Of a stretch of DNA of 64,000 bases, positions 1 to 64,000 are shown in pieces. How positions within the stretch are numbered: position 1 is the first letter of the stretch; every line of letters begins with the position of its first letter. A model generated the notes under the pieces. That model was not told where the DNA came from. It was given only the letters and a program-made list of their open reading frames with translations, and made no database searches. This DNA comes from Antedon mediterranea. Its lineage: Eukaryota > Echinodermata > Crinoidea > Comatulida > Antedonidae. Where the stretch lies: contig NC_092674.1 of NCBI RefSeq assembly GCF_964355755.1, forward strand, positions 26,958,001 through 27,022,000. The letters are read 5' to 3'. Position numbers and translations under genes: made by a program.

Positions 1-3000
1 ACGCCGTTACCATGATACAGACTCAAACCAACCGGTAACGAGGCTTGACAACAGGCATGACTACAAACGTGATAAGGTCTCGAATCTTGATGTACACCAC
101 GTTGTTCACAACCCGCCACCTGTACCGATTCGTCCGCGGTCTTATACGCCAAGTAATCATAACTCGTTGAATAATTTAAATGATAACGAGCGTTATTATG
201 ATTCTCATGATGGGCAGAATGTGTATCAGGGCCTACCAGTCAGTCAGCCACCTTCTCTTCACCCTATTCCATCCAACTCTGATAGCGATTCCATTGCAAA
301 ACCACATTGGGACTTTGATAACAGAAGTGGAACTGGCAGCTTTGTTGATGGTAAGTTTTAATCTATATTTACTTGCATACATCTCGTAGCCCTTTCACCA
401 TGCCTAGAAAATATCTGTTCACACACACAAAGGTGCACACTGTACAAAACACAGGTGTTAAGACGATGTAAAATAGGTATTATATACTGCATCATAAAAT
501 TTTCTAAACCTGTTATACAATTCCTCTGTGGTATTAGTGGTTGACACTCACCCTGTAAAAAAAATGCCATGGTTCAAATCCAGCCTTATAGTACATTGGT
601 ATTTACTTGAATGTTTGAGAAGATGGTACTTTTAGAGTCTTTTGTATGCTAGTACCTTTAACATAGCAATACTAAGTGATAATATTTTAAAACGTCTAAC
701 AATTAAAATCAAATTTTTATTTTTTAATAAAGGGAAAGAGAGTCACCATAACATTCCAGTAAACGTCCCCCCTATTCATCAACCCCCTCCCCCTGTCAGA
801 CCACCAATTCGTCACCCCATCTACAGGAAAGATGCGGACCTTACATCTATGAGTTCAATTAACACAGTAAATACAGAAAATGAAGAGGATAATCTGCCAG
901 GTTAGTTTTTAAAACTTTTGTTAACACAATAGTAGATCTGGTTTACACTGGCGTCTGTAAAAATTATAATTTACTTTTTTTACTGTCACTTTTATAAATA
1001 TTTTTTTCTTCAGAAACATTATCCTCTTTTACAACCCTTGACCTGGGAAACTTATGTGGACAATTCATTATTGCCAATATTTGTTAGTCTATAATCTATA
1101 CTCTATTGAACAGGTTATCTGAAATTATTGTATTTATTTTTTTATATATATATATTAAACACAAATTAAAAGTTTCCTAATGGTTTAAGATTTAATTTTA
1201 AATTTTTACCTCTTTATTGTTTCATTCAACGTAAAATAATGTGCAATTTAAAATCTTTTTTTTTTTTCGTTCATGTCTGTATTCACATATGTATTTATAT
1301 GTTTACTTTTCATTGATAAATATATTTTTTACACTATTATAAATTGTCCTGCATTGCAGATAAATTGTTATTTTAGATTTAGTAGTGTCATTTCTGAATT
1401 TAATATAACTTATTTTGCTGCTACTTTTGTAATGGTAGTGCGTATGTGTTTACAGCACATAGTTCTAATTGATAAAGAGATCAAAGCACTTTATACACAT
1501 GTCAGATGCTATTTGAAATTGTTCACATGCAGTTGTTTAATTATCACATGTAGCTATAAAATTGTCACATGTACTTACAAGCCTTCTACATGTAGTCCAT
1601 GGAAATAATCACATGTAGTTAAAGAATGATCACATGAAGAAAAGAATGATCACATGTAGTAAAAGAATGATCACATGAAGTAAAAGAATAATCACATGCA
1701 GTCTTCACATTTTTTTATTAAAATTTGTCGAGTATTATACATTTATTTACAAGTAGTATCTTAGTATTTTTTGTAGTGCTTTTATTAGTTTTCATTGAAA
1801 TAGAAATATGACTGCATGTCATTGTCTTTTGAATGAAAAGATAATAAAATCACATTTTTATTTACTAAAACTATCATTTATATTACTGGTGCATTTTTAA
1901 AAAATCATCAGAAATGACCTTTGTATTCACAGATTGTGGGTGTAGTGTTGTGTCGTTTTATTTTTACTGCATTGTTTGATGTGTTTCTCACATTTCTTTC
2001 TTCTTGACACTATTTCCTTACCTTTTTCAAACACAAGCTTGCAAACGGCGGATACAGGAGAGGTTAAACACCATTAAGGAGGAGCAAAAACGAGCAACCA
2101 CAGTTCCTCAAACATCTTCAGCAGAGGCTCAAACCAGTCCACAAGAGCAAATCGAAACACTCTTTCCTGCCTCGGGCTCTCCCTACTCATCTCCTATCCA
2201 TTTAACACGGTCTGATGTTGGGGGTCAGACTGTTCTCCGTCCAAGTCCTGAGATAATTTTAATTAATAATACTAACCAACCTTCGACCCCAAAAAGTCAG
2301 AAAGTGTTGCAAACATTTGCACCACTCAACGACCCGAATGAATTTGATGCAAGTGGCAAAAGAAATGAACATTTGGCACTTGTCGGTTGTGCCATTGTAA
2401 AGAGTCCCGATAAAATATGTAACGCTGTGATAATTCGCGGTTCACCAGAGCTACCAAATGATATTTGGAAGTTACAGAATGGGGAACAGCACAGCGACGA
2501 TGAAACCCTGTGGGTGCCTCAGAACCCGCATATATCTGAAGCAGACACGCTTCCACGTGGTACGACCCTTCAGCAACAATCATCAGAACAGAACCGAGAA
2601 GCGCATGAATTATCAAATCATTCAGATTATTCTGTTAGTACTTTACCAGCGGGATTTAAAAGTAGCTCAAACAGGGAGACAACATTCTCAAGCCCTTCAA
2701 TGAAACCTAAGGCGCTTGACTTGGAAGATGGGCAGGTAGAATGTCTATCTTCCTGCAGCGGCAGTCCTATATGGAAACCTCAACCACCATTAGCATTCTC
2801 AGATCATGCCAGTACTCTACCGCACGGTGTTACGATCCCCCAGGGTATTAATACAGATAGTCCAAGCAAACAAAATTGTCAATCTGGTATTCTTCCGATT
2901 CTAAAGAAAAACAAACGAAGCAAAAGCTGCCCAGATATAATTGGCAACACCCTGAAAGAGAGCGGCTCTAAGACCGTGCGGTTTAACATGCAGCCTGAAG

Positions 3001-6000
3001 TGACTCAATTTTTAGTAGAAGATTCATTTTCTGGTGAGAATCTTTCCCCCGACCAAGAAAGTTTTTATTCCGAAATTTCTCATGATGAACATGCAACAAA
3101 TAGTCAAACGCAAACCGCGTTTGATGCCGATGGACTGACCACGGAACAAAGGACCAATGGTCATGTTGAGACTATGTTTGATTCTCAGGCCCCCACTTCC
3201 ACCGCGGACCAAGGTATGGAAACTGAATTTGATGCTGAAGGGTTAACCACGCGATGCCACTCGCATGGTCACGTAGAGACCGAATTCGGCACCCTTGAGC
3301 GAAACAATACAGCTCGTAACAATAATAATGATAGTACCGGAGGGGGTTTATACCTGCTCCATAATGGACCACCCGATTACCAAAACCCACCTACTTACCG
3401 TAGCAATTCACCTCATATTGGACCCGATACACCCTTGTTGTCTGATTTGGAGTCCTCTGCTGGGGTGATCGATGCTGTTTGCCAGACAGACAGTGACGAT
3501 GATGATGATGAGATGACGCCGGTGTTACCACCAGAGAGGCAACCTGAGGTACAGGACCAACTCAAAGTTTCTTCCACCCCAAACTTTGTAGACTCTTTGA
3601 ATATACAGTGTTCTTCTGGTTAGCAATTAGTTTTTACATGGCATGAAATTATTCTTTTTTTTCCTGTTTTTATTTCTGTTTGCTTGTTTTCTGCATATGG
3701 TTTTAAGTTTATCGGTTATTTTAATTTTTCGTTTGTCTTGTTTGCAGGTTGCAAGTTTTAGATGCAGATTATCATTTCATTATTTTTAATTTTGTTTTTT
3801 ATTGCACATTTCAATCCACAGTGTGAAAATGATTGAATAATTTCAGTGCAAACAAACATAAGAAATACATATAAAACAAATTCATTATTCAGCAATTAAT
3901 AGGTGATAATTTTTAATGTTCAATTTCAAAATATTTTATGATTTATAATAAAGGTTTGCACTGAAGTTTTTCATTTAAACTATATGCTTGCACAGTAAAC
4001 ACATTCTGATTACTCTTATATTTGGTGAAAATAGGGGCCAGGAATTTTCATAAATTGGGAAAATACTTATTGCAACTCCAGAGTATACCAATTTCAGTAA
4101 TAAGTGTATCTCCAATCTCCTGTACAATCAGAAACAATGATACATAAACACGATTTTTAACTAAATTATATTGCTACTGTAGCCCTTTGTGTTTCTCTTG
4201 AAAGGAGAAAAATACAGTCAACCCCTATTAAGGGGATACCCCTTTTAAGGGTAACCCCCTATTGAGGTGGAAACTTTATTGGGTCCCAATAGTTCCCAAT
4301 TAAAAGGGATTCTACTGTATTTATCAAACATTAAATACAAGAGTATCAGAGAATAATAACACAATATGCTAGTATTATTTTTTTAAGCTGGGAAAAAACA
4401 CTTTATATTTTTTGTTTGCATGTGTATTTTTATAAGATTAATGATTTGCATTTGTGAATATTGTTTAAATGATTATTGTATTTGATTAGAATACTGTATA
4501 ATCGTTATAAATTGGCCTCAAATGCAGCTTGTAAATATTAATTTTATGGTATAATATTTGGGACATTTTGATGTATTTATACTTAATCATTTTCTTATAT
4601 ATAGTCCCTTTATATTTGCCTCTATAATTTAATTCCTACAAAAGGTTTGTGTTGACCATTTTAAAGTTATTCATTTGGGATTTCTCCCAGTAAAATTCTT
4701 AAATTATTTGTTTTTCCCTCAAACCCACTTTATTTGAAACGACTCCTGTAAATAGTTTATTATTATGTCTGTAATATTAACTTCATTATTCATTTCATAT
4801 CTGTGGTAATTACAACCATTTTAGTGTAATAATTTGTGGAATAATGTCTTGCCCTCTAGTTGATTCAGTATTCATTATTTTAACATGTGTTATTTATACT
4901 GTAGACATCATGTTTCTCTGTATGTATCTTTTTGCAAGGTTTACAACAATTTGTATACTGTACCAACAAAATTGTTACCTAGATAAATTTCCTAGTCAGG
5001 ATCATCATTATTATAATCATTATTAGTAGAATCATTCACCTTAAAGTGGAATGAAATAAAAGACCACATTCTCCACCCCCCCCCCCCCTCAAAAAAATTA
5101 GGGACCCTAAATACAACACTTTGATTTAATGTCTGAGGACAGTAATTTGGATCACATGATCAATTGGATCACATGATCAATTGGATCACATGTCAATTGG
5201 ATCACATGATCAATTGGATCACATGAATAATATTATATCACATGATATATTACTTTGATTACTTATGTTCACTATTGCTTTAATCTCTACAGTCATCCGA
5301 GGTTCTCAAGTTATAAAAATCAAAGGTAGAGAAAACGCCCGTTAGAACTTCCAGCATGCCAAGTAATAAGAACCAACAAAATACCAACTAATTACTCACA
5401 AATTAGAATATAATCAATAAATTCTTGTAACCTTTCTACAATTATTATTATTAGTATAATCAATTAGATAGATGATACAGATCTAACCAATTTTCTTCAC
5501 CTTTTCTGTGTATAATACATATACCCTTGTATAGATTTAATTCATTGTTTTTCTTCCTTATATGGTAATATCTGTTTATTTATGTATTGATGTTAACAAT
5601 ATATATATACTATCGCTTATTTGTAATTCATGTTAAAGTAATTGTTTCCCATTTGGATGACCATGTTTTCAACCTGCATGATTTGTCAATCCGTTGATTT
5701 TAGATTTTAGTCTGTTAGATTTAAAAGTTAATCCGTTAACACTAGTTTCAATCTGATAAATATCAATTGTTAGTCCGTAAATCTTAATCTTTTAAATTAA
5801 ATTTAAATCAATCAGTTATCAGTTTTAATTCATATTTATTTAATTTCTTTTTATTTTAATCTGCTAATCAATATATATCAATAAAAATAATCAATGTAAA
5901 CTATTATAACCCTTATTTTCCCACCTATATTCTCTTAAATGTTTAGCTTAGATTGTTTTAATATTTAAAACCATTAATGACTAAAATAAAGTTTAAAATT

Positions 6001-7642
6001 GTAACAGAAATATAGGGGAGGCCATGGCCAATGATGGTTGGTATGGCTAGTGAGGGTCAGGCATAGCCAGGGAGGGTCGGACATAGCCAGGCATGGCCAG
6101 AGAGAGGTTGGGTATACCTAATGACCGTTGTCATGGCCATTGAGTGGGTCAAGTTAGAAAGATTCTATGTGGTACCTGCTAGTGCTTTAATGTGCTATTA
6201 AATTAATTTTTTATTCTGGAGTACTGTTACATTAACTCGCTTAAATTTTTAACAAATAACATGCTTTTTTGCATAGGTATGTTTTAATTTTTTGCTGCTT
6301 TACAGTGCCAGAAATGCCCAATCCAAAATTTAAAAATGTTTTTTTTAAATTTTTACATTGCAATTATTTTTGCTGCTTTAACAAAACATAGGCCATAATA
6401 ATTTTAAATTAATAATTGTTTGTTTTTGGTTGGGAGCTATGATCAAAATTTTAGCAGGCTTTTCGATTAGTTTTTAGTATTTGTAGTATAAAGAATGAGT
6501 TGTATTGTCTAATTATCTCTCCCATGTCCCAGTTTTATATTGTTGTTTATAGTTAGCCCTCCCCCACCACAACAAGTATGTCATAACTCCCCTTACCCTG
6601 TTTTTTACATACACTATATAGTCCAGTCTATTTGTATGAAGCATGCATTTACATAGCCTATATGATTGAAGCATGTATTCATATATCCTGTTATATACAT
6701 ATAACTATATACTTATTAATTAAATGGTGTGTGGGAATTGTTAAGTACATGTTTTTATTGAGACAGTGAGTGTATATACCAAGATAAAAATACTCAATTG
6801 AAAATTTGCTGTTATTTGTTATACACAAGATATTTAAAAATAAAGAAGAAAATATAAAAACAAAATTCCAATATTATTTTTTATTATGATTTTATAAAAT
6901 ATTTTTTTCACAAATTTTGAACCCATTTCATAGATTGGTTTGTTTGAGGAGAGTGTATGCTGGATGAAAATTGATAAAATTGTATTCAATTTAATAATAT
7001 TGCAATTTTTTTCTGAAAATAGGGTACCATTGGGACTGCTCAGACTGGATGCCTCCGACTTTGACCAAAATACATGAAGACGTGACCCAAAAAGAAGTAC
7101 CAGACTCACCGACCAATTTATCAGTTAACACAACCATGTCCCAGATGAATGAATACGAAGATGACGACGTGGATGATGAATATGTGGGAGAGGATACCGA
7201 TTATCCCGGAGATGATGACATGCCATACCCGCACACGGAAGAGTTCCAACAACAACTTCAAAACTACCCTCCAAGTATCTCTCCAGATGGTTCTCAGCGG
7301 ATTGATAGCATGTCAGATCTGCCACGGCAGTATTACCAGCATCCAAATTCATATCTCCCCGGTCACCATATGTCAGTGACATCATTACCACCCTCTGAAT
7401 ATAATGGAATAGACCAATCACCAAAGAAACGTGTTATGGGTGTAGGCAGTAGAGGAGGTGATTATGAGAGAATGTCGTCAAATTTAGATAATGCTTCGAT
7501 GTCTGCATATACGTCAAATGCTTCGTGTTCAGATGTATCTGGGATGTACGAACCTGAGAGCGAGATTGGACTGAGTGACTGCGAAAGTGCAACAGATGAC
7601 CGATTTTCAACGCATCTATCAAATCTCACAACAGATGTGTAA
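1..7642 (+). CDS. FAT: Fat1/2/3-like protocadherin, 3' part (cytoplasmic tail), 4 exons
   Basis: Giant atypical cadherin of the plasma membrane; only the intracellular tail (905 codons, frame starting at base 2) is present, and the cadherin/EGF/laminin-G/transmembrane parts lie off the left edge. Exons: 1-350, 733-900, 2038-3618, 7023-7642. All three introns are phase 1, with donors GTAAGT, GTTAGT and GTTAGC, and the frame stays open to TAA at 7640. Identification rests on the last exon: YHWDCSDWMPP matches the vertebrate Fat1/3 block YHWDTSDWMP, followed by a DTDYPG segment, then ASCSDVS and ESEIGLSDCES, which parallel the vertebrate C-terminal ASCSDVS/ESEVMMSDYES blocks. The protein ends TTDV, a class I PDZ ligand like vertebrate HTEV. 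The large third exon is Ser/Asp-rich and low in conservation, has a basic SKSCPDI patch, and carries an internal ~35-residue duplication (3114-3288). Without splicing after 3618 an in-frame TAG follows at once, so an isoform lacking the conserved end is possible. Fat1 versus Fat2 versus Fat3 cannot be decided. Confidence 0.93.
525..590 (+). repeat. tRNA-derived SINE remnant in Fat intron
   Basis: An A-box-like TGGTATTAGTGG (529-540) is followed about 30 bp later by a perfect B box GGTTCAAATCC (571-581). This is the internal RNA polymerase III promoter layout of tRNA genes and tRNA-derived SINEs. No acceptor-stem pairing is visible, so a SINE head or tRNA relic is more likely than a working tRNA gene. 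Confidence 0.4.
1522..1712 (+). repeat. Degenerate tandem array of TCACATG units in Fat intron 2
   Basis: About nine units of 20-27 bp, each containing TCACATG followed by T, A or C. The four most regular units (about 1607-1700) alternate the TCACATG core with AAAGAATGA or AAAGAATAA. TCACATGA is an E-box/M-box type sequence bound by MITF/TFE-class bHLH proteins in other animals; any regulatory role here is inference. Confidence 0.7.
3114..3288 (+). repeat. Internal coding duplication in the Fat tail
   Basis: Two 105-bp coding units at about 3114 and 3219 encode QTAFDADGLTT...NGHVETMFD and ETEFDAEGLTT...HGHVETEFG. Each splits again into two half-units around a T-x-F-(D/G) motif, giving four copies of an acidic, aromatic-containing short motif. 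The function is unknown; repeated short linear motifs in a disordered tail are candidate docking sites (inference). Confidence 0.7.
4213..4319. mobile_element. Short mariner-like MITE with TA ends
   Basis: The ends are TACAGTCAACCCC and, inverted, TACAGTAGAATCCC, each bordered by TA. The interior is a series of CCCCTTTT/AAGGGG alternations. Non-coding, 107 bp. The TA target and the ACAGT start resemble Tc1/mariner-derived non-autonomous elements. Confidence 0.6.
5148..5243 (+). repeat. 17-bp tandem repeat GGATCACATGATCAATT
   Basis: Five copies in Fat intron 3, one with a 2-bp deletion, followed by partial palindromic ATCACATGAT sequence. The unit is nearly self-complementary around CACATG/ATGATC and shares its TCACATGA core with the unrelated array in the preceding intron. 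Confidence 0.8.
6016..6140 (+). repeat. Degenerate GGCCA/GGGTC-rich array
   Basis: Six or so imperfect units of about 20 bp built from (A/T)GGCCA(A/T)G and GAGGGTCGG (for example CATAGCCAGGGAGGGTCGG). It is the only GC-rich stretch inside the large Fat intron. No function seen. Confidence 0.5.
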
Positions 7643-8260
7643 TGGCATGTTGGTGATTCTATTTTCCTCTGAAATAGATGTGTGCGAGATCAGTGCGATA
7701 TGTTTTAATGCGTGTGTATGTAAGTGTGTGTAAAATAATTTCGGATCAAATTGTATCCATGTTTTTATCAAGTGTAATTTAAAGTATTTGATGATGTTAC
7801 AATTTTTGCAATAGGGAGGTCAAGTTTTAAAGGTCAAGCATTAAATATTATAATGCTTGAAATAGTATGCAGCATGAATATTCATTGGCTTTATGAATAT
7901 TTTGTATTAAATTATGAATATTTATACGATTAGGCTATAACCAAGTATATCACCTGTATTTTAGCCAATGTTAATAACAAGCTTGGGTTTATATATCTGT
8001 AAAAATAATAAAACAAAGACAAATATATTGTACTTATAAATTATGTGGAGTAGACCTATGATTTTGCTACAGTATAGTATATTTTCCATGTAATTCAGAC
8101 TGTATATATATAAAAACACTGTTTGTACTTATTAAAGTGTTAGCTGACTCCGTTGTGACATTAAACCATTATGCAAAGATAAGAAGCTGTACGACCATTA
8201 CCACACAGTACACCTAGATGAATATATTATGTCCTACGAATAATGAATAAATTAATTTTT
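7643..8260 (+). other. Fat 3' UTR with candidate poly(A) signals
   Basis: Non-coding AT-rich sequence after the Fat stop codon. Canonical AATAAA hexamers occur at 8007-8012 and 8246-8251; either could end the transcript. Several ATTTA-like and TTTTT tracts are present, but nothing specific enough to call an element. Confidence 0.5.
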
Positions 8261-8658
8261 ATGGTAATAACAATTTTAATTTTTTTTGTTGAGAAAATGT
8301 TTTGATCATTTAATCTGGACAATCCTAGTTATTTTCATGTTTCATGTATTTTAACAGCCATTATTAGGAATTTTTTAGGGACAATTTTGCGTTCGCTGCC
8401 TTGTACTGTACAACTACTTGTTTTTGTTATACGGTGCTGAGTTTCACCAGTCAAAAAAAGTTATTCCAACATGCTATATAAAATACAGCGATTTCTCTTT
8501 AGAGAGCGTCCTCTATAGACAATGCAACTTAGTAGTAGCCTAAAGACGTTAATAATAGTACTGTAATACTTATGTTTTTGAAATTTTATATTTTTTGTAA
8601 AAAAAACCTTGTTTTAACGCTACTACAGCACGTGGTATGAAAAACCAAATTAACAAAT

Positions 8659-8799
8659 TACACAGTCAACTCTCAGAACATAAGACACCATTGGGCTGGC
8701 ATAAAGTGGAAAGGCTAGTTTCCAGAATGTAATTTAAGATTAACAAAGAATTTGTGACATAAAAACGTTTAAAGTTTCTTTGTTTGAGAGTTGACTATT
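8659..8799. mobile_element. Non-autonomous element with CAGTCAACTCTC inverted ends
   Basis: The left end reads ACAGTCAACTCTCAGAACA and the right end, inverted, ATAGTCAACTCTCAAACAAAG; TA dinucleotides border both. The interior is short and non-coding. Tc1/mariner-like MITE (inference from ends). Confidence 0.55.
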
Positions 8800-9005
8800 A
8801 TAATTAAGTGTTTTTATAATTTGTTTAAGCGTCTTTTTAATTTGAGTAACAATTTGGTTGTTCTAAATTAAGAATTTTACTTTTAGTTATTTTTGTGTGT
8901 GCTCGTATTACTTGTGTATATAGCTTTGCAACAACCCTTGGGATATATTATTATTAATGTTGCTTTGATCTAACGATTCATTGATATTAAGTGATGTTGT
9001 TTTTG

Positions 9006-9315
9006 TTAAATTATTGCTGATAGCCATGGCTATAACTATGAAAACTCCAGGGCCAGTGTTCTATCAGAGGTTTCTGTACTGAAAACAAATAAAAAAAAAA
9101 ACTATTAAAATATTGTTGCTGGCTTGATTGTAAAACCGAGCTAAAATCTTTGTATTCACTGTATTCAGTTTTGCATCATCATCATCATCATCATGTGCCG
9201 TATTCGATACGAACAAGATGGCCGCCATGGCTCTCTGTCGTAGTACGATTTTGAATACAATTCACTGCTCTAAAAGACACTCTTCATCAATAGAGTAATT
9301 GAACATTGAATTGAA
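9006..9315 (+). repeat. Dispersed repeat, copy 1
   Basis: Shares, in order, a TACTG..TTGAAAACAAA..A block, ATTAAAATATTGTTGCTGGC, a CTAAA-CTCAG-like block, GCCGCCATG and ACTC/CTCTCTAAAA with 11955-12260. The divergence is high. It also contains a (CAT)7 microsatellite at 9175-9195. No coding potential; it is probably a decayed mobile element. Confidence 0.35.
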
Positions 9316-10552
9316 TTTTTTTCTATCATTTGATTCAATTCATTTAATTTTTTTAAAACAAGTAATGACAGAAATTATGTATAACTGCTGAAATTTGGCC
9401 ACTATGCTGCACTGTGGATCACTTTGTTATTGTTATGACAGTTTTATTATAAACTGCAAAACATATTTTAACCAAACTTCCTATTTTCATATTTTTTTAA
9501 AGCAAAATATATTAAATTCAGCAATCAACTGTTATTAATATTTCGAGTATGAATAAATTGTGACCATTTACCAATCCTATTTAAGTATACTATATTTTTT
9601 AAATTATTAAGTTTAATATTTTACAATCATATTTGTTATTGATCCCACCAGATTGGGCTGTAATATTATCATGATTTGTTTTTTTCATTCTGTAAAAACA
9701 GTAATATGTACTAGCCTTCTGTATTAATTAATGAATGTTAATTGATTCTAATTAGTATGTTTTTAAATACAATTTTAGCTTTTGTATCTTGTTTATAGAG
9801 TTGAATGCAATATTTGACAATAGTTTTTAGGTCTAAATATAAAGTCACAATGTTATTCTAAAGAAATGTAGTCTGAAACCCACCAAACGCAAAAATGAAC
9901 AATGAAATCGGAGAGGGCGCTGAGTAAAAACGTGATAACGTATAGAACGCCGAATTTCAACTGTGAGGCTTGCCAAAAAAACAGTTATTTCTATACCCGT
10001 CTTCCTTCTTACTACAAGCATATATGTTATCAATGAATAGGTGGTCTTAATTTTAGCAAATATCGGAGGATTTAATACTTCCAGTTATTTTTTAATTGTA
10101 TTAAATTTGATAAACAAGTGAACGATCGTGAGTTGTGTAAGAATTCCGTGCTCGTGATTTCAATAAATACCAATGAACAAATTAAAAACGTTTCCTTATA
10201 TTTGTGGCTACTATTTACTGCGCTTGCTCACAAACACTGTAGGCCTACCATCGGCATATTATATTAAAGAAACAATACACCACTACTACAGCAAACACAG
10301 CACAACGATATAATTGTACACACTATCTAAGAAAATGTGTCGATATCGCTGGAATCCTATTTTATAGACGTTTGATTTTAAAATAATTATTGGCAACCAA
10401 AAAAAATGCTTGCAGTCTTAATGTGTATGCTTTCCTTTATTTCGATTATTATTTTGCCTATACAGTTAGTATAACCACAGAATAAATTAAACATCAAATG
10501 TGCTAGATTTACGTTATTATATAGCTACAACAGCATAAGAGATTTAAAGAGA

Positions 10553-11254
10553 TTAAACATCGAAAAGGAGAAAACCTGTAAAGGTCATGGGGCGAGCAGT
10601 AGTACCGTAAACATAACTAGATTCTCCATTGGTTAGCCACACCTGGTCACCAGTTTTTAGTTGAAGGGTTGCTCCACTGCTCTGTGTAGAAAAACCTTTA
10701 GGATAACTTCGAGTCACTATTGAAAGTACCCGCCCATTTAACACCAAGCTAACATCGGCTCGAATTCCTTGAGCATCATGATGACCAAAGCTCAACATAA
10801 AATAATACACGCCGGGAAATTGACATGTAAACTTTCCGTTATGTTTGTTAAAGTTGTCTCCGTAATTCAGCTCCATTGATGTGAAAGTAATAATCGTTTC
10901 TGCAGGTATCACGTGAGTTGTGCGTATCGCAGTGAATGCAGATTTATTAACTTGTGCTTGCATCCCGGGATCTCCTTTTAATCCTGTATCCGCCTTAGGA
11001 CCCACCGGTCCTGCTTTCCCTGGTAATCCTATGGGTCCGTCATCACCTTTCATTCCAGGGGCTCCTTTCTGGCCTTGATTTCCTTGATTCCCATTCATTC
11101 CATGTGTTCCCGGGATCCCTGGCATTCCAGGTGTACCATGACAGCAAGCGTTGCAAGTGTTAGCACTGCCATTGTCGTCAACTGCATTGGTCACGCCAAT
11201 TGCAATACATAGACCCAATATGCCTACACACCAGGTAAATGGTCGACTCATCAT
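10553..11254 (-). CDS. Secreted collagen-like C1q-domain protein, copy 1
   Basis: A 233-residue secreted protein of the C1q/TNF superfamily. Residues 1-24 are a signal peptide (MMSRPFTW..., hydrophobic core GILGLCIAIG). Next comes a Cys cluster (TCNACC), which in this family typically links subunits by disulfides. Then about 20 Gly-X-Y triplets (residues ~39-99), and a C-terminal C1q domain (~102-233) with FTAIRTT, NKHNGKFTCQFPGVYYF, TGDQVWL and the terminal FTGFLLFDV strand. One triplet is broken (GPK-ADT, Gly to Ala), and compared with copy 2 one triplet is missing. C1q proteins trimerise and act as pattern-recognition or lectin-like proteins in invertebrate blood; the ligand here is unknown. 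The CDS lies in one exon. Just before ATG the antisense reads ...TATTTAG/ATA, a splice acceptor, so a non-coding first exon is expected (see 11595). Confidence 0.92.
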   Translation of the reverse strand: MMSRPFTWCVGILGLCIAIGVTNAVDDNGSANTCNACCHGTPGMPGIPGTHGMNGNQGNQGQKGAPGMKGDDGPIGLPGKAGPVGPKADTGLKGDPGMQAQVNKSAFTAIRTTHVIPAETIITFTSMELNYGDNFNKHNGKFTCQFPGVYYFMLSFGHHDAQGIRADVSLVLNGRVLSIVTRSYPKGFSTQSSGATLQLKTGDQVWLTNGESSYVYGTTARPMTFTGFLLFDV

Positions 11255-11594
11255 TATCTAAATATAGATAAAAGAAATAATAATAATTTAGGTTGGTTTG
11301 CATGATCTAACTTTTACTTCCAACGTTATTTCAACATTGCCTAGCAAAAATCCCGAGTTTACACACACCAGATTGAGCGCCCTAAGCGATGTGAAATTAG
11401 TATTAGACAGATATTTACTTGAGTTTTAAATAACAGAAAAGTTCTGTCCCCGCAGAAAATTTATGACAGAATGTTTTACATGAAAGCCATACCAAAAACC
11501 AAAGTAAACTTAGTAGAAAATACATTGCCATTGATTAGTAAAAAGACAATTTAGTCTAGAGAAAAGTAAACTAAAATTTAAACAAACATCTAAC

Positions 11595-11900
11595 CTTTAA
11601 AATATGTTGCAACTATATTCATAAAAGTGTAGAATCCAACCAAAACTGCATGACTTCTGCGACTTATGTTATAATGCTGAAGATTATCACGTGGTCGAAA
11701 ATAAAATCTTCTGTTTGGTTGATAAATTTAGAACTTGTTGCTTCAATCAACCATTAATTGGTATCTATTTTATAAGCAAACTTAAACAAAACATCTGGCC
11801 TGTATAAGTCACGTTACTTACTTAAAAACCTTTCAACAAATATATTGTACTAATTTGTACATCTGTAAGTTTCACATCAGTGCTTACTTTCATGTATATG
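11595..11900 (-). promoter_or_regulatory. Predicted non-coding exon 1 and promoter of C1q copy 1
   Basis: On the - strand, CAACATATTTTAAAG/GTTAGA gives a splice donor after 11595. The sequence upstream (up to about 11900) aligns with 14373-14705 in front of copy 2: shared GAAGATTATCA(C/T)GTGGTC, TCTTCTGTTTGGTTGATAAATTTAG and AACCTTTCAACAA blocks. Conservation after duplication, plus the acceptor next to the ATG, supports a leader exon. The transcription start is not determinable. Confidence 0.5.
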
Positions 11901-11954
11901 AATATGTGGATATATTGTACGAACAACTTTGACATAACAAACTTCGACATAATA

Positions 11955-12260
11955 ATGCCAGTATTACGTCAGAAGTTACTGTATTGAAAACAAAAATGAT
12001 TAAAAATATTGTTCCTGGCCCTGGTTCTAGTAGCTAGCTAAACTCAGTTTATTTTGCGTTATACGAAAGTTGGCTTTCCATAGCTTTCTGTCATGCTTTC
12101 TGTCCAGTACTTTTTAGTCGGTACTAGTCAGTACTACAGCTCATTATGTCGGTCGGTTGGTCGGTCGGTCTCAAATTTGAGTACGCGACTGCAGCCGCCA
12201 TGTATATGGCCTTGTTTGCATACCATACACTTCTCTCTAAAACAAGGACTTTTTCCAAAA
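11955..12260 (+). repeat. Dispersed repeat, copy 2
   Basis: Diverged partner of 9006-9315: TACTGTATTGAAAACAAA, then AAAAATATTGTTCCTGGC, then GCAGCCGCCATGTATATGGCC and CTCTCTAAAACAAGGAC in the same order. A GGTCGGTTGGTCGGTCGGTC microsatellite lies inside at 12147-12168. Confidence 0.35.
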
Positions 12261-13151
12261 AGAGGTATAATTTGAACAGGCTTCTTTATTATTGATTCAA
12301 TTATGGACGATAGAAACAGAAGGACTAAAGTGGTGTTACAAAATAAACAAAGGCTTCTTTGTAGCGCATACGCCGTTACATACATAGGCATACATGGTAA
12401 ATTACATTATTTGATAGTCTACAGATTAACTTTAGTTTCAGGTTTTTTACGGAACAATATTATAATTCAAATATAAAAATTGCATATTTTGATAATTTTT
12501 CGGAGACTCCGATCGTAAGAAAATGAACTTTTCGTAGTCCGATTTTAATGAAATTAAATACAATTGTTCACCAACATATTCTTGTTGTCAATTAATCCTC
12601 GACGCATGCATGTCAATAGAACAATCAGACTGCGCATACGATTTATAAATGGGTATGTTTTGTTGTAAGTCTTTATTTACAATAGGTATTTACTTTCTAT
12701 AGAGGGCCGCGGCAGCATGGCAGCACAGAGTGCTCGTCCGATTGGCAGCAGCTTTAGCATACCAAAGAACCCCATTTCGAAAAGATTGGTCTGCAAAATT
12801 TAATCTCCAAAAAAGCCCATCTTGAAATCAAGCCCACAGTGGGCTTCTTTTTAAGATAAAATATTTGAATAATCGCAATGTGAAGGAGTCACTGATTAAT
12901 TTGAACATCATATAGGCATTGCTGCTAATTTACACTTCTATGATGCTATGGAGCACATATACATATAGCTCAATGCCTTAACCTTTGAAAAAAGAAATTC
13001 TAGTCTCAATGTGTATGCTTTCTTTTATTTCAATTGCTACAGTATTAGACCTATACAGGTAGTATTGAATAAAGTGAATATCAAATGGGCTTACATTATG
13101 TTTTACGTTTTTATTATAGCCTTAACAGCTTAAGAGTAGGCATTAATGCTA

Positions 13152-13871
13152 TTAAACATCGAAAAGGAGAAAACCTGTAAAGGTCACAGGGCGACCAGTA
13201 GTACCGTAAACATAACTAGATCCTCCAGCATTTAGCCACACCTGGTCACCAGTTTTTAGTTGAAGGGTTGCTCCATACGTCTGTTGAGCATGACCTTTAG
13301 AATAACTTCGAGTCACTTGCGCAATGACCCTCCCATTAAACATCAAACTGACATCTGCTCGAATTCCTTGAGAATCATTTTGAGCATAGCTAAATATAAA
13401 ATAATACACGCCAGGATATTGACATGTAAACATTCCGCTATTTTTGTTAAAACTATTGCCGTAATTAAGTTCCATTGTAGTGAAAGTGATAAATGTCTCT
13501 GGAGGGATTATTGGAGTTGTGCGTAGTGCAGTGAATGCAGACTTTCTAACAACTGCTTGCACCCCGGGATTTCCTTTATCGCCTTTTAATCCGGTATCCC
13601 CCTTAGGACCGACGGGTCCTGCTATTCCTGTTAATCCTATAGGTCCGTCATCACCTTTCATTCCAGGGTCTCCTTTCTGGCCTTGATTTCCTTGATGCCC
13701 AGCTATGCCATGTGTTCCAGGGATCCCTGGCATTCCAGGTGTACCTTGACAGCAAACGTTGCAAGTGTTATTAGCAGCAGCATTGCCTTGTTCATCATAT
13801 GCATTGGTTACACCAATTACAATACATAGACCCAATATGCCTACACACCAGGTAAATGGCCGACTCATCAT
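13152..13871 (-). CDS. Secreted collagen-like C1q-domain protein, copy 2
   Basis: A 239-residue paralogue of the neighbouring downstream gene in the same orientation. Its signal peptide is nearly identical (first 17 residues the same). It has the Cys cluster TCNVCC, 21 uninterrupted Gly-X-Y triplets (residues ~42-104), then a C1q domain with FTALRTT, NKNSGMFTCQYPGVYYF, TGDQVWL and FTGFLLFDV. The collagen stalk is intact here, whereas copy 1 has a Gly to Ala break and a lost triplet. The C1q surfaces differ at scattered positions (HHDAQG versus QNDSQG; TNGESS versus NAGGSS). An acceptor (CTATGTAG/ATA) precedes the ATG. The whole transcription unit, including upstream DNA, is duplicated (11.6-11.9 versus 14.4-14.7 kb), so this is a tandem gene duplication. 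Confidence 0.92.
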   Translation of the reverse strand: MMSRPFTWCVGILGLCIVIGVTNAYDEQGNAAANNTCNVCCQGTPGMPGIPGTHGIAGHQGNQGQKGDPGMKGDDGPIGLTGIAGPVGPKGDTGLKGDKGNPGVQAVVRKSAFTALRTTPIIPPETFITFTTMELNYGNSFNKNSGMFTCQYPGVYYFIFSYAQNDSQGIRADVSLMFNGRVIAQVTRSYSKGHAQQTYGATLQLKTGDQVWLNAGGSSYVYGTTGRPVTFTGFLLFDV

Positions 13872-14212
13872 TATCTACATAGATGAATAAAAACAGATCA
13901 TTAAGCTTGGTTCTCACTAGGACTATAACCAATCACAGTTGATCTGTTGCGGATTGTTCAAATTACTAAAAAGTCAGTGCGTTCGGCATAGAAAAAAAAA
14001 CACCAATCTTTATAGTGTACTCTACTTTTCTTCAAATTTGGAGCAAGTTTCTGGAACCCTCTGCCAATAGACTTAAGGGAACTAATATCGATAGATCTAT
14101 TTAAGAAGTGAGAATGTGTGTCCCTATACAGAAATGTATTACTAGACTAGCAGTAGTATATTAAGACAACAAGTTTTGAAGGAAGAAGGTACAGTGCAGT
14201 AAGACCAGACAC

Positions 14213-14311
14213 TAAATATGGTAGTGATATTCCCAAATATAGTAGTAAAATTACATTATCATGTCCATATATGGGCACATAACATTTTTTTGTCACATCA
14301 AGTTTGATAGT
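14213..14311. mobile_element. Palindromic MITE family A, decayed copy
   Basis: Contains the family core (ATATGGTAGTGATAT ... CATGTCCATATATGGGCACAT ... AGTTTGATAGT) but has lost the left arm. It lies in the first intron of C1q copy 2 and is absent from copy 1, so it inserted after the duplication or was lost from the other copy. Confidence 0.75.
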
Positions 14312-14372
14312 AACAATCAGAATTATTAAAGAAAACTGACAAACTAAATCTTCACAAAAACATGGCTCTTAC

Positions 14373-14705
14373 CTTAAACATGTTGCTAGTTTCATGAAAA
14401 TGTGGAAACAAACCAAGCTGCATGATATGGCTTGTTATAATAGGTTTGAAGATTATCATGTGGTCAAAAATGCATCTTCTGTTTGGTTGATAAATTTAGC
14501 ACTTGTTGTATTGCTACAATCATCAATTAATTGGTATCTTTACCATTTTATTATCTATACCATGTTTCGGCTTAAACTAAAAGCAGACTTAGATCTGTCC
14601 TCCTGTAAGTCACGCATTCGTTTGGAAACCTTTCAACAATTAATATATTGTACAAATTATACATCTGTAATTACATCAATTTTAACGGCTTACTTTCATG
14701 TAGAT
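14373..14705 (-). promoter_or_regulatory. Predicted non-coding exon 1 and promoter of C1q copy 2
   Basis: On the - strand, CAACATGTTTAAG/GTAAGA is a good donor after 14373. The following ~330 bp are the duplicated counterpart of 11595-11900, including AGATTATCATGTGGTC and a TTTCAACAATTAATATATTGTAC block, while the first intron in between is much less similar. Shared blocks are candidate control elements. Confidence 0.5.
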
Positions 14706-15669
14706 TAATGTGTGGAGAAAGAATATTTACATTATATGATAACAAACTTTTATAATAAGTACTGCATACTGTACCTACTATTTCACTCGTTCTCGCGTGT
14801 CTTGGTTTATCGTGACATGGTATACTTTCATTTCAATTCACATGCAGAGTTTAGTTAATCCAATTTCAAGTGTTTAATGTCTTTATATGTAGCGTTTACA
14901 CACCTGTAAAATTCACATCAATTATGCTTTTAATGCTTAATTTTGTCAAGTTCGTGTTGTGCAGAATGTTTACTTATAATTTATATCATTCCTCCTGAAA
15001 TTGAAAAATAAGACTTTCCATAAATTAATTGATGTACATGGGTAATTGGAATTTTTTTCAAATTTGTTTCTTTTATGACAGGTTCCCAATTTTCTCATGA
15101 TATTAAAATGAATATATCATTGAGTAATAATAAATAAAACCTGTACCATTTTTGCAAAAATAATTATAGTTAAATTACTGTACAAGATAAAACCCTTGTG
15201 GCGTGCCACACTTGTTTGCGCCGCCACGGTTTGGTGCTTGATCCGCGATCGACCATACTTGCGATCGCGACACGGCAAAATAAAAAGTCCATAAAAAACG
15301 TAAGTAGTAGCCACTAAAAACGTTAAATAATCTTATTAATATGATTGTCCTTCACTAGTTGGATGTCATGTTCTACTAGAAAAACGTATTTAGATGTTGT
15401 TTAGTAGTATTTTAATACAATTAAGCCAAGATAATCTAGGCCTCTAAATAGCCGGTAATTGTTCTAATTTCTTAAAGCCGGTTTCTTTCTCACACCTGTC
15501 AAAGCTTCTCTTGTCCCTTGTAGTTTTTAGCAGTCGTTTCGTCCTTTTGACTATCAATCATTCCAAATGTTATTTATTAAAACAGTTTAAAATAGTATAC
15601 TACTGTACCACGCTTCTAAAAATAATACATTTGTTTCAGAGAGGCTACTTATAATAGATAATAAACAAA

Positions 15670-16079
15670 ATGGGGCTAAAATTTGGTAATCTTGCCAAGT
15701 ACAGTAATGTGATCACCTACTCTTTGTCGCCGTATGCACAAAAGCCCTTTGCAGGTTTTTTCAAGAATGGAATTCCAAACTTATGGCGTAGATTCAGAAG
15801 CAAAGTATTTATTATGGCTCCACGTAAGTAATGTGTGACAAAAATGCGATTTTTTAGACTTAAACTACTGTAGTAAAAAAAAAATTTTTAAACAGAAATT
15901 TATTTTAAAAACAAGTGAATAATTGTTAGTAAAAGATCCAAATTCGATAAAACGAGCTTATAAATATTTCTTTTTCGTTTTCAGCTTTTATCTTTGGATA
16001 TCTTGTGTATTCGTGGGGAACTGAAAAACATAGACAACTAAGTCGCAAGGATCCTGCTGTCTACGCCAACGATGAATAG
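15670..16079 (+). CDS. UQCRQ: Cytochrome b-c1 complex subunit 8 (ubiquinone-binding protein QP-C)
   Basis: Small subunit of mitochondrial respiratory complex III, anchored in the inner membrane next to cytochrome b. Two exons, 15670-15823 and 15985-16079, joined in phase 1 (donor CAC/GTAAGT, acceptor TTTTCAG) give 82 residues, the same length as the human protein. Recognisable features: MGLKFGNLAK start, the ITYSLSP motif, FKNGIPN and RRFRSK, a single membrane segment (residues ~45-62: VFIMAPPFIFGYLVYSWG) and the WGTEKHRQ...KDPAVYANDE tail, matching mammalian WGTEEFERS...NPAAYENDK. The gene is complete and lies about 590 bp upstream of the PHKA start on the same strand. Confidence 0.95.
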
Positions 16080-16666
16080 ATATTGCATGTTTTATAAAGT
16101 TATAAAAATGTGTGAACATTTGTGTGGAAATTTCAGTAGGAATTTATCAATTGGAAGTTGATTTATACCATACAACAAACATTTTAAATTTTGCTTGCTC
16201 CTAATTGGAGACAAGACAACTGAAAAAAAAACTCCTAAGTTTGTGATTAGGACAATAAAAGCAATACTGTAATTTCTTTTGATTTGTTTGTTGCAGTAGA
16301 TGAGATGTTGAAATAAAAGTTTATTATCTATCAAACTTGTATATTTTATTGGTATAAAATATAAATTCTTGTTTGAATTGTATAACTATATAGTTAATTT
16401 GTAAATGTACATTATTTTTTCGGTTTTATACATAAAACGACGAGTATAGGAAGGACGTATACAAACATTTTCACTTTAATTTACAAACGGTTGGTGGCGC
16501 TATATATTGTTATGATAGAGGGGATTTGGATGGATTGCGAGAATCAAATGGTTTTCCGATCCCGCCCACCACCGCGACCGCCGCAAGAAAAAGTCGGGAT
16601 GGAACCTGGGTTAGGCCTAGGTTGATTATAGTTCAATTTAAAAACATTGTCTTTCTCCAAAGTGTA

Positions 16667-19600
16667 ATGAGAAGCAGAAGTAATTCAGGTGTTCGCCTGG
16701 ACTTTTATAACAGGCTGGTATCAAACACAATATTATCCCACCAGGTACGTACTGTAGAGTGGCTAGAGCCAGGCCTAGCTAGCTAGAGTAGGATGGGGCA
16801 TTAGGCTCCAGTTTTACCATTCTTGCTTCTCATAATAACAACTAGGCCTAATAATATAGAACAAAGAATCCATTAATTAAATAACTTTATTAAACTAGAC
16901 TAGGCTAGCTAGCCTATTTTGATTTTTAAGAAAAGTTTAATTTAATTATTATTATACTATATTACTTTATTATTATAGAATCCGGTTACTGGACTTTTAC
17001 CAGCCAGCACCAATGAGAGTGATGCATGGGTCCGTGACAATGTGTACAGTATTATGGCTGTGTGGGGGTTAGCGCTAGCTTATAGGAAGCAGGCTGATTT
17101 AGACGAGGACAGAGCAAAAGCATATGAACTTGAACAGGTAAGTGAGCCATTCCATGCCAAATCAAATATTTTACCAACAATTCATCATAGTCATCATCTC
17201 AGATATTGCTAAAAATAAAATCACATGTACCTTTATAGAGCTCTTAAAAACTGTGTGTATAAATACAAATTGATCGATCTCGTACCACTCCAAATGTCAA
17301 ATTTAATATCTTGCTATCTTTATGGCAGCCTTTGCAAGTTTACATTTATAAAAAATAATCATTGACCTAAAGCTCTGTTTACACTATTAAATTAGTTTGA
17401 CAAAAAAGGTGTGATGTCCCCAAATATGGTAGTGATATGATATCATCGTCATGTCCATGTATGGGCACATCACATTTGTTTGTCACATAAAGTTTGATAG
17501 TGTCGACATAGCTTTACAAATATTTAATTTGATATTTAATGTGTATTTTGAAAAAAGGTGTGATGTGCCCAAATATGGTAGTGATATGGTATCATATATG
17601 AGCACATCACATTTGCAAGTCACATAAAGTTTGATAATGTAGACAGAGGTTTACAAATATTTAGTTGGATATTTAATGTGTATTTTGAAAAAAGGTGTGA
17701 TGTGCCCAAATATGGTAGTGATATGATATCATCATGTCCATATATGGGCACATCACATTTGTGTTGTCACGTTTGTCACATAAAGTTTGATACCTGTAGT
17801 GTAGACAGAGCTTTACAAATATTTAATTTGTATGTGTATTTTGATATTTGATTACTTGTTACAGAGAGTGGTAAAACTAATGAGAGGGTTACTGATGGCC
17901 ATGATGAGGCAAGGCAGTAAACTAGAAGCTTTCAAACAAACTCAAAGTCCTCAAGATTCACTCCATGCTAAGTTCAGCACTCAGACTGGTCACACTTGTG
18001 TTGGGGACAACGAATGGGGACATCTTCAAATAGATGCAACGTCACTCTACCTCCTAATGCTGTCACAAATGACTGCTTCAGGTACTTTTGTTTTTTTTAA
18101 ATCTCCCTTTTATTTATAGATTAAAGATGTATTTTTCCTTTAAAAAAAACATGGAAAATTGAAAAATAAAGATTAATGAAATCAGACTTTAAATAGGTCA
18201 TTTTGCAGTTTTAATAATGTTATCGTTTCCATAAACAAAAAAAACATGGAAAAATGAAAAATAAAGATTAATGAAATCAGACTTTAAATAGGTCATTTTT
18301 CAGTTTTAATAATGTTATCGTTTCCATAAACAAAAACATTTTCTGAAGACAAAATAAACGTTTAAATTCAACCAAAACCACATTGGGTGGCAGGCCAATC
18401 TGACTATATTTTTGAGATACTATTAATTAATAATATAATATTAATTCAATCACTATTATGTGAAAGTAAAATGGCATATTAAAAAAAAATGTTTTTTTTT
18501 TTATTAGGAGGACAATATATCTGTAATATATTTATTTCTATAATATTTTAATCTAAGTTATCATATTTTAGGGTTACAGATTATCTTTAGTCTTGATGAG
18601 GTGGCATTCATACAGAATCTAGTCTTTTACATCCAGTCTGCATACAGAATTCCGGACTACGGGATCTGGGAAAGGGGAGATAAGATGAATCATGGCTTAC
18701 CAGAACTAAATGCCAGCTCAATAGGAATGGCAAAGGTGAGAAATCGACACACGAGTATAAATGTGTACCATGGTGAATTATGTGTGGTATAAATGTGTAC
18801 CATGGTGAATTATGTGTGGTATAAATGTGTACCATGGTGAATTATGTGTGGTATAAATGTGTACCATGGTGAATTATGTGTGGTATAAATGTGTACCATG
18901 GTGAATTATGTGTGGTATAAATGTGTACCATGGTGAATTATGTGTGGTATAAATGTGTACCATGGTGAATTATGTGTGGTATAAATGTGTACCATGGTGA
19001 ATTATGTGTGGTATAAATGTGTACCATGGTGAATTATGTGTGGTATAAATGTGTACCATGGTGAATTATATGTGGTATAAATGTGTACCATGGTGAATTA
19101 TGTATACGAAAGATTGTCCCACAAAAAATATGGATAAAATCAATAAGCTATTTTGTACTATTCAACCCCCTCCCCCCCCCCCCCCCAAAAAAAAAAAAAA
19201 AAAATTTCTGTCATAAAAAAATACCTAATAAACAGTCACATTTAATCAACCTATTGACTTCCTCATTCGAATGTCCTCTTATTACCCACACTCCCCAGGA
19301 AAAAAATAATTTCTGTTATAAAAGAAAAAATAAACAGTAACATTTAATCAACCCATTGACTTCTATAATTCCTAAATCTCATGTTTTCTTTGATTTTAGG
19401 CTGCCATGGAAGCTATTAACGAACTTGATCTGTATGGGGCTAGAGGAGGTGCTGCGTCAGTGATACACGTGCAGTCTGATCACATTGCATGCTGTCAGGC
19501 TATTCTACACTCTATGCTACCAAAAGAATCCAGTTCAAAGGTTAGTTATTATCGCAGAATTGGTATCATTTACAACAATTTGGATGAGAACTTTAACCGT

Positions 19601-22600
19601 ATCAAAAAAATAGTGAAGACCATTTGATAGGAAAGCTTTTAGTCTTGGCCTTTCTTAATTAATTACATAAACTGACCCTAAGCCAAAATAGCATGGTAAA
19701 AAGTCTATGCAAGGTGCCTTAATAGAAACCCTGCTTATTTCTTAAAGCTCGGTCTACACTATCAAACTTAATGTTACAAAAAATGTGATGTGCCCATATA
19801 TGGACATGATGATGTCATATCACTACCATATTTGAGCATATCACTACCATATTTGAGCATATCACTACCATATTTGAGCACAACGCTTTTTTGTCAAACT
19901 AGTTTGATAGTGTAGACAGAGTTTAAGATATGCACATATATATAGTAAATTTATTTTTATTTTTGTAATTAAATAATCATTTCATCCTCGAGCCGTTTTT
20001 TTCTCTTTTTTTAAAGGAAATTGATGCTGGTTTATTAAGCGTAATAGGTTTCCCAGCATTCTCCTGCGATGATGAGAGCTTAGTAAATGTTACACGAGAT
20101 CAGATAATTGATAAATTAGACGGACAGTACGGGTGTAAGCGATTCCTGAGAGACGGATACAAAACGCCAAAAGAGGTAAACCTATTATAATTCACAGTAA
20201 TCACAAGTTTGTGCCATACAGGCTTTGAAACCACAATATATAATGAAATGTGATCGTTTCAATTAATTTAATTAAATTTCAATATATTATCGGGTATAGA
20301 ATTTATTCTGTGCCTGTAGTGTTCGAAAAATTGATATGTTATATTATTTGCTGTGCATTTCTGGTTAAATTAACAGAAACATACTATAATGCTCTGTTAT
20401 CACAACTTTACACACTAAAGGCTTTGAAACTCCATAGAGGAACAATATTGCAAAACAAATCCCATACATTTCAGATTTATGTCAGAATCGTTGCTTTAGC
20501 CAGTAGGTCTCACTTTGTAAATTATGAATTTGTTATTGTATGCAAATATTACCACAACATCAGCCTTATATTTTGTTTCTTCTAGGATCCCAATAGACTA
20601 TACTACGAACCAGCAGAGCTCAAGATATTTGAGAATATTGAGTGTGAATGGCCCTTATTTTGGACGTATTTGGTGTTGGATGGCGTATTCCGTGGTAACA
20701 AAGAGTTAGTTGATAAATACAGTGAAAAGCTTGATAGCAAATTAGTTAGACTGGAGAATGGAATTAAAGGTGTACCAGAGCTTTACTATGTACCAGAGGA
20801 AAAGGTAAATAGGAAGGAAACTTTCAATGTGACCTATGACCTATGATAAATTGCCAATGGTTCAGTCATGGCGCTTCCTTTGTTTTTCAGAACTATATAC
20901 GTGGTGTACCGCAAACTTATATCAACATTATTTTGTCATTTCTTGTAATATTGCTTAGGTCGACTTAGAGTATAAAAATCCCCATAGTCAAAAGCGTGAG
21001 GCCGGAGGAAAGATGCCACACATGTGGGGGCAGTCTTTATACATCTTAGGCTGTCTGTTAAAGGAGAAGTTTTTAGCACCGGGCGAGATTGATCCTCTAA
21101 ATCGTCGTTTTTCAACTGAACCAAAACCAGACCTCGTTGTCCAAGGTAAGAGAAACAAGAGAAGGAGGCATTTTTAAAGCTCTCTCTACACTATCAAAGT
21201 AAACCAAATATGGTAGTGATATGACATCATCATGTCCATAAATGGGAAAAATATCCTCATTAAAATTGAGCAGCCAAATTGCAGGAAAACCATGACATTG
21301 CATATTGATATTTAGTATTTTAATCAAAGACTTTCTAATATAAATTGTTCATTTTGAGTTAAAAAAACAATTTCTTATTATTTTTAATACAGTATTTCTT
21401 TTTCAATTCACAAATCTTAAAAATACAAATATTTGATTACAAATTGGTTTGTTTACAGTTGTTTTACTTGCTGAAAATGAAGAAATAAAACAGGCACTTG
21501 CTGATAAAAATATTCCAGTGGAGACCGTCTCTGAGGTATCCCCAATCCAAATTCACCCAGCCAGGGTGTTGAGCCAGCTTTACAAAAGACTTGGTAACAA
21601 TATTTGTTTGTATATAAAAAAAATTATTTTCAGATATTTGTCGTACACCATAGAATTATTGATATATATAATAAAGTTTTCAAATAATAAGAAAAATTAA
21701 GTAAATAAATGATATGTTTTTTTTACCATAACAGTTATTTGATGACTACACTTAAATTGTAGATATAAACATGGTTTTTTTAAATAAATTTTATCAATAT
21801 AGGACGGAGTGACAAACTCGGGTTGACAGGATGTCCAGTGCAATCAGTGGGTTTACTTAGTACAAGTAAACTGTACGTTCTTCATGATAAAACGTTAGCG
21901 TTTGTCCCGCAGGTAAGAAAAAAATTTCCAAAATCAATTAATCAATTAAATAAAAATGTGTCTAAAATGAAAAAAAAGTTTATGAATATTACAGCATGCA
22001 AAGTTTCAACTGAACGCAACTCAAAATTGTATAATTTTTATTATTTAGAACTAAAATTAATGTATATTTTTTTAGTTTTTAGACCAACAGCAATTTTACT
22101 TGGCTCTTGATGTAAATCTGTTAGTTGATATATTTCATCATGATGTTGCGTACCTTCGGTATAACTGGCGCGAGGTCGGCCGTCCAACGTTAGTTATGAC
22201 TGTAACTCACAGTATGTTCGGTAAGTAAAAGATTTATTTCATTGAATTATGTATTATGATTTCAATTTAATATTTAAGAAATATAGTACACAGGTTTTTT
22301 GATTATTATTATTTTTGTTAAGTACACAACTGAATTGAACATAGGCTTTACTATCTTGTACCCCTAATTTTTTTCTTTGTTGGCCCTAGCATTTAGTAGA
22401 AATATATCCATAATGATTGTACAATAACACGCATATATCATATAAATATAATATATAAAATGAATGAGATTAAATTTGTTTAAATAATTAAATTTCTAGA
22501 GAACATGCAACTGCAATCGGCTCTTCTGGCCACTATCCGTAAAGTGCGTACAGGATATTTCAGTGGGGTGCAAGTACTTATGCGAAGTCTGTCTGACTTT

Positions 22601-25600
22601 TTAAGCACAGCTTGTGTCAATCAATTAACTTTCTTAGAATCATCAGGTATGTTTATTATGTATGCATCCAACAACCTATGCTTTTAAACCTCGTCTCAAA
22701 AAAATAAATTCAGGAACTGTGATATGATTTGGACCAAGAACCATGTATAAGCAAGCATGTCACAGCATGCATAAGATAAAATACAAAGTATTTGTAAAAA
22801 ATCTATTTTTAAAATTTATTTTAAAATAGACTTGCTGCTTTTTGATTTTTCGCTGAAAAAAATGAACAATGGTTGTAAAAACTTACAAAGATATTGAATT
22901 TTGTGAAAGAATTTAGTCTAAATTTATGATATTGAAACAAAGTGCAATGTTTATTAAAGACTTTGACCAGTGAGGATAGATACATTGATAACAATGATAA
23001 CATTTTGCGCAAATAGCTAAACTAGCTTTTAAGCTCTGTCTACATTATCAAACTTTATGCAACAAAAAAACACCATGACGTCATATCACTACCATATTTG
23101 GGCACATCAAACTTTTTTGTAAAAACTAGTTTGATAGTGTGGACAGAGCTTTAGGCTTAGCAAAGAATGTATGAAAATAATGTGATTTATCCTCTCTGAT
23201 TCTTCAATATGTTATATGAATGAACTTTACTCATCAGCAAAACCTGATGCTCTAATAAGTACACTGAACGACCGACATCCCTCCCTGAACCTTCTCAGCA
23301 CTAAAGTGTCGTTAACTGAATCTAATTGGAGCCAAAAAACTGATAGACTTCGCAAACGTCGAATGTCTGGCACCATTCATCAGTTGCTGCAACGGACACG
23401 CTCCATTGATCTTGGCGAGTCGCCAGGTAGGCCTGTAGCAGATTGCCAAATGGATGAAAGCTAGGATCATACACACTTTTAAAAAGCTATCATATTTAAT
23501 TTTATACTATATCTAACTCAAATTTTAACATATAGTATTTCAGTTTATTCTTTACTATTCCATGAACTTTCTACTGTTCTAATACGAATCTATTGCGCTT
23601 ATTATACCAATACGCAAGAAATTTGTAATAGGTAGCAGGTAAAATGTCTGCAGACTCGGCCTGTAAAAAAAAAATATATAAAAAAAAGATAACACAATCC
23701 AATTCAATGTTACTTTAGATTCTAAGCAATTTTTAAACATAAACAAAGAAAATTTAAGTTTAAATTTTAGAATTAAAAAGCTGCTTCTTTATAACACCCA
23801 TTGAGGGCCCTTTTCTGGGTCAGATTCACGATCGTAGCGCCATCAAATTAATACATCCTCATCTATAGCATAAATTTGATGTATTGTCCCTTTGACTAAT
23901 TCCAACAAATTTTTTTTTAAATATTTCGAAAAAAGGGGGTATCATATCATAATAGTTATTAACTTTCACCAAAAATTAGTCAAAAAAAAAAAAATTTAAC
24001 CGAAATACAGACGTTTTTTTGTTCAAAACGTGACGATTTTCCAGACGAAATGTAATCAAATTAATATACCTGTTAATTACGTAACCTTGTTGTTTTTGGC
24101 TCGAATTTTCGACTTAAGATGGATAACTTTAATATTACTTTGATATGGCCAATTTAAATTTAGAATATTTTTTTTTCATTTTTTGCGTTTCAAGGGACAA
24201 TACATCTTTTAAACAGCTTTTTATTATTGTTGTTTATCATTATGATGGCTTTAAGTGTGTTTGATCTGTTTGTGTTTCTTTGTTACACATCCTTTCCTGT
24301 TACTGCCTGGAATAATATAATACAAAGTTTATTGTGGTAAAAGCTAACAAATGTATTTATTTTATTTATAAATTTTCATTTATTAGAATGAAAAGAAATG
24401 ATGGTTGGAGGATTGAGGTTATTTCTTGCCTTTTTTAACCAACATTAACAATTTATTCCAAATTTTTTTTTATGATTTGCCAAAATACCATGAAGTGTAG
24501 CAAAAGTTTAATACTTGTGTTCATAAATAAAAGGCAGTGAGAAATTGTTCTTTGTAAATGTTAACAAAAAAAATGTATGTTGTGAAATATTTCAATCCTC
24601 CACTGATCATAAAGTGCATGTTTGGGTGTGCTCTTGCTTGCATGTGATTCCTTCTATATTGATGTAATTCTAGGCAATTATAAAAGTATTATACAGCAGC
24701 TTGATGATATGAATGATAATGATTGGTGCCCAATGCCATTCCTGCCTAGCATTAGGAAAGTAAATCCGTTAAAGCCACTGCCACGAAATATCACTGATCC
24801 TACGTTAGATCTAATCTCAAACATGACAAAAACTGCATCACAAACAAAGAGTCCGGTGTCGGGTATAATTCAACAAACACGTCTGATTAGCCGAACAGGT
24901 ATTTCTATTTTGTTTGTGAATATTTCTTTAAAGGTTCAATCCTGAGATTAGAAGAAGTCTTTGTACAATACTTAACATATCATTGCCATAGGGGCTTGCT
25001 TTAAAGTTTTGTCCACACTATCCAAAAAATGTGATGTGCTCAAATATGGTAGTGACATGACATCATCATGTCCGTATATGGGCACATTTTTTTTGTCGCA
25101 TTAAGTTTGATAGTGGAGACGGAGCTTTAGACGTCTTGCACTAGAAGTTCTTGCTTTTGTAGTTGTGAAAATGTTGTTTTTGTTAATACAGCAATTAATG
25201 AAAGATTTGTTTAGTTTTAAATTAATCTCTTTATCATTTTCCTTAGAGTAAACTATTTTATTTTGTACTTTCATTTGCATCTTGAAAAACAATTGCTTTT
25301 TGTATTTTCAAAGAAACAATTTATACTTATACAAAATAATTATTATTTTTAGCATAGCATAAATAATTCAAAATTATCTAAAATAAATTTTTATCATATT
25401 TTAAAATAATTCATAATTCATACTTACAAAATTATTATTATTAATTATCATGTCATCATACTTTTTCATCATATTTGTAATTGTCACACTGCCTGTAAAC
25501 AATCATAAAAAAAATTTTTTTATTTAGATATAAAATTCATTATTAGAAATCATAGTTATAATGATGACCATTGTGATATTTGTGTTAAATAAAAGTTTAA

Positions 25601-28600
25601 ACCATTTCTTTGTTTTTCTTAATGAAATTATCATTAATGATATTTTTACAGTTGGTTTGCAGCAGCAACCTCTTCTTAAAAGTCCATCTTTTAATCTACT
25701 CCCAACGGATAATGTTGGGAATAAGTCTCCCAGCAGGAAAAGAGCAGCAAGCTGGGTTCAAGATAAACAGGTAATACTGTAATATTATTTTAGGCCAAAA
25801 AAAAATTATAATTGTTAGTGTCACATTCCTCATATTTTTTTAAAGCGTAGTTCCCACTAGAACACAATGCAACGTAACACAGCGCTGTATCGACTCAAAG
25901 TGCTGCATTGTGTAATTACAAATGGGAACTAACGATGTAACAATGCTGCAAACATTGCTATGAGAAATCAAATCAGTGTACCGTACTGACGCGGGTATAA
26001 GCCCATACTCGGGTATAAGCCCACCCCCGACTTCTGACTAATTTTCATGAAAAATGAGGCACTCGGGTATAAGCCACCCATTAATTCGAAGATCTACAGT
26101 GTGTGTCGTAATACATATTTTTGTATTTAGCGACGTCCATACACCGAATACACCTACCTTTGATCATAACCAAGCTAGGCTAATATACGCTAGGCCATAT
26201 GAGGCCTAGCGGTCCTGTTTTGTTTACACTCCATCGCGGTCGAAGATCGCTTCACACACGACGCTACATACAAGTCGCCAAAACGGAAAACCACTATTTG
26301 GTATCGGCTGCCATAAACAAGCTTATTAAATTTCTTTGGTACATTTCTATTTAACAAACATTGTACACTTGCTTTTCTGCTTGATAAAATCTTGTTCAAT
26401 TGATGTTTAAAATAAGATATTCTACGATAAATTACACGAACTAGGCTATAAGCTTAATTTTCCGACACTCTACACCTCGTGTATTTAGAGGCAACGTCGT
26501 ACACGTGAGGGCGCTCGCTCGCATGGTGGAAATACACAGTGTACATGTGCTGTTTTTGATGATCTGCATTTTTGGATCCTCGGGTATAAGCCCACCTCCC
26601 AAACTTGACGTGATTTCATGTTCGAGGGGGGTGGGCTTCAGTACGGTAATTTCACGGCAACAATGCAAAAGAAAACCGGAAAACATAGTAACAGCACATA
26701 CTCAAAATTACGGCATGTTAGCGTTGAAAAATGAAATAATTGCTCAATATTCTATCAAAATTGTATGATCATGTAAGTAACAATATATTTATTTTACCTT
26801 GGATTTCTTTTATTTTTGTATTACTCCTCATTATGTTTTGTATTATTTTCTATATTTCATCTGATTGTATAAATTTATTCATTCGGTTATCTAAAACAAA
26901 TTGATTTGTACTCAATGATTTATAAAAAAAAAAAACTTTTATTATTTTTTAAAGGTTTTTCAAATGTATGAAGGCGTAAATATTAGTGAGTTATTGGACA
27001 ACTTAAAGGAATCTACTTCTCTATATGAGCAAGCCGATATTGTGCACTTTCTATACGTTTCAAAGTAAGTTAAATTCTAACTTACGTTGCATTTTAATTC
27101 GTCCTTCTTTTCATTGTCATCTCTTATAAAATGTTTAATTTGTTTGGGTCATGTGTCATCCAGCTGTAATGGTACAGTACTATTTTTACACAGCTGTGCC
27201 AAAAATGGACAAAATAATAAAATATATAGCAGAAAAACATTTTTTTAAATATTTTTCTTGATTGTATTTAATTCATTTATTTATATGTATCCTTTTTAAA
27301 AAGCAAGCAGTTGGTAGAAATGATTTTATTTGATTTTTTTAACAGCTGTTTATCGTTTTCCTTAATGTGTGGATTTGGTGATGTCACGCAATCCAATTAA
27401 ACCACATGTTAGCACCCCTATTTTGAAACAGGACAGAAGCGTTTTAATATTCCTTAGGGTTGCTAATTGCGTCAAATTAAATTGAAGCAGCCCCCCTTTT
27501 TTTTGTAATAGCACTTTGAGATTCCTGAATTCAATAAAATACTTGCCAAGTCATTCGTTGCATATTACAATAATGAACATTGGTTTTTTGTTTTTCTGCA
27601 TTATGAAGGTCACTGGGTTTTCCCACCTGCTTACTTCTTTAACACTGTCAAATGTTCGTTTTTAATTTCTAACACCCAGATTAATTTCCACCCTGCACCC
27701 AGACAACTGCCTTTTTAAAGGTCACTAAAGGCGACCCTTGGGAAATTTATTGAGAAAATGATAGTTTATTTGTAGTGATTATTGACTTGAATATTATTTA
27801 GGCTTGCCCAACAAGTTTTTTTATTAAATAATGTTTCCAGGCATTTGTCTTAATTCTCTTGATATTTTGTTCTTATTACGTATCTGCACCAGATTCTTGG
27901 TACTGACGTATCTAGATTTCCCCAGTATCATAGGAATATTTGGTAATACACATGTGTTTCACATGCATCTCCTAGTATCATATACCATAGCGTAACCCTT
28001 AACCTTTCATGATACAGGCACCACATGTGATACAAATGAGATACTGTATTACAAAATATTCCTATGAAAAAAAAATGTTGAGGTTTGATGTCGTAAGACT
28101 GTCTAAAGTTATTATTTTATTTGATGTTTTTATCCGTGTCTATTTTTATTGTTGTTATTTTATATATTTTTTCACTCATAAACCAGAATTGGCTGGTCTT
28201 GTATTTTAAACAAGAGTGTGACTAAATTAATAAATACAAAAAAGAAATGATACTGGGAAAATATTGTCGTAAGTGTAGAAATAGCACTGATCAGAATCTG
28301 TATAGCTTTAATAATTCTATAAAACATAGAAATACATTGAGTTATTCTATATGAATTATTCATTCCTACAGGGGTCCTAACTGGGACACACATCTCAACG
28401 GCCAAGCTGGTGCAACTGTAAAGCAATTATTAGAAGAGTTATATATTAAGGTAGCTACTTTGTTGACATTTTAGTAATGGTTCTGTAACCACCACCTTAT
28501 GATTGAAATGACACTTTACACAAATACACAGATCCTGTTGAGGAATGGTAATATAGCCTGTAAATATTTTTCCTTCAGTGTGGATACCACAAAGCATGGT

Positions 28601-31600
28601 CGTTGATACGACACACAGCGGGTATGCTAGGCAAGCAAGTGGAACAGTTAGCGCAGGCAGTTACTGATTTACTTGTCCGTCAGAAGCAGTTGTCTGTAGG
28701 CTTGCCTCCAGAGCCTAGAGAGGTCATCATCACAGCACCATTGTCACCAGAGGAACTTCAGAAGATCATATCAGAAGCATGTGGACAAGACAGTGGGTCT
28801 GCAGTTCTTACACAAGTAAGGAACAGATTTATTTTGACCCTGCTGAACTACTTGTACATTCAATAATATGATCTTTCCAAAATGGTCACGTCATGCAGTA
28901 CATAACCTGACTTTCTTTGCTTCGTCAGTAACACTAACAGGGCCTTTTTAAGGACTGAGTGACCTCTGACCCTTCTGAACTACTTGTTGCACATTCAATA
29001 ATATGATCTTTTCCAAAGGGTCACGTCATGCAGTACATAACCTGCCTTTCTTTGCTTCGTCAGTAACAGGGCCTTTATGGACTGAGTGACCTCTGACCCT
29101 GCTGGATTATTGCAAAGATGCAGTACATTACCTGGCTTTTTTTCATTTACCAATTTTCAAATTTCTTGACAAAATATACTTTTGTAAACTTTCAATAGGA
29201 ATTGTTGCAATATTTAGCAATGTTCATTAGGACCGAACCAAAACTCTTTCAAGAAATGCTTCGTCTTCGTATCGGTCTCATCATCCAGATCATGTGCTCT
29301 GAATTGGCTCGCGCCCTTAGCTGTTCAGGTAAATCCAGTTCGATCATTTGAGCGTTAAGATAAATAGGGAGGTGTAGGCTGAAAATGTCAGTTGTTTAAA
29401 ATATAATCATGTATATGGTGACTTATTTCTTACTGAATTTCAGCTGAAGATGCATATGAACAACTAATGGCGCTAAGTCCATTTGAAATGAAAGGACTAC
29501 TACATCACATCTTGAGTGGCAGAGAATTTGGTGTAACTACAGGTATGAAAAAAAAATTCTGATTTACACAGTAGTGATACGAAATTTGCTGTCTGGTGTA
29601 TGAGTTGCAGTAGTTAAGTGGTTAAGACATTTTCCATAAGAAAAACTACCAGTCCACTCTACTCTACTCGGCTGTATATGAGTATCTGGTTAAAAAATAC
29701 TAAGGAGGGTTAAGGCAGTGTGGAAAGGAACTGACCACCCTACCATATAATGCTGAGAGGCTTAGTACCATGAACTCCTAACAGCTTATACTCTCTGTTC
29801 AGAATGAACACGGAACTCAACTTTATACTGTAGTGTTTTTATGAGTTTTTAGCTCTTCCATAATTCAAAATTATTTGCTAGAATTTCTAAATTGAATGTA
29901 TCTATTTTACAGTAAGTAATGCATCTGCCTTAAAGGAGCGCCAGTTATCTATTGTGACATCAAGTAAAGAAGAAATTATTGGCATGTCACAACTTAAAAA
30001 GGAAATGACGGTAAGTATTTACCCAGCAGTTTCTGTTATTGTGACTATATTAAGTAAATGTGGTTTTAACCAGCAGTTTCTATTAGTGTGACCATAGTAT
30101 TATCTGTGGTTTTACCCAGCAGTTTCTATTATTGTGACTACATTAAGTAACTGGTTTTACCCAGCAGTTTCTATTACTGTGACTACATTAAGTAACTGTG
30201 GTTTTACCCAGCAGTTTCTATTATTGTGACTACATTAAGTAACTGGTTTTATCCAGCAGTTTCTATTATTGTGACTACATTAAGTAACTGTGGTTTTACC
30301 CAGCAGTTTCTATTACTGTGACTACATTAAGTAACTCTGGTTTTACCCAGCAGTTTCTATTACTGTGACTACATTAAGTAACTGTGGTTTTACCCAGCAG
30401 TTTCTATTACTGTGACTACATTAAGTAACTGGTTTTACCCAGCAGTTTCTATTACTGTGACTACATTAAGTAACTATGCTTTTACTCAGCAGTTTCTATT
30501 ACTGTGACTACATTAAGTAATTGTGGTTTTACATTACATTACTATGTGTAAAACATGTTAATCTTTACAAGTTCAAAGTTTTTTTAATGATTAAGTGTCA
30601 AATAACGCTCTCTGGAGGATTTAGTAATATTTTCACAAACAATTGTTCTATTGACCTTGATTGTTTAAAAAAAATTAAATTAAATGTTTCATATTATAGC
30701 TAATGCATATTATAACTACACAGGCAGCTGGCCAGATGATATGATTTTGCAAATATTTTGTATATCAATCATATATTTATGATGTGGAGTACTCTCTTTT
30801 AATGAAGTCCATGGCTGATTATGAGTTGTTGCAATAAGTTTTTCTGGCTATTAATACATTTGTTCAACTTATAATTATTACTGAATAATGAAAACATTTC
30901 TTCTGGTTTCGATTCGTATAATAATATAAGTAGTTCTTTGATAGTAAACCAATAAAACTTACGTTGGCAAGACAGTTTCGTCTAGCTGTCAGCTTGACTT
31001 CTTCAGTTGCTATGATGCGTTATGGCGCCGATTGGTCTCCTTTCCAGCCACTAGATGATTTTGTTGTGTAGCCTAGGGGACCAGTCGTCGTCAGAAGCTG
31101 ATCGTAAATGTGAGATAGTTGGTGCGCGCCTTCGTCTCTATTCATCTTTGTATTTTTATTTTGATGCTTTCTTTAATTTTACGTTTAAGCCAAACTTGTT
31201 CTTTGTGTAGTACCTCTATCTTATCCCAGTTAGGTATGTGGTTGTGTGTGGTCATATGGTCCGTGATTGCTGATTTATGTAAAATGGAGGACGAAACTTT
31301 CCGTGATGCACGCGTCTGCATGTTCTGTGTGTTTTCCTCAACATCTTTCTTGTGCTCTTTAATTCTGGTTTTGAGTGCCATAACGCATCATAGCAACTGA
31401 AGAAGTCAAGCTGACAGCTAGACGAAACTGTCTTGCCAACGTAAGTTTTATTGGTTTACTATCAAAGAACTACTTATATTATTACTGAATAATTTATTTT
31501 TCATAGATTTTATTATTTGTTAAATTAGTATGTTCATAGTTATTCTGTTGGTTACTGGGTTAGTGATAGTTACTAGGTTAGTTAGTCATAGATACTGGGT

Positions 31601-34600
31601 TAGTTAGTTTTGGATCAGTGGATCATTCCTTGATCTTAATGTTAACATTTCTTGCTTGTTTCCGTTCACCGGTATCATATTATTATTATTTGGAATTAAC
31701 AATATTTTTGTGTGTGTTTGGACTTTTATTAAGGTGAAGATTAATTAGTTGTAATATGAAGGGTTTCCTAATTAAATTAAAAGTACTAACCAACTATAAT
31801 TACCCTTGTACATAAAACAGAAGGAAACATTTAATTGGAAGGGGCTAAAAATATACTCAAAATCGTCGCTTTGTGAGCCTTGAAAAGCAACCTTCTGGAA
31901 GTTGTTCGGGAAACAATTTTTCTGGGAAATCAGAGCCAAGAGATTGGATGTCATTAAAAAGTTAACTTAATCATAGAATCATAGATGAAGATATCCAGGG
32001 TAACATTGCTCTCTAAAATGCAATTTCATCGGGTGTCTGCCAGGTATAGAGGCTTTATGAAAAAAGAAAATATGCAAAAACATGTTGACTACAGTGCCAC
32101 TATCCAAACAACTTTACAAAAAAATGGTATCCGACGAGTCTCCCAATGTATTTTGTCATCTCCTGCTCTCTAAAATGCAATTTCTTCCGATTGTTGATAA
32201 ACAAAAACAAATATCCCAATAATGTTTACGAAATTATAGTTTTTGCTACTACTATTGTAGGTTCTTAATCAGTAAAATGTTGTTCTCATGCGTTGTATAA
32301 TATGTGAAATAATGAGTTGGCACCACATTTTCGGCCTTTAGCACAGAAATGTTAAAGACCCCTTCCCTACAATTTGTGACGTTTTGTAAAAATAATACAT
32401 ATACATTACTTTAAAAACATTAAACCATGTCATTCCTTGTCTTAAATGTACGTTTTATGGTAAATTATGATAAAAAGTAAGAAACAATGCACTACCTAAG
32501 TAGCTCACGGCGAATGACCTCTCGTGGACGGTCTTTAGGCCTAGCCTAGCTAGTCTTAGTTTTGTAGGCCTAGCTGGTAAACATTGGTAACGTATGAACA
32601 TCGTACGCTAGCTATATACCTAGCCTGACATTGTATAGTTTCTGCATTAATTGTCTTTCTATTTTTGCCAGACTCCGTTTATACAAATTGGGTAAATCCT
32701 GGTATTTTCGCTGAAAAGTTAGGAGTCTTCCATTTGTTTTGGCCTTGCGATCGATCGAAAAGTGGGTTAATTACAGAAGAAAAGCAGAAATATCAATCCG
32801 CGCCCAATGCATTTTGGGATTTATAGCGGGCCGCTATAATTATTAGAATCGACTTATTTTTCACATTTTTTACCATTTAAAGATGAAAAAAGTTATTGCA
32901 ATAGGACCATATAATATTATTTTTACATTAAATATAGTTTGTGATCTTAAAATAGATCTAAAAAACGTAGGGACGGTTTCTTTAATAATAGATGCCATTA
33001 TTTTTATATTTTTAATAGCTCCCTCTATTGTTTGATATATTTTCAACATTTCATAGCACCTTCTATAGTTTGGACTGCTTTCATGTAGTATATCCTCTTT
33101 TTAAGAGCATGTCCGCAAGTGCGTCTATGGTTACTTTTAAAATAAGAGTTGTGAACAGTTAAAATGATCTTGTTAAGTGTACTACAAACTATCTGTTATG
33201 GTCTTCAAATCTCCTCACTAAAAGGGAGAAAATCCTATTTTAGTGGTTTTTTTTTTCGTTTTCTTTCAAGTATTGTTGTATATGAAATTGTTCCTATAAA
33301 ACCAGAAACTTTCACGAATTTCAATCACTCAAGTTTAATGCGCAGGAAAGTTTCTGTTTTTAAAGTGTTCTGAAATAAAGTTACCAATTAATATAACACC
33401 TTCCGATATTTCATTTATTCAAGCTCTGATTACCATTTCTGAGAAAGTGAAATAAGTCCTTATCCAAGCGTGTCTGCCCTCATACTAGCACTTTACAAAT
33501 ATCCTCACAAATATTTAAATTTTACTGAATTGTGACAACCTACTTTTTTTTATTAAAACCATACACTGTTGGTATGGAGTTCATTTAATTTTTTAGTTTT
33601 CTTTTTAATTTTATGGAAGATGAATATTTTGTGTATTATATGAAAAACAGAAAAAAACAATTCTTTCAATTTCAGATGATGTCAAAGAGTGGAGACGCTA
33701 GCAAACTTGACCTTTCCAAAGAGTCTATAGAAGACGAAGTATTTTCTGAAAAATCAGGACAATGGCTTCGAAGGAGACGTCTTGATGGCGCACTCAATCG
33801 AGCACCTAACGACTTTTATCCAAAAGTCTGGAGAGTTTTAGAGAAGGTATGTATCGTATAATCATAATTGTTCTTCAGATTTTCTTTTTCAAGTGGTTAC
33901 TGACACTCCTGTTTGCTCATTCCATACCGTAGTATCATCTCTCCACTTCCAAGTAAGATGTACATTACAATTAAGATATAAATTGATCTTTACTTACAAA
34001 ACATGTGTTTTTGGAAAGATTTTCTTACAGTTGCATATAAATATTCTACTAGAAAAATAGTTTGTCTTCAGTAATTGAATGATGACTGTGTAGTGACAAT
34101 TCTTGGCAACTGTTGACATCAGTCAGGCGCCAATGACATAGCCACAAGAATGTTTTACTTGCGATGATTGATTGATATGTTTAGAATTTTTTATATTCTC
34201 CTAGGGTGTTTTTTAAGTTGTACATCTCTTTTTTTAAAGTACTACTTACCTCGCCAAGAGAGAGGAAAAGTAAATGTTAGGTCTTATTAAATTGGATCAT
34301 AGCATTCGCAATTTAGATAGTCTTTGCTGTTCATATATCTTCCAAACTCACTTACGATTTAGGCTCTTGTCTAGTATCTTTCTAGGGGTAGGGATGGGGA
34401 AAAAAAAAATTAAATATATGTGGAAAAAAGTAAAACAGTACTTTCAGAGTTGATATTAGGCTGGTCGCTGGGTAAAAAACCTTAAAATAAACTTTCGGCT
34501 GTGTGACACACATGTATTTTCTCACCCACCTCATATATTTTTCTTATTAAAATTTGTATTAGTAATGTTATTTTATACACATTTCCATATACACACGTCC

Positions 34601-37600
34601 CTCATTATTACATAGGAAATCATTTTTGTTTCATGAGCTTGATTATACATTTGATAATCCGATAATTAAAAGTGGAAATCAACTCATAACTCCAATTGTG
34701 TCAGGGTTGATACTTATAAACTTAACTTGTTTTAAAGGTCAACTCATTCGCAGATAAATTAAACAAGGCAGCCAATCATCTTCTATATGCTAAAGCATGT
34801 TTTGATGTTTAACACATGTCTTGACGCATCATGACGTGATTGATGGGCCAAAACTTGTCATACTGTATAATATTATAAGCATACATAAACGAACTGGGAA
34901 AGACTGTTTCCCTTGTCGACCTTGTGTGATCGTAGCTGCTTGCAAAATCCGATGTTATAATCAGTTCATCAAAACACATAACACATAATCAATATTCAAC
35001 ACAAATGGCAGCACCATTACAGTAAAAACAAAGAGTTTAATGTATAGGTTTATTAATATTAGGAAGGCGGTATCCTATAGCACTCTATTCAGAATGCTAT
35101 CTATGTCTTCCACTTGTATATCAAAAACCATGCCACACAAAGCACATACGGTTTATATAAAGTCAAGTCATGGTCAGAAAGATGTGTGGAAGTAGGAAGA
35201 GGCGCTTGAAATAGACCGTACCATATTTGAGAATATCACTACCATATTTGTACACATACACCTTTTTTCCTTGTTTAATAATAGTGTAGACAGAGCTTTA
35301 GAGAGTGGGTATAGCAGCTAAAACTATTGATGTAAAAGGGGAAAAAGTCATGTTTTGCTGTGGTTAGTCTCTGTAGAACATGCTTACTTCCTGAATAGAA
35401 GGACGTAATGTATGTAGTGATATGCTTTGGGAGATAACATAAAATTAAGTGTTTAACCTTTAACCTTACGATTGATAAGTCAATCAACACTCGATTCACC
35501 AACTGGGACGATTGGATAATTCCACTGTATTTGGCACCGATGGTTCTGTTCTACCATATATATACATCCAAACTGAACACGATATTGTGGGATACTCCTA
35601 TGAATAATAACGGAATTTAATTTAACCGCAAGTCTGCTGAAATTGCGTGAGTAACCAATAGACGACAGGATGGAAAGATTTAAAAATGGTAGTAAAGCGA
35701 CTAAACCGGTATAGGTTCTTTATTTATCTGGCAGTAATTTTCGTGGAACTAATGTTCAATTAAATTTTTCTTTGGGACGTGACATTTTGCTTTTATAACT
35801 ATCTCTCAAATCTTTGATACGTCTTGGGAGGAAGTGATTTATTCTGAGGAATTAAAAAGGTTACATCAACATTTTTCAAAATTTTTGATTGAATAATGTC
35901 TTTTAAAAACTAATAGATGCACTGATTATGTTTAAATAAATTTGTTAGTGTTACACTATCAAACTAGTTTGACAAAAAATATGTGCTCAAATATGGTATT
36001 GATATGCCCTAGTATGGTAGTGGTATGACATCATCCTGTCCATATATGGGTTAGTCGTTACTGTTAGTCTTGCTGTTAAATGTTTATTGTGTATTTGTGT
36101 TACAGTTTTTGATTAAAAATAAAATTTAAATACAGTACAAATAATCTAAAACTATTAGGTCTTAGGACTGCTCTTCTCTATCATCAAAATAATTCTTATA
36201 ATGCTTTGTCTCTTGCAGTGCCATGGTATCAGTATCAAGGGAAACTTCTTGCATCAAAGCTTGACAAGAGAGATGACCGCTGGTGAGCTGAAGTTTGCGT
36301 TGGCAGTTGAGACCGTTCTTAATCGTATACCACAACCTCAGTATAGGCAATTGATGGTTGAGGCTCTGATGGTGCTAACATTAGTAGTAGAGAATGGCTG
36401 GTTTCAAAGTCTGGGTGGCACTATCCAAGTTGATAAACTTGTAGCCGATGCAAACGATCTCTTCCTAGAAGATCAGGTAATATATCTTTGTTTATATAAC
36501 ATAACATTTAATTTTATAAAATACAATTTAAATTGTATACATATGAATTCTCATCCATCTTTTTGACTCAAGATCTCAAGCCACAGATATGTTATCTAGC
36601 GCATTTTCACCAATCTTTATTTTTTTTAAATAAAAAACTATTTTGTCAAAGTACTAGGCCACAACAAGCAAAGCAACGTAAAGTATGTTAATACGGCAAA
36701 ATTGAGAAGGAAGCTTAAATGTTGGCCAAAATTCCTGGTTTTTTAAGCGATTGTGGAGGCAACCAAATCATTCATGTGCAAAACTATATACCTCCATACA
36801 GTATACTGTATGATACTATATATTGATAATATAATACTGTATGATACCCTATACAGTATAAATACTGTATGCTACTACTACATACAGTATAATACTGCAT
36901 GATACTACAAACAGTATAATACCTTATAATACTATACTGTATATGTTAAAATACTATAATATGATTCTATAAGTATTAAAATCATTAATTAGTATCATAT
37001 CATTCCATACTGTATACAGTATAGTGAACTGTAATTTAAAAAAACGAATTTAATGCCTTTTTTGCTCTCAACGGTATAAATGATTAAATGACCATTGTAG
37101 TATGACAGTAGCGGTATATAATTATATATAATACATTTAAAATTCATTTGTAGTTTATTTTAACATGAAAAAGCAAAGGCAAAAAAGCAACATTTTCCAG
37201 TATACATTAAAACATTAACATTAAAACATTAAAACATTAACATTAAAACATTCATTAAAAGATTAAAACATTTACAACATAAAACGCTATTTAAAATATT
37301 GTGAACTCACTCATCCAGCCACTTTGTGGTTTATTTAAAGTATGTTAACAGTAATTTGTGTGGCATTTGACGCAACACTGCAGTTGACCGCTAAATTTTG
37401 CGTAATGGATAATATCCTGTGGTACCGTCGGCCGAAATTTAATGTCGGAGCTTAAACCTTGCATTGTCATGCAATTCACATACACGAATATGACTTGCGT
37501 TTTTTGCTGACTTTGCGTAACAAAAAGTGTATTATCAAATCAAAAATAATATTATTAGGAAATGTCTAATTGGTTAAAATGATTAGTTATTGAATTTTTA

Positions 37601-38356
37601 TAAAATTCGTGTAGAATATACCACTGAATTTCCGTACAGATTGTGTATAGGAAATTTATTCTCTTACATATGTATATGTGTTAACGTGTACATGACGTAA
37701 TCGCTAATCTGGTGACTAACGTACGATGTCTGTGCGTTTACTGAATGGCGTGACTCATTTGGGGCTTTTAGGGTTGCAGCCTGGATTTCAAACGACAGAC
37801 AAACAGCCCTGTGTTTTTAAGCTATTGGGAATTTGCCTGTTATGTAAAGTTGACCGTTAACAGTTTTAAACTGCCAATTAATTTTTTCAAAATGATATGA
37901 TAAAGATGATATGAAAAAAATAATAATTTCTATTGATACATATTAAAAATATATCTGACAAATATGATAATGTTAAATTTAGAAGGTTTCCCTTTAAGTT
38001 AAATTAGGTATTAATATATATAAAAAAAAACAAATTTAGTAAAAACTAAAATTTAAACAATATGTTTATGATTGTGAGCATCACATTTTTATATTTTGTG
38101 AGAGAAAGACAAAACTATTTTTTTCCAGAGAATTCACAATGGAGATTCAATGTTATGTTGTGCAGGACGCACAGAGGCGCAACGATACGATCCATTAAGG
38201 TGCAGCGGAGTTGCCGGCATTTGTAGCCACTTCTATGACAGCGCCCCCAGCGGCCAATATGGAACAATGACTTATCTAGCTAAAGCGGTAGCTAATACTT
38301 TGAATTTCCGACAGGAGTTTGGTATGAATGATACCGCTGAATGTAAACTAAGTTAG
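16667..38356 (+). CDS. PHKA: Phosphorylase b kinase regulatory subunit alpha, 24 exons
   Basis: Regulatory alpha subunit of the (alpha-beta-gamma-delta)4 kinase that activates glycogen phosphorylase. Exons: 16667-16744, 16979-17137, 17865-18081, 18572-18735, 19400-19540, 20017-20175, 20586-20804, 20959-21145, 21459-21593, 21803-21912, 22076-22220, 22500-22646, 23238-23426, 24674-24898, 25652-25770, 26955-27064, 28372-28450, 28579-28815, 29199-29328, 29444-29542, 29913-30010, 33676-33846, 36219-36476, 38129-38356. All phases agree; 3804 nt, 1267 aa (human about 1220-1235). The N-terminal glucoamylase-like domain is highly conserved ([12 protein letters not shown] start, [51 protein letters not shown]). 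Residues ~620-800 are a Ser-rich variable region unlike vertebrates, so a small exon there may be missed. The C-terminal half has [17 protein letters not shown] and [11 protein letters not shown] (~1081-1091). The protein ends ECKLS, a CaaX-like farnesylation box as in vertebrate alpha subunits. One gene in place of vertebrate PHKA1/PHKA2 is plausible. Confidence 0.95.
17368..17815. mobile_element. Palindromic MITE family A, tandem triplication in PHKA intron 2
   Basis: One full copy (17368-17516: TAAAGCTCTGTTTACACTAT ... ATAGTGTCGACATAGCTTTA) is followed by two copies lacking the left arm (~17556-17656 and ~17694-17815), separated by the same ATTTAATGTGTATTTTGAAAAAAGG linker. The unit is about 140 bp. 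The shared linker shows local tandem duplication rather than three insertions. Confidence 0.85.
18142..18336 (+). repeat. Two tandem ~97-bp units in PHKA intron 3
   Basis: Units starting near 18142 and 18238 share AAAAACATGGAAAA(T)TGAAAAATAAAG through GTTATCGTTTCCATAAACAAA with only a few differences, so the duplication is recent. Confidence 0.9.
18756..19103 (+). repeat. 32-bp minisatellite, about 11 copies, in PHKA intron 4
   Basis: The unit TATAAATGTGTACCATGGTG + AATTATGTGTGG is repeated at exact 32-bp spacing from 18756 to 19076 with one visible substitution before the last unit. It starts about 20 bp after the exon 4 donor. The units abut with no spacers, so this is not a CRISPR array. 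Near-identity suggests recent expansion; copy number may vary between individuals. Confidence 0.95.
19165..19205 (+). repeat. Poly(C)-poly(A) tract
   Basis: A run of mostly C (CCCCCTCC then 15 or more C) is followed directly by about 18 A. Such tracts are hard to sequence, so the exact length is uncertain. A shorter C13 run lies at 5077-5090. Confidence 0.8.
19743..19925. mobile_element. Palindromic MITE family A in PHKA intron 5
   Basis: Both arms are present (TAAAGCTCGGTCTACACTATCAAAC / GTTTGATAGTGTAGACAGA). Three internal tandem copies of ATATCACTACCATATTTGAGC lengthen the element. Confidence 0.85.
20889..20930 (+). mobile_element. Tail fragment of the same hammerhead-bearing element, PHKA intron 7
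   Basis: TTTTCAGAACTATATACGTG + GTGTACCGCAAACTTATATC + AACAT matches the tail of the 51749-51864 insertion with few changes. The hammerhead part is absent, consistent with 5' truncation during reverse transcription. Confidence 0.65.
21175..21247. mobile_element. Palindromic MITE family A, half copy in PHKA intron 8
   Basis: The left arm TAAAGCTCTCTCTACACTATCAAA and the core TATGGTAGTGATATGACATCATCATGTCC are present; the right arm is missing. Confidence 0.75.
23030..23153. mobile_element. Palindromic MITE family A in PHKA intron 12
   Basis: Complete: TAAGCTCTGTCTACATTATCAAAC on the left and GTTTGATAGTGTGGACAGAGCTTTA on the right. The centre holds a perfect CRE-like TGACGTCA (at about 23077), which other copies have as TGACATCA. 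Confidence 0.85.
25001..25129. mobile_element. Palindromic MITE family A in PHKA intron 14
   Basis: Both arms (TTAAAGTTTTGTCCACACTATC / GATAGTGGAGACGGAGCTTTA) and the core GGTAGTGACATGACATCATC are readable; arms are diverged by a few bases. Confidence 0.8.
25848..25931. mobile_element. GTTCCC-family MITE (family B), short copy in PHKA intron 15
   Basis: The ends TAGTTCCCACTAG and AAATGGGAACTA are inverted repeats. The interior has AACGTAACACAGCGC. Related by ends and GC-rich CGTAACG/TTGCG words to copies at 44304, 47283 and 49839. Confidence 0.5.
25979..26648. mobile_element. ~670-bp non-autonomous DNA transposon with TA target duplication
   Basis: The perfect inverted ends TACCGTACTGA (25979-25989) and TCAGTACGGTA (26638-26648) include flanking TA dinucleotides, as expected for Tc1/mariner-type insertions. 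Subterminal CGGGTATAAGCCCA motifs are repeated three times at the left and once, followed by an inverted GGGTGGGCTTCA, at the right. No transposase remains; the small reading frames inside are not conserved-looking. It lies in PHKA intron 15. Confidence 0.7.
28834..29150 (+). repeat. Tandem ~130-bp repeat, 2.4 copies, in PHKA intron 18
   Basis: Units begin TGACCC(T)TGCTGAACTACTTG at about 28835, 28968 and 29093. They share CACGTCATGCAGTACATAACC and GGACTGAGTGACCTCTGACCC. The third copy is truncated and diverged. Confidence 0.85.
29605..29830 (+). mobile_element. tRNA-derived SINE in PHKA intron 20
   Basis: An A-box-like TAGTTAAGTGGTTAAGA stands at the head. A body follows with CCAGTCCACTCTACTC, GAGTATCTGGTTAAAA, GGAGGGTTAAGGCAGTGTGG, CTGACCACCCTACCATATAATGC and ATGAACTCCTAAC. 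The B box is eroded. I recognise the body style from echinoderm SINEs but cannot name the family. Confidence 0.5.
30018..30535 (+). repeat. 45-49-bp minisatellite, 11 copies, in PHKA intron 21
   Basis: The unit is CCAGCAGTTTCTATTACTGT + GACTACATTAAGTAACTGTG + GTTTTAC. Copies 1-2 are the most diverged; the rest differ mainly by a 2-bp GT indel after AACT. The array starts within 10 bp of the exon 21 donor. Each unit carries TTTTACCCAGCAG (acceptor-like) and AA/GTAACT (weak donor-like). Confidence 0.95.
30967..31010 (-). ncRNA. Hammerhead ribozyme-like motif, left arm of the Penelope copy
   Basis: Exact inverted copy of 31393-31436, in the sense orientation with respect to the GIY-YIG fragment and downstream of it, where Penelope elements carry their terminal hammerhead. 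Same CUGAAGA and GAAAC boxes, same extra A. Confidence 0.65.
31142..31381 (-). pseudogene. Penelope-like element GIY-YIG endonuclease fragment
   Basis: About 79 residues in frame. It starts within the GIY-YIG domain ([10 protein letters not shown] corresponds to the RxxEHxxxv helix) and includes the H-x(n)-DW and KxRKxKESI positions typical of the Penelope domain C-terminus. The GIY and YIG motifs and the RT are missing, so it is inactive. The ATG at 31381 is fortuitous, lying at the arm boundary. Confidence 0.75.
31393..31436 (+). ncRNA. Hammerhead ribozyme-like motif, right arm of the Penelope copy
   Basis: GCAA-CTGAAGA-A-GTC...GAC-GAAAC-T-GTC-TTGC. The core boxes CUGANGA (31397-31403) and GAAA (31424-31427) are intact. 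Stem I is GCAA/TTGC. Stem II is GTC-a-AGCT with a GAC loop. Stem III is two base pairs with a 1-nt loop and the cleavage-site base is C (31432). One extra A sits between CUGANGA and stem II, so activity is uncertain. The minimal stem III is typical of Penelope hammerheads. Confidence 0.65.
35218..35300. mobile_element. Palindromic MITE family A, right half in PHKA intron 22
   Basis: Contains ACCATATTTGAGAATATCACTACC and the right arm AATAGTGTAGACAGAGCTTTA; the left arm is lost. Confidence 0.7.
35949..36050. mobile_element. Palindromic MITE family A, left half in PHKA intron 22
   Basis: Contains TTACACTATCAAACTAGTTTGAC, then ATGGTAGTGGTATGACATCATCC and CATATATGGG; the right arm is missing. 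Confidence 0.7.
36798..37025 (+). repeat. Degenerate ATACTGTAT/ATACAGTAT array in PHKA intron 23
   Basis: About twelve imperfect units built around TACTGTATGATAC and its complement. The mixture of both orientations makes it strongly self-complementary and hairpin-prone. Confidence 0.7.
37205..37275 (+). repeat. ATTAAAACATTAAC microsatellite-like array
   Basis: Six or seven imperfect copies of (AT)TAAAACATT(AAC), in the last PHKA intron. Confidence 0.7.
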
Positions 38357-38378
38357 CGGTTTGTTACAGACGCTAGCA

Positions 38379-38772
38379 GTTGTAGGCATCATTTATACGA
38401 CAGCGGGGGAAACAACAAACACGTGGCTAAATCGGTAGCTAATACTTTGAATCGCCGACAGGATTTTGGTGTGAATGATACTGCTGGTGTTTTAAACCAA
38501 GTTCATTACAAATGCTAACACTGAGGGCAATCCGAAACAAGGACAACGATACAGTATCTAGCTAAATCGGTAATTAATGCTTGAATTTTCAACATGAATT
38601 TGGTGCAAATGATGTCGTCAAATGTACAAACTAAGTTAACAGTTTATTGATCATTACAGATGCTAACAAAATCAGTAATAAATACTTAGTATTTTCGACA
38701 GGAATTTGGTACGAATGAAACCGTTGAATGAATAGTAAGTTATCGGTTTATTAATCATTACGGATACTAGCA
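38379..38772 (+). repeat. Three eroded tandem copies of the PHKA terminal coding segment
   Basis: The last part of exon 24 plus its flank (about 38220-38378: GGTAGCTAATACTTTGAAT, GACAGGAGTTTGGTATGAA, GATACCGCTGAATG, GTTACAGACGCTAGCA) recurs three times. The copies cover about 38379-38519, 38520-38658 and 38659-38772, each ending in (A/T)TTACA(G/A)A(T/C)GCTA(A/G)CA or similar. Identity falls with distance, and copies 2-4 carry frame-breaking changes, so none codes. They would be transcribed as PHKA 3' UTR. Confidence 0.85.
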
Positions 38773-39273
38773 TAATTTAAGAGGCTAGATGTAAGGTGCG
38801 TGGTAATTGAAAGCAAACGACAGCAGGATGCAGCAAACAGGCTTCATTATTATTGTTTATAGTATTTTATAGAAGCTGCATTCAAACTAATTAATAACAG
38901 TCACAAACTGGTGATTAGATGGGAGTGCGTAATGAGCCACAGATAAATCCATTAAATCATGAGAGAAACGATGGGAAAATGAGACAATCAGGAAGACAAA
39001 AGAGTTGGTTTAAGAAACGTGACCTACAAAACCTTTATAGGTATATTGTCCTCTTAAAAAAAATTTAAAAAAAAAAAATTGTCGCATAACTGTTATTTTA
39101 CCAAAAATTGATTTTAAAATATATATATATATATATATATGTAACTTGTGGTGAATTTAAAGCAGATCATGTATTGAAAGTGCTTGATACAAGATGTGGA
39201 GCCAAATAGAAATAAATGATAAAGAGGCTTCTAAATTATTTAAAATCTTTATCATTTAATTCTATATATTGCA

Positions 39274-39305
39274 CTGATGAAGGGCTAGTGTTTCTGGCTG
39301 TTTTA
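39274..39305 (+). other. Eroded hammerhead-like motif
   Basis: CTGATGA (39274-39280), one A, then GGGCTAG/CTGGCTG, a near-complete stem II around TGTTT, and TTTTAC where GAAAC is expected. The downstream T-rich tail resembles Penelope ends. It looks like the relic of another element, without catalytic capacity. Confidence 0.3.
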
Positions 39306-39512
39306 CTTTATCGTTTTGATTTAGCTTTTCGCTTTTATTTTGTATCTCCATTGAGATCCAGCCACTGATAGCCACAGCATTGTCATTTTTTCAGTAATTT
39401 GCCTTTGGATTTATATATATATATATTTATAATGAGAAGAATCAATTACAACGCTGCTTATAAGCACATTTACTTGTAGAATTAGCATTTACAGGTGATA
39501 TGTTTTGGAATG

Positions 39513-40034
39513 TCAGCTGTTATGTAACAATGCTTTCTTTCTGTGCCGGCAGGCGGACACAAGTTCGTTACGTTTGTTTAATGTCGATAATTCAGGGTGG
39601 CGGATGATAAATAATTTCTCTTTGAGGCAGAGATTGCATTTTTTGTTTGCGCTACTATATGCTTTAGTAGATGTCAAGATGCGCCATGAGGTTGTATAGT
39701 CTGTGTTATTGTCCTTGAGTGTCCAAATATGTTTACTGAGTTCAGTTGAGTTTCTAGAACGTGAATTACGGAATGATGAGGTGTGATTTCTGTATCGTGT
39801 TTTAAAATCATTTTCAGTTAGTCCGATATAAGTTTCCGAGGTGGATTTGTCTTTGCGTGTAACTGTGGCTTGGTATATTACAGATGATTGTAAGCAATTT
39901 CCGCTTAGCGGGCATGTGTTTTTCTGTCGGCAGTTGCATGTTTTGTTTTCTTGCGTGTTTTCCACGGATGTTGTTTCGGGCTGGTTGAGTATTCTCTTGT
40001 TGTGACTGTCTATTATCTGTTTCATATTGTTCAT
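39513..40034 (-). pseudogene. Penelope-like element C-terminal region with GIY-YIG endonuclease
   Basis: 173 codons open on the - strand. A Cys-rich linker CNCRQKNTCPLSGNC (a Penelope-type zinc-binding linker) is followed by the nuclease region: VIYQATVT, ETYIGLTENDFKTRYRNH (GIY-YIG signature with the catalytic-type Arg in KTRYRNH), SRNSTELSKHIW, SWRIL, a CNLC-EKLFII segment and a basic end. The frame is intact but lacks the whole reverse transcriptase and any recognised start, so it is a 5'-truncated remnant. A single in-frame end of this quality suggests a young insertion. Confidence 0.85.
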
Positions 40035-40053
40035 ACAACTGTAGCTAATCTAT

Positions 40054-40235
40054 ACAACCTCATGGCGCATCTTGACATCTACTAAAGCATATAGTAGCGC
40101 AAACAAAAAATGCAATCTCTGCCTCAAAGAAAAATTATTTATCATCCGCCACCCTGAATTATCGACATTAAACAAACGTAACGAACTTGTGTCCGCCTGC
40201 CGGCACAGAAAGAAAGCATTGTTACATAACAGCTG
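40054..40235 (+). pseudogene. Second copy of the Penelope-like C-terminal coding end
   Basis: Read on the + strand from YTTSWRILTS to the same ...KKALLHNS terminus as the inverted copy; only about 60 codons remain. It is followed by the element's 3' non-coding region and the hammerhead at 40322. Confidence 0.8.
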
Positions 40236-40321
40236 ACATTCCAAAACATATCACCTGTAAATGCTAATTCTACAAGTAAATGTGCTTATAAGCAGCGTTG
40301 TAATTGATTCTTCTCATTATA

Positions 40322-40370
40322 GTCTCCTGATGAGTGAGTTGCACGACTCACGAAACAAGCCTGTAGAGAC
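40322..40370 (+). ncRNA. Hammerhead ribozyme (type I, apparently intact)
   Basis: All parts of the fold are present. Stem I is GTCTC (40322-40326) with GAGAC (40366-40370), 5 bp perfect. The core is CTGATGA (40327-40333). Stem II is GTGAGT/ACTCAC, 6 bp, with loop TGCACG. GAAA is at 40352-40355. Stem III is ACA/TGT, 3 bp, with loop AGCC. The cleavage-site base is A at 40365, so cleavage is predicted between 40365 and 40366. It lies about 90 bp after the Penelope reading-frame end. Penelope-like elements are known to carry hammerheads, probably for processing of their RNA. Tertiary stem I-stem II loop contacts cannot be judged. Confidence 0.88.
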
Positions 40371-40497
40371 CAAACTGTAGTTTTTACTTCTTTTCCAGAC
40401 TTAACGTATATTTTAGCTCTACTTTACCGTATTGAGCACTTTCTAGACGGTTACATTGAACCGAACATTTATATATATTTATATATATGTATCCAAT

Positions 40498-40545
40498 CTG
40501 CAGACAGTAGTACTGTTTTGATCTTATTAGATCTCGTCAGTGGAG
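40498..40545 (-). ncRNA. Inactivated hammerhead motif of a second Penelope family
   Basis: Antisense reading: CTGACGA (40540-40534), stem II GATCT-AATA-AGATC, then AAAAC instead of GAAAC, then ACAGT-ACT-ACTGT as stem III and C. The G12 position of the core is A, which should abolish activity. Stem II and III pairings are perfect. It points away from the intact hammerhead and belongs to a different element. Confidence 0.6.
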
Positions 40546-40854
40546 CTCAGGTTTCGAAATGAAATGTACCGCAGAACTGGCATTTATATATATGTATATA
40601 TTTTACCTGATAAAACAATAATAATTTGAAAATAAGTTGTAACATAAGCAAAATTATTTTTGTTCTTTTTTTGGAAGCGAAAGTGAATATTACCTAATTT
40701 AAACTGTAAAATGGCCTATTCATTTATTTATTATACATAAAACAGTGCCACTGTGTAATCTTTGCACATAAACAGCAAAAATTTATTATAAACAGTAAAA
40801 GTGTAAACTGTAATTTTACAGTCATATTGCAGGAATGCTGAAAACTTTCCAGTC

Positions 40855-41019
40855 TTAAACTCTGTCGAACTTTATGTGACAAAAAAATGTGATGTGCCCA
40901 TATATGGGTGTAATGATGTCATATCACTACCTTATTTAAGCATATCACTACCTTATTTAGGCATATCACTACCATTTAGGCACATCACAAACTAGTTTGA
41001 TAGTATAGACAGAGCTTTA
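40855..41019. mobile_element. Palindromic MITE family A, intergenic copy
   Basis: Left arm TTAAACTCTGTCGAACTTTATGTGAC, right arm ACTAGTTTGATAGTATAGACAGAGCTTTA. An internal ATATCACTACC(T/A)TATTTA(A/G)GC unit is repeated three times, as in the 19743 copy, so both may descend from one subfamily. Confidence 0.8.
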
Positions 41020-41264
41020 GAGAGTGAAGTATTAGTTAAACTATGGTTACCTTGAAACTTGTTGTCCATGGAACGATTCCAAAATGTATTAATTACATAA
41101 AGCCGTTGGCCCAAGTTAATATGCAATATAATTTACATAGATTAAACAGTTGGAAAGAAATCAAATCTTAATTGTTGGATATAAGATTCTGAAAAGTGGA
41201 AATTTATCAAAAAAGTTGCAAAAGGGATGTTTTAAGTTGAAGTTTTAGTTTGATGGTTTAGATG

Positions 41265-41470
41265 GAAGCTTTAGTATCCAGTGTTCAGGTTTCATGTCTT
41301 TACTTTGGGATGGTGCTCTGGGCTGTTTTAGTTATATGTTTTAGGCAGGTGGTTTAGAATGAAGCTTTAGTATCCAGTTTTCAGGTTTCATGTCTTTACT
41401 TTGGGATGGTGCTCTGGGCTGTTTTAGTTATATGTTTTAGGCAGGTGGTTTAGAATGAAGCTTTCATATT
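41265..41470 (+). repeat. 96-bp tandem repeat
   Basis: GAAGCTTTAGTATCCAGT starts units at 41265 and 41361, and a third, truncated unit starts at 41457 (GAAGCTTTCATATTCAGT). The shared body includes GGGATGGTGCTCTGGGCTG and GGCAGGTGGTTTAGAATG. Confidence 0.9.
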
Positions 41471-42454
41471 CAGTGTTCATGTCTTTGGAAGATCATAATG
41501 TTGATGTGAGACTTGTTCTGGAGTGTTTTAGATTGATGTTTTTAAGTTGAAGTTTTAGTTTGATGATTTAGAATAAAGCATTCATATCTATCCTTGGAAG
41601 AGCATATTATTGTTGCTGGACTATAACTTTTTCTGAATGTTTTGTTTTTATTTCTTATTGTTCATAAATGGGGACTTATCTCAATAATATATTTGATGAT
41701 GTGTGAGACAATATTACTAAAGTCAGTGAGATTATTATTATAAAAATTGTCTTCCAATCTTAAAGGGTAGCTCCGGACATAACGTTTCTATTTGTTGATT
41801 GTAATATATCAACATTGTTAAAAACATTGATAACAATAAAATAAAAAGTGATGCTACAGGTATTGTTTATTTGGATGGTCGTTCTCCTTTACTGCTGACA
41901 AAAAATAAGTTGGGTAATTATTATCTCCGATCGAGCTGAAACTCTTGACCAATAGTATAACTCATGGAGTGTTGAAAGCGTAGGGTCAAAGGTCACACAA
42001 TTCATACTGTATGACTGGGTTTATGTTCTATTCAACATAGTTTCTCGAGTTGTCAATGTTTTTGGTAAAGTTTTTATTATAGAATGTTATTCATGGAGCC
42101 ATCCCTATTCCTGGGTTAGAATCCAGCAATGTCATTAAATGATAGTTGCTTTTAATCCACTCATGTTTGCTGCATGTTACCATTACTAATCCCCTTCCAG
42201 TCTGTAGTCATTGGTTCGAATCATGATGTAATTATGCCTAAATAGAAAAGATCTAACGGCCTTATTGTATTAGTAACTCAATAATCAAATACTTATTAAT
42301 AGGATACTTTCCCATGACTAAAAGAAATATTACTACCATTCACCAAAGCATCCTGTGCGTGTAGAATCATAAGATACATCGAATTAAAATTAATAATAAT
42401 TAGTATTTTATGCTTTTATGTGACCTGCCTCATATTTAGTTTTAATTGTAATAA
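41471..42454. other. Non-coding intergenic stretch
   Basis: AT-rich sequence with no plausible exon, repeat or RNA gene that I can support. Confidence 0.5.
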
Positions 42455-42491
42455 CTAGATGGTACGCTCGCTTCGCTCGCGTACCATCTAG
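42455..42491 (-). mobile_element. Possible Helitron 3' terminus
   Basis: A perfect 13-bp inverted repeat CTAGATGGTACGC / GCGTACCATCTAG surrounds an 11-nt loop. On the - strand the hairpin GTACGCGAGCGAAGCGAGCG is followed by TACCATCTAG and a host T, the CTAG|T ending expected of rolling-circle Helitrons. The 5' TC end, which would lie at a higher coordinate, was not found, so the element's extent is unknown. Confidence 0.45.
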
Positions 42492-43985
42492 GTCGTGCCC
42501 ACAGATGGTTCTCGAATACATAATAATTTCAGCGTAACAAAACTGGCGATTTCAAATGTACGTACCGCAGGACTATAGGCCTATACATTGTCGTTTACAG
42601 AAACAAATAAATAGACACGATGATTTATGTAGTCAACTAAAATTAGCACCCTGGGAATTACTTCCGAAGGAGAAACTTATCACAAAATGAGTCCAAGTTT
42701 TTGATTTGGACTCATTTGTGTTTTGTATGTAACATTAGGGTTGAGGGATGGGAAAGCGGATAGGTACAAAGAGGAACAATTTTTAAATATATTCTTTATC
42801 CACTCAGTAACGAAATATTTTTTTCATGTTTTATAGGCCTATAAATAATATACCTCTAAATACAGTAAAACATTTGCGATTTAATACTTTTTTTATTTTA
42901 TTTATTTATTTATTTCTTTTAAATATTCATTGTACACTAATTTTCCCCGTGTATGGCAAGATATTCCTAATTATATTAGAGAACATTCTTTATTTAGTTT
43001 AGTTAAAACTGTCACTGTCATAATCGATTGAAATATTAAAGTACCATGTCACGATACACCACTACGACGTTTATATTTGGTAATTATTAATTAATACAAA
43101 CGTTGAGAAAGAACTGTCAGTATAAAGTTTATTTGTATATAATAATGTGTTTATATATCTAACAGTAGAGCCTATCCACAATCTCGCAAGTTTATTCTCA
43201 AAGGGCCCATATATTTACCTACCGTATGTGTTAAACCAAGGGCTCATAAATTTACCTACAGTACTTGTGTTAAACCAAACTCTGGCAGACTGAGAGATTG
43301 GGATGTTCCATTCATCGCAAATCAATAGATTTGTATAATCGTATATTAAATCTATCAAAATAGTATTTTTTAAAGAAAATCGGCCTGTCTTCAACATTAT
43401 GATGGTGTACTCTAGCTGTTCAACCGGTTTTCAGCTATTAAAAACAATTATCGTAGGAGGAGATAGGAAAATGCGAAGCCTCCTCGCATTTTTGTGGCGG
43501 GTATTTTTCAAGACGGACATCCATTATACAGTGTATACCACGGTCGGAAAACACCCCTATTTGGGGCAAATCTTGGAACCTAAATTCGTTTTAACCGTCA
43601 ATAACTTATTATCTAACTTAATTTAATTAGTAAACAGGGTTACATCAGGTGGTTAAAATCAGTACCGAAAGTACGAACCAACTTTATATACCATCGAGTA
43701 AAAATTATAGAAGTAAGGCGCGATTTACCGAATTTTGCCCTTACGTAAATTTATATATAGATGTTAGCTCCAGGAAAGTTTTTTTTGGTGAAGAATCATT
43801 TTTTCATGGTAGAGTAGAGTTGTGTAGGTTGAATAGCAATAATGACTAAAAAATGGCTCCCAGTCGCGATATTTCTTTTCGTACTTAAGTTGGGGACTCC
43901 TCATGAACCGTCGCAAGATAAACATGAATATTCATTAGTTATACCTATAAGGTGTGACGTAAGAATTCGCTAATGCAAACGCTTT
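42492..43985. other. Non-coding stretch, possibly Helitron interior
   Basis: No recognisable exon. Open frames at 43399-43626 and 43649-43849 have no family resemblance. If the hairpin at 42455 is a Helitron end, this is where its body would be. Confidence 0.35.
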
Positions 43986-43989
43986 CTGT

Positions 43990-44060
43990 CGAACCGTCTG
44001 TGTAGTCGATTGGACTTGCATGTCGATGTATAGAGTTCGAATCCCATGAGCTACTTCTTT
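43990..44060 (+). repeat. tRNA-like sequence (SINE head or pseudo-tRNA)
   Basis: A-box-like TGTAGTCGATTGG at about 44001 and B box AGTTCGAATCC at 44034-44044, spaced as in a tRNA. No clear acceptor stem. Confidence 0.4.
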
Positions 44061-44303
44061 TTACTTTATAGATTGATAGAGGTTATTTAAGGTTAGGTTT
44101 AGTTATATTTAGAAAGTAGTTAGGCCTATCTATCTTACACTGACTTATGTACAGTACAAAAAAAAATCTGCTTCCAGCCATCCCTCCTCCTCATCCTGGC
44201 CATCCGCCTTCCTTCCCTTCTCTCTTGCTTGATCCTGCAAGTCCTTATTTCGTAAAAACATAGATTTAGAAGTAGTGAAGTGCGTAGATCAGAAATCACC
44301 TTT

Positions 44304-44540
44304 AAAGCTTGGTTTCCACGAGGACACTGCAAGAATGTACGCGCTTTTTACTTAATTAAATTTGACCAATCATCTGAATTGTCGCGTGTCATTGGTAAAA
44401 TTACGTTGCGCGTGCCACCTAGAGTGAGAATAACGCAAGCACGTAATTTGACCACACACGTCCGAACTGTCGCTTTTGATTGGTCAACTTGCTTGCGTTT
44501 TTCTTAGGTCTTGCGTTGCGTCCTAGTGGGAATTAAGGTT
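44304..44540. mobile_element. GTTCCC-family MITE (family B)
   Basis: The left end AAAGCTTGGTTTCCACGAGGAC and the right end GTCCTAGTGGGAATTAAGG are inverted. The interior has ATTGGTAAAATTACGTTGCGC and a second inverted GATTGGTCAACTTGC. Single ends of the same family occur at 13911-13930. Confidence 0.65.
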
Positions 44541-45360
44541 TAGTTGAAGGATAAGGAGGTGAAAATGTTGTGAATTATTTCAGGGCAAAGGAAGAGGCGA
44601 TTTAGATTTATTTTGTGTGATATTTAGAACCGTTCCTAGAAACAAGGAAGTTCTAATAGTGTGCATGCAGTGTGTCGATAATCTAGTAAGCATGGGTTAT
44701 GGTGATGATGTTATTTTAATGAAAGTATTTCTGTAAACGTACCAAGTTCAGAATTGTTACTAGTCAGAGTGAGTATAACGCTACGCACTAGGAAGTACTT
44801 AATTCACAGTGTCACATCGAATTGGGTGTTGAAACACCTAACACAACCTGCCACATGGTATAATAGCACTATTGTATAGAATATAACTAATCTAATCACT
44901 CAGTGTTTCCATTACTGTAGCATCAAGAAACGTTCTCAAATCCGCTACTAAAGCTTTGAATAATTTTTATATTAGGCCTATTTAGCTATGGTTATTATAC
45001 TTTTTAATTTTGTTTATAGTGTAATTATTTTATTATTGATAACACGATTGAGTCAGCCATTTTGGTGCAATAAAAAAAACAATGTTTTAAAATAAAAGCT
45101 TTATAAAACTATTTTTGGAGTGTCTTGTGTTTTTTTTTTGGATTAAATTTTTAGCATTAATTATTAAAATCGCCATAAACAATCGGACCACTCACAAGCA
45201 TTCTACATTTATGATTGATTTTAAATGCGCAAAATGTGTTTAGATATGATAATGCCGCGTCGTGAAATCGAAAAGCCCTCTGTTGCGCAGACGACAAGGG
45301 CAACAACCGTCAATGAAGTGTCGACTGAAATGTCGCCAGTTAATCGTCTCTAGATGAATT

Positions 45361-46015
45361 AGGTCACACCCTTTTTTGCATCGATAAATCTGTCAGTGCC
45401 CCCACCATTAACATGTCACGTGATACTAATTTTGTAACCAAACCCATGTTGTCGCATTGTCGACAAGTGTTTGAACTTAATGTCAATTAATAGTTCCACA
45501 CCTTTAAAATGTCACTTAAGATGATGAGTCAATCTTTTGAGGACATTTACCACACCCTTTGTCGCTTGACTAGAATAAATGTCAACTGAGCGCCAAGGTG
45601 TCACACACATAATGCCACATGTGTCAATCGTATACCGCACCACACCTTTCGGGTTGTGTCGCATGGACGAACATAAACTTCCACGTTATTCACAATGTCA
45701 TAGGGCCTGTTCGTAGGGGTTGAAAATACCAGCTTATTCCCGATTTCCGTTCACGTGACCCAATTAACTTTTGCCTCAGGCTACAAAAAATTCGAGGCAA
45801 AATGTTCACCAAATTTGCAGGTTATTTCAGCGATAATCCAATTATAGATAAGGTAATCAATGGTTAATTGGACAATTAAGTCGGTACGCGGCCTACGTAA
45901 TAATGCGTATGATAATCACCGCACGGATTTTCTGTACGTGCTCGCGTCGGCTTTTGACACTCTTTATTGTGGTTAGTGGTGTGACACACAAGTGTGGCAC
46001 ACAAGGTGTTGTTTA
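45361..46015. promoter_or_regulatory. Candidate cis-regulatory block rich in CACACC and TGTC motifs
   Basis: T-box-like half sites (AGGTGTGA or its complement, allowing one mismatch) occur at about 45362, 45495, 45550, 45595, 45640, 45978 and 46001, several followed by TTT. More than a dozen TGTC half-sites (SMAD-like) lie among them. The sequence is not a simple tandem repeat. It lies between PHKA and FGF, 9 kb beyond the FGF 3' end. Regulatory function is inference. Confidence 0.3.
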
Positions 46016-47282
46016 ATTTCAATTTAACTATTTCCTTGGTAAATTTTTATCATAAAATTAATTATGGTTTTAACAAAATGAATCGATTCCGCCGCGAAGG
46101 ATCGTCGTGGTTTAAAAGGTTATTTTGGCTCATACACACATTGCCAAAGTTTACAACCTCATTATATTCAATAAGTATTTAGCCTAGGGGTTGAAATTGC
46201 ATAAAGTATCTAAGATATGTATTAGTTTAACCGTATTGGATATAACCTATGGGGGACCGCCCGCCCTGTTCCCCCTCTAAATTCGAATACCAAAATTATA
46301 CATAATAGATTTAAACAAATTGACTTTAAATTGAATTACTTAGAACAACGTTACATAGAATATAAAAACAGATGATTTTGTCATTGTAATATTACTCTGT
46401 GTACACGTGTATTGTAATTTAAAGAGGATATTGTTTAGGAAAATCGCAAAGAATGCATACAAATCTAATTTTTTAACTTAACCTGTTTGCCTTGACTTTC
46501 ACCCTATGCTAACGTAAAAAAGCTGATTTGATTTCGATAGAGCATTGCCTGTGTGAAATTAAGAATAGACATAATGTTGTAGACCTACCGTACTGTGATT
46601 TTGAATCTGTTTTATTTTGTGATTATTATAAGCGAACGAACTCCAATCAAGGGATGATGAAAACAGATCGATACATTGTGGAATCGATATCATTATGGAA
46701 TCGACCATTGTGGAATCGATGGTGGAATGTCTTGATCATTTTGGTCAGAGAAGAGTGAACCTTCTATGGTAAACTGTGGTAACGTTAACTGGATGCCGAA
46801 ATACTGTACCACCGTCAACGAGAGTTTTTTATATTTAACAGAAACTGTTACAAAAGAATATAGCGTTTAGCAATAACTATAAACTTTTATCTCGTTTTCA
46901 CTTGAATTTGTCAAGGAACTGGATAAACTTATGATAGTTCCATATGGTTCGAGGGAAAATGCATTGTGGGATTACACATTTAGAAGGTCGAAATATTAGT
47001 CTTGAGTAATACAATTTTCTTTTTATACCCCACTTACCCTTCCCGTAACATAAAACAGAGAACTTTATCAATTAAGACGAAACTCAAACTCATTTCCTTC
47101 ATTAACGTTAATTAATGTTATAAGTTAATCAAGTATCTTTTTCAGTAATTATGCAATAATTATTTATTTTAGTTTATAGTGATACATTTTTGTTCCATTG
47201 CTCCCAAACGTCGTTATTGTTTTTCAGCCTCTTGGTTGGACGCAATCATTTGGAACCTATAGCGAGATTACCAAGACAAGTG
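46016..47282. other. Non-coding intergenic stretch
   Basis: No supportable gene. Contains short direct repeats of GGAATCGA (46679-46720) and little else. Confidence 0.5.
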
Positions 47283-47510
47283 ACAGTTCGAATAATAATT
47301 ATATTTCTTGTGATTGGTCAAATTACTTACGCTTGCTTCCGGTCAAATCGCTCACGTTTCGCCTACGTCATGGCGTTTCGTCTCTAGTGAATAAGCGCAA
47401 CGTGAGTGATTTGACATAAGCGATGGATTATTATTGGTAAACTCGCTTGCGTTGCGCTTCAATAGGAACCTAGCCTCACTTTGCGCTTACGTCCTTGCGG
47501 GGAACCAAGC
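47283..47510. mobile_element. GTTCCC-family MITE (family B), rearranged copy
   Basis: Contains the family words GATTGGTCAAATTACTTACGC, TTGGTAAACTCGCTTGCGTTGCGC and the end TTGCGCTTACGTCCTTGCGG + GGAACC. The left boundary is uncertain. Confidence 0.5.
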
Positions 47511-48960
47511 ATTCGTTTCGTTATAAAAGTAGATATATATTCTTTTGGTTTCGATTATTTAACCTTCAAGTTGTCCTTTTATTTCTATATTACATTTGCT
47601 TTATTGTCAAGCCTCTTATTCTGAAAAAAAGTTTTAAAAGTGAAAATCCTGACCGCAGGGAAGCCGGAAACTAACTCGCGTGCGAATCAAGTTAGGCTAT
47701 CTGCTAAACCGGAAAATGATCAACTAGCACTTAACAAGACCCGTTAAAAACCCGAGACAACTTGATGTCAATGTAGGTTTTATTTCATGTAAAAATACTC
47801 TCTTGTGGTTCACAGTGTGCATTGTTTAATGCATATTATGCATGGTTTGGTGTGGTTTTGATGTTAGTGCGAATAAACCAATAGTTTCCTACGCAAATTT
47901 TAAACCACTTTAGTTTTGACAGTTTCCGCCGATTTAGAACGAATTTGTATTCTTCCGCCGAGTTTTTCCGGGATATAACTTTGAAATGTTTTCTGCACCA
48001 TCAACCCCGCTCCACCACCCGGTCCCAAATATAAAAAAAAGAGAAAAAAAAACTACCAAAAACAGAATTTCTATTTCGATAAACTTTACACACAAAATAA
48101 ATTATTAAAATCTGAATATTATTTTAATATTTATTAAAATTTTCTTTTTTTAATATATAGTAGGCCCCTATAAAAGCAAATGTTCGATGCATATGGTGTT
48201 TATAATATATACTGTAGGCCCTAAATGCAAAAATTAAATAAGAAAAACAAGAAATTATGTCTTTATTCAAAATGAGTACCGTAGGCCTATGTTACAAAGA
48301 TATGAAATAATGTGAGAGAATCTCACAAAAGAGAGAAGAAAAAAAGCAAATTATTATTTTGTACAGATTGTAATTTATGTTAATATACTTGATAATGAAT
48401 CCACGAACAGTCTTTACTGATCGTTAAATAGAAATATTATGTAGTATATTTTCAGTGCTAACGAATGGTCTTCAATTAGAGGAAATAATCTTAATTGGAC
48501 ATGTCCTTAAGTTGAATTGTATTAATTGGGAGAGACGGTTATCAATCAACAACAATATATGATGTTCTTGTGACATTGGTATTCTATAGGACTTATTCAA
48601 TTACCGTAGATAGCCAAAATGACAATTTGTTATTAGGCTTATACTAAATAATAATGAATTATACCGTGATTAAAATACCTTATCACCAGCTGAGTGCACT
48701 TATAATTAGATAACTGTTTTAAGGACGATATAGAACCAAAATGCAATCTTTCATCAGTAAAAAGGATGTATTTTTTATCTACGATAAATGTGCGCGCGGC
48801 ATATGATATCCTACCGTAGTATTTCAAATCAAATTGTAAACTTTTCTCGTTTAATTTAGTTGAAATTTAAAAAATAATAATCGTTGGAAAAGCTACAGTT
48901 AAAAACTGACCAACAACTGTGAAATTATACAGCAATGTAATGAATAAAAAATAATTACAC

Positions 48961-48982
48961 CATGGACAAACGTTTGTCCATG
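48961..48982. other. Perfect 22-bp palindrome
   Basis: CATGGACAAACGTTTGTCCA followed by TG is fully self-complementary. It is isolated in AT-rich DNA; it could be a dimeric protein-binding site or a relic of inverted element ends. Confidence 0.6.
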
Positions 48983-49838
48983 ACAGTACGTAGTTACTGA
49001 TTGTGTTACGATGAAGTCCGCCTTCTATCGACAGCTTCGTTGCTGTCTCCTTTCCACACCACCAGATAATTATATAATATAGTTCCCAACATTCAGGAAC
49101 AATCATGACAGAAAACGGGGGTATCCGTGCAACATACACCATTAATTTTTGGAATATGCGCGCCTATTTAGGCCTACAAATTATAATTCCAAATTGCGAC
49201 AACTTTTTCTTTTACTTTCCTCTTTTCTTGGTGTTTTTCTTTCCTCTAAAAGGTGTTTTACCCATCCTCACATTAATACTCGAAACCCATCTTTTTCTGA
49301 TTCTTAAAAAGAACTGGGATTTGTTGTATTTGGTTTCAAATTATAATCCCATTATTTGGGCTGACGTCATTTACGTTTGATTAGCAAAGAATAAGTAGTG
49401 GGTAATTAACATTAGAGAGGCTCTTTAAAGGTCTAATGTTATGCGTTTACTTTTCGAAGGCTATATTCAATTTATATTTTGCACATAGAGTTGTTATAGT
49501 AGCCTACAGTATTAGTAACTATTGTTATATAACCGACATGTTTCTCCATGGTCATACAAAGATGTTATGTTAAATTTTGCCAATTTGTCTTGCTGTTGGT
49601 TCCGGTTCATTTGTCCTGCCTTCTTATTGGTTGCAAGTGAAGATATTGAGCCAACTGCCCCGTAGAATTGCGATTTGCACACCAGGTCAAGGTAGCATTA
49701 GTCGAGGCGTTATAAGCTTGTTTTTTATGAAAAATTTCCAGCCAGATTCATCATTTCAAAGTTAAAATCTTTCACTGTTTTCCTAATTTTTACTAGTTGT
49801 TGGTTCAGGTTGATTTACCCCCGTCTGGCACGAAATGT

Positions 49839-49981
49839 AAAGTTTGGTTCCCGGCCTAGGACGTAACGCAGGGACGAAAGCGCAACGCAAGCGAGATGAC
49901 TAATGACAAGCGATTTTTGTGATTGGTAAAATTACTTGCGTTGCGCTTACGTCCTTGCGTTACGTCCCAGCGGGAACTTTA
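49839..49981. mobile_element. GTTCCC-family MITE (family B), compact copy
   Basis: Left end AAAGTTTGGTTCCCGGCCTAGGACGTAACGCAG, right end TTGCGTTACGTCCCAGCGGGAAC. The interior has GATTGGTAAAATTACTTGCG. It is the best preserved family member. CACCAGGTCAAGGTAGC occurs on both sides at 49681 and 50027. Confidence 0.7.
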
Positions 49982-50410
49982 GTCGAGTAGACAAGGCAAA
50001 TCCTCAGAGGCACAGTAGCTTGGCTCACCAGGTCAAGGTAGCCTATCGAGCCGTTCTAAAATAAAAGGGTTTCGTGTCATGATTCAGATGGTATCAAGAG
50101 TGTGTTTTAATTAGTTTAATTATCCACTTAATTTTATCGATAGACATATCCCTCCGCCTTGGTATTAACGATAGGCCTAAATTATAGGTTATCAATGTAG
50201 ATTACTGTAGGCCTATAGGAAGTTGTCTCACCGCCATACCCACTGTAAGTTTGTTTCCCCGCAGACAGGTAAAAATACAGCCTAAGCCTGTAGCCTAATT
50301 TTTCTAGAAACATCACCCTAGGGCTACTGTACGCCCCGTGACGTTTAAGGGTATGTCGTACATAACGCCAAGGCCATAGCGTTGTGAGTTTAGTTAACAA
50401 CGCCACTGCC

Positions 50411-50475
50411 TAGTTCACACGCAAAGGCAGATTACGCAAGGCGTACGTCAGCCTTACGCTGTACGTGTGAACATA
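50411..50475. mobile_element. Short fold-back element
   Basis: TAGTTCACACGCAAAGGCAG and, inverted, ATGTTCACACGTACAGCGTA flank a CG-rich centre (TACGCAAGGCGTACG). It is about 65 bp with no coding capacity. Confidence 0.5.
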
Positions 50476-51748
50476 CCCTAACATAACAGTAAATTTCGAT
50501 TTTTTTTTGCAACAACGAAAAACATTCTATATACAGTATACACAATAAATACAAAGTTTCTGGGTTCGATCCAAATCCTTGATTTAGTTTCGCGAGTGGG
50601 CACGGTAGCTTGACGTGTTATGTACACATTTATGTCTTATTATTTACTTTAAGGATACTTAGGCCTACACATCGCGTAATTTGGTTCAGAAAGAGCAAGT
50701 CAATGTCCTGGAATTATTTTAAACTAGGCTTACTTATTTATGATTATGTGACCTGACCTTCACTCGCTCTACCATTTTTTGCGATCATGAGCCATGTGTT
50801 CGATTATTTATTAATAAATAGTGGTTGCTTTTATCGAGGGTTCACGGAGACAATTTATTAGAAATATAGACCTAAACTTCGTTGTACTGTTTATAATGGG
50901 TTGTATACTACTTAATAGTCTGCTAAATGTTGGCGGGAACTTCCTTATTTGAAGATGTTGGATCTGCAGGATTACAATACTTATATTTGGCATATGAGAT
51001 TGTTTTACATATAAACATAATAGCCTACGATTTAATAATATGTTTGATCATACGAAGAAACAAGCACGTTAACGCGCCATTTAGTCGCCTATATGACTAT
51101 GCATGTCATACACACAGCAGCATCAAGTGTTGCCTGCCAGTTTGCATTCAGTTCACGCCAATCTCAATACAATAATTCTCTAGTCAAATTCTCAGCGTGC
51201 AATCTGACGGACGACGAGGATATCGTGACCGGTTGGAATTGAGTTAAAATATCGCGCCTTCTGTCTGCTACCCTCTTCGTGTTCATTGATTAATAACAAA
51301 CCCACAAAACTCTTCCTTCCAGCAGTAGTATCTCCAGTACCGGTACTATCAGTCGTGATGATTTATATGATTTTATTACTAATCACTAATAATTGCAACA
51401 ATTCCGATGTGTTTTATCAGCCGCTTCAACAGCAAAATAAAACGTGTGTGCAATATGTGTGTAGCCCTCGCTACACCTTGCATTGTCTTCCTATAGATTC
51501 AACGAACTTTAGCCCACCCCTCAAACCTTCAATACCATCGACCCGCCAACCCGCGTCACCAGTCAAATATATCATGCAAGATTTATGTCTTTTTCCATCA
51601 CGAAAATGGATAATCGTCTAAATAATTTTGATAGTCTAGGTATCCATAACGGTGACCCTTAACACTCCTTGTACACGTTTTGAGGCACACTAAAGTACTT
51701 ACTACTCCCTGTGTCCTAACTTTGTATTGTGCGAATATGCATTTACCG

Positions 51749-51864
51749 ATTATACCATCAGTTTCTCAGTGCTGAGGACGATCAAAGCATATTGATCGAA
51801 ACTTCTTTTCAGAACTAATACACGAGGTGTACCGCAAACTTTATATCAACATATTATACCATCA
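51749..51864 (+). mobile_element. 92-bp Penelope-type 3'-end insertion with hammerhead-like motif and 12-bp target duplication
   Basis: The direct repeats ATTATACCATCA at 51749-51760 and 51853-51864 bracket 92 bp. Inside are CTGAGGA, one C, stem II GATCAA-AGCATA-TTGATC and GAAAC (51772-51802), then a tail ATACACGAGGTGTACCGCAA. The box order is that of a hammerhead with one extra base and a poor stem III and stem I, so probably inactive. The tail also occurs alone in PHKA intron 7 (20889-20930), so this is a dispersed family. Confidence 0.7.
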
Positions 51865-54241
51865 TCGTTAACGTAAATACAAGAACCAGCGGTAATACAC
51901 TAGTTCTCACAACAAATAAAAAAGTCTTACAATACGATAATAGCTGCGAAGTTCACACGCCTAAAGTTAAACGTGCATAGAACGTGTTTAAGCCGATCCG
52001 AATCATCAGAGTTATATCCCGACGTACGTGTGATCGGATAGCTTCATGTCGTTTAACTTCAATGTACCGCCAATATAACTCGTGATAGGTTTCAGAGTTA
52101 CTTCCGATTTAACGTAAGTCTAGACGACGCAGAACAAGTTAAACCGATTTATTTAACTCCGATACAGAAAAGAGATTGAAATAATACACCGGAAAACAAA
52201 ATTGATAATACATTAATTTATGTTTTATTGTCTGTCGGCTTTTTGTGCCAACATTTAAATATCCAGACAACATATAATATACCATCTCTTGATGGTAAAT
52301 TCACTTCTCACAAACTATCTTTTCTTCCACTATGTTATGTAATAAATTAACTTACGTACAAAAATATCTCATAATAAAAATATATCGCATAAATATTTAC
52401 TCATTATAAATACGCCTCTGCTGCGGACAAAGACTATTCTATACACATTTTACAATTGTTACGATATTCAAACTTTTCAAGGCGAATTGCTTTAAAACAC
52501 ATGGTAACGGGAATATAGATAAAATATCATAATAATATTATATATAATTATTATTATTATAACATGGCACATATTGAACTTTTTATGCGCTTTTTATATT
52601 AAGAGCATTTGTAGTTAAGCGCTCATTTTAAACTTATATGGACTAACAATTGGGTTGACTACTGACGAAATGACGTAAAATTGACGCACGCGTACAAAAG
52701 CTCGGTTCGTTCCACGTCTTCAAGAAGCGAATCAAATGTTGTGTCAATTCGTGACGAAAAGGCAGACGCGCCCTGTTAATAAGAAAGTGCAATTATCGAA
52801 TACAAACATTATTGTATGTCTAGGCCTACTTCAGTTATAGTTGCTGGAGCATTTTATCAAATAAAAACACTTGGAAATGTTTCCTTGTTGGGATTAATTA
52901 CCCGTCAGAGTATAGAACAGTTAGCCTTGGTACTTATTAAATCTACGAGTAAAGATTTAAAACATTGCGTGTATTGCGATGTAATTGGCTACAGTAGTTA
53001 GCAGTCACTCAAAGTAGCAAAACATGTTTTGGAACAAGTTCATTAAAACCGTTGTTAGGAATAGCGATGAAAATTGGAAGGTTAATAACTTAGTACTTCG
53101 ATGTCCCGTTCGCGTGTTTTTTTTTTCCAGGACGAACGTGGGCAGAAGGAATGAAGGAATTTCTCTAATATAGAATTGATAGTTTTAAAATTGGATATCT
53201 AAAGTAGGTTACTTACGGAGTCCTAACAAAATGGAACAAATAAGCGCATTATCGCTTTGCATTGTGGGAATACGTATTGATTATACCAGTGACGTCATCA
53301 ATAAAAGACACAACATTTGACCCGCGTACTGTGACGTATCACCATTTTTACGCAGAACCTTCCGTGTGTTTCACTAAGTATTTATATGAATACAACTTTT
53401 TAAGATTCCCTTAATATAGAATACTGTATTGCGTAAAGCTGTTTTGACCTTTGACATTTTAACAACGTTAATTATATATACTACTAGAGGCTTTATATAA
53501 ACACAATCAATTTTGTACAATCTAAATACTTAATATTCTAAAGTAACAGATACAGTATTTTGATCGTTATACCAAACTATTTCATTTCATGATATATAGC
53601 AAAGATCCTCCCGAAAATAGTTGTTGAAATAATCATGAAAGAAGGAACTCACGTTATTTCAACCATTTAAGACAGGATAATCATTGGAATAGTCTAAATT
53701 GAGTAAAATGTGACCTGATTAGATCATCGGTGACATCACGGACAGACACCAATTCAACGCGGCGCACAACAGCTGTGGAATTTTCATCAGCTTTTTGGCG
53801 CGCGCATTAGGCTGCTACTGTGTCCTCTATGGATCCACTGAACTTCCATCACAATTTTTCAAGTACAATCAATATTAGAACATTTTTGTGTCAAAAGCAG
53901 TTTTAAAATAAATATTTAGATGATTCGATGAGTAATATACAGATGAATTACTAATTTCTCTTAGAGAAACATTGTCCAAATGCATATTCAAGCAGATTAC
54001 TTTAATTTTCTCAGTAATTAGTTGCCTATAAATAATTGAGTGTACAGACTAAAAAGCATTGGCACTAAAAGGTAGTTCAAATTAATGTGTACTGTAAAAG
54101 GTGTTTTATAATAAATCCCACAAAAATTGTTTAGTCCAACAAGGATCTTGAAAATACGGTACCGTTCTGCTGGTATAGCAACCAAGGGAGTGACATGACA
54201 TTTATGCCTTCGTGAATCAAAATGAACCCGTTTAGGCTGTT
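51865..54241. other. Non-coding intergenic stretch
   Basis: No exon, RNA gene or element that I can support. Open frames are short and without family resemblance. Confidence 0.5.
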
Positions 54242-54324
54242 GTTTACCCGGGTAAGTTGGTGACACGTATCCACTACCAACGTTAGCGATAATTTACCAA
54301 TGAAACCAACTTACCGGGTAAATA
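54242..54324. mobile_element. 83-bp fold-back MITE
   Basis: GTTTACCCGGGTAAGTTGGT and, inverted, ATTTACCCGGTAAGTTGGT, separated by about 43 bp of unrelated sequence. The two arms differ by one indel. Confidence 0.65.
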
Positions 54325-54368
54325 ACTAAGACTGTCAATGTCTACTTGATATCACTGACAGGTTTTCA

Positions 54369-54482
54369 TAAGCTCTGGTCAACACTATTACAACAAAATG
54401 TGATGTGCCCATATATGGACATGATGATGTCATATCACTACCATATTTGAGCACATCACACTAGTTTGATAGTGTAGACAGA
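54369..54482. mobile_element. Palindromic MITE family A, copy downstream of FGF
   Basis: TAAGCTCTGGTCAACACTATTAC ... CTAGTTTGATAGTGTAGACAGA with the intact core CATATATGGACATGATGATGTC. Confidence 0.8.
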
Positions 54483-55279
54483 TATAAAGACTTAGATAAA
54501 TATTGAGAGTTGAACTCCGTCATGTTATTGTGTATTTGTTGCCGAAGCAGCCAGCTGCAGTAATGAAATCCGCAATAAGCAACCCAAAATTGAATAAATA
54601 TAAATTTTTTTAAACAGTAACTGAAGGTATGGTCCTTTCAAATCGCCTACCACATTACTGTGTATACCACACTCTTTGGTAATTCGTAACACAACATAGG
54701 AGTTGTTAAGTATCACGGCCATATTTTTTTTCGTAGACACTTTTCGCAGTTTCCATGAACTAATCTATATAATTTAATATTAATTGATAGCACACACAAT
54801 TGCATTTATGATTCGTTGTGACTATTCTACTTACTGGCTGGCTCATTGTGTTCTTTTATATCGTCCGTTAGTGAATTCAACATCAACAATCTGAACACTT
54901 ATAACGTCACTATAATGCTGACAAGAAAATTATATATTATAGTGTTTTTTTCTGTTAACCACTTATATTATTCAAAATTGCTACTGTGTAGCCTTTCTCC
55001 TCTAGCTGTCTAGTGATTGAATATAGTCGCTCTAAGTTCTTGAGAAAGAAACGCTTCCAACAAAAGGCACTGTTAGAATTGTACCCACTTCTTTACTTCA
55101 TTTTACTAAGCGAAAGACTCTGGCAGAACACTCTGCGACGACATCAATGCGTCGTCTAAGCGTCCGCAGACGCAAACGACGCGTCACCACGAGTCTAAAA
55201 AATTCACTTATGGAACGTCACGTATGTTTTGTTCGTGAACAGGAATGTTTAGGGTGTTTTCTAAACGCTAGTCCTAATC

Positions 55280-58200
55280 TCACCGTGATTTCGATTTCTT
55301 CCTTTTAACGTCCATTGTTAAGAATCTCGTACTCCGTTTTTTCGGATTTTCGATTTTAGCATTTCTCGGGCTACCGTCCTTATTCAATGCTATCATCCAA
55401 CCTTTGCGTTTAGTTATTCCCCGACAAAGATTACTTTTTGACGAGGAAGGGTAAGCACACGATGAAAATGACGTCCAGCCGTCGTTTCTATAGTGCTGCT
55501 GGAAAAAACATTCTCCTGTGGGTACTCTCTGCAATTGAAAATAATGATGTTTTAGTTTGTAAAAGTAAAAACACAAAACCACCAAGCAATAATCAGTGGC
55601 GTAACGCAGCTTAGGAACCCCAAGTGGCCCTCCAACGCTGGAGGCCTGGGGTGTTTTTTAGCCTTTTTTGAAACTCCGTATTGTATAATGAATATACCCG
55701 GAAATAAAATGAGATTAAAAAAAAGAAAACTACGCGGCGTAAATTATTAATGCATCATTTTTCCAAAAATAAAGTTCATATATTCCTTTCACGTCAGGAG
55801 AAAGTTTCAATTATGGAACCACTATTATGTAATTTTAAAACATTATTTTTGTTATAATTGCTATAATTTCAATGAAAACTTACCGAGCCGAACTGATGTC
55901 CGGTCGAATTGATGCACAGGTACAACGATGAAGCCCTTCCCCTGAGTTTAACAAGACTTCTCATCGATGGGCCTGGTGAAATTTCAATAATTGCTAAAAG
56001 ACAAAAAAAAAAGCAATTTAATTATTTGTATCGTAACGAAGTACGGTATAATAAAAACCGTGTAGTTCTGCGAAACATCATACCGTTTCGACCAAACCGT
56101 CTTCTGATGATATAGAAGAAATGATCTATGTATATTCGCGTTTGTATCGGCACGGTATTTTCATTTGTAAAGATATGATCATGATGTTATTAATTTTAAA
56201 AAGTTTGCTGACAAAAACACAGCGATATAATAAATTACAAATGCATTACACAATAGTTTCCGTTGACCAGTGGAACAAATTGAACATCGCGCTTTATCAG
56301 TACATGATGCCTATGCTAGCTGTACACAACGTAAATGCGTTTAATTTGGCGGTGCGTATTTTTCCTGATTTGCGTTGACGGGTGGGATAGAGAGTCGGGC
56401 AAGAGATTCTTAATACCAACGGGGCATTTAGAACCTCGCATACCAAAGTGTTAGGGACTGTCTCGCCTCTATCAGAAGCGTACCACTTCACCGCTGGGTT
56501 TCATATCCCAACACACGTGTTGTTAGAAATTACTTGATATAAATTGACAAACGCTGCATGGAGTATAAAATGCGGATCCTGGTGCTACCCAGAAAGCTTT
56601 ATAAATAGAAAAACACCAGGGTTAGGCCTATAAAATAAAATGAGAAAACAGTGACTTTAATGTGTTCGAAAGAATAATATTACGCTATAACACTAGCCGA
56701 ATGTGACGAAAAGTGACGAATAGGAATCCGTAGATATTCCGTAATGGTTAATGTAATGTAGGTCTACGGTAAATTCGAATGCGAAATGCTTATTTCATAG
56801 CGCGGGCGAGCTCTACTTTTTAAAATAATAATTATTCTACCCTAGATTTCAACACGCCTACAGGTACAACCGTACTTTAATATTAACAAGAATACGGGCC
56901 TCCGCCATAATGTACTATAACTATGACATTGAATTTAAATTGTCAATTTTAATCTGAATGATATCGTATGAAGATTGTTCGTAAACAATTTACAGAGAAA
57001 CGAAAACGGAAACTTGAATCATTATAGGAAATCTAAAAGAATTAAAATACCTGGTATATATGCATTGCATGCCTGATAGCGTGTCTGCTGGAGGAATACC
57101 AAACAAATTATTTATGTACAGTTTGCGATAGTGACATGCAGCGAAACGTAAAATGATGAGGTTTAGAATAACCAGTTAATTACCATAGTGTATTTGCCTA
57201 GAATATTGCATTTGATTAAATTGTGCTCTTGTTGACACGTTAAGCCATTGGTTTGGGCATTGGTCTAGGTTGGAAATAACACATGTACTAGCCTAGAGAA
57301 TACAACTTGTTTCCGTGTGGAAAGATTTTGTTATATAAGATAAGATTTATATTGATATCCCAAGTTGTATGCATAATACTATTAGTCCTCTAGATGATAC
57401 TTTAAGCCGTTGGGTTAAAATAAACCTAATGACAAATAGCAAAGGGATTTGATCGCCATTACATTTATAAACATTTAAGATTTTTCAAGTATCATTGACA
57501 ATACCAGATATTTAGGTTATGAAGTTAAGCCGTTGGTCAAGGTACAAAATAACATAGAAAGTCGTGGGGATTCGATTCTCATTGCGTTTAGATCCAAAGA
57601 CAGGGTTGAAAAGTAAAGATAGAAAATGTTATTTCTGTATAGTTAATCCCAAAAGGTATTTTTTTGACAGATTGGGTTAGATAGATTGAGCAGTCTGAAG
57701 ATTAGCCTACGATTAAAGTTGAAATCGCACGGTACCGAGCTTTCGGGAAAGAACGAACGTTTAAAGTAAACGGCAATTAAATGAATGAAACGGGACTTTA
57801 TATACCCACGCGTAGATAAATATTTTTGTATAGAATTGCCGTCTCATTCATCTATGAGCAATTAAAAGAAATACTTCATGTTACTGAATGTAGGCCTAAA
57901 CTGCAGTCGTTTGTGCGGAATTCAATGTCGAACTAGTTTAGGTGTTACATGTCAATTGCCGTTTCAAACAGAATGTTTTTTGAAACAAATTTATTAATCA
58001 AATTTAAATCGATGATTGAAATAATTCGATTCGCCCGGATGTGGAAATGTTCCACTATGATCAAAAGTAATTGTCCATATAAAAAGAGTTTATGTGGGGA
58101 AATGACCCAGCAAAGATCTATTTCATGACGCATATGTGTGTATCATAATATATGTATATAATTCCATGGCATTATTACACCGTGAAACTTAAGTACGGCT

Positions 58201-61200
58201 AATAGACGTATGCTATCCAACTATGTTTATAGAGAAGTTCTTTTAACTGTCCCGACACTCAACTCCTGTGTCAGAATGGAACCGAGTGAAACGACCCGTA
58301 GAAGCAGTTTGTTTGTGTTGACAACGGACTACAAATACATATATGTTTAGGTGGCGTTAAGAGAATATATATTATTATTAAATGTAAAATGATGATCAGT
58401 CCATGTCGGATTTGGATAGCCCTGTATGACGTCGAACTTGTCTAAAAACCAATTTACAGCAAAGATGGATAGCTTGCTTCGTTAGGTTTCATGTCCGTAC
58501 ATGTATATTAAACCAAACAAGTTTTTAAAGGTCATGCCTAACTAAATAAATCTTGATATGTGTTTGATCGAATAATAAGTATATCCAGGGTCTATGCGAT
58601 TAGTTAATACCAAATCTATAGTAGTAGGCCTAGTTTGTTCCTTGCTGAAGAAAATATACTATAGAGTGGTTTGTGCGGAGCGCAGCTACACATCGTGTTT
58701 GAAAATACTTATTACATTATTCAGGACCGTCGAATACAATTATAATATTATTCGCGGGTAAGATTACGCTGCGCACCCGTACAGCACACGTGCACGTTCA
58801 CGCCATCACAATGCTAATTCAACAAAAAGAAGATTGGCATATGTCATTTATGTCTGAGAAGGATAGAGCACTTCCGATGTTAATTATTTGGACTTAATCG
58901 ATTACCGTGCAAGACCTCTGGAGATTTTGGCAGGTAAAACTGATGCATTTGTCGGCCCTCTGTGAAACCATAAATAAACAGGTAAAGCGAAAAGTTGGAA
59001 ACTATCGTGGTTTTTCGACTGACCCATACATCGACCTAAATCCGTTACTTGTCCGAGCCAATCATGCCATACAAATTGACAAAGCCAGGCGTATGGCGGT
59101 TCTTTCTGACGCAGCTGTGAAAGCCCCACCGTTAAAATTCAATAAAATACTCTTTCGTTTCGTAATCTTATCGTTACCGGCATTAGTCTACCGTGGTGCT
59201 ATTTGAATGACTAGAGACACTTCGATCACTCATTCCCGGCACAAAATGTGTGTACAATCACACGACTTTACACAAATACTAATTAATGAAAACTAAGCAT
59301 GCATCGTTACGAAATTTCTATTTAAGGAGACGTCTCGAAGTTCATCAAACTTCGATACGATTGGTAACAACAATACAATGTTAATTAAATTGCGGTATAC
59401 ATTAAGATTATCATTTAGGTAAAGTGGAAATATAACTATACAGGTATGAACAACAACACCAGAGCCGAACGGAACAGTTTCATTTGCAGATTTGAATAGT
59501 GCAATACATCGGCAGACTTTGTTTTTCGCACCTTGTCGCACACCGGTCTTGATGAGCCTGGAAAATCTACCTTATTAAGTAACTTTATTTGAGGAGTTGT
59601 GATTCACAGATTTTTTTCTTCATTGACGTATCTGAAGTTATTGAAGATAGTCATAATCTATTTCCTTTCTATTTTAATGACTTTGAGAAATGCTTTTTGA
59701 TAAGTACGGTACTTTATATGTCAATTTTTTATAAGACTTTATATTATGTCAATTTTTTACTAAATATTGCGTTGATCTGTAGTATTAATAGTATGTTTTT
59801 CGTGAGTCCCTCAAAAACATTAAACATTAAGATTAATAATATAGACTTTAAATATGCCATTTTGCAATTTTAATCAAGTTTTTTACTTCCGTAGAAAAAA
59901 AAATAGCCAAAAAGACAACATAAAAGGTCTGTCTGACAGAAGAAGAAACTTTTTTTTCAAGTAGATCATTTTTTAAATCTAATTTTTAATTGAATAAGTA
60001 TTTTGTGACATTAAAATGACATATTAAAAACAATATTAAAAATATTTTTTTTCAGGGGAACAATATATCTTCTGAAGTAGATTTTCTTTTAAATGTAACC
60101 CTTTTTGTCTTGTAATTTATTATGTCACTGATACAAACATCACCCAGTACATTTATCCCAAGTTCAGATGTTCTCCTTCGGGTACAGTTTAGGTTCCATA
60201 TTATGTGCACTTTAAAAACACATGAAACAGACCTGCTGTGCTTGCTATTGTTATTATTTTTGCCTGAGAAAGAAATACCACAATATCATTCACTCCTCTG
60301 TCCAATTAAGCCCTTAATTCTAACACAACGAGTTCCTATCTATTGCCAACTGCGTGTCAAGATAACCGTTTTATGAGGTAGAAGTGAAGGGAAGTTATAC
60401 GCAAGAGTTTCGTATTGTCTTTATATTCGTCTATCCAGGTACTTGTACCATTGTTTTTCCATTGTTTGTTTCCGGGCTATTGGAGTTAGTATGCAAGGTT
60501 TTCAACGAAACTACAATAAAATGCAATAATTATATATTCAGCCACACTATGAAGTTAACGCGCGCGTGCAAAAAATACACGCGCACTACATGGTAGTGAC
60601 CGGCGTTATATTCAGCGTTTGTACGTGCATATAAAGCCGCTTTATGATATTTCAAGCAAAACACATTTGTGTCGAGCTCATATTTACCGGTGCATGATTA
60701 CATTGATTGCATGTTACACACATGTATGACAGGTGCAGGGTGCATTCTTCTGAAACTTGTTTTGGCAACATCTAACATATTAAATACCGTTTAAATAAAA
60801 ATTATTAATGCTCAATTTTGTATTTTGCAAAACGTTAACTCGAAACGAAGTTAAAACTTAGCCTACGCTTATTATTATTGCGCGCAAAGTTGAAGCCTTT
60901 TAAATGTGAATGTGGTTTTTGAAGACCTGGACCTAATCGCTTGCCCTATTATGCCATTGTTATCCTGATCGTTCCAATTAACTAAACGATAATGAAGGCT
61001 GTAATCATTGGAAAGATTTAGACGTAAAAGTCGGTAGCCACTCTAGTCGGTAAAAGATCATAAACGGTGTAATTAATTATATAAGGGCAGTTATAAGATG
61101 ATCGGGTTAGGACACTTAATAGCCAGACCTTAAAACGTTAAGCAGACAACACAGATGTACCTACCAAAACACTTTTGATTAAAATAAATGTATTATTACG

Positions 61201-62923
61201 GTAGCAACAAAACAAAGGTAGCCTGCAGTACGTCAATTCAAGTCCATTTTATTTCTTAAAATGGTTTTCTTTTGCTGTTTTCTGCAGCGTTTAGCTTATT
61301 CCCAAGGGATCGACCGGCTGACTATCATGGAAATATAGTAGTGTATATTTCTTTGACAAGGTCGCACCTTTGCTCGAGTTTATCGTACCTTGTTGTATAA
61401 ACTGTTGTTGTACCTATGTTATAATACCGAAAGAATAGTTCACCGTTAAGCCAGCGGAAATCTATGATTTTACACTTAGGCCTATATGTGTAAAAAGTGC
61501 ATCCACGATAGACCTGAGTCATTATATCAATTTAATTCATCTTGTCGAGATTTCCCGATTAGACAATTTCAGAAACATTAGAAGTTCCTCTCCACAAATG
61601 AATAACATTTATGTGAAGAAACCGGTCTTTCTGGTGATGTACCGGTAACAGACAGGGAACTGAATGTCCAGAATATTCAGAATATAAATGCATGCTTTGA
61701 AGAAGAAACCCGTAATATTATCAAGTCTAGAAAATAGTAGTAATAATTTTGAAATATTGAATGCCGAATCATTCAATTGTCATCATTACCAATATTATTT
61801 ATCCTATACTATATAATACTACAGTATTTTAATTAACTAAACCGTGGTGCGTAAAGTGGAGGTCTCGCGTGTTGGTTAAGTTCGTATGAAAAGTTTTCGA
61901 TCGAAGAAATCTTTAATTTAAGTTATAACCACTTAACACTTTTGAAAAGGCATAATAGAGGCCAATTAGAACAGCAATGATGTGTGAATGTGACTAAGGA
62001 ACTTACAGATCTCTTGTATTTTGTTATGTTATAATAAGCCACACGTTTCTTACATTTTACGGTTTACTCTACTATATTATTCAAGGGAGAGTTCTGCAAA
62101 TTTTCTTAAACTCTGGGTTTGATTGAACACTTTAAAACTCCAATGTGGTTATACAAACAACACAAATCAGTTATAGGTATAAAATGTGTATATCAATGGT
62201 AACCTATATATTCTGTGCCTTTATGATTTACTGTCACATGTATATAAACATAGACCACTTACCGAAGGTCGATAGAGTAACCAAAATATTTTACCAGTCG
62301 CAAATCAACTTACCGGCAAGGTTGGGTCAAACAATTACCCGTAAAAAACAAATTACAAACTGTAAAATATACTTACTATTAACATCGTTCCCAGCATCTG
62401 TTCCATAAACCCTACCATCCATAGCAATAGCAAGCAGAAGCTGCCATTTTGAGTAAATTTGTTTAAGTTTGTGATGAGTATTTCTTACTCCTCTCTTGTT
62501 GCCTTTTTGGGCTTCAGCTGCCCTAGCCGAACTTGGATGCCTGATTGCCATTTTGGGTTGGGTCCCCAATAAATCAATAGGCTTACTTGTTGGAGAAACA
62601 ACACGTTTGTTTTCGTTCGTATTATTATCCTCTGTAGCAGCGTTTACTTTTGTTGTTGTTTCTTTATTTGTTTCAATTTCTGTGTTTTGTGCTTCAGAGC
62701 TTTGTAATTTCAATGACTCTGTCGTCGTCACAGTGCTGGTGGATGTTAATTCACTTTCTATCGTCCTTCTGTTTAAAGCTTCTGTTGTTACAATATCTGT
62801 CGTATCAAAAGAAACACAATCTGCATGTTGCAGACAATTTACAAGCAATATAATGTAGAGAAAAAACCGCGATAATGCAATAACAAATTCCATTTTAAAG
62901 TATATCTTCCAGTCCAACTGCAC
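55280..62923 (-). CDS. FGF: Fibroblast growth factor, 3 coding exons, complete
   Basis: Secreted ligand of FGF receptor tyrosine kinases. Exons on the - strand: 62923-62377, 55993-55884, 55528-55280; introns of 6383 and 355 bp with GTAAGT donors and TTTTAG/TTGCAG acceptors, phases 1 and 0, the two intron positions classic for FGF genes. Total 906 nt, 301 aa. Either Met1 or Met11 (62893) may start; a signal peptide follows (residues ~12-30, hydrophobic RFFLYIILLV). Residues ~38-145 are Ser/Thr/Glu-rich with no similarity, ending in a dibasic GNKRGVR that a convertase might cut. The beta-trefoil runs from ~150: KQIYSKW, MDGRVYGT, SLYLCINSTGHQFGS (FGF block YLCMNKKGKLYGS), TGECFF, GWMIALNKDGSP, STRFL (FGF GQKATHFL). 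Unusual: Gln replaces the conserved Gly after SKW, and the heparin-loop glycines are replaced (NAKIENPKK). Basic tail KRKKSKSR. The subfamily is not assignable by eye. Confidence 0.92.
55594..55690. mobile_element. Possible transposon end in FGF intron 2
   Basis: CAGTGGCGTAACGCAG is a start commonly seen in dispersed DNA-transposon relics. It is followed by CCCCAAGTGGCCCTCCAACG and GGAGGCCTGGGGTG, which partly pair. No opposite end found. Confidence 0.3.
56400..56520 (-). repeat. tRNA-derived SINE-like sequence in FGF intron 1
   Basis: Antisense A-box-like CAGCGGTGAAGTGGTACGC (56500-56482) and B-box-like GAGGTTCTAAATGCC (56437-56423), with GGCGAGACAGTCCCTA between, as in tRNA-headed SINEs. 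Confidence 0.35.
57238..57590 (+). repeat. Three diverged tRNA-like units in FGF intron 1
   Basis: TTAAGCC(G/A)TTGG heads units at about 57240, 57401 and 57524. The third continues to GGGGATTCGATTC, a B-box-like word, and the second to AGGGATTTGATCG. Old tandem or repeated SINE insertions. Confidence 0.3.
57591..62376 (-). other. Remainder of FGF intron 1
   Basis: Large first intron with no coding exon I can support on either strand. It contains scattered TAGGCCTA palindromes and a short GCGCGTGCAAAAAATACACG + CGC stretch at 60559-60581. Confidence 0.5.
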
Positions 62924-63260
62924 GTTGATTTCTTATGTGTCTTCTTCCTTTGCTCGTTGCAAATTCAATATTTTACAACTATTTCTAGCAAAATCCATGC
63001 AATGGACAGACTTTGATAAAACAACAGCTATGTTTCAAACTTTGTTCTGTCGAGTTTTCTTCCTTCATAAGGTTTTCCTTAAAAGTGATAATTCCCTGTT
63101 ACTAAGTATTAGTGAATGTAGGCTATTCAGACGAGAGAGCTTATTCACTCAGTTGGCCTACGGTTGTCCCTGACAATTGCTGAATTCAAGAAGATTAGCT
63201 TCTTTTTGTATGCTCACTATTCTTAACCAATCACATTCGTAAGTAGGCGGGGCTTAAGCT
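62924..63260 (-). promoter_or_regulatory. FGF 5' UTR and proximal promoter region
   Basis: About 300 bp upstream of the start codon the - strand has a GC box (GCCCCGCC, 63253-63246) followed by an inverted CCAAT box (TGATTGGTTA, 63233-63224), a normal promoter pair. No TATA box was identified with confidence. Confidence 0.4.
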
Positions 63261-64000
63261 GTTCGGCCCTGAACGTGTATTATGTTATAGCTAACTTCTT
63301 TACAGTACGTACTTCAGTTGAACCACAGAGTTCACAGTTTCTTTACATGTGTTTTTACATGTGTTTAAAGTGTAATCAGAATTCTGTAAAATCAACAAGA
63401 GAAGTAATTCAAGATTATATTTCAAATTTTAGTTAAATTGTTTTATACACATCTAACTAACTCCAAATTTCTGACACACAAATCTATGAATCTCAATACA
63501 GTACTTTGGATTGATTGGATTGGGAACCCGGCTTGCGAAGGACTCGAATCTACTTTTACGTATCATACCGCTGTACGATGACGTCATAAAGCGCTTACGT
63601 AATCGGTTTCAATTGTCACAATTATTATGTGTACCCGTATTCTGATTGTAAGGGTGAAGACCCTGATCCCCAGGGTACAATAATTGAGAGCTTATTACCA
63701 TCTTTACTCGGCTCTGATTCATTCAAATTTACTCTGTCTCTCCAGATGCCATATCTATGGAAGTAAACGGAATTCATTTCGGATTATTTCAATAGAGAAA
63801 GACATAGCCAGCCCCTTTGAATAATAAAATGTCATGTTAACTTACTATTTAATATAGGCATATACAGTACATTCTCTGACTGAAGAACATGCTTAATTTT
63901 TGCGTATGGTGCGCCTTGTAAGCGTTGTTCAGTGCGTCGTGGAAGGGTGGCCTGATATTAATAAATGATAGTAAAGGTGCATTTTATTATATCGGATGAG
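63261..64000. other. FGF upstream non-coding DNA
   Basis: No gene seen. A TATCATACCG/GTACGATGACGTCATAAAGCG segment at 63560-63592 contains a consensus CRE (TGACGTCA at about 63579). Confidence 0.4.

Follow-up and report, generated by a model that had tools for sequence, protein, structure and literature searches.

Minimal type I hammerhead ribozymes of Penelope-like elements were reportedly described by Cervera and de la Pena in 2014 and by Lunse et al. in 2017. Hammerheads in these elements have been in print since 2014, as cited in passages of PMC11167929 and PMC7761336. According to passages of PMC11167929, a purified Penelope-like protein cuts and extends both DNA strands and starts at two adjacent internal RNA sites. 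In the same passages, the hammerhead cuts only when the protein is present and is dispensable for insertion in vitro, and no reads were found that begin or end at the ribozyme cleavage site. Excerpts of PMC7761336 call the in vivo activity and role of Penelope hammerheads a mystery. A section of PMC3846280 describes pseudo-LTRs inverted head to head, one of which optionally bears a tail, and a part of PMC3088659 explains that a palindromic stem III allows dimeric hammerheads to form. The locus described here, from the crinoid Antedon mediterranea, reads as a further example of this known kind, a hammerhead in a Penelope-like element. The window referred to throughout is the whole 64-kb stretch of DNA that was analysed.

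Anatomy and abundance of the hammerhead motif

By its letters, the segment listed first in Table 1 is a well-formed hammerhead motif. Stem I is 5 bp long (GTCTC at 40322-40326 with GAGAC at 40366-40370) and is followed by the CTGATGA core box at 40327-40333. Stem II pairs GTGAGT (40334-40339) with ACTCAC (40346-40351) over 6 bp around a TGCACG loop, or over 7 bp if a T-G pair is counted, and GAA lies at 40352-40354. With the A15.1-U16.1 pair included, stem III has 3 bp, namely A40355 with T40364, then C-G and A-T, around an AGCC loop (written ACA-AGCC-TGT for F1, the subfamily of the window). H17 is A40365, and the predicted 3′ cleavage product has its 5′ end at 40366 and begins GAGACCAAACTG. 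Both the type I core, CUGANGA...GAA-A15.1...U16.1-H17, and the three stems around it, with stem I open, are present. Over these 49 nt, stem I is free of internal loops, and no partner for a loop-loop contact was evident there by eye. The first-pass annotation had listed the boxes, stems of 5, 6 and 3 bp, a 4-nt loop and cleavage base A; on re-reading these were exact to the base, and its hammerhead fold is supported by the core and stems as well as by the shuffles and genomic copies described below.

Table 1. Features of the hammerhead-bearing insert, in window positions
Feature	Position	Strand	Basis
Minimal type I hammerhead ribozyme; predicted cleavage between A40365 and G40366	40322..40370	+	read from letters
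Hammerhead-bearing arm: 5′-truncated endonuclease end and 3′ UTR leading into ribozyme	40050..40321	+	perfect inverted repeat I1 arm
Inverted copy of arm; stops at CATTATA just before ribozyme start position, beside AT-rich sequence	39428..39699	-	inverted repeat and genome matches
Last 178 residues of ORF, GIY-YIG-like endonuclease (VIYQATV...TYIGLTENDFKTRYRNH), stop at its 3′ end	39513..40049	-	motifs by eye
Element tail, long form (A), ends GAACCGAACATT before AT-rich sequence	40371..40469	+	tails of 74 copies
Short tail form (B), would end ACTTAACGTATA	end at about 40410	+	tails of 74 copies
AT-rich sequence at left insert end, probably target	39410..39427	.	sequence reading
AT-rich sequence at right insert end, probably target	40470..40491	.	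sequence reading; most tail A and B copies abut (TA)n-like sequence

A structural scan of the 64-kb window for the core and its stems (at least 4, 4 and 2 bp for stems I, II and III) returned a single site, the one described, and 150 dinucleotide-shuffled versions gave no site at all. A 31-nt core pattern, with two letters allowed at two positions, was then matched against the host genome (354 Mb in 18 contigs). It occurred 75 times at up to three mismatches, 59 of these with none, while the reversed pattern did not occur; a tighter pattern gave 55 genomic copies, again with none for its reversed control. All 74 of the 75 sites that were read carry the core. Because no shuffle yielded such a site and the genome holds 75 copies against none for the reversed control, the window hammerhead is not a product of chance.

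An Rfam covariance search, which the first-pass annotation had put forward as a check on the motif, gave no match above the gathering score and counts against it. At that score there was no match in the whole window, nor was the hammerhead site among the matches for 36-45 kb with E up to 10. When the 69 nt were searched alone, the sole match was to Hammerhead_3, misaligned and at 13.5 bits (gathering score, 48.5), and the Rfam type I family found no match genome-wide or in its 14 control genomes. Yet Rfam likewise fails to list two relatives whose cores are complete, at positions 100-660 of locus L036, so this negative carries little weight; the covariance test is insensitive for this minimal form. 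Divergence was likewise of little help as a test of constraint. In the 41 of 74 copies compared, which were picked by similarity to the core, it was 0.012 per site in the ribozyme versus 0.026 in the 200 nt before it and 0.037 in the 36 nt after it, a difference that was not significant. Since 54 of 311 sliding windows of 49 nt were as low as the ribozyme and the choice of copies favours the core, selection on the ribozyme is unsupported.

The surrounding Penelope-like element

The two arms of the insert form a 272-nt inverted repeat (39428-39699 and 40050-40321) that is 100% complementary and ends one base short of the ribozyme, as the first-pass annotation had indicated in stating that the other arm stops exactly before it. 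The window thus holds two 5′-truncated copies head to head, a plus copy with ribozyme and tail and a minus copy that stops before the ribozyme. In six loci (L002, L003, L007, L008, L009 and L010) an uninterrupted run in one orientation leads from the endonuclease end through UTR and ribozyme to the tail, and the place of the ribozyme after the UTR is therefore the normal one. Head-to-head inverted 5′-truncated copies, an optional tail and an AT-rich target, all features of Penelope-like elements, are present. The order of parts around the ribozyme, a GIY-YIG-like C-terminus, UTR, hammerhead, tail and mostly (TA)n, indicates that the hammerhead belongs to a Penelope-like element and bears out the link first drawn to this group.

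Domain searches added little to this assignment. Pfam recognised neither the window endonuclease nor the proteins of F1 and of a second subfamily, F2, including their reverse transcriptase. Relatives could be aligned with a stretch to which Pfam gives a weak, sub-threshold GIY-YIG score (E 0.0071), and comparison of the F1 and F2 endonuclease with this stretch by hhalign was also weak (E 0.058). No similarity was found by hhalign between the element reverse transcriptase and a Penelope-type reverse transcriptase fragment that Pfam does recognise. Searches of PDB sequences with the element protein returned nothing relevant, and its predicted structure is of low confidence (pLDDT 39). Because these searches were weak or null, membership among Penelope-like elements rests more on architecture than on domain scores.

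Related elements in the same genome extend the picture. F1 is the window subfamily; L036 belongs to F2, and the F1 rows and those of a third subfamily, F3, share 56-60% amino-acid identity with it. L036 has a 760-aa open frame at 593-2872 in which the motifs YRDDG, FYPSI and VYQATV...TYVGLTE can be read by eye; despite YRDDG, Pfam did not recognise it as a reverse transcriptase. Relatives of this ORF occur at L081, L083 and L085. Hammerheads lie at the start of the L036 ORF (582) and after it (3033), 2451 bp apart. For the window subfamily, of the hammerheads expected at the two ends of the ORF, the only ones observed were the 3′ copy and, at L012, a partial tandem. In L012, at about 390-456 on the minus strand, a hammerhead of another subfamily (CTGACGA, palindrome ACAAATTTGT) lies directly beyond the (TA)n of a window-family copy.

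When 2-6 nt were allowed between the C and G of stem III, the core pattern gave 458 genomic matches versus 51 for the reversed control. The matches listed, about the first hundred, include F1 to F3 and a further hammerhead family, F4, which has a short form of stem III (ACATGT). The sequences of stems I and II differ among F1-F4 and mostly still pair, with two or three types of pair at several positions; the exceptions are a T-T mismatch in F2, at the stem II position that adjoins the core, and mismatches in both stems of F4. Stem III is ACA-GCC-TGT in F2, which is nearly palindromic, and ACA-AATT-TGT in F3. It is a perfect palindrome in F3 (ACAAATTTGT) and in a diverged copy of F1, F1b (ACAGGCCTGT), and in the window the F1 loop has lost this perfect palindrome. 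The 3-bp stem III had at first been thought unusual, but F2 and F3 have 3 bp as well.

The ribozyme had also been described as surviving in an odd copy. The core is carried by all 74 copies read, and what is odd is its absence from the other arm. In a search for exact matches to the 18 bases preceding the ribozyme, with two letters allowed at one base, the minus arm of the window was the only genomic match not followed by the ribozyme's G. A ribozyme-less arm is therefore unusual. Its end may be a third start site for reverse transcription, or it may be an ordinary B end from which sequence was later deleted between TATA repeats. A deletion is suggested by the TATA that CATTATA before the ribozyme shares with the (TA)n after tail B, and by the finding of only one such exact-match end in the genome. 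Nevertheless, the 272-nt arms are still identical, so any deletion would be recent, and we regard the chances of a deletion at 39428 as even.

The tails point to how these copies were inserted. The 74 copies read comprise 37 with tail A, 32 with tail B and five others. Both tails are mostly, not always, followed by (TA)n-like sequence (C11:689642 is an exception). In the loci fetched, 88 tail ends were recognised (49 A and 39 B). Twelve head-to-head pairs lie less than 6.5 kb apart, a count that leaves out inserts with one recognisable tail, such as that of the window, and all 12 combine one A end with one B end. No tail-to-tail pairs occur among the 88 ends. There are three same-strand pairs, and at least one looks like a duplication: the pair at L011 was considered as a Penelope tandem and rejected, since its flanks are repeated too, as in a segmental duplication. 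The A/B pairing agrees with the optional single tail described in a section of PMC3846280 and with the two internal start sites and two-strand cutting in passages of PMC11167929. At L065, from about 1970, the tail of a window-family copy runs shortly after the ribozyme into what by eye is another Penelope-like reverse transcriptase, an arrangement resembling a template jump.

Other repeats were seen elsewhere in the window. A second perfect inverted repeat (30919-31026 and 31377-31484; 108 nt, 350 nt apart) has in each arm a hammerhead-like, non-canonical core (CTGAAGA..GAAAC), and is probably another head-to-head Penelope-like insert. Dispersed GTGATGTGCCCAAATATGGTAGTGATATGA-like repeats in both orientations (14212-14310, 17366-17760, 19778-19892, 25010-25094, 40859-40996 and 54390-54486) are perhaps a short inverted-repeat transposon. 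Tandem arrays of 32-bp and about 47-bp units occupy 18691-19170 and 30059-30614.

Proposed insertion and cleavage, and possible traces of cutting

From the observed anatomy, copies, tails and tail-type pairing, we infer how transcription, priming, cleavage and its control would proceed in what is, quite probably, a conserved minimal hammerhead of a Penelope-like retroelement. The hammerhead would sit where the 3′ UTR of one unit meets the 5′ end of the next (the pseudo-LTR/ORF junction), and transcripts would run through it into the tail. The element's protein would cut AT-rich DNA on both strands, and reverse transcription would start internally on the RNA, past the ribozyme, at either of two TATA-rich sites, giving tails A and B. 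Two cDNAs, one for each DNA end, would then be joined head to head. Since both starts fall 3′ of the cleavage site, a copy that has ribozyme and tail would come from RNA left uncut at the ribozyme; in RNA cut before reverse transcription, body and tail would be disconnected, and no more than a tail-only insert could result. A lone hammerhead most likely cuts inefficiently and is assisted by a second hammerhead paired with it or by the protein of the element. One point against the scheme as a whole is that, in the monomer, the hammerhead is not the predicted best fold.

The first-pass annotation had reasoned that a 3-bp stem III should allow single-molecule cleavage; on that view the stem, with its tetraloop, would let the monomer cleave well. 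Folding predictions do not favour monomeric cleavage of the F1 hammerhead: for the stem III hairpin by itself the predicted energy is +1.3 kcal/mol, and the hammerhead fold of the monomer (-11.6, with a 7-bp stem II) competes with a best fold of about equal energy (-11.9). The palindromic or near-palindromic stem III of the relatives would favour double hammerheads, which are the best predicted dimer fold for F1b, F2 and F3b and not exactly that for F3a. In keeping with this, a passage of PMC7761336, citing Lunse et al. 2017, allows that minimal Penelope hammerheads may self-cleave as dimers. The lack, by eye, of an evident loop-loop partner in stem I within the 49 nt and the copies that retain ribozyme and tail, which would come from uncut RNA, also argue against an efficient monomer. 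On the other side, the loop of F1 is no longer a perfect palindrome, its best dimer fold (-32.1) is not the double hammerhead (-30.3), and for F3b the best monomer fold is the hammerhead. In addition, a part of PMC7229834 likens a 2-bp stem III with tetraloop to invertebrate hammerheads, which cleave as monomers according to excerpts of PMC7761336 and PMC7229834; in that counting, with the A-U pair taken as left out, the window stem III would be 2 bp plus a tetraloop. On balance, efficient cleavage as a single molecule seems rather doubtful, and we prefer a monomer that would cut poorly unaided.

If transcripts are cut in vivo, inserts beginning at the cleavage base might be expected. A search with the 32 bases at the 5′ end of the predicted 3′ cleavage product gave 76 genomic sites; 12 have no listed core, and all 12 were read. 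Three truncated F1 copies begin at the cleavage base, L087 exactly and L089 and L090 within 2 nt, and share with their neighbour no bases, TA and GA, respectively. Other ends lie upstream of this base, by 11-12 nt (L091-L093), 5 nt (L097), 17-18 nt (L088) and 16 nt (L094-L096, copies of one another that were counted once), and L098 has an internal deletion. A search with the short tail gave 84 sites (reversed control 2), five of them in neither the core list nor the 32-base list. Four were read: the element sequence starts 25-30 nt downstream of the predicted cut in L103 and L104, and a decayed ribozyme is present in L105 and L106. The fifth (C6:24750388) was left out as part of a duplication in L009.

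In all, three of 11 independent F1 ends fall at the predicted cleavage base. Under a uniform model P would be 0.0003 to 0.005, depending on the span, but the ends are unevenly distributed and form more than one cluster, with three also 11-12 nt upstream of the cleavage site. For F2, 99 sites were compared with a list of 100 ribozyme sites; five of the 99 have no listed ribozyme, and all five were read, two being decayed. None of the three truncated F2 copies starts at the cleavage base; their ends lie upstream of it by about 8 to 17 nt, and this lessens the weight of the F1 signal. Further, four of the 14 F1 and F2 ends are found 2-4 nt inward from the stem II base, some with shared bases. With numbers this small, we regard the F1 ends as a suggestive but weak trace of what may be cutting in vivo.

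One could read more into this record. Some transcripts in germ cells might be cut at the hammerhead and the cut RNA reverse-transcribed into tail-only inserts: reverse transcription from a tail site would run off at the new 5′ end, so that the insert begins at the cleavage base, and the ends near the stem II base would reflect halting of synthesis on the ribozyme fold. If so, the hammerhead would act as a brake on transposition, and the choice of strand would be strict, with one DNA end made at site A and the other at B, as in the 12 of 12 pairs. We consider this full reading unlikely. No report of inserts beginning at a hammerhead cleavage base was found in the literature searched, which leaves most subscription papers outside it. 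With its roughly 75 similar copies, its two sharply defined tail ends and its few tail-only inserts starting at the predicted cleavage base, this genome makes the question of what Penelope hammerheads do addressable from genomic ends alone, and this approach could be used in any species with many recent copies.

A further alternative is that the ribozyme is no longer used and that its sequence is kept solely as part of a promoter, coding or protein-binding region at the junction; insertion by ribozyme mutants in vitro and the absence of reads beginning or ending at the cleavage site (passages of PMC11167929), frames open from inside the upstream L036 hammerhead into the 760-aa ORF and from within the L010 hammerhead into tail A, and the lack of clear constraint among copies speak for it, but the core is kept in four subfamilies whose stems have changed with pairing mostly kept, and three copies start at the predicted cleavage site; we find it improbable.

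Comparison with known systems

The passages on Poseidon of Anolis carolinensis (PAc) in PMC11167929 offer a close parallel to the window element, which would likewise have its hammerhead at the pseudo-LTR/ORF junction, a tail made by internal starts at two sites, AT-rich targets and a C-terminal GIY-YIG-like endonuclease. The description of PAc there names stems I and II and loop II, while the window element has a 3-bp stem III, and, unlike PAc, its reverse transcriptase is too diverged for Pfam. It shares with minimal type I Penelope hammerheads, as described in parts of PMC7761336 and PMC6155905, the type of element, a minimal motif with no evident loop I contact and, in its relatives, a palindromic or nearly palindromic stem III. 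Those hammerheads usually have no non-conserved part of helix III, whereas the window hammerhead has two pairs beyond A15.1-U16.1 and a tetraloop.

Similar to the Penelope elements of Adineta vaga in a section of PMC3846280, the window family has head-to-head inverted pseudo-LTRs with an optional tail on one. The word hammerhead does not occur in the main text of that paper, and in the window family the one-tail rule could be counted (12 of 12). A stem III with a tetraloop is shared with the metazoan retrozymes that carry canonical type I hammerheads (part of PMC7229834). Retrozymes, however, are described there as short, non-autonomous tandem repeats with contacts between loops I and II, whereas the window element has an ORF and no such contacts are evident.
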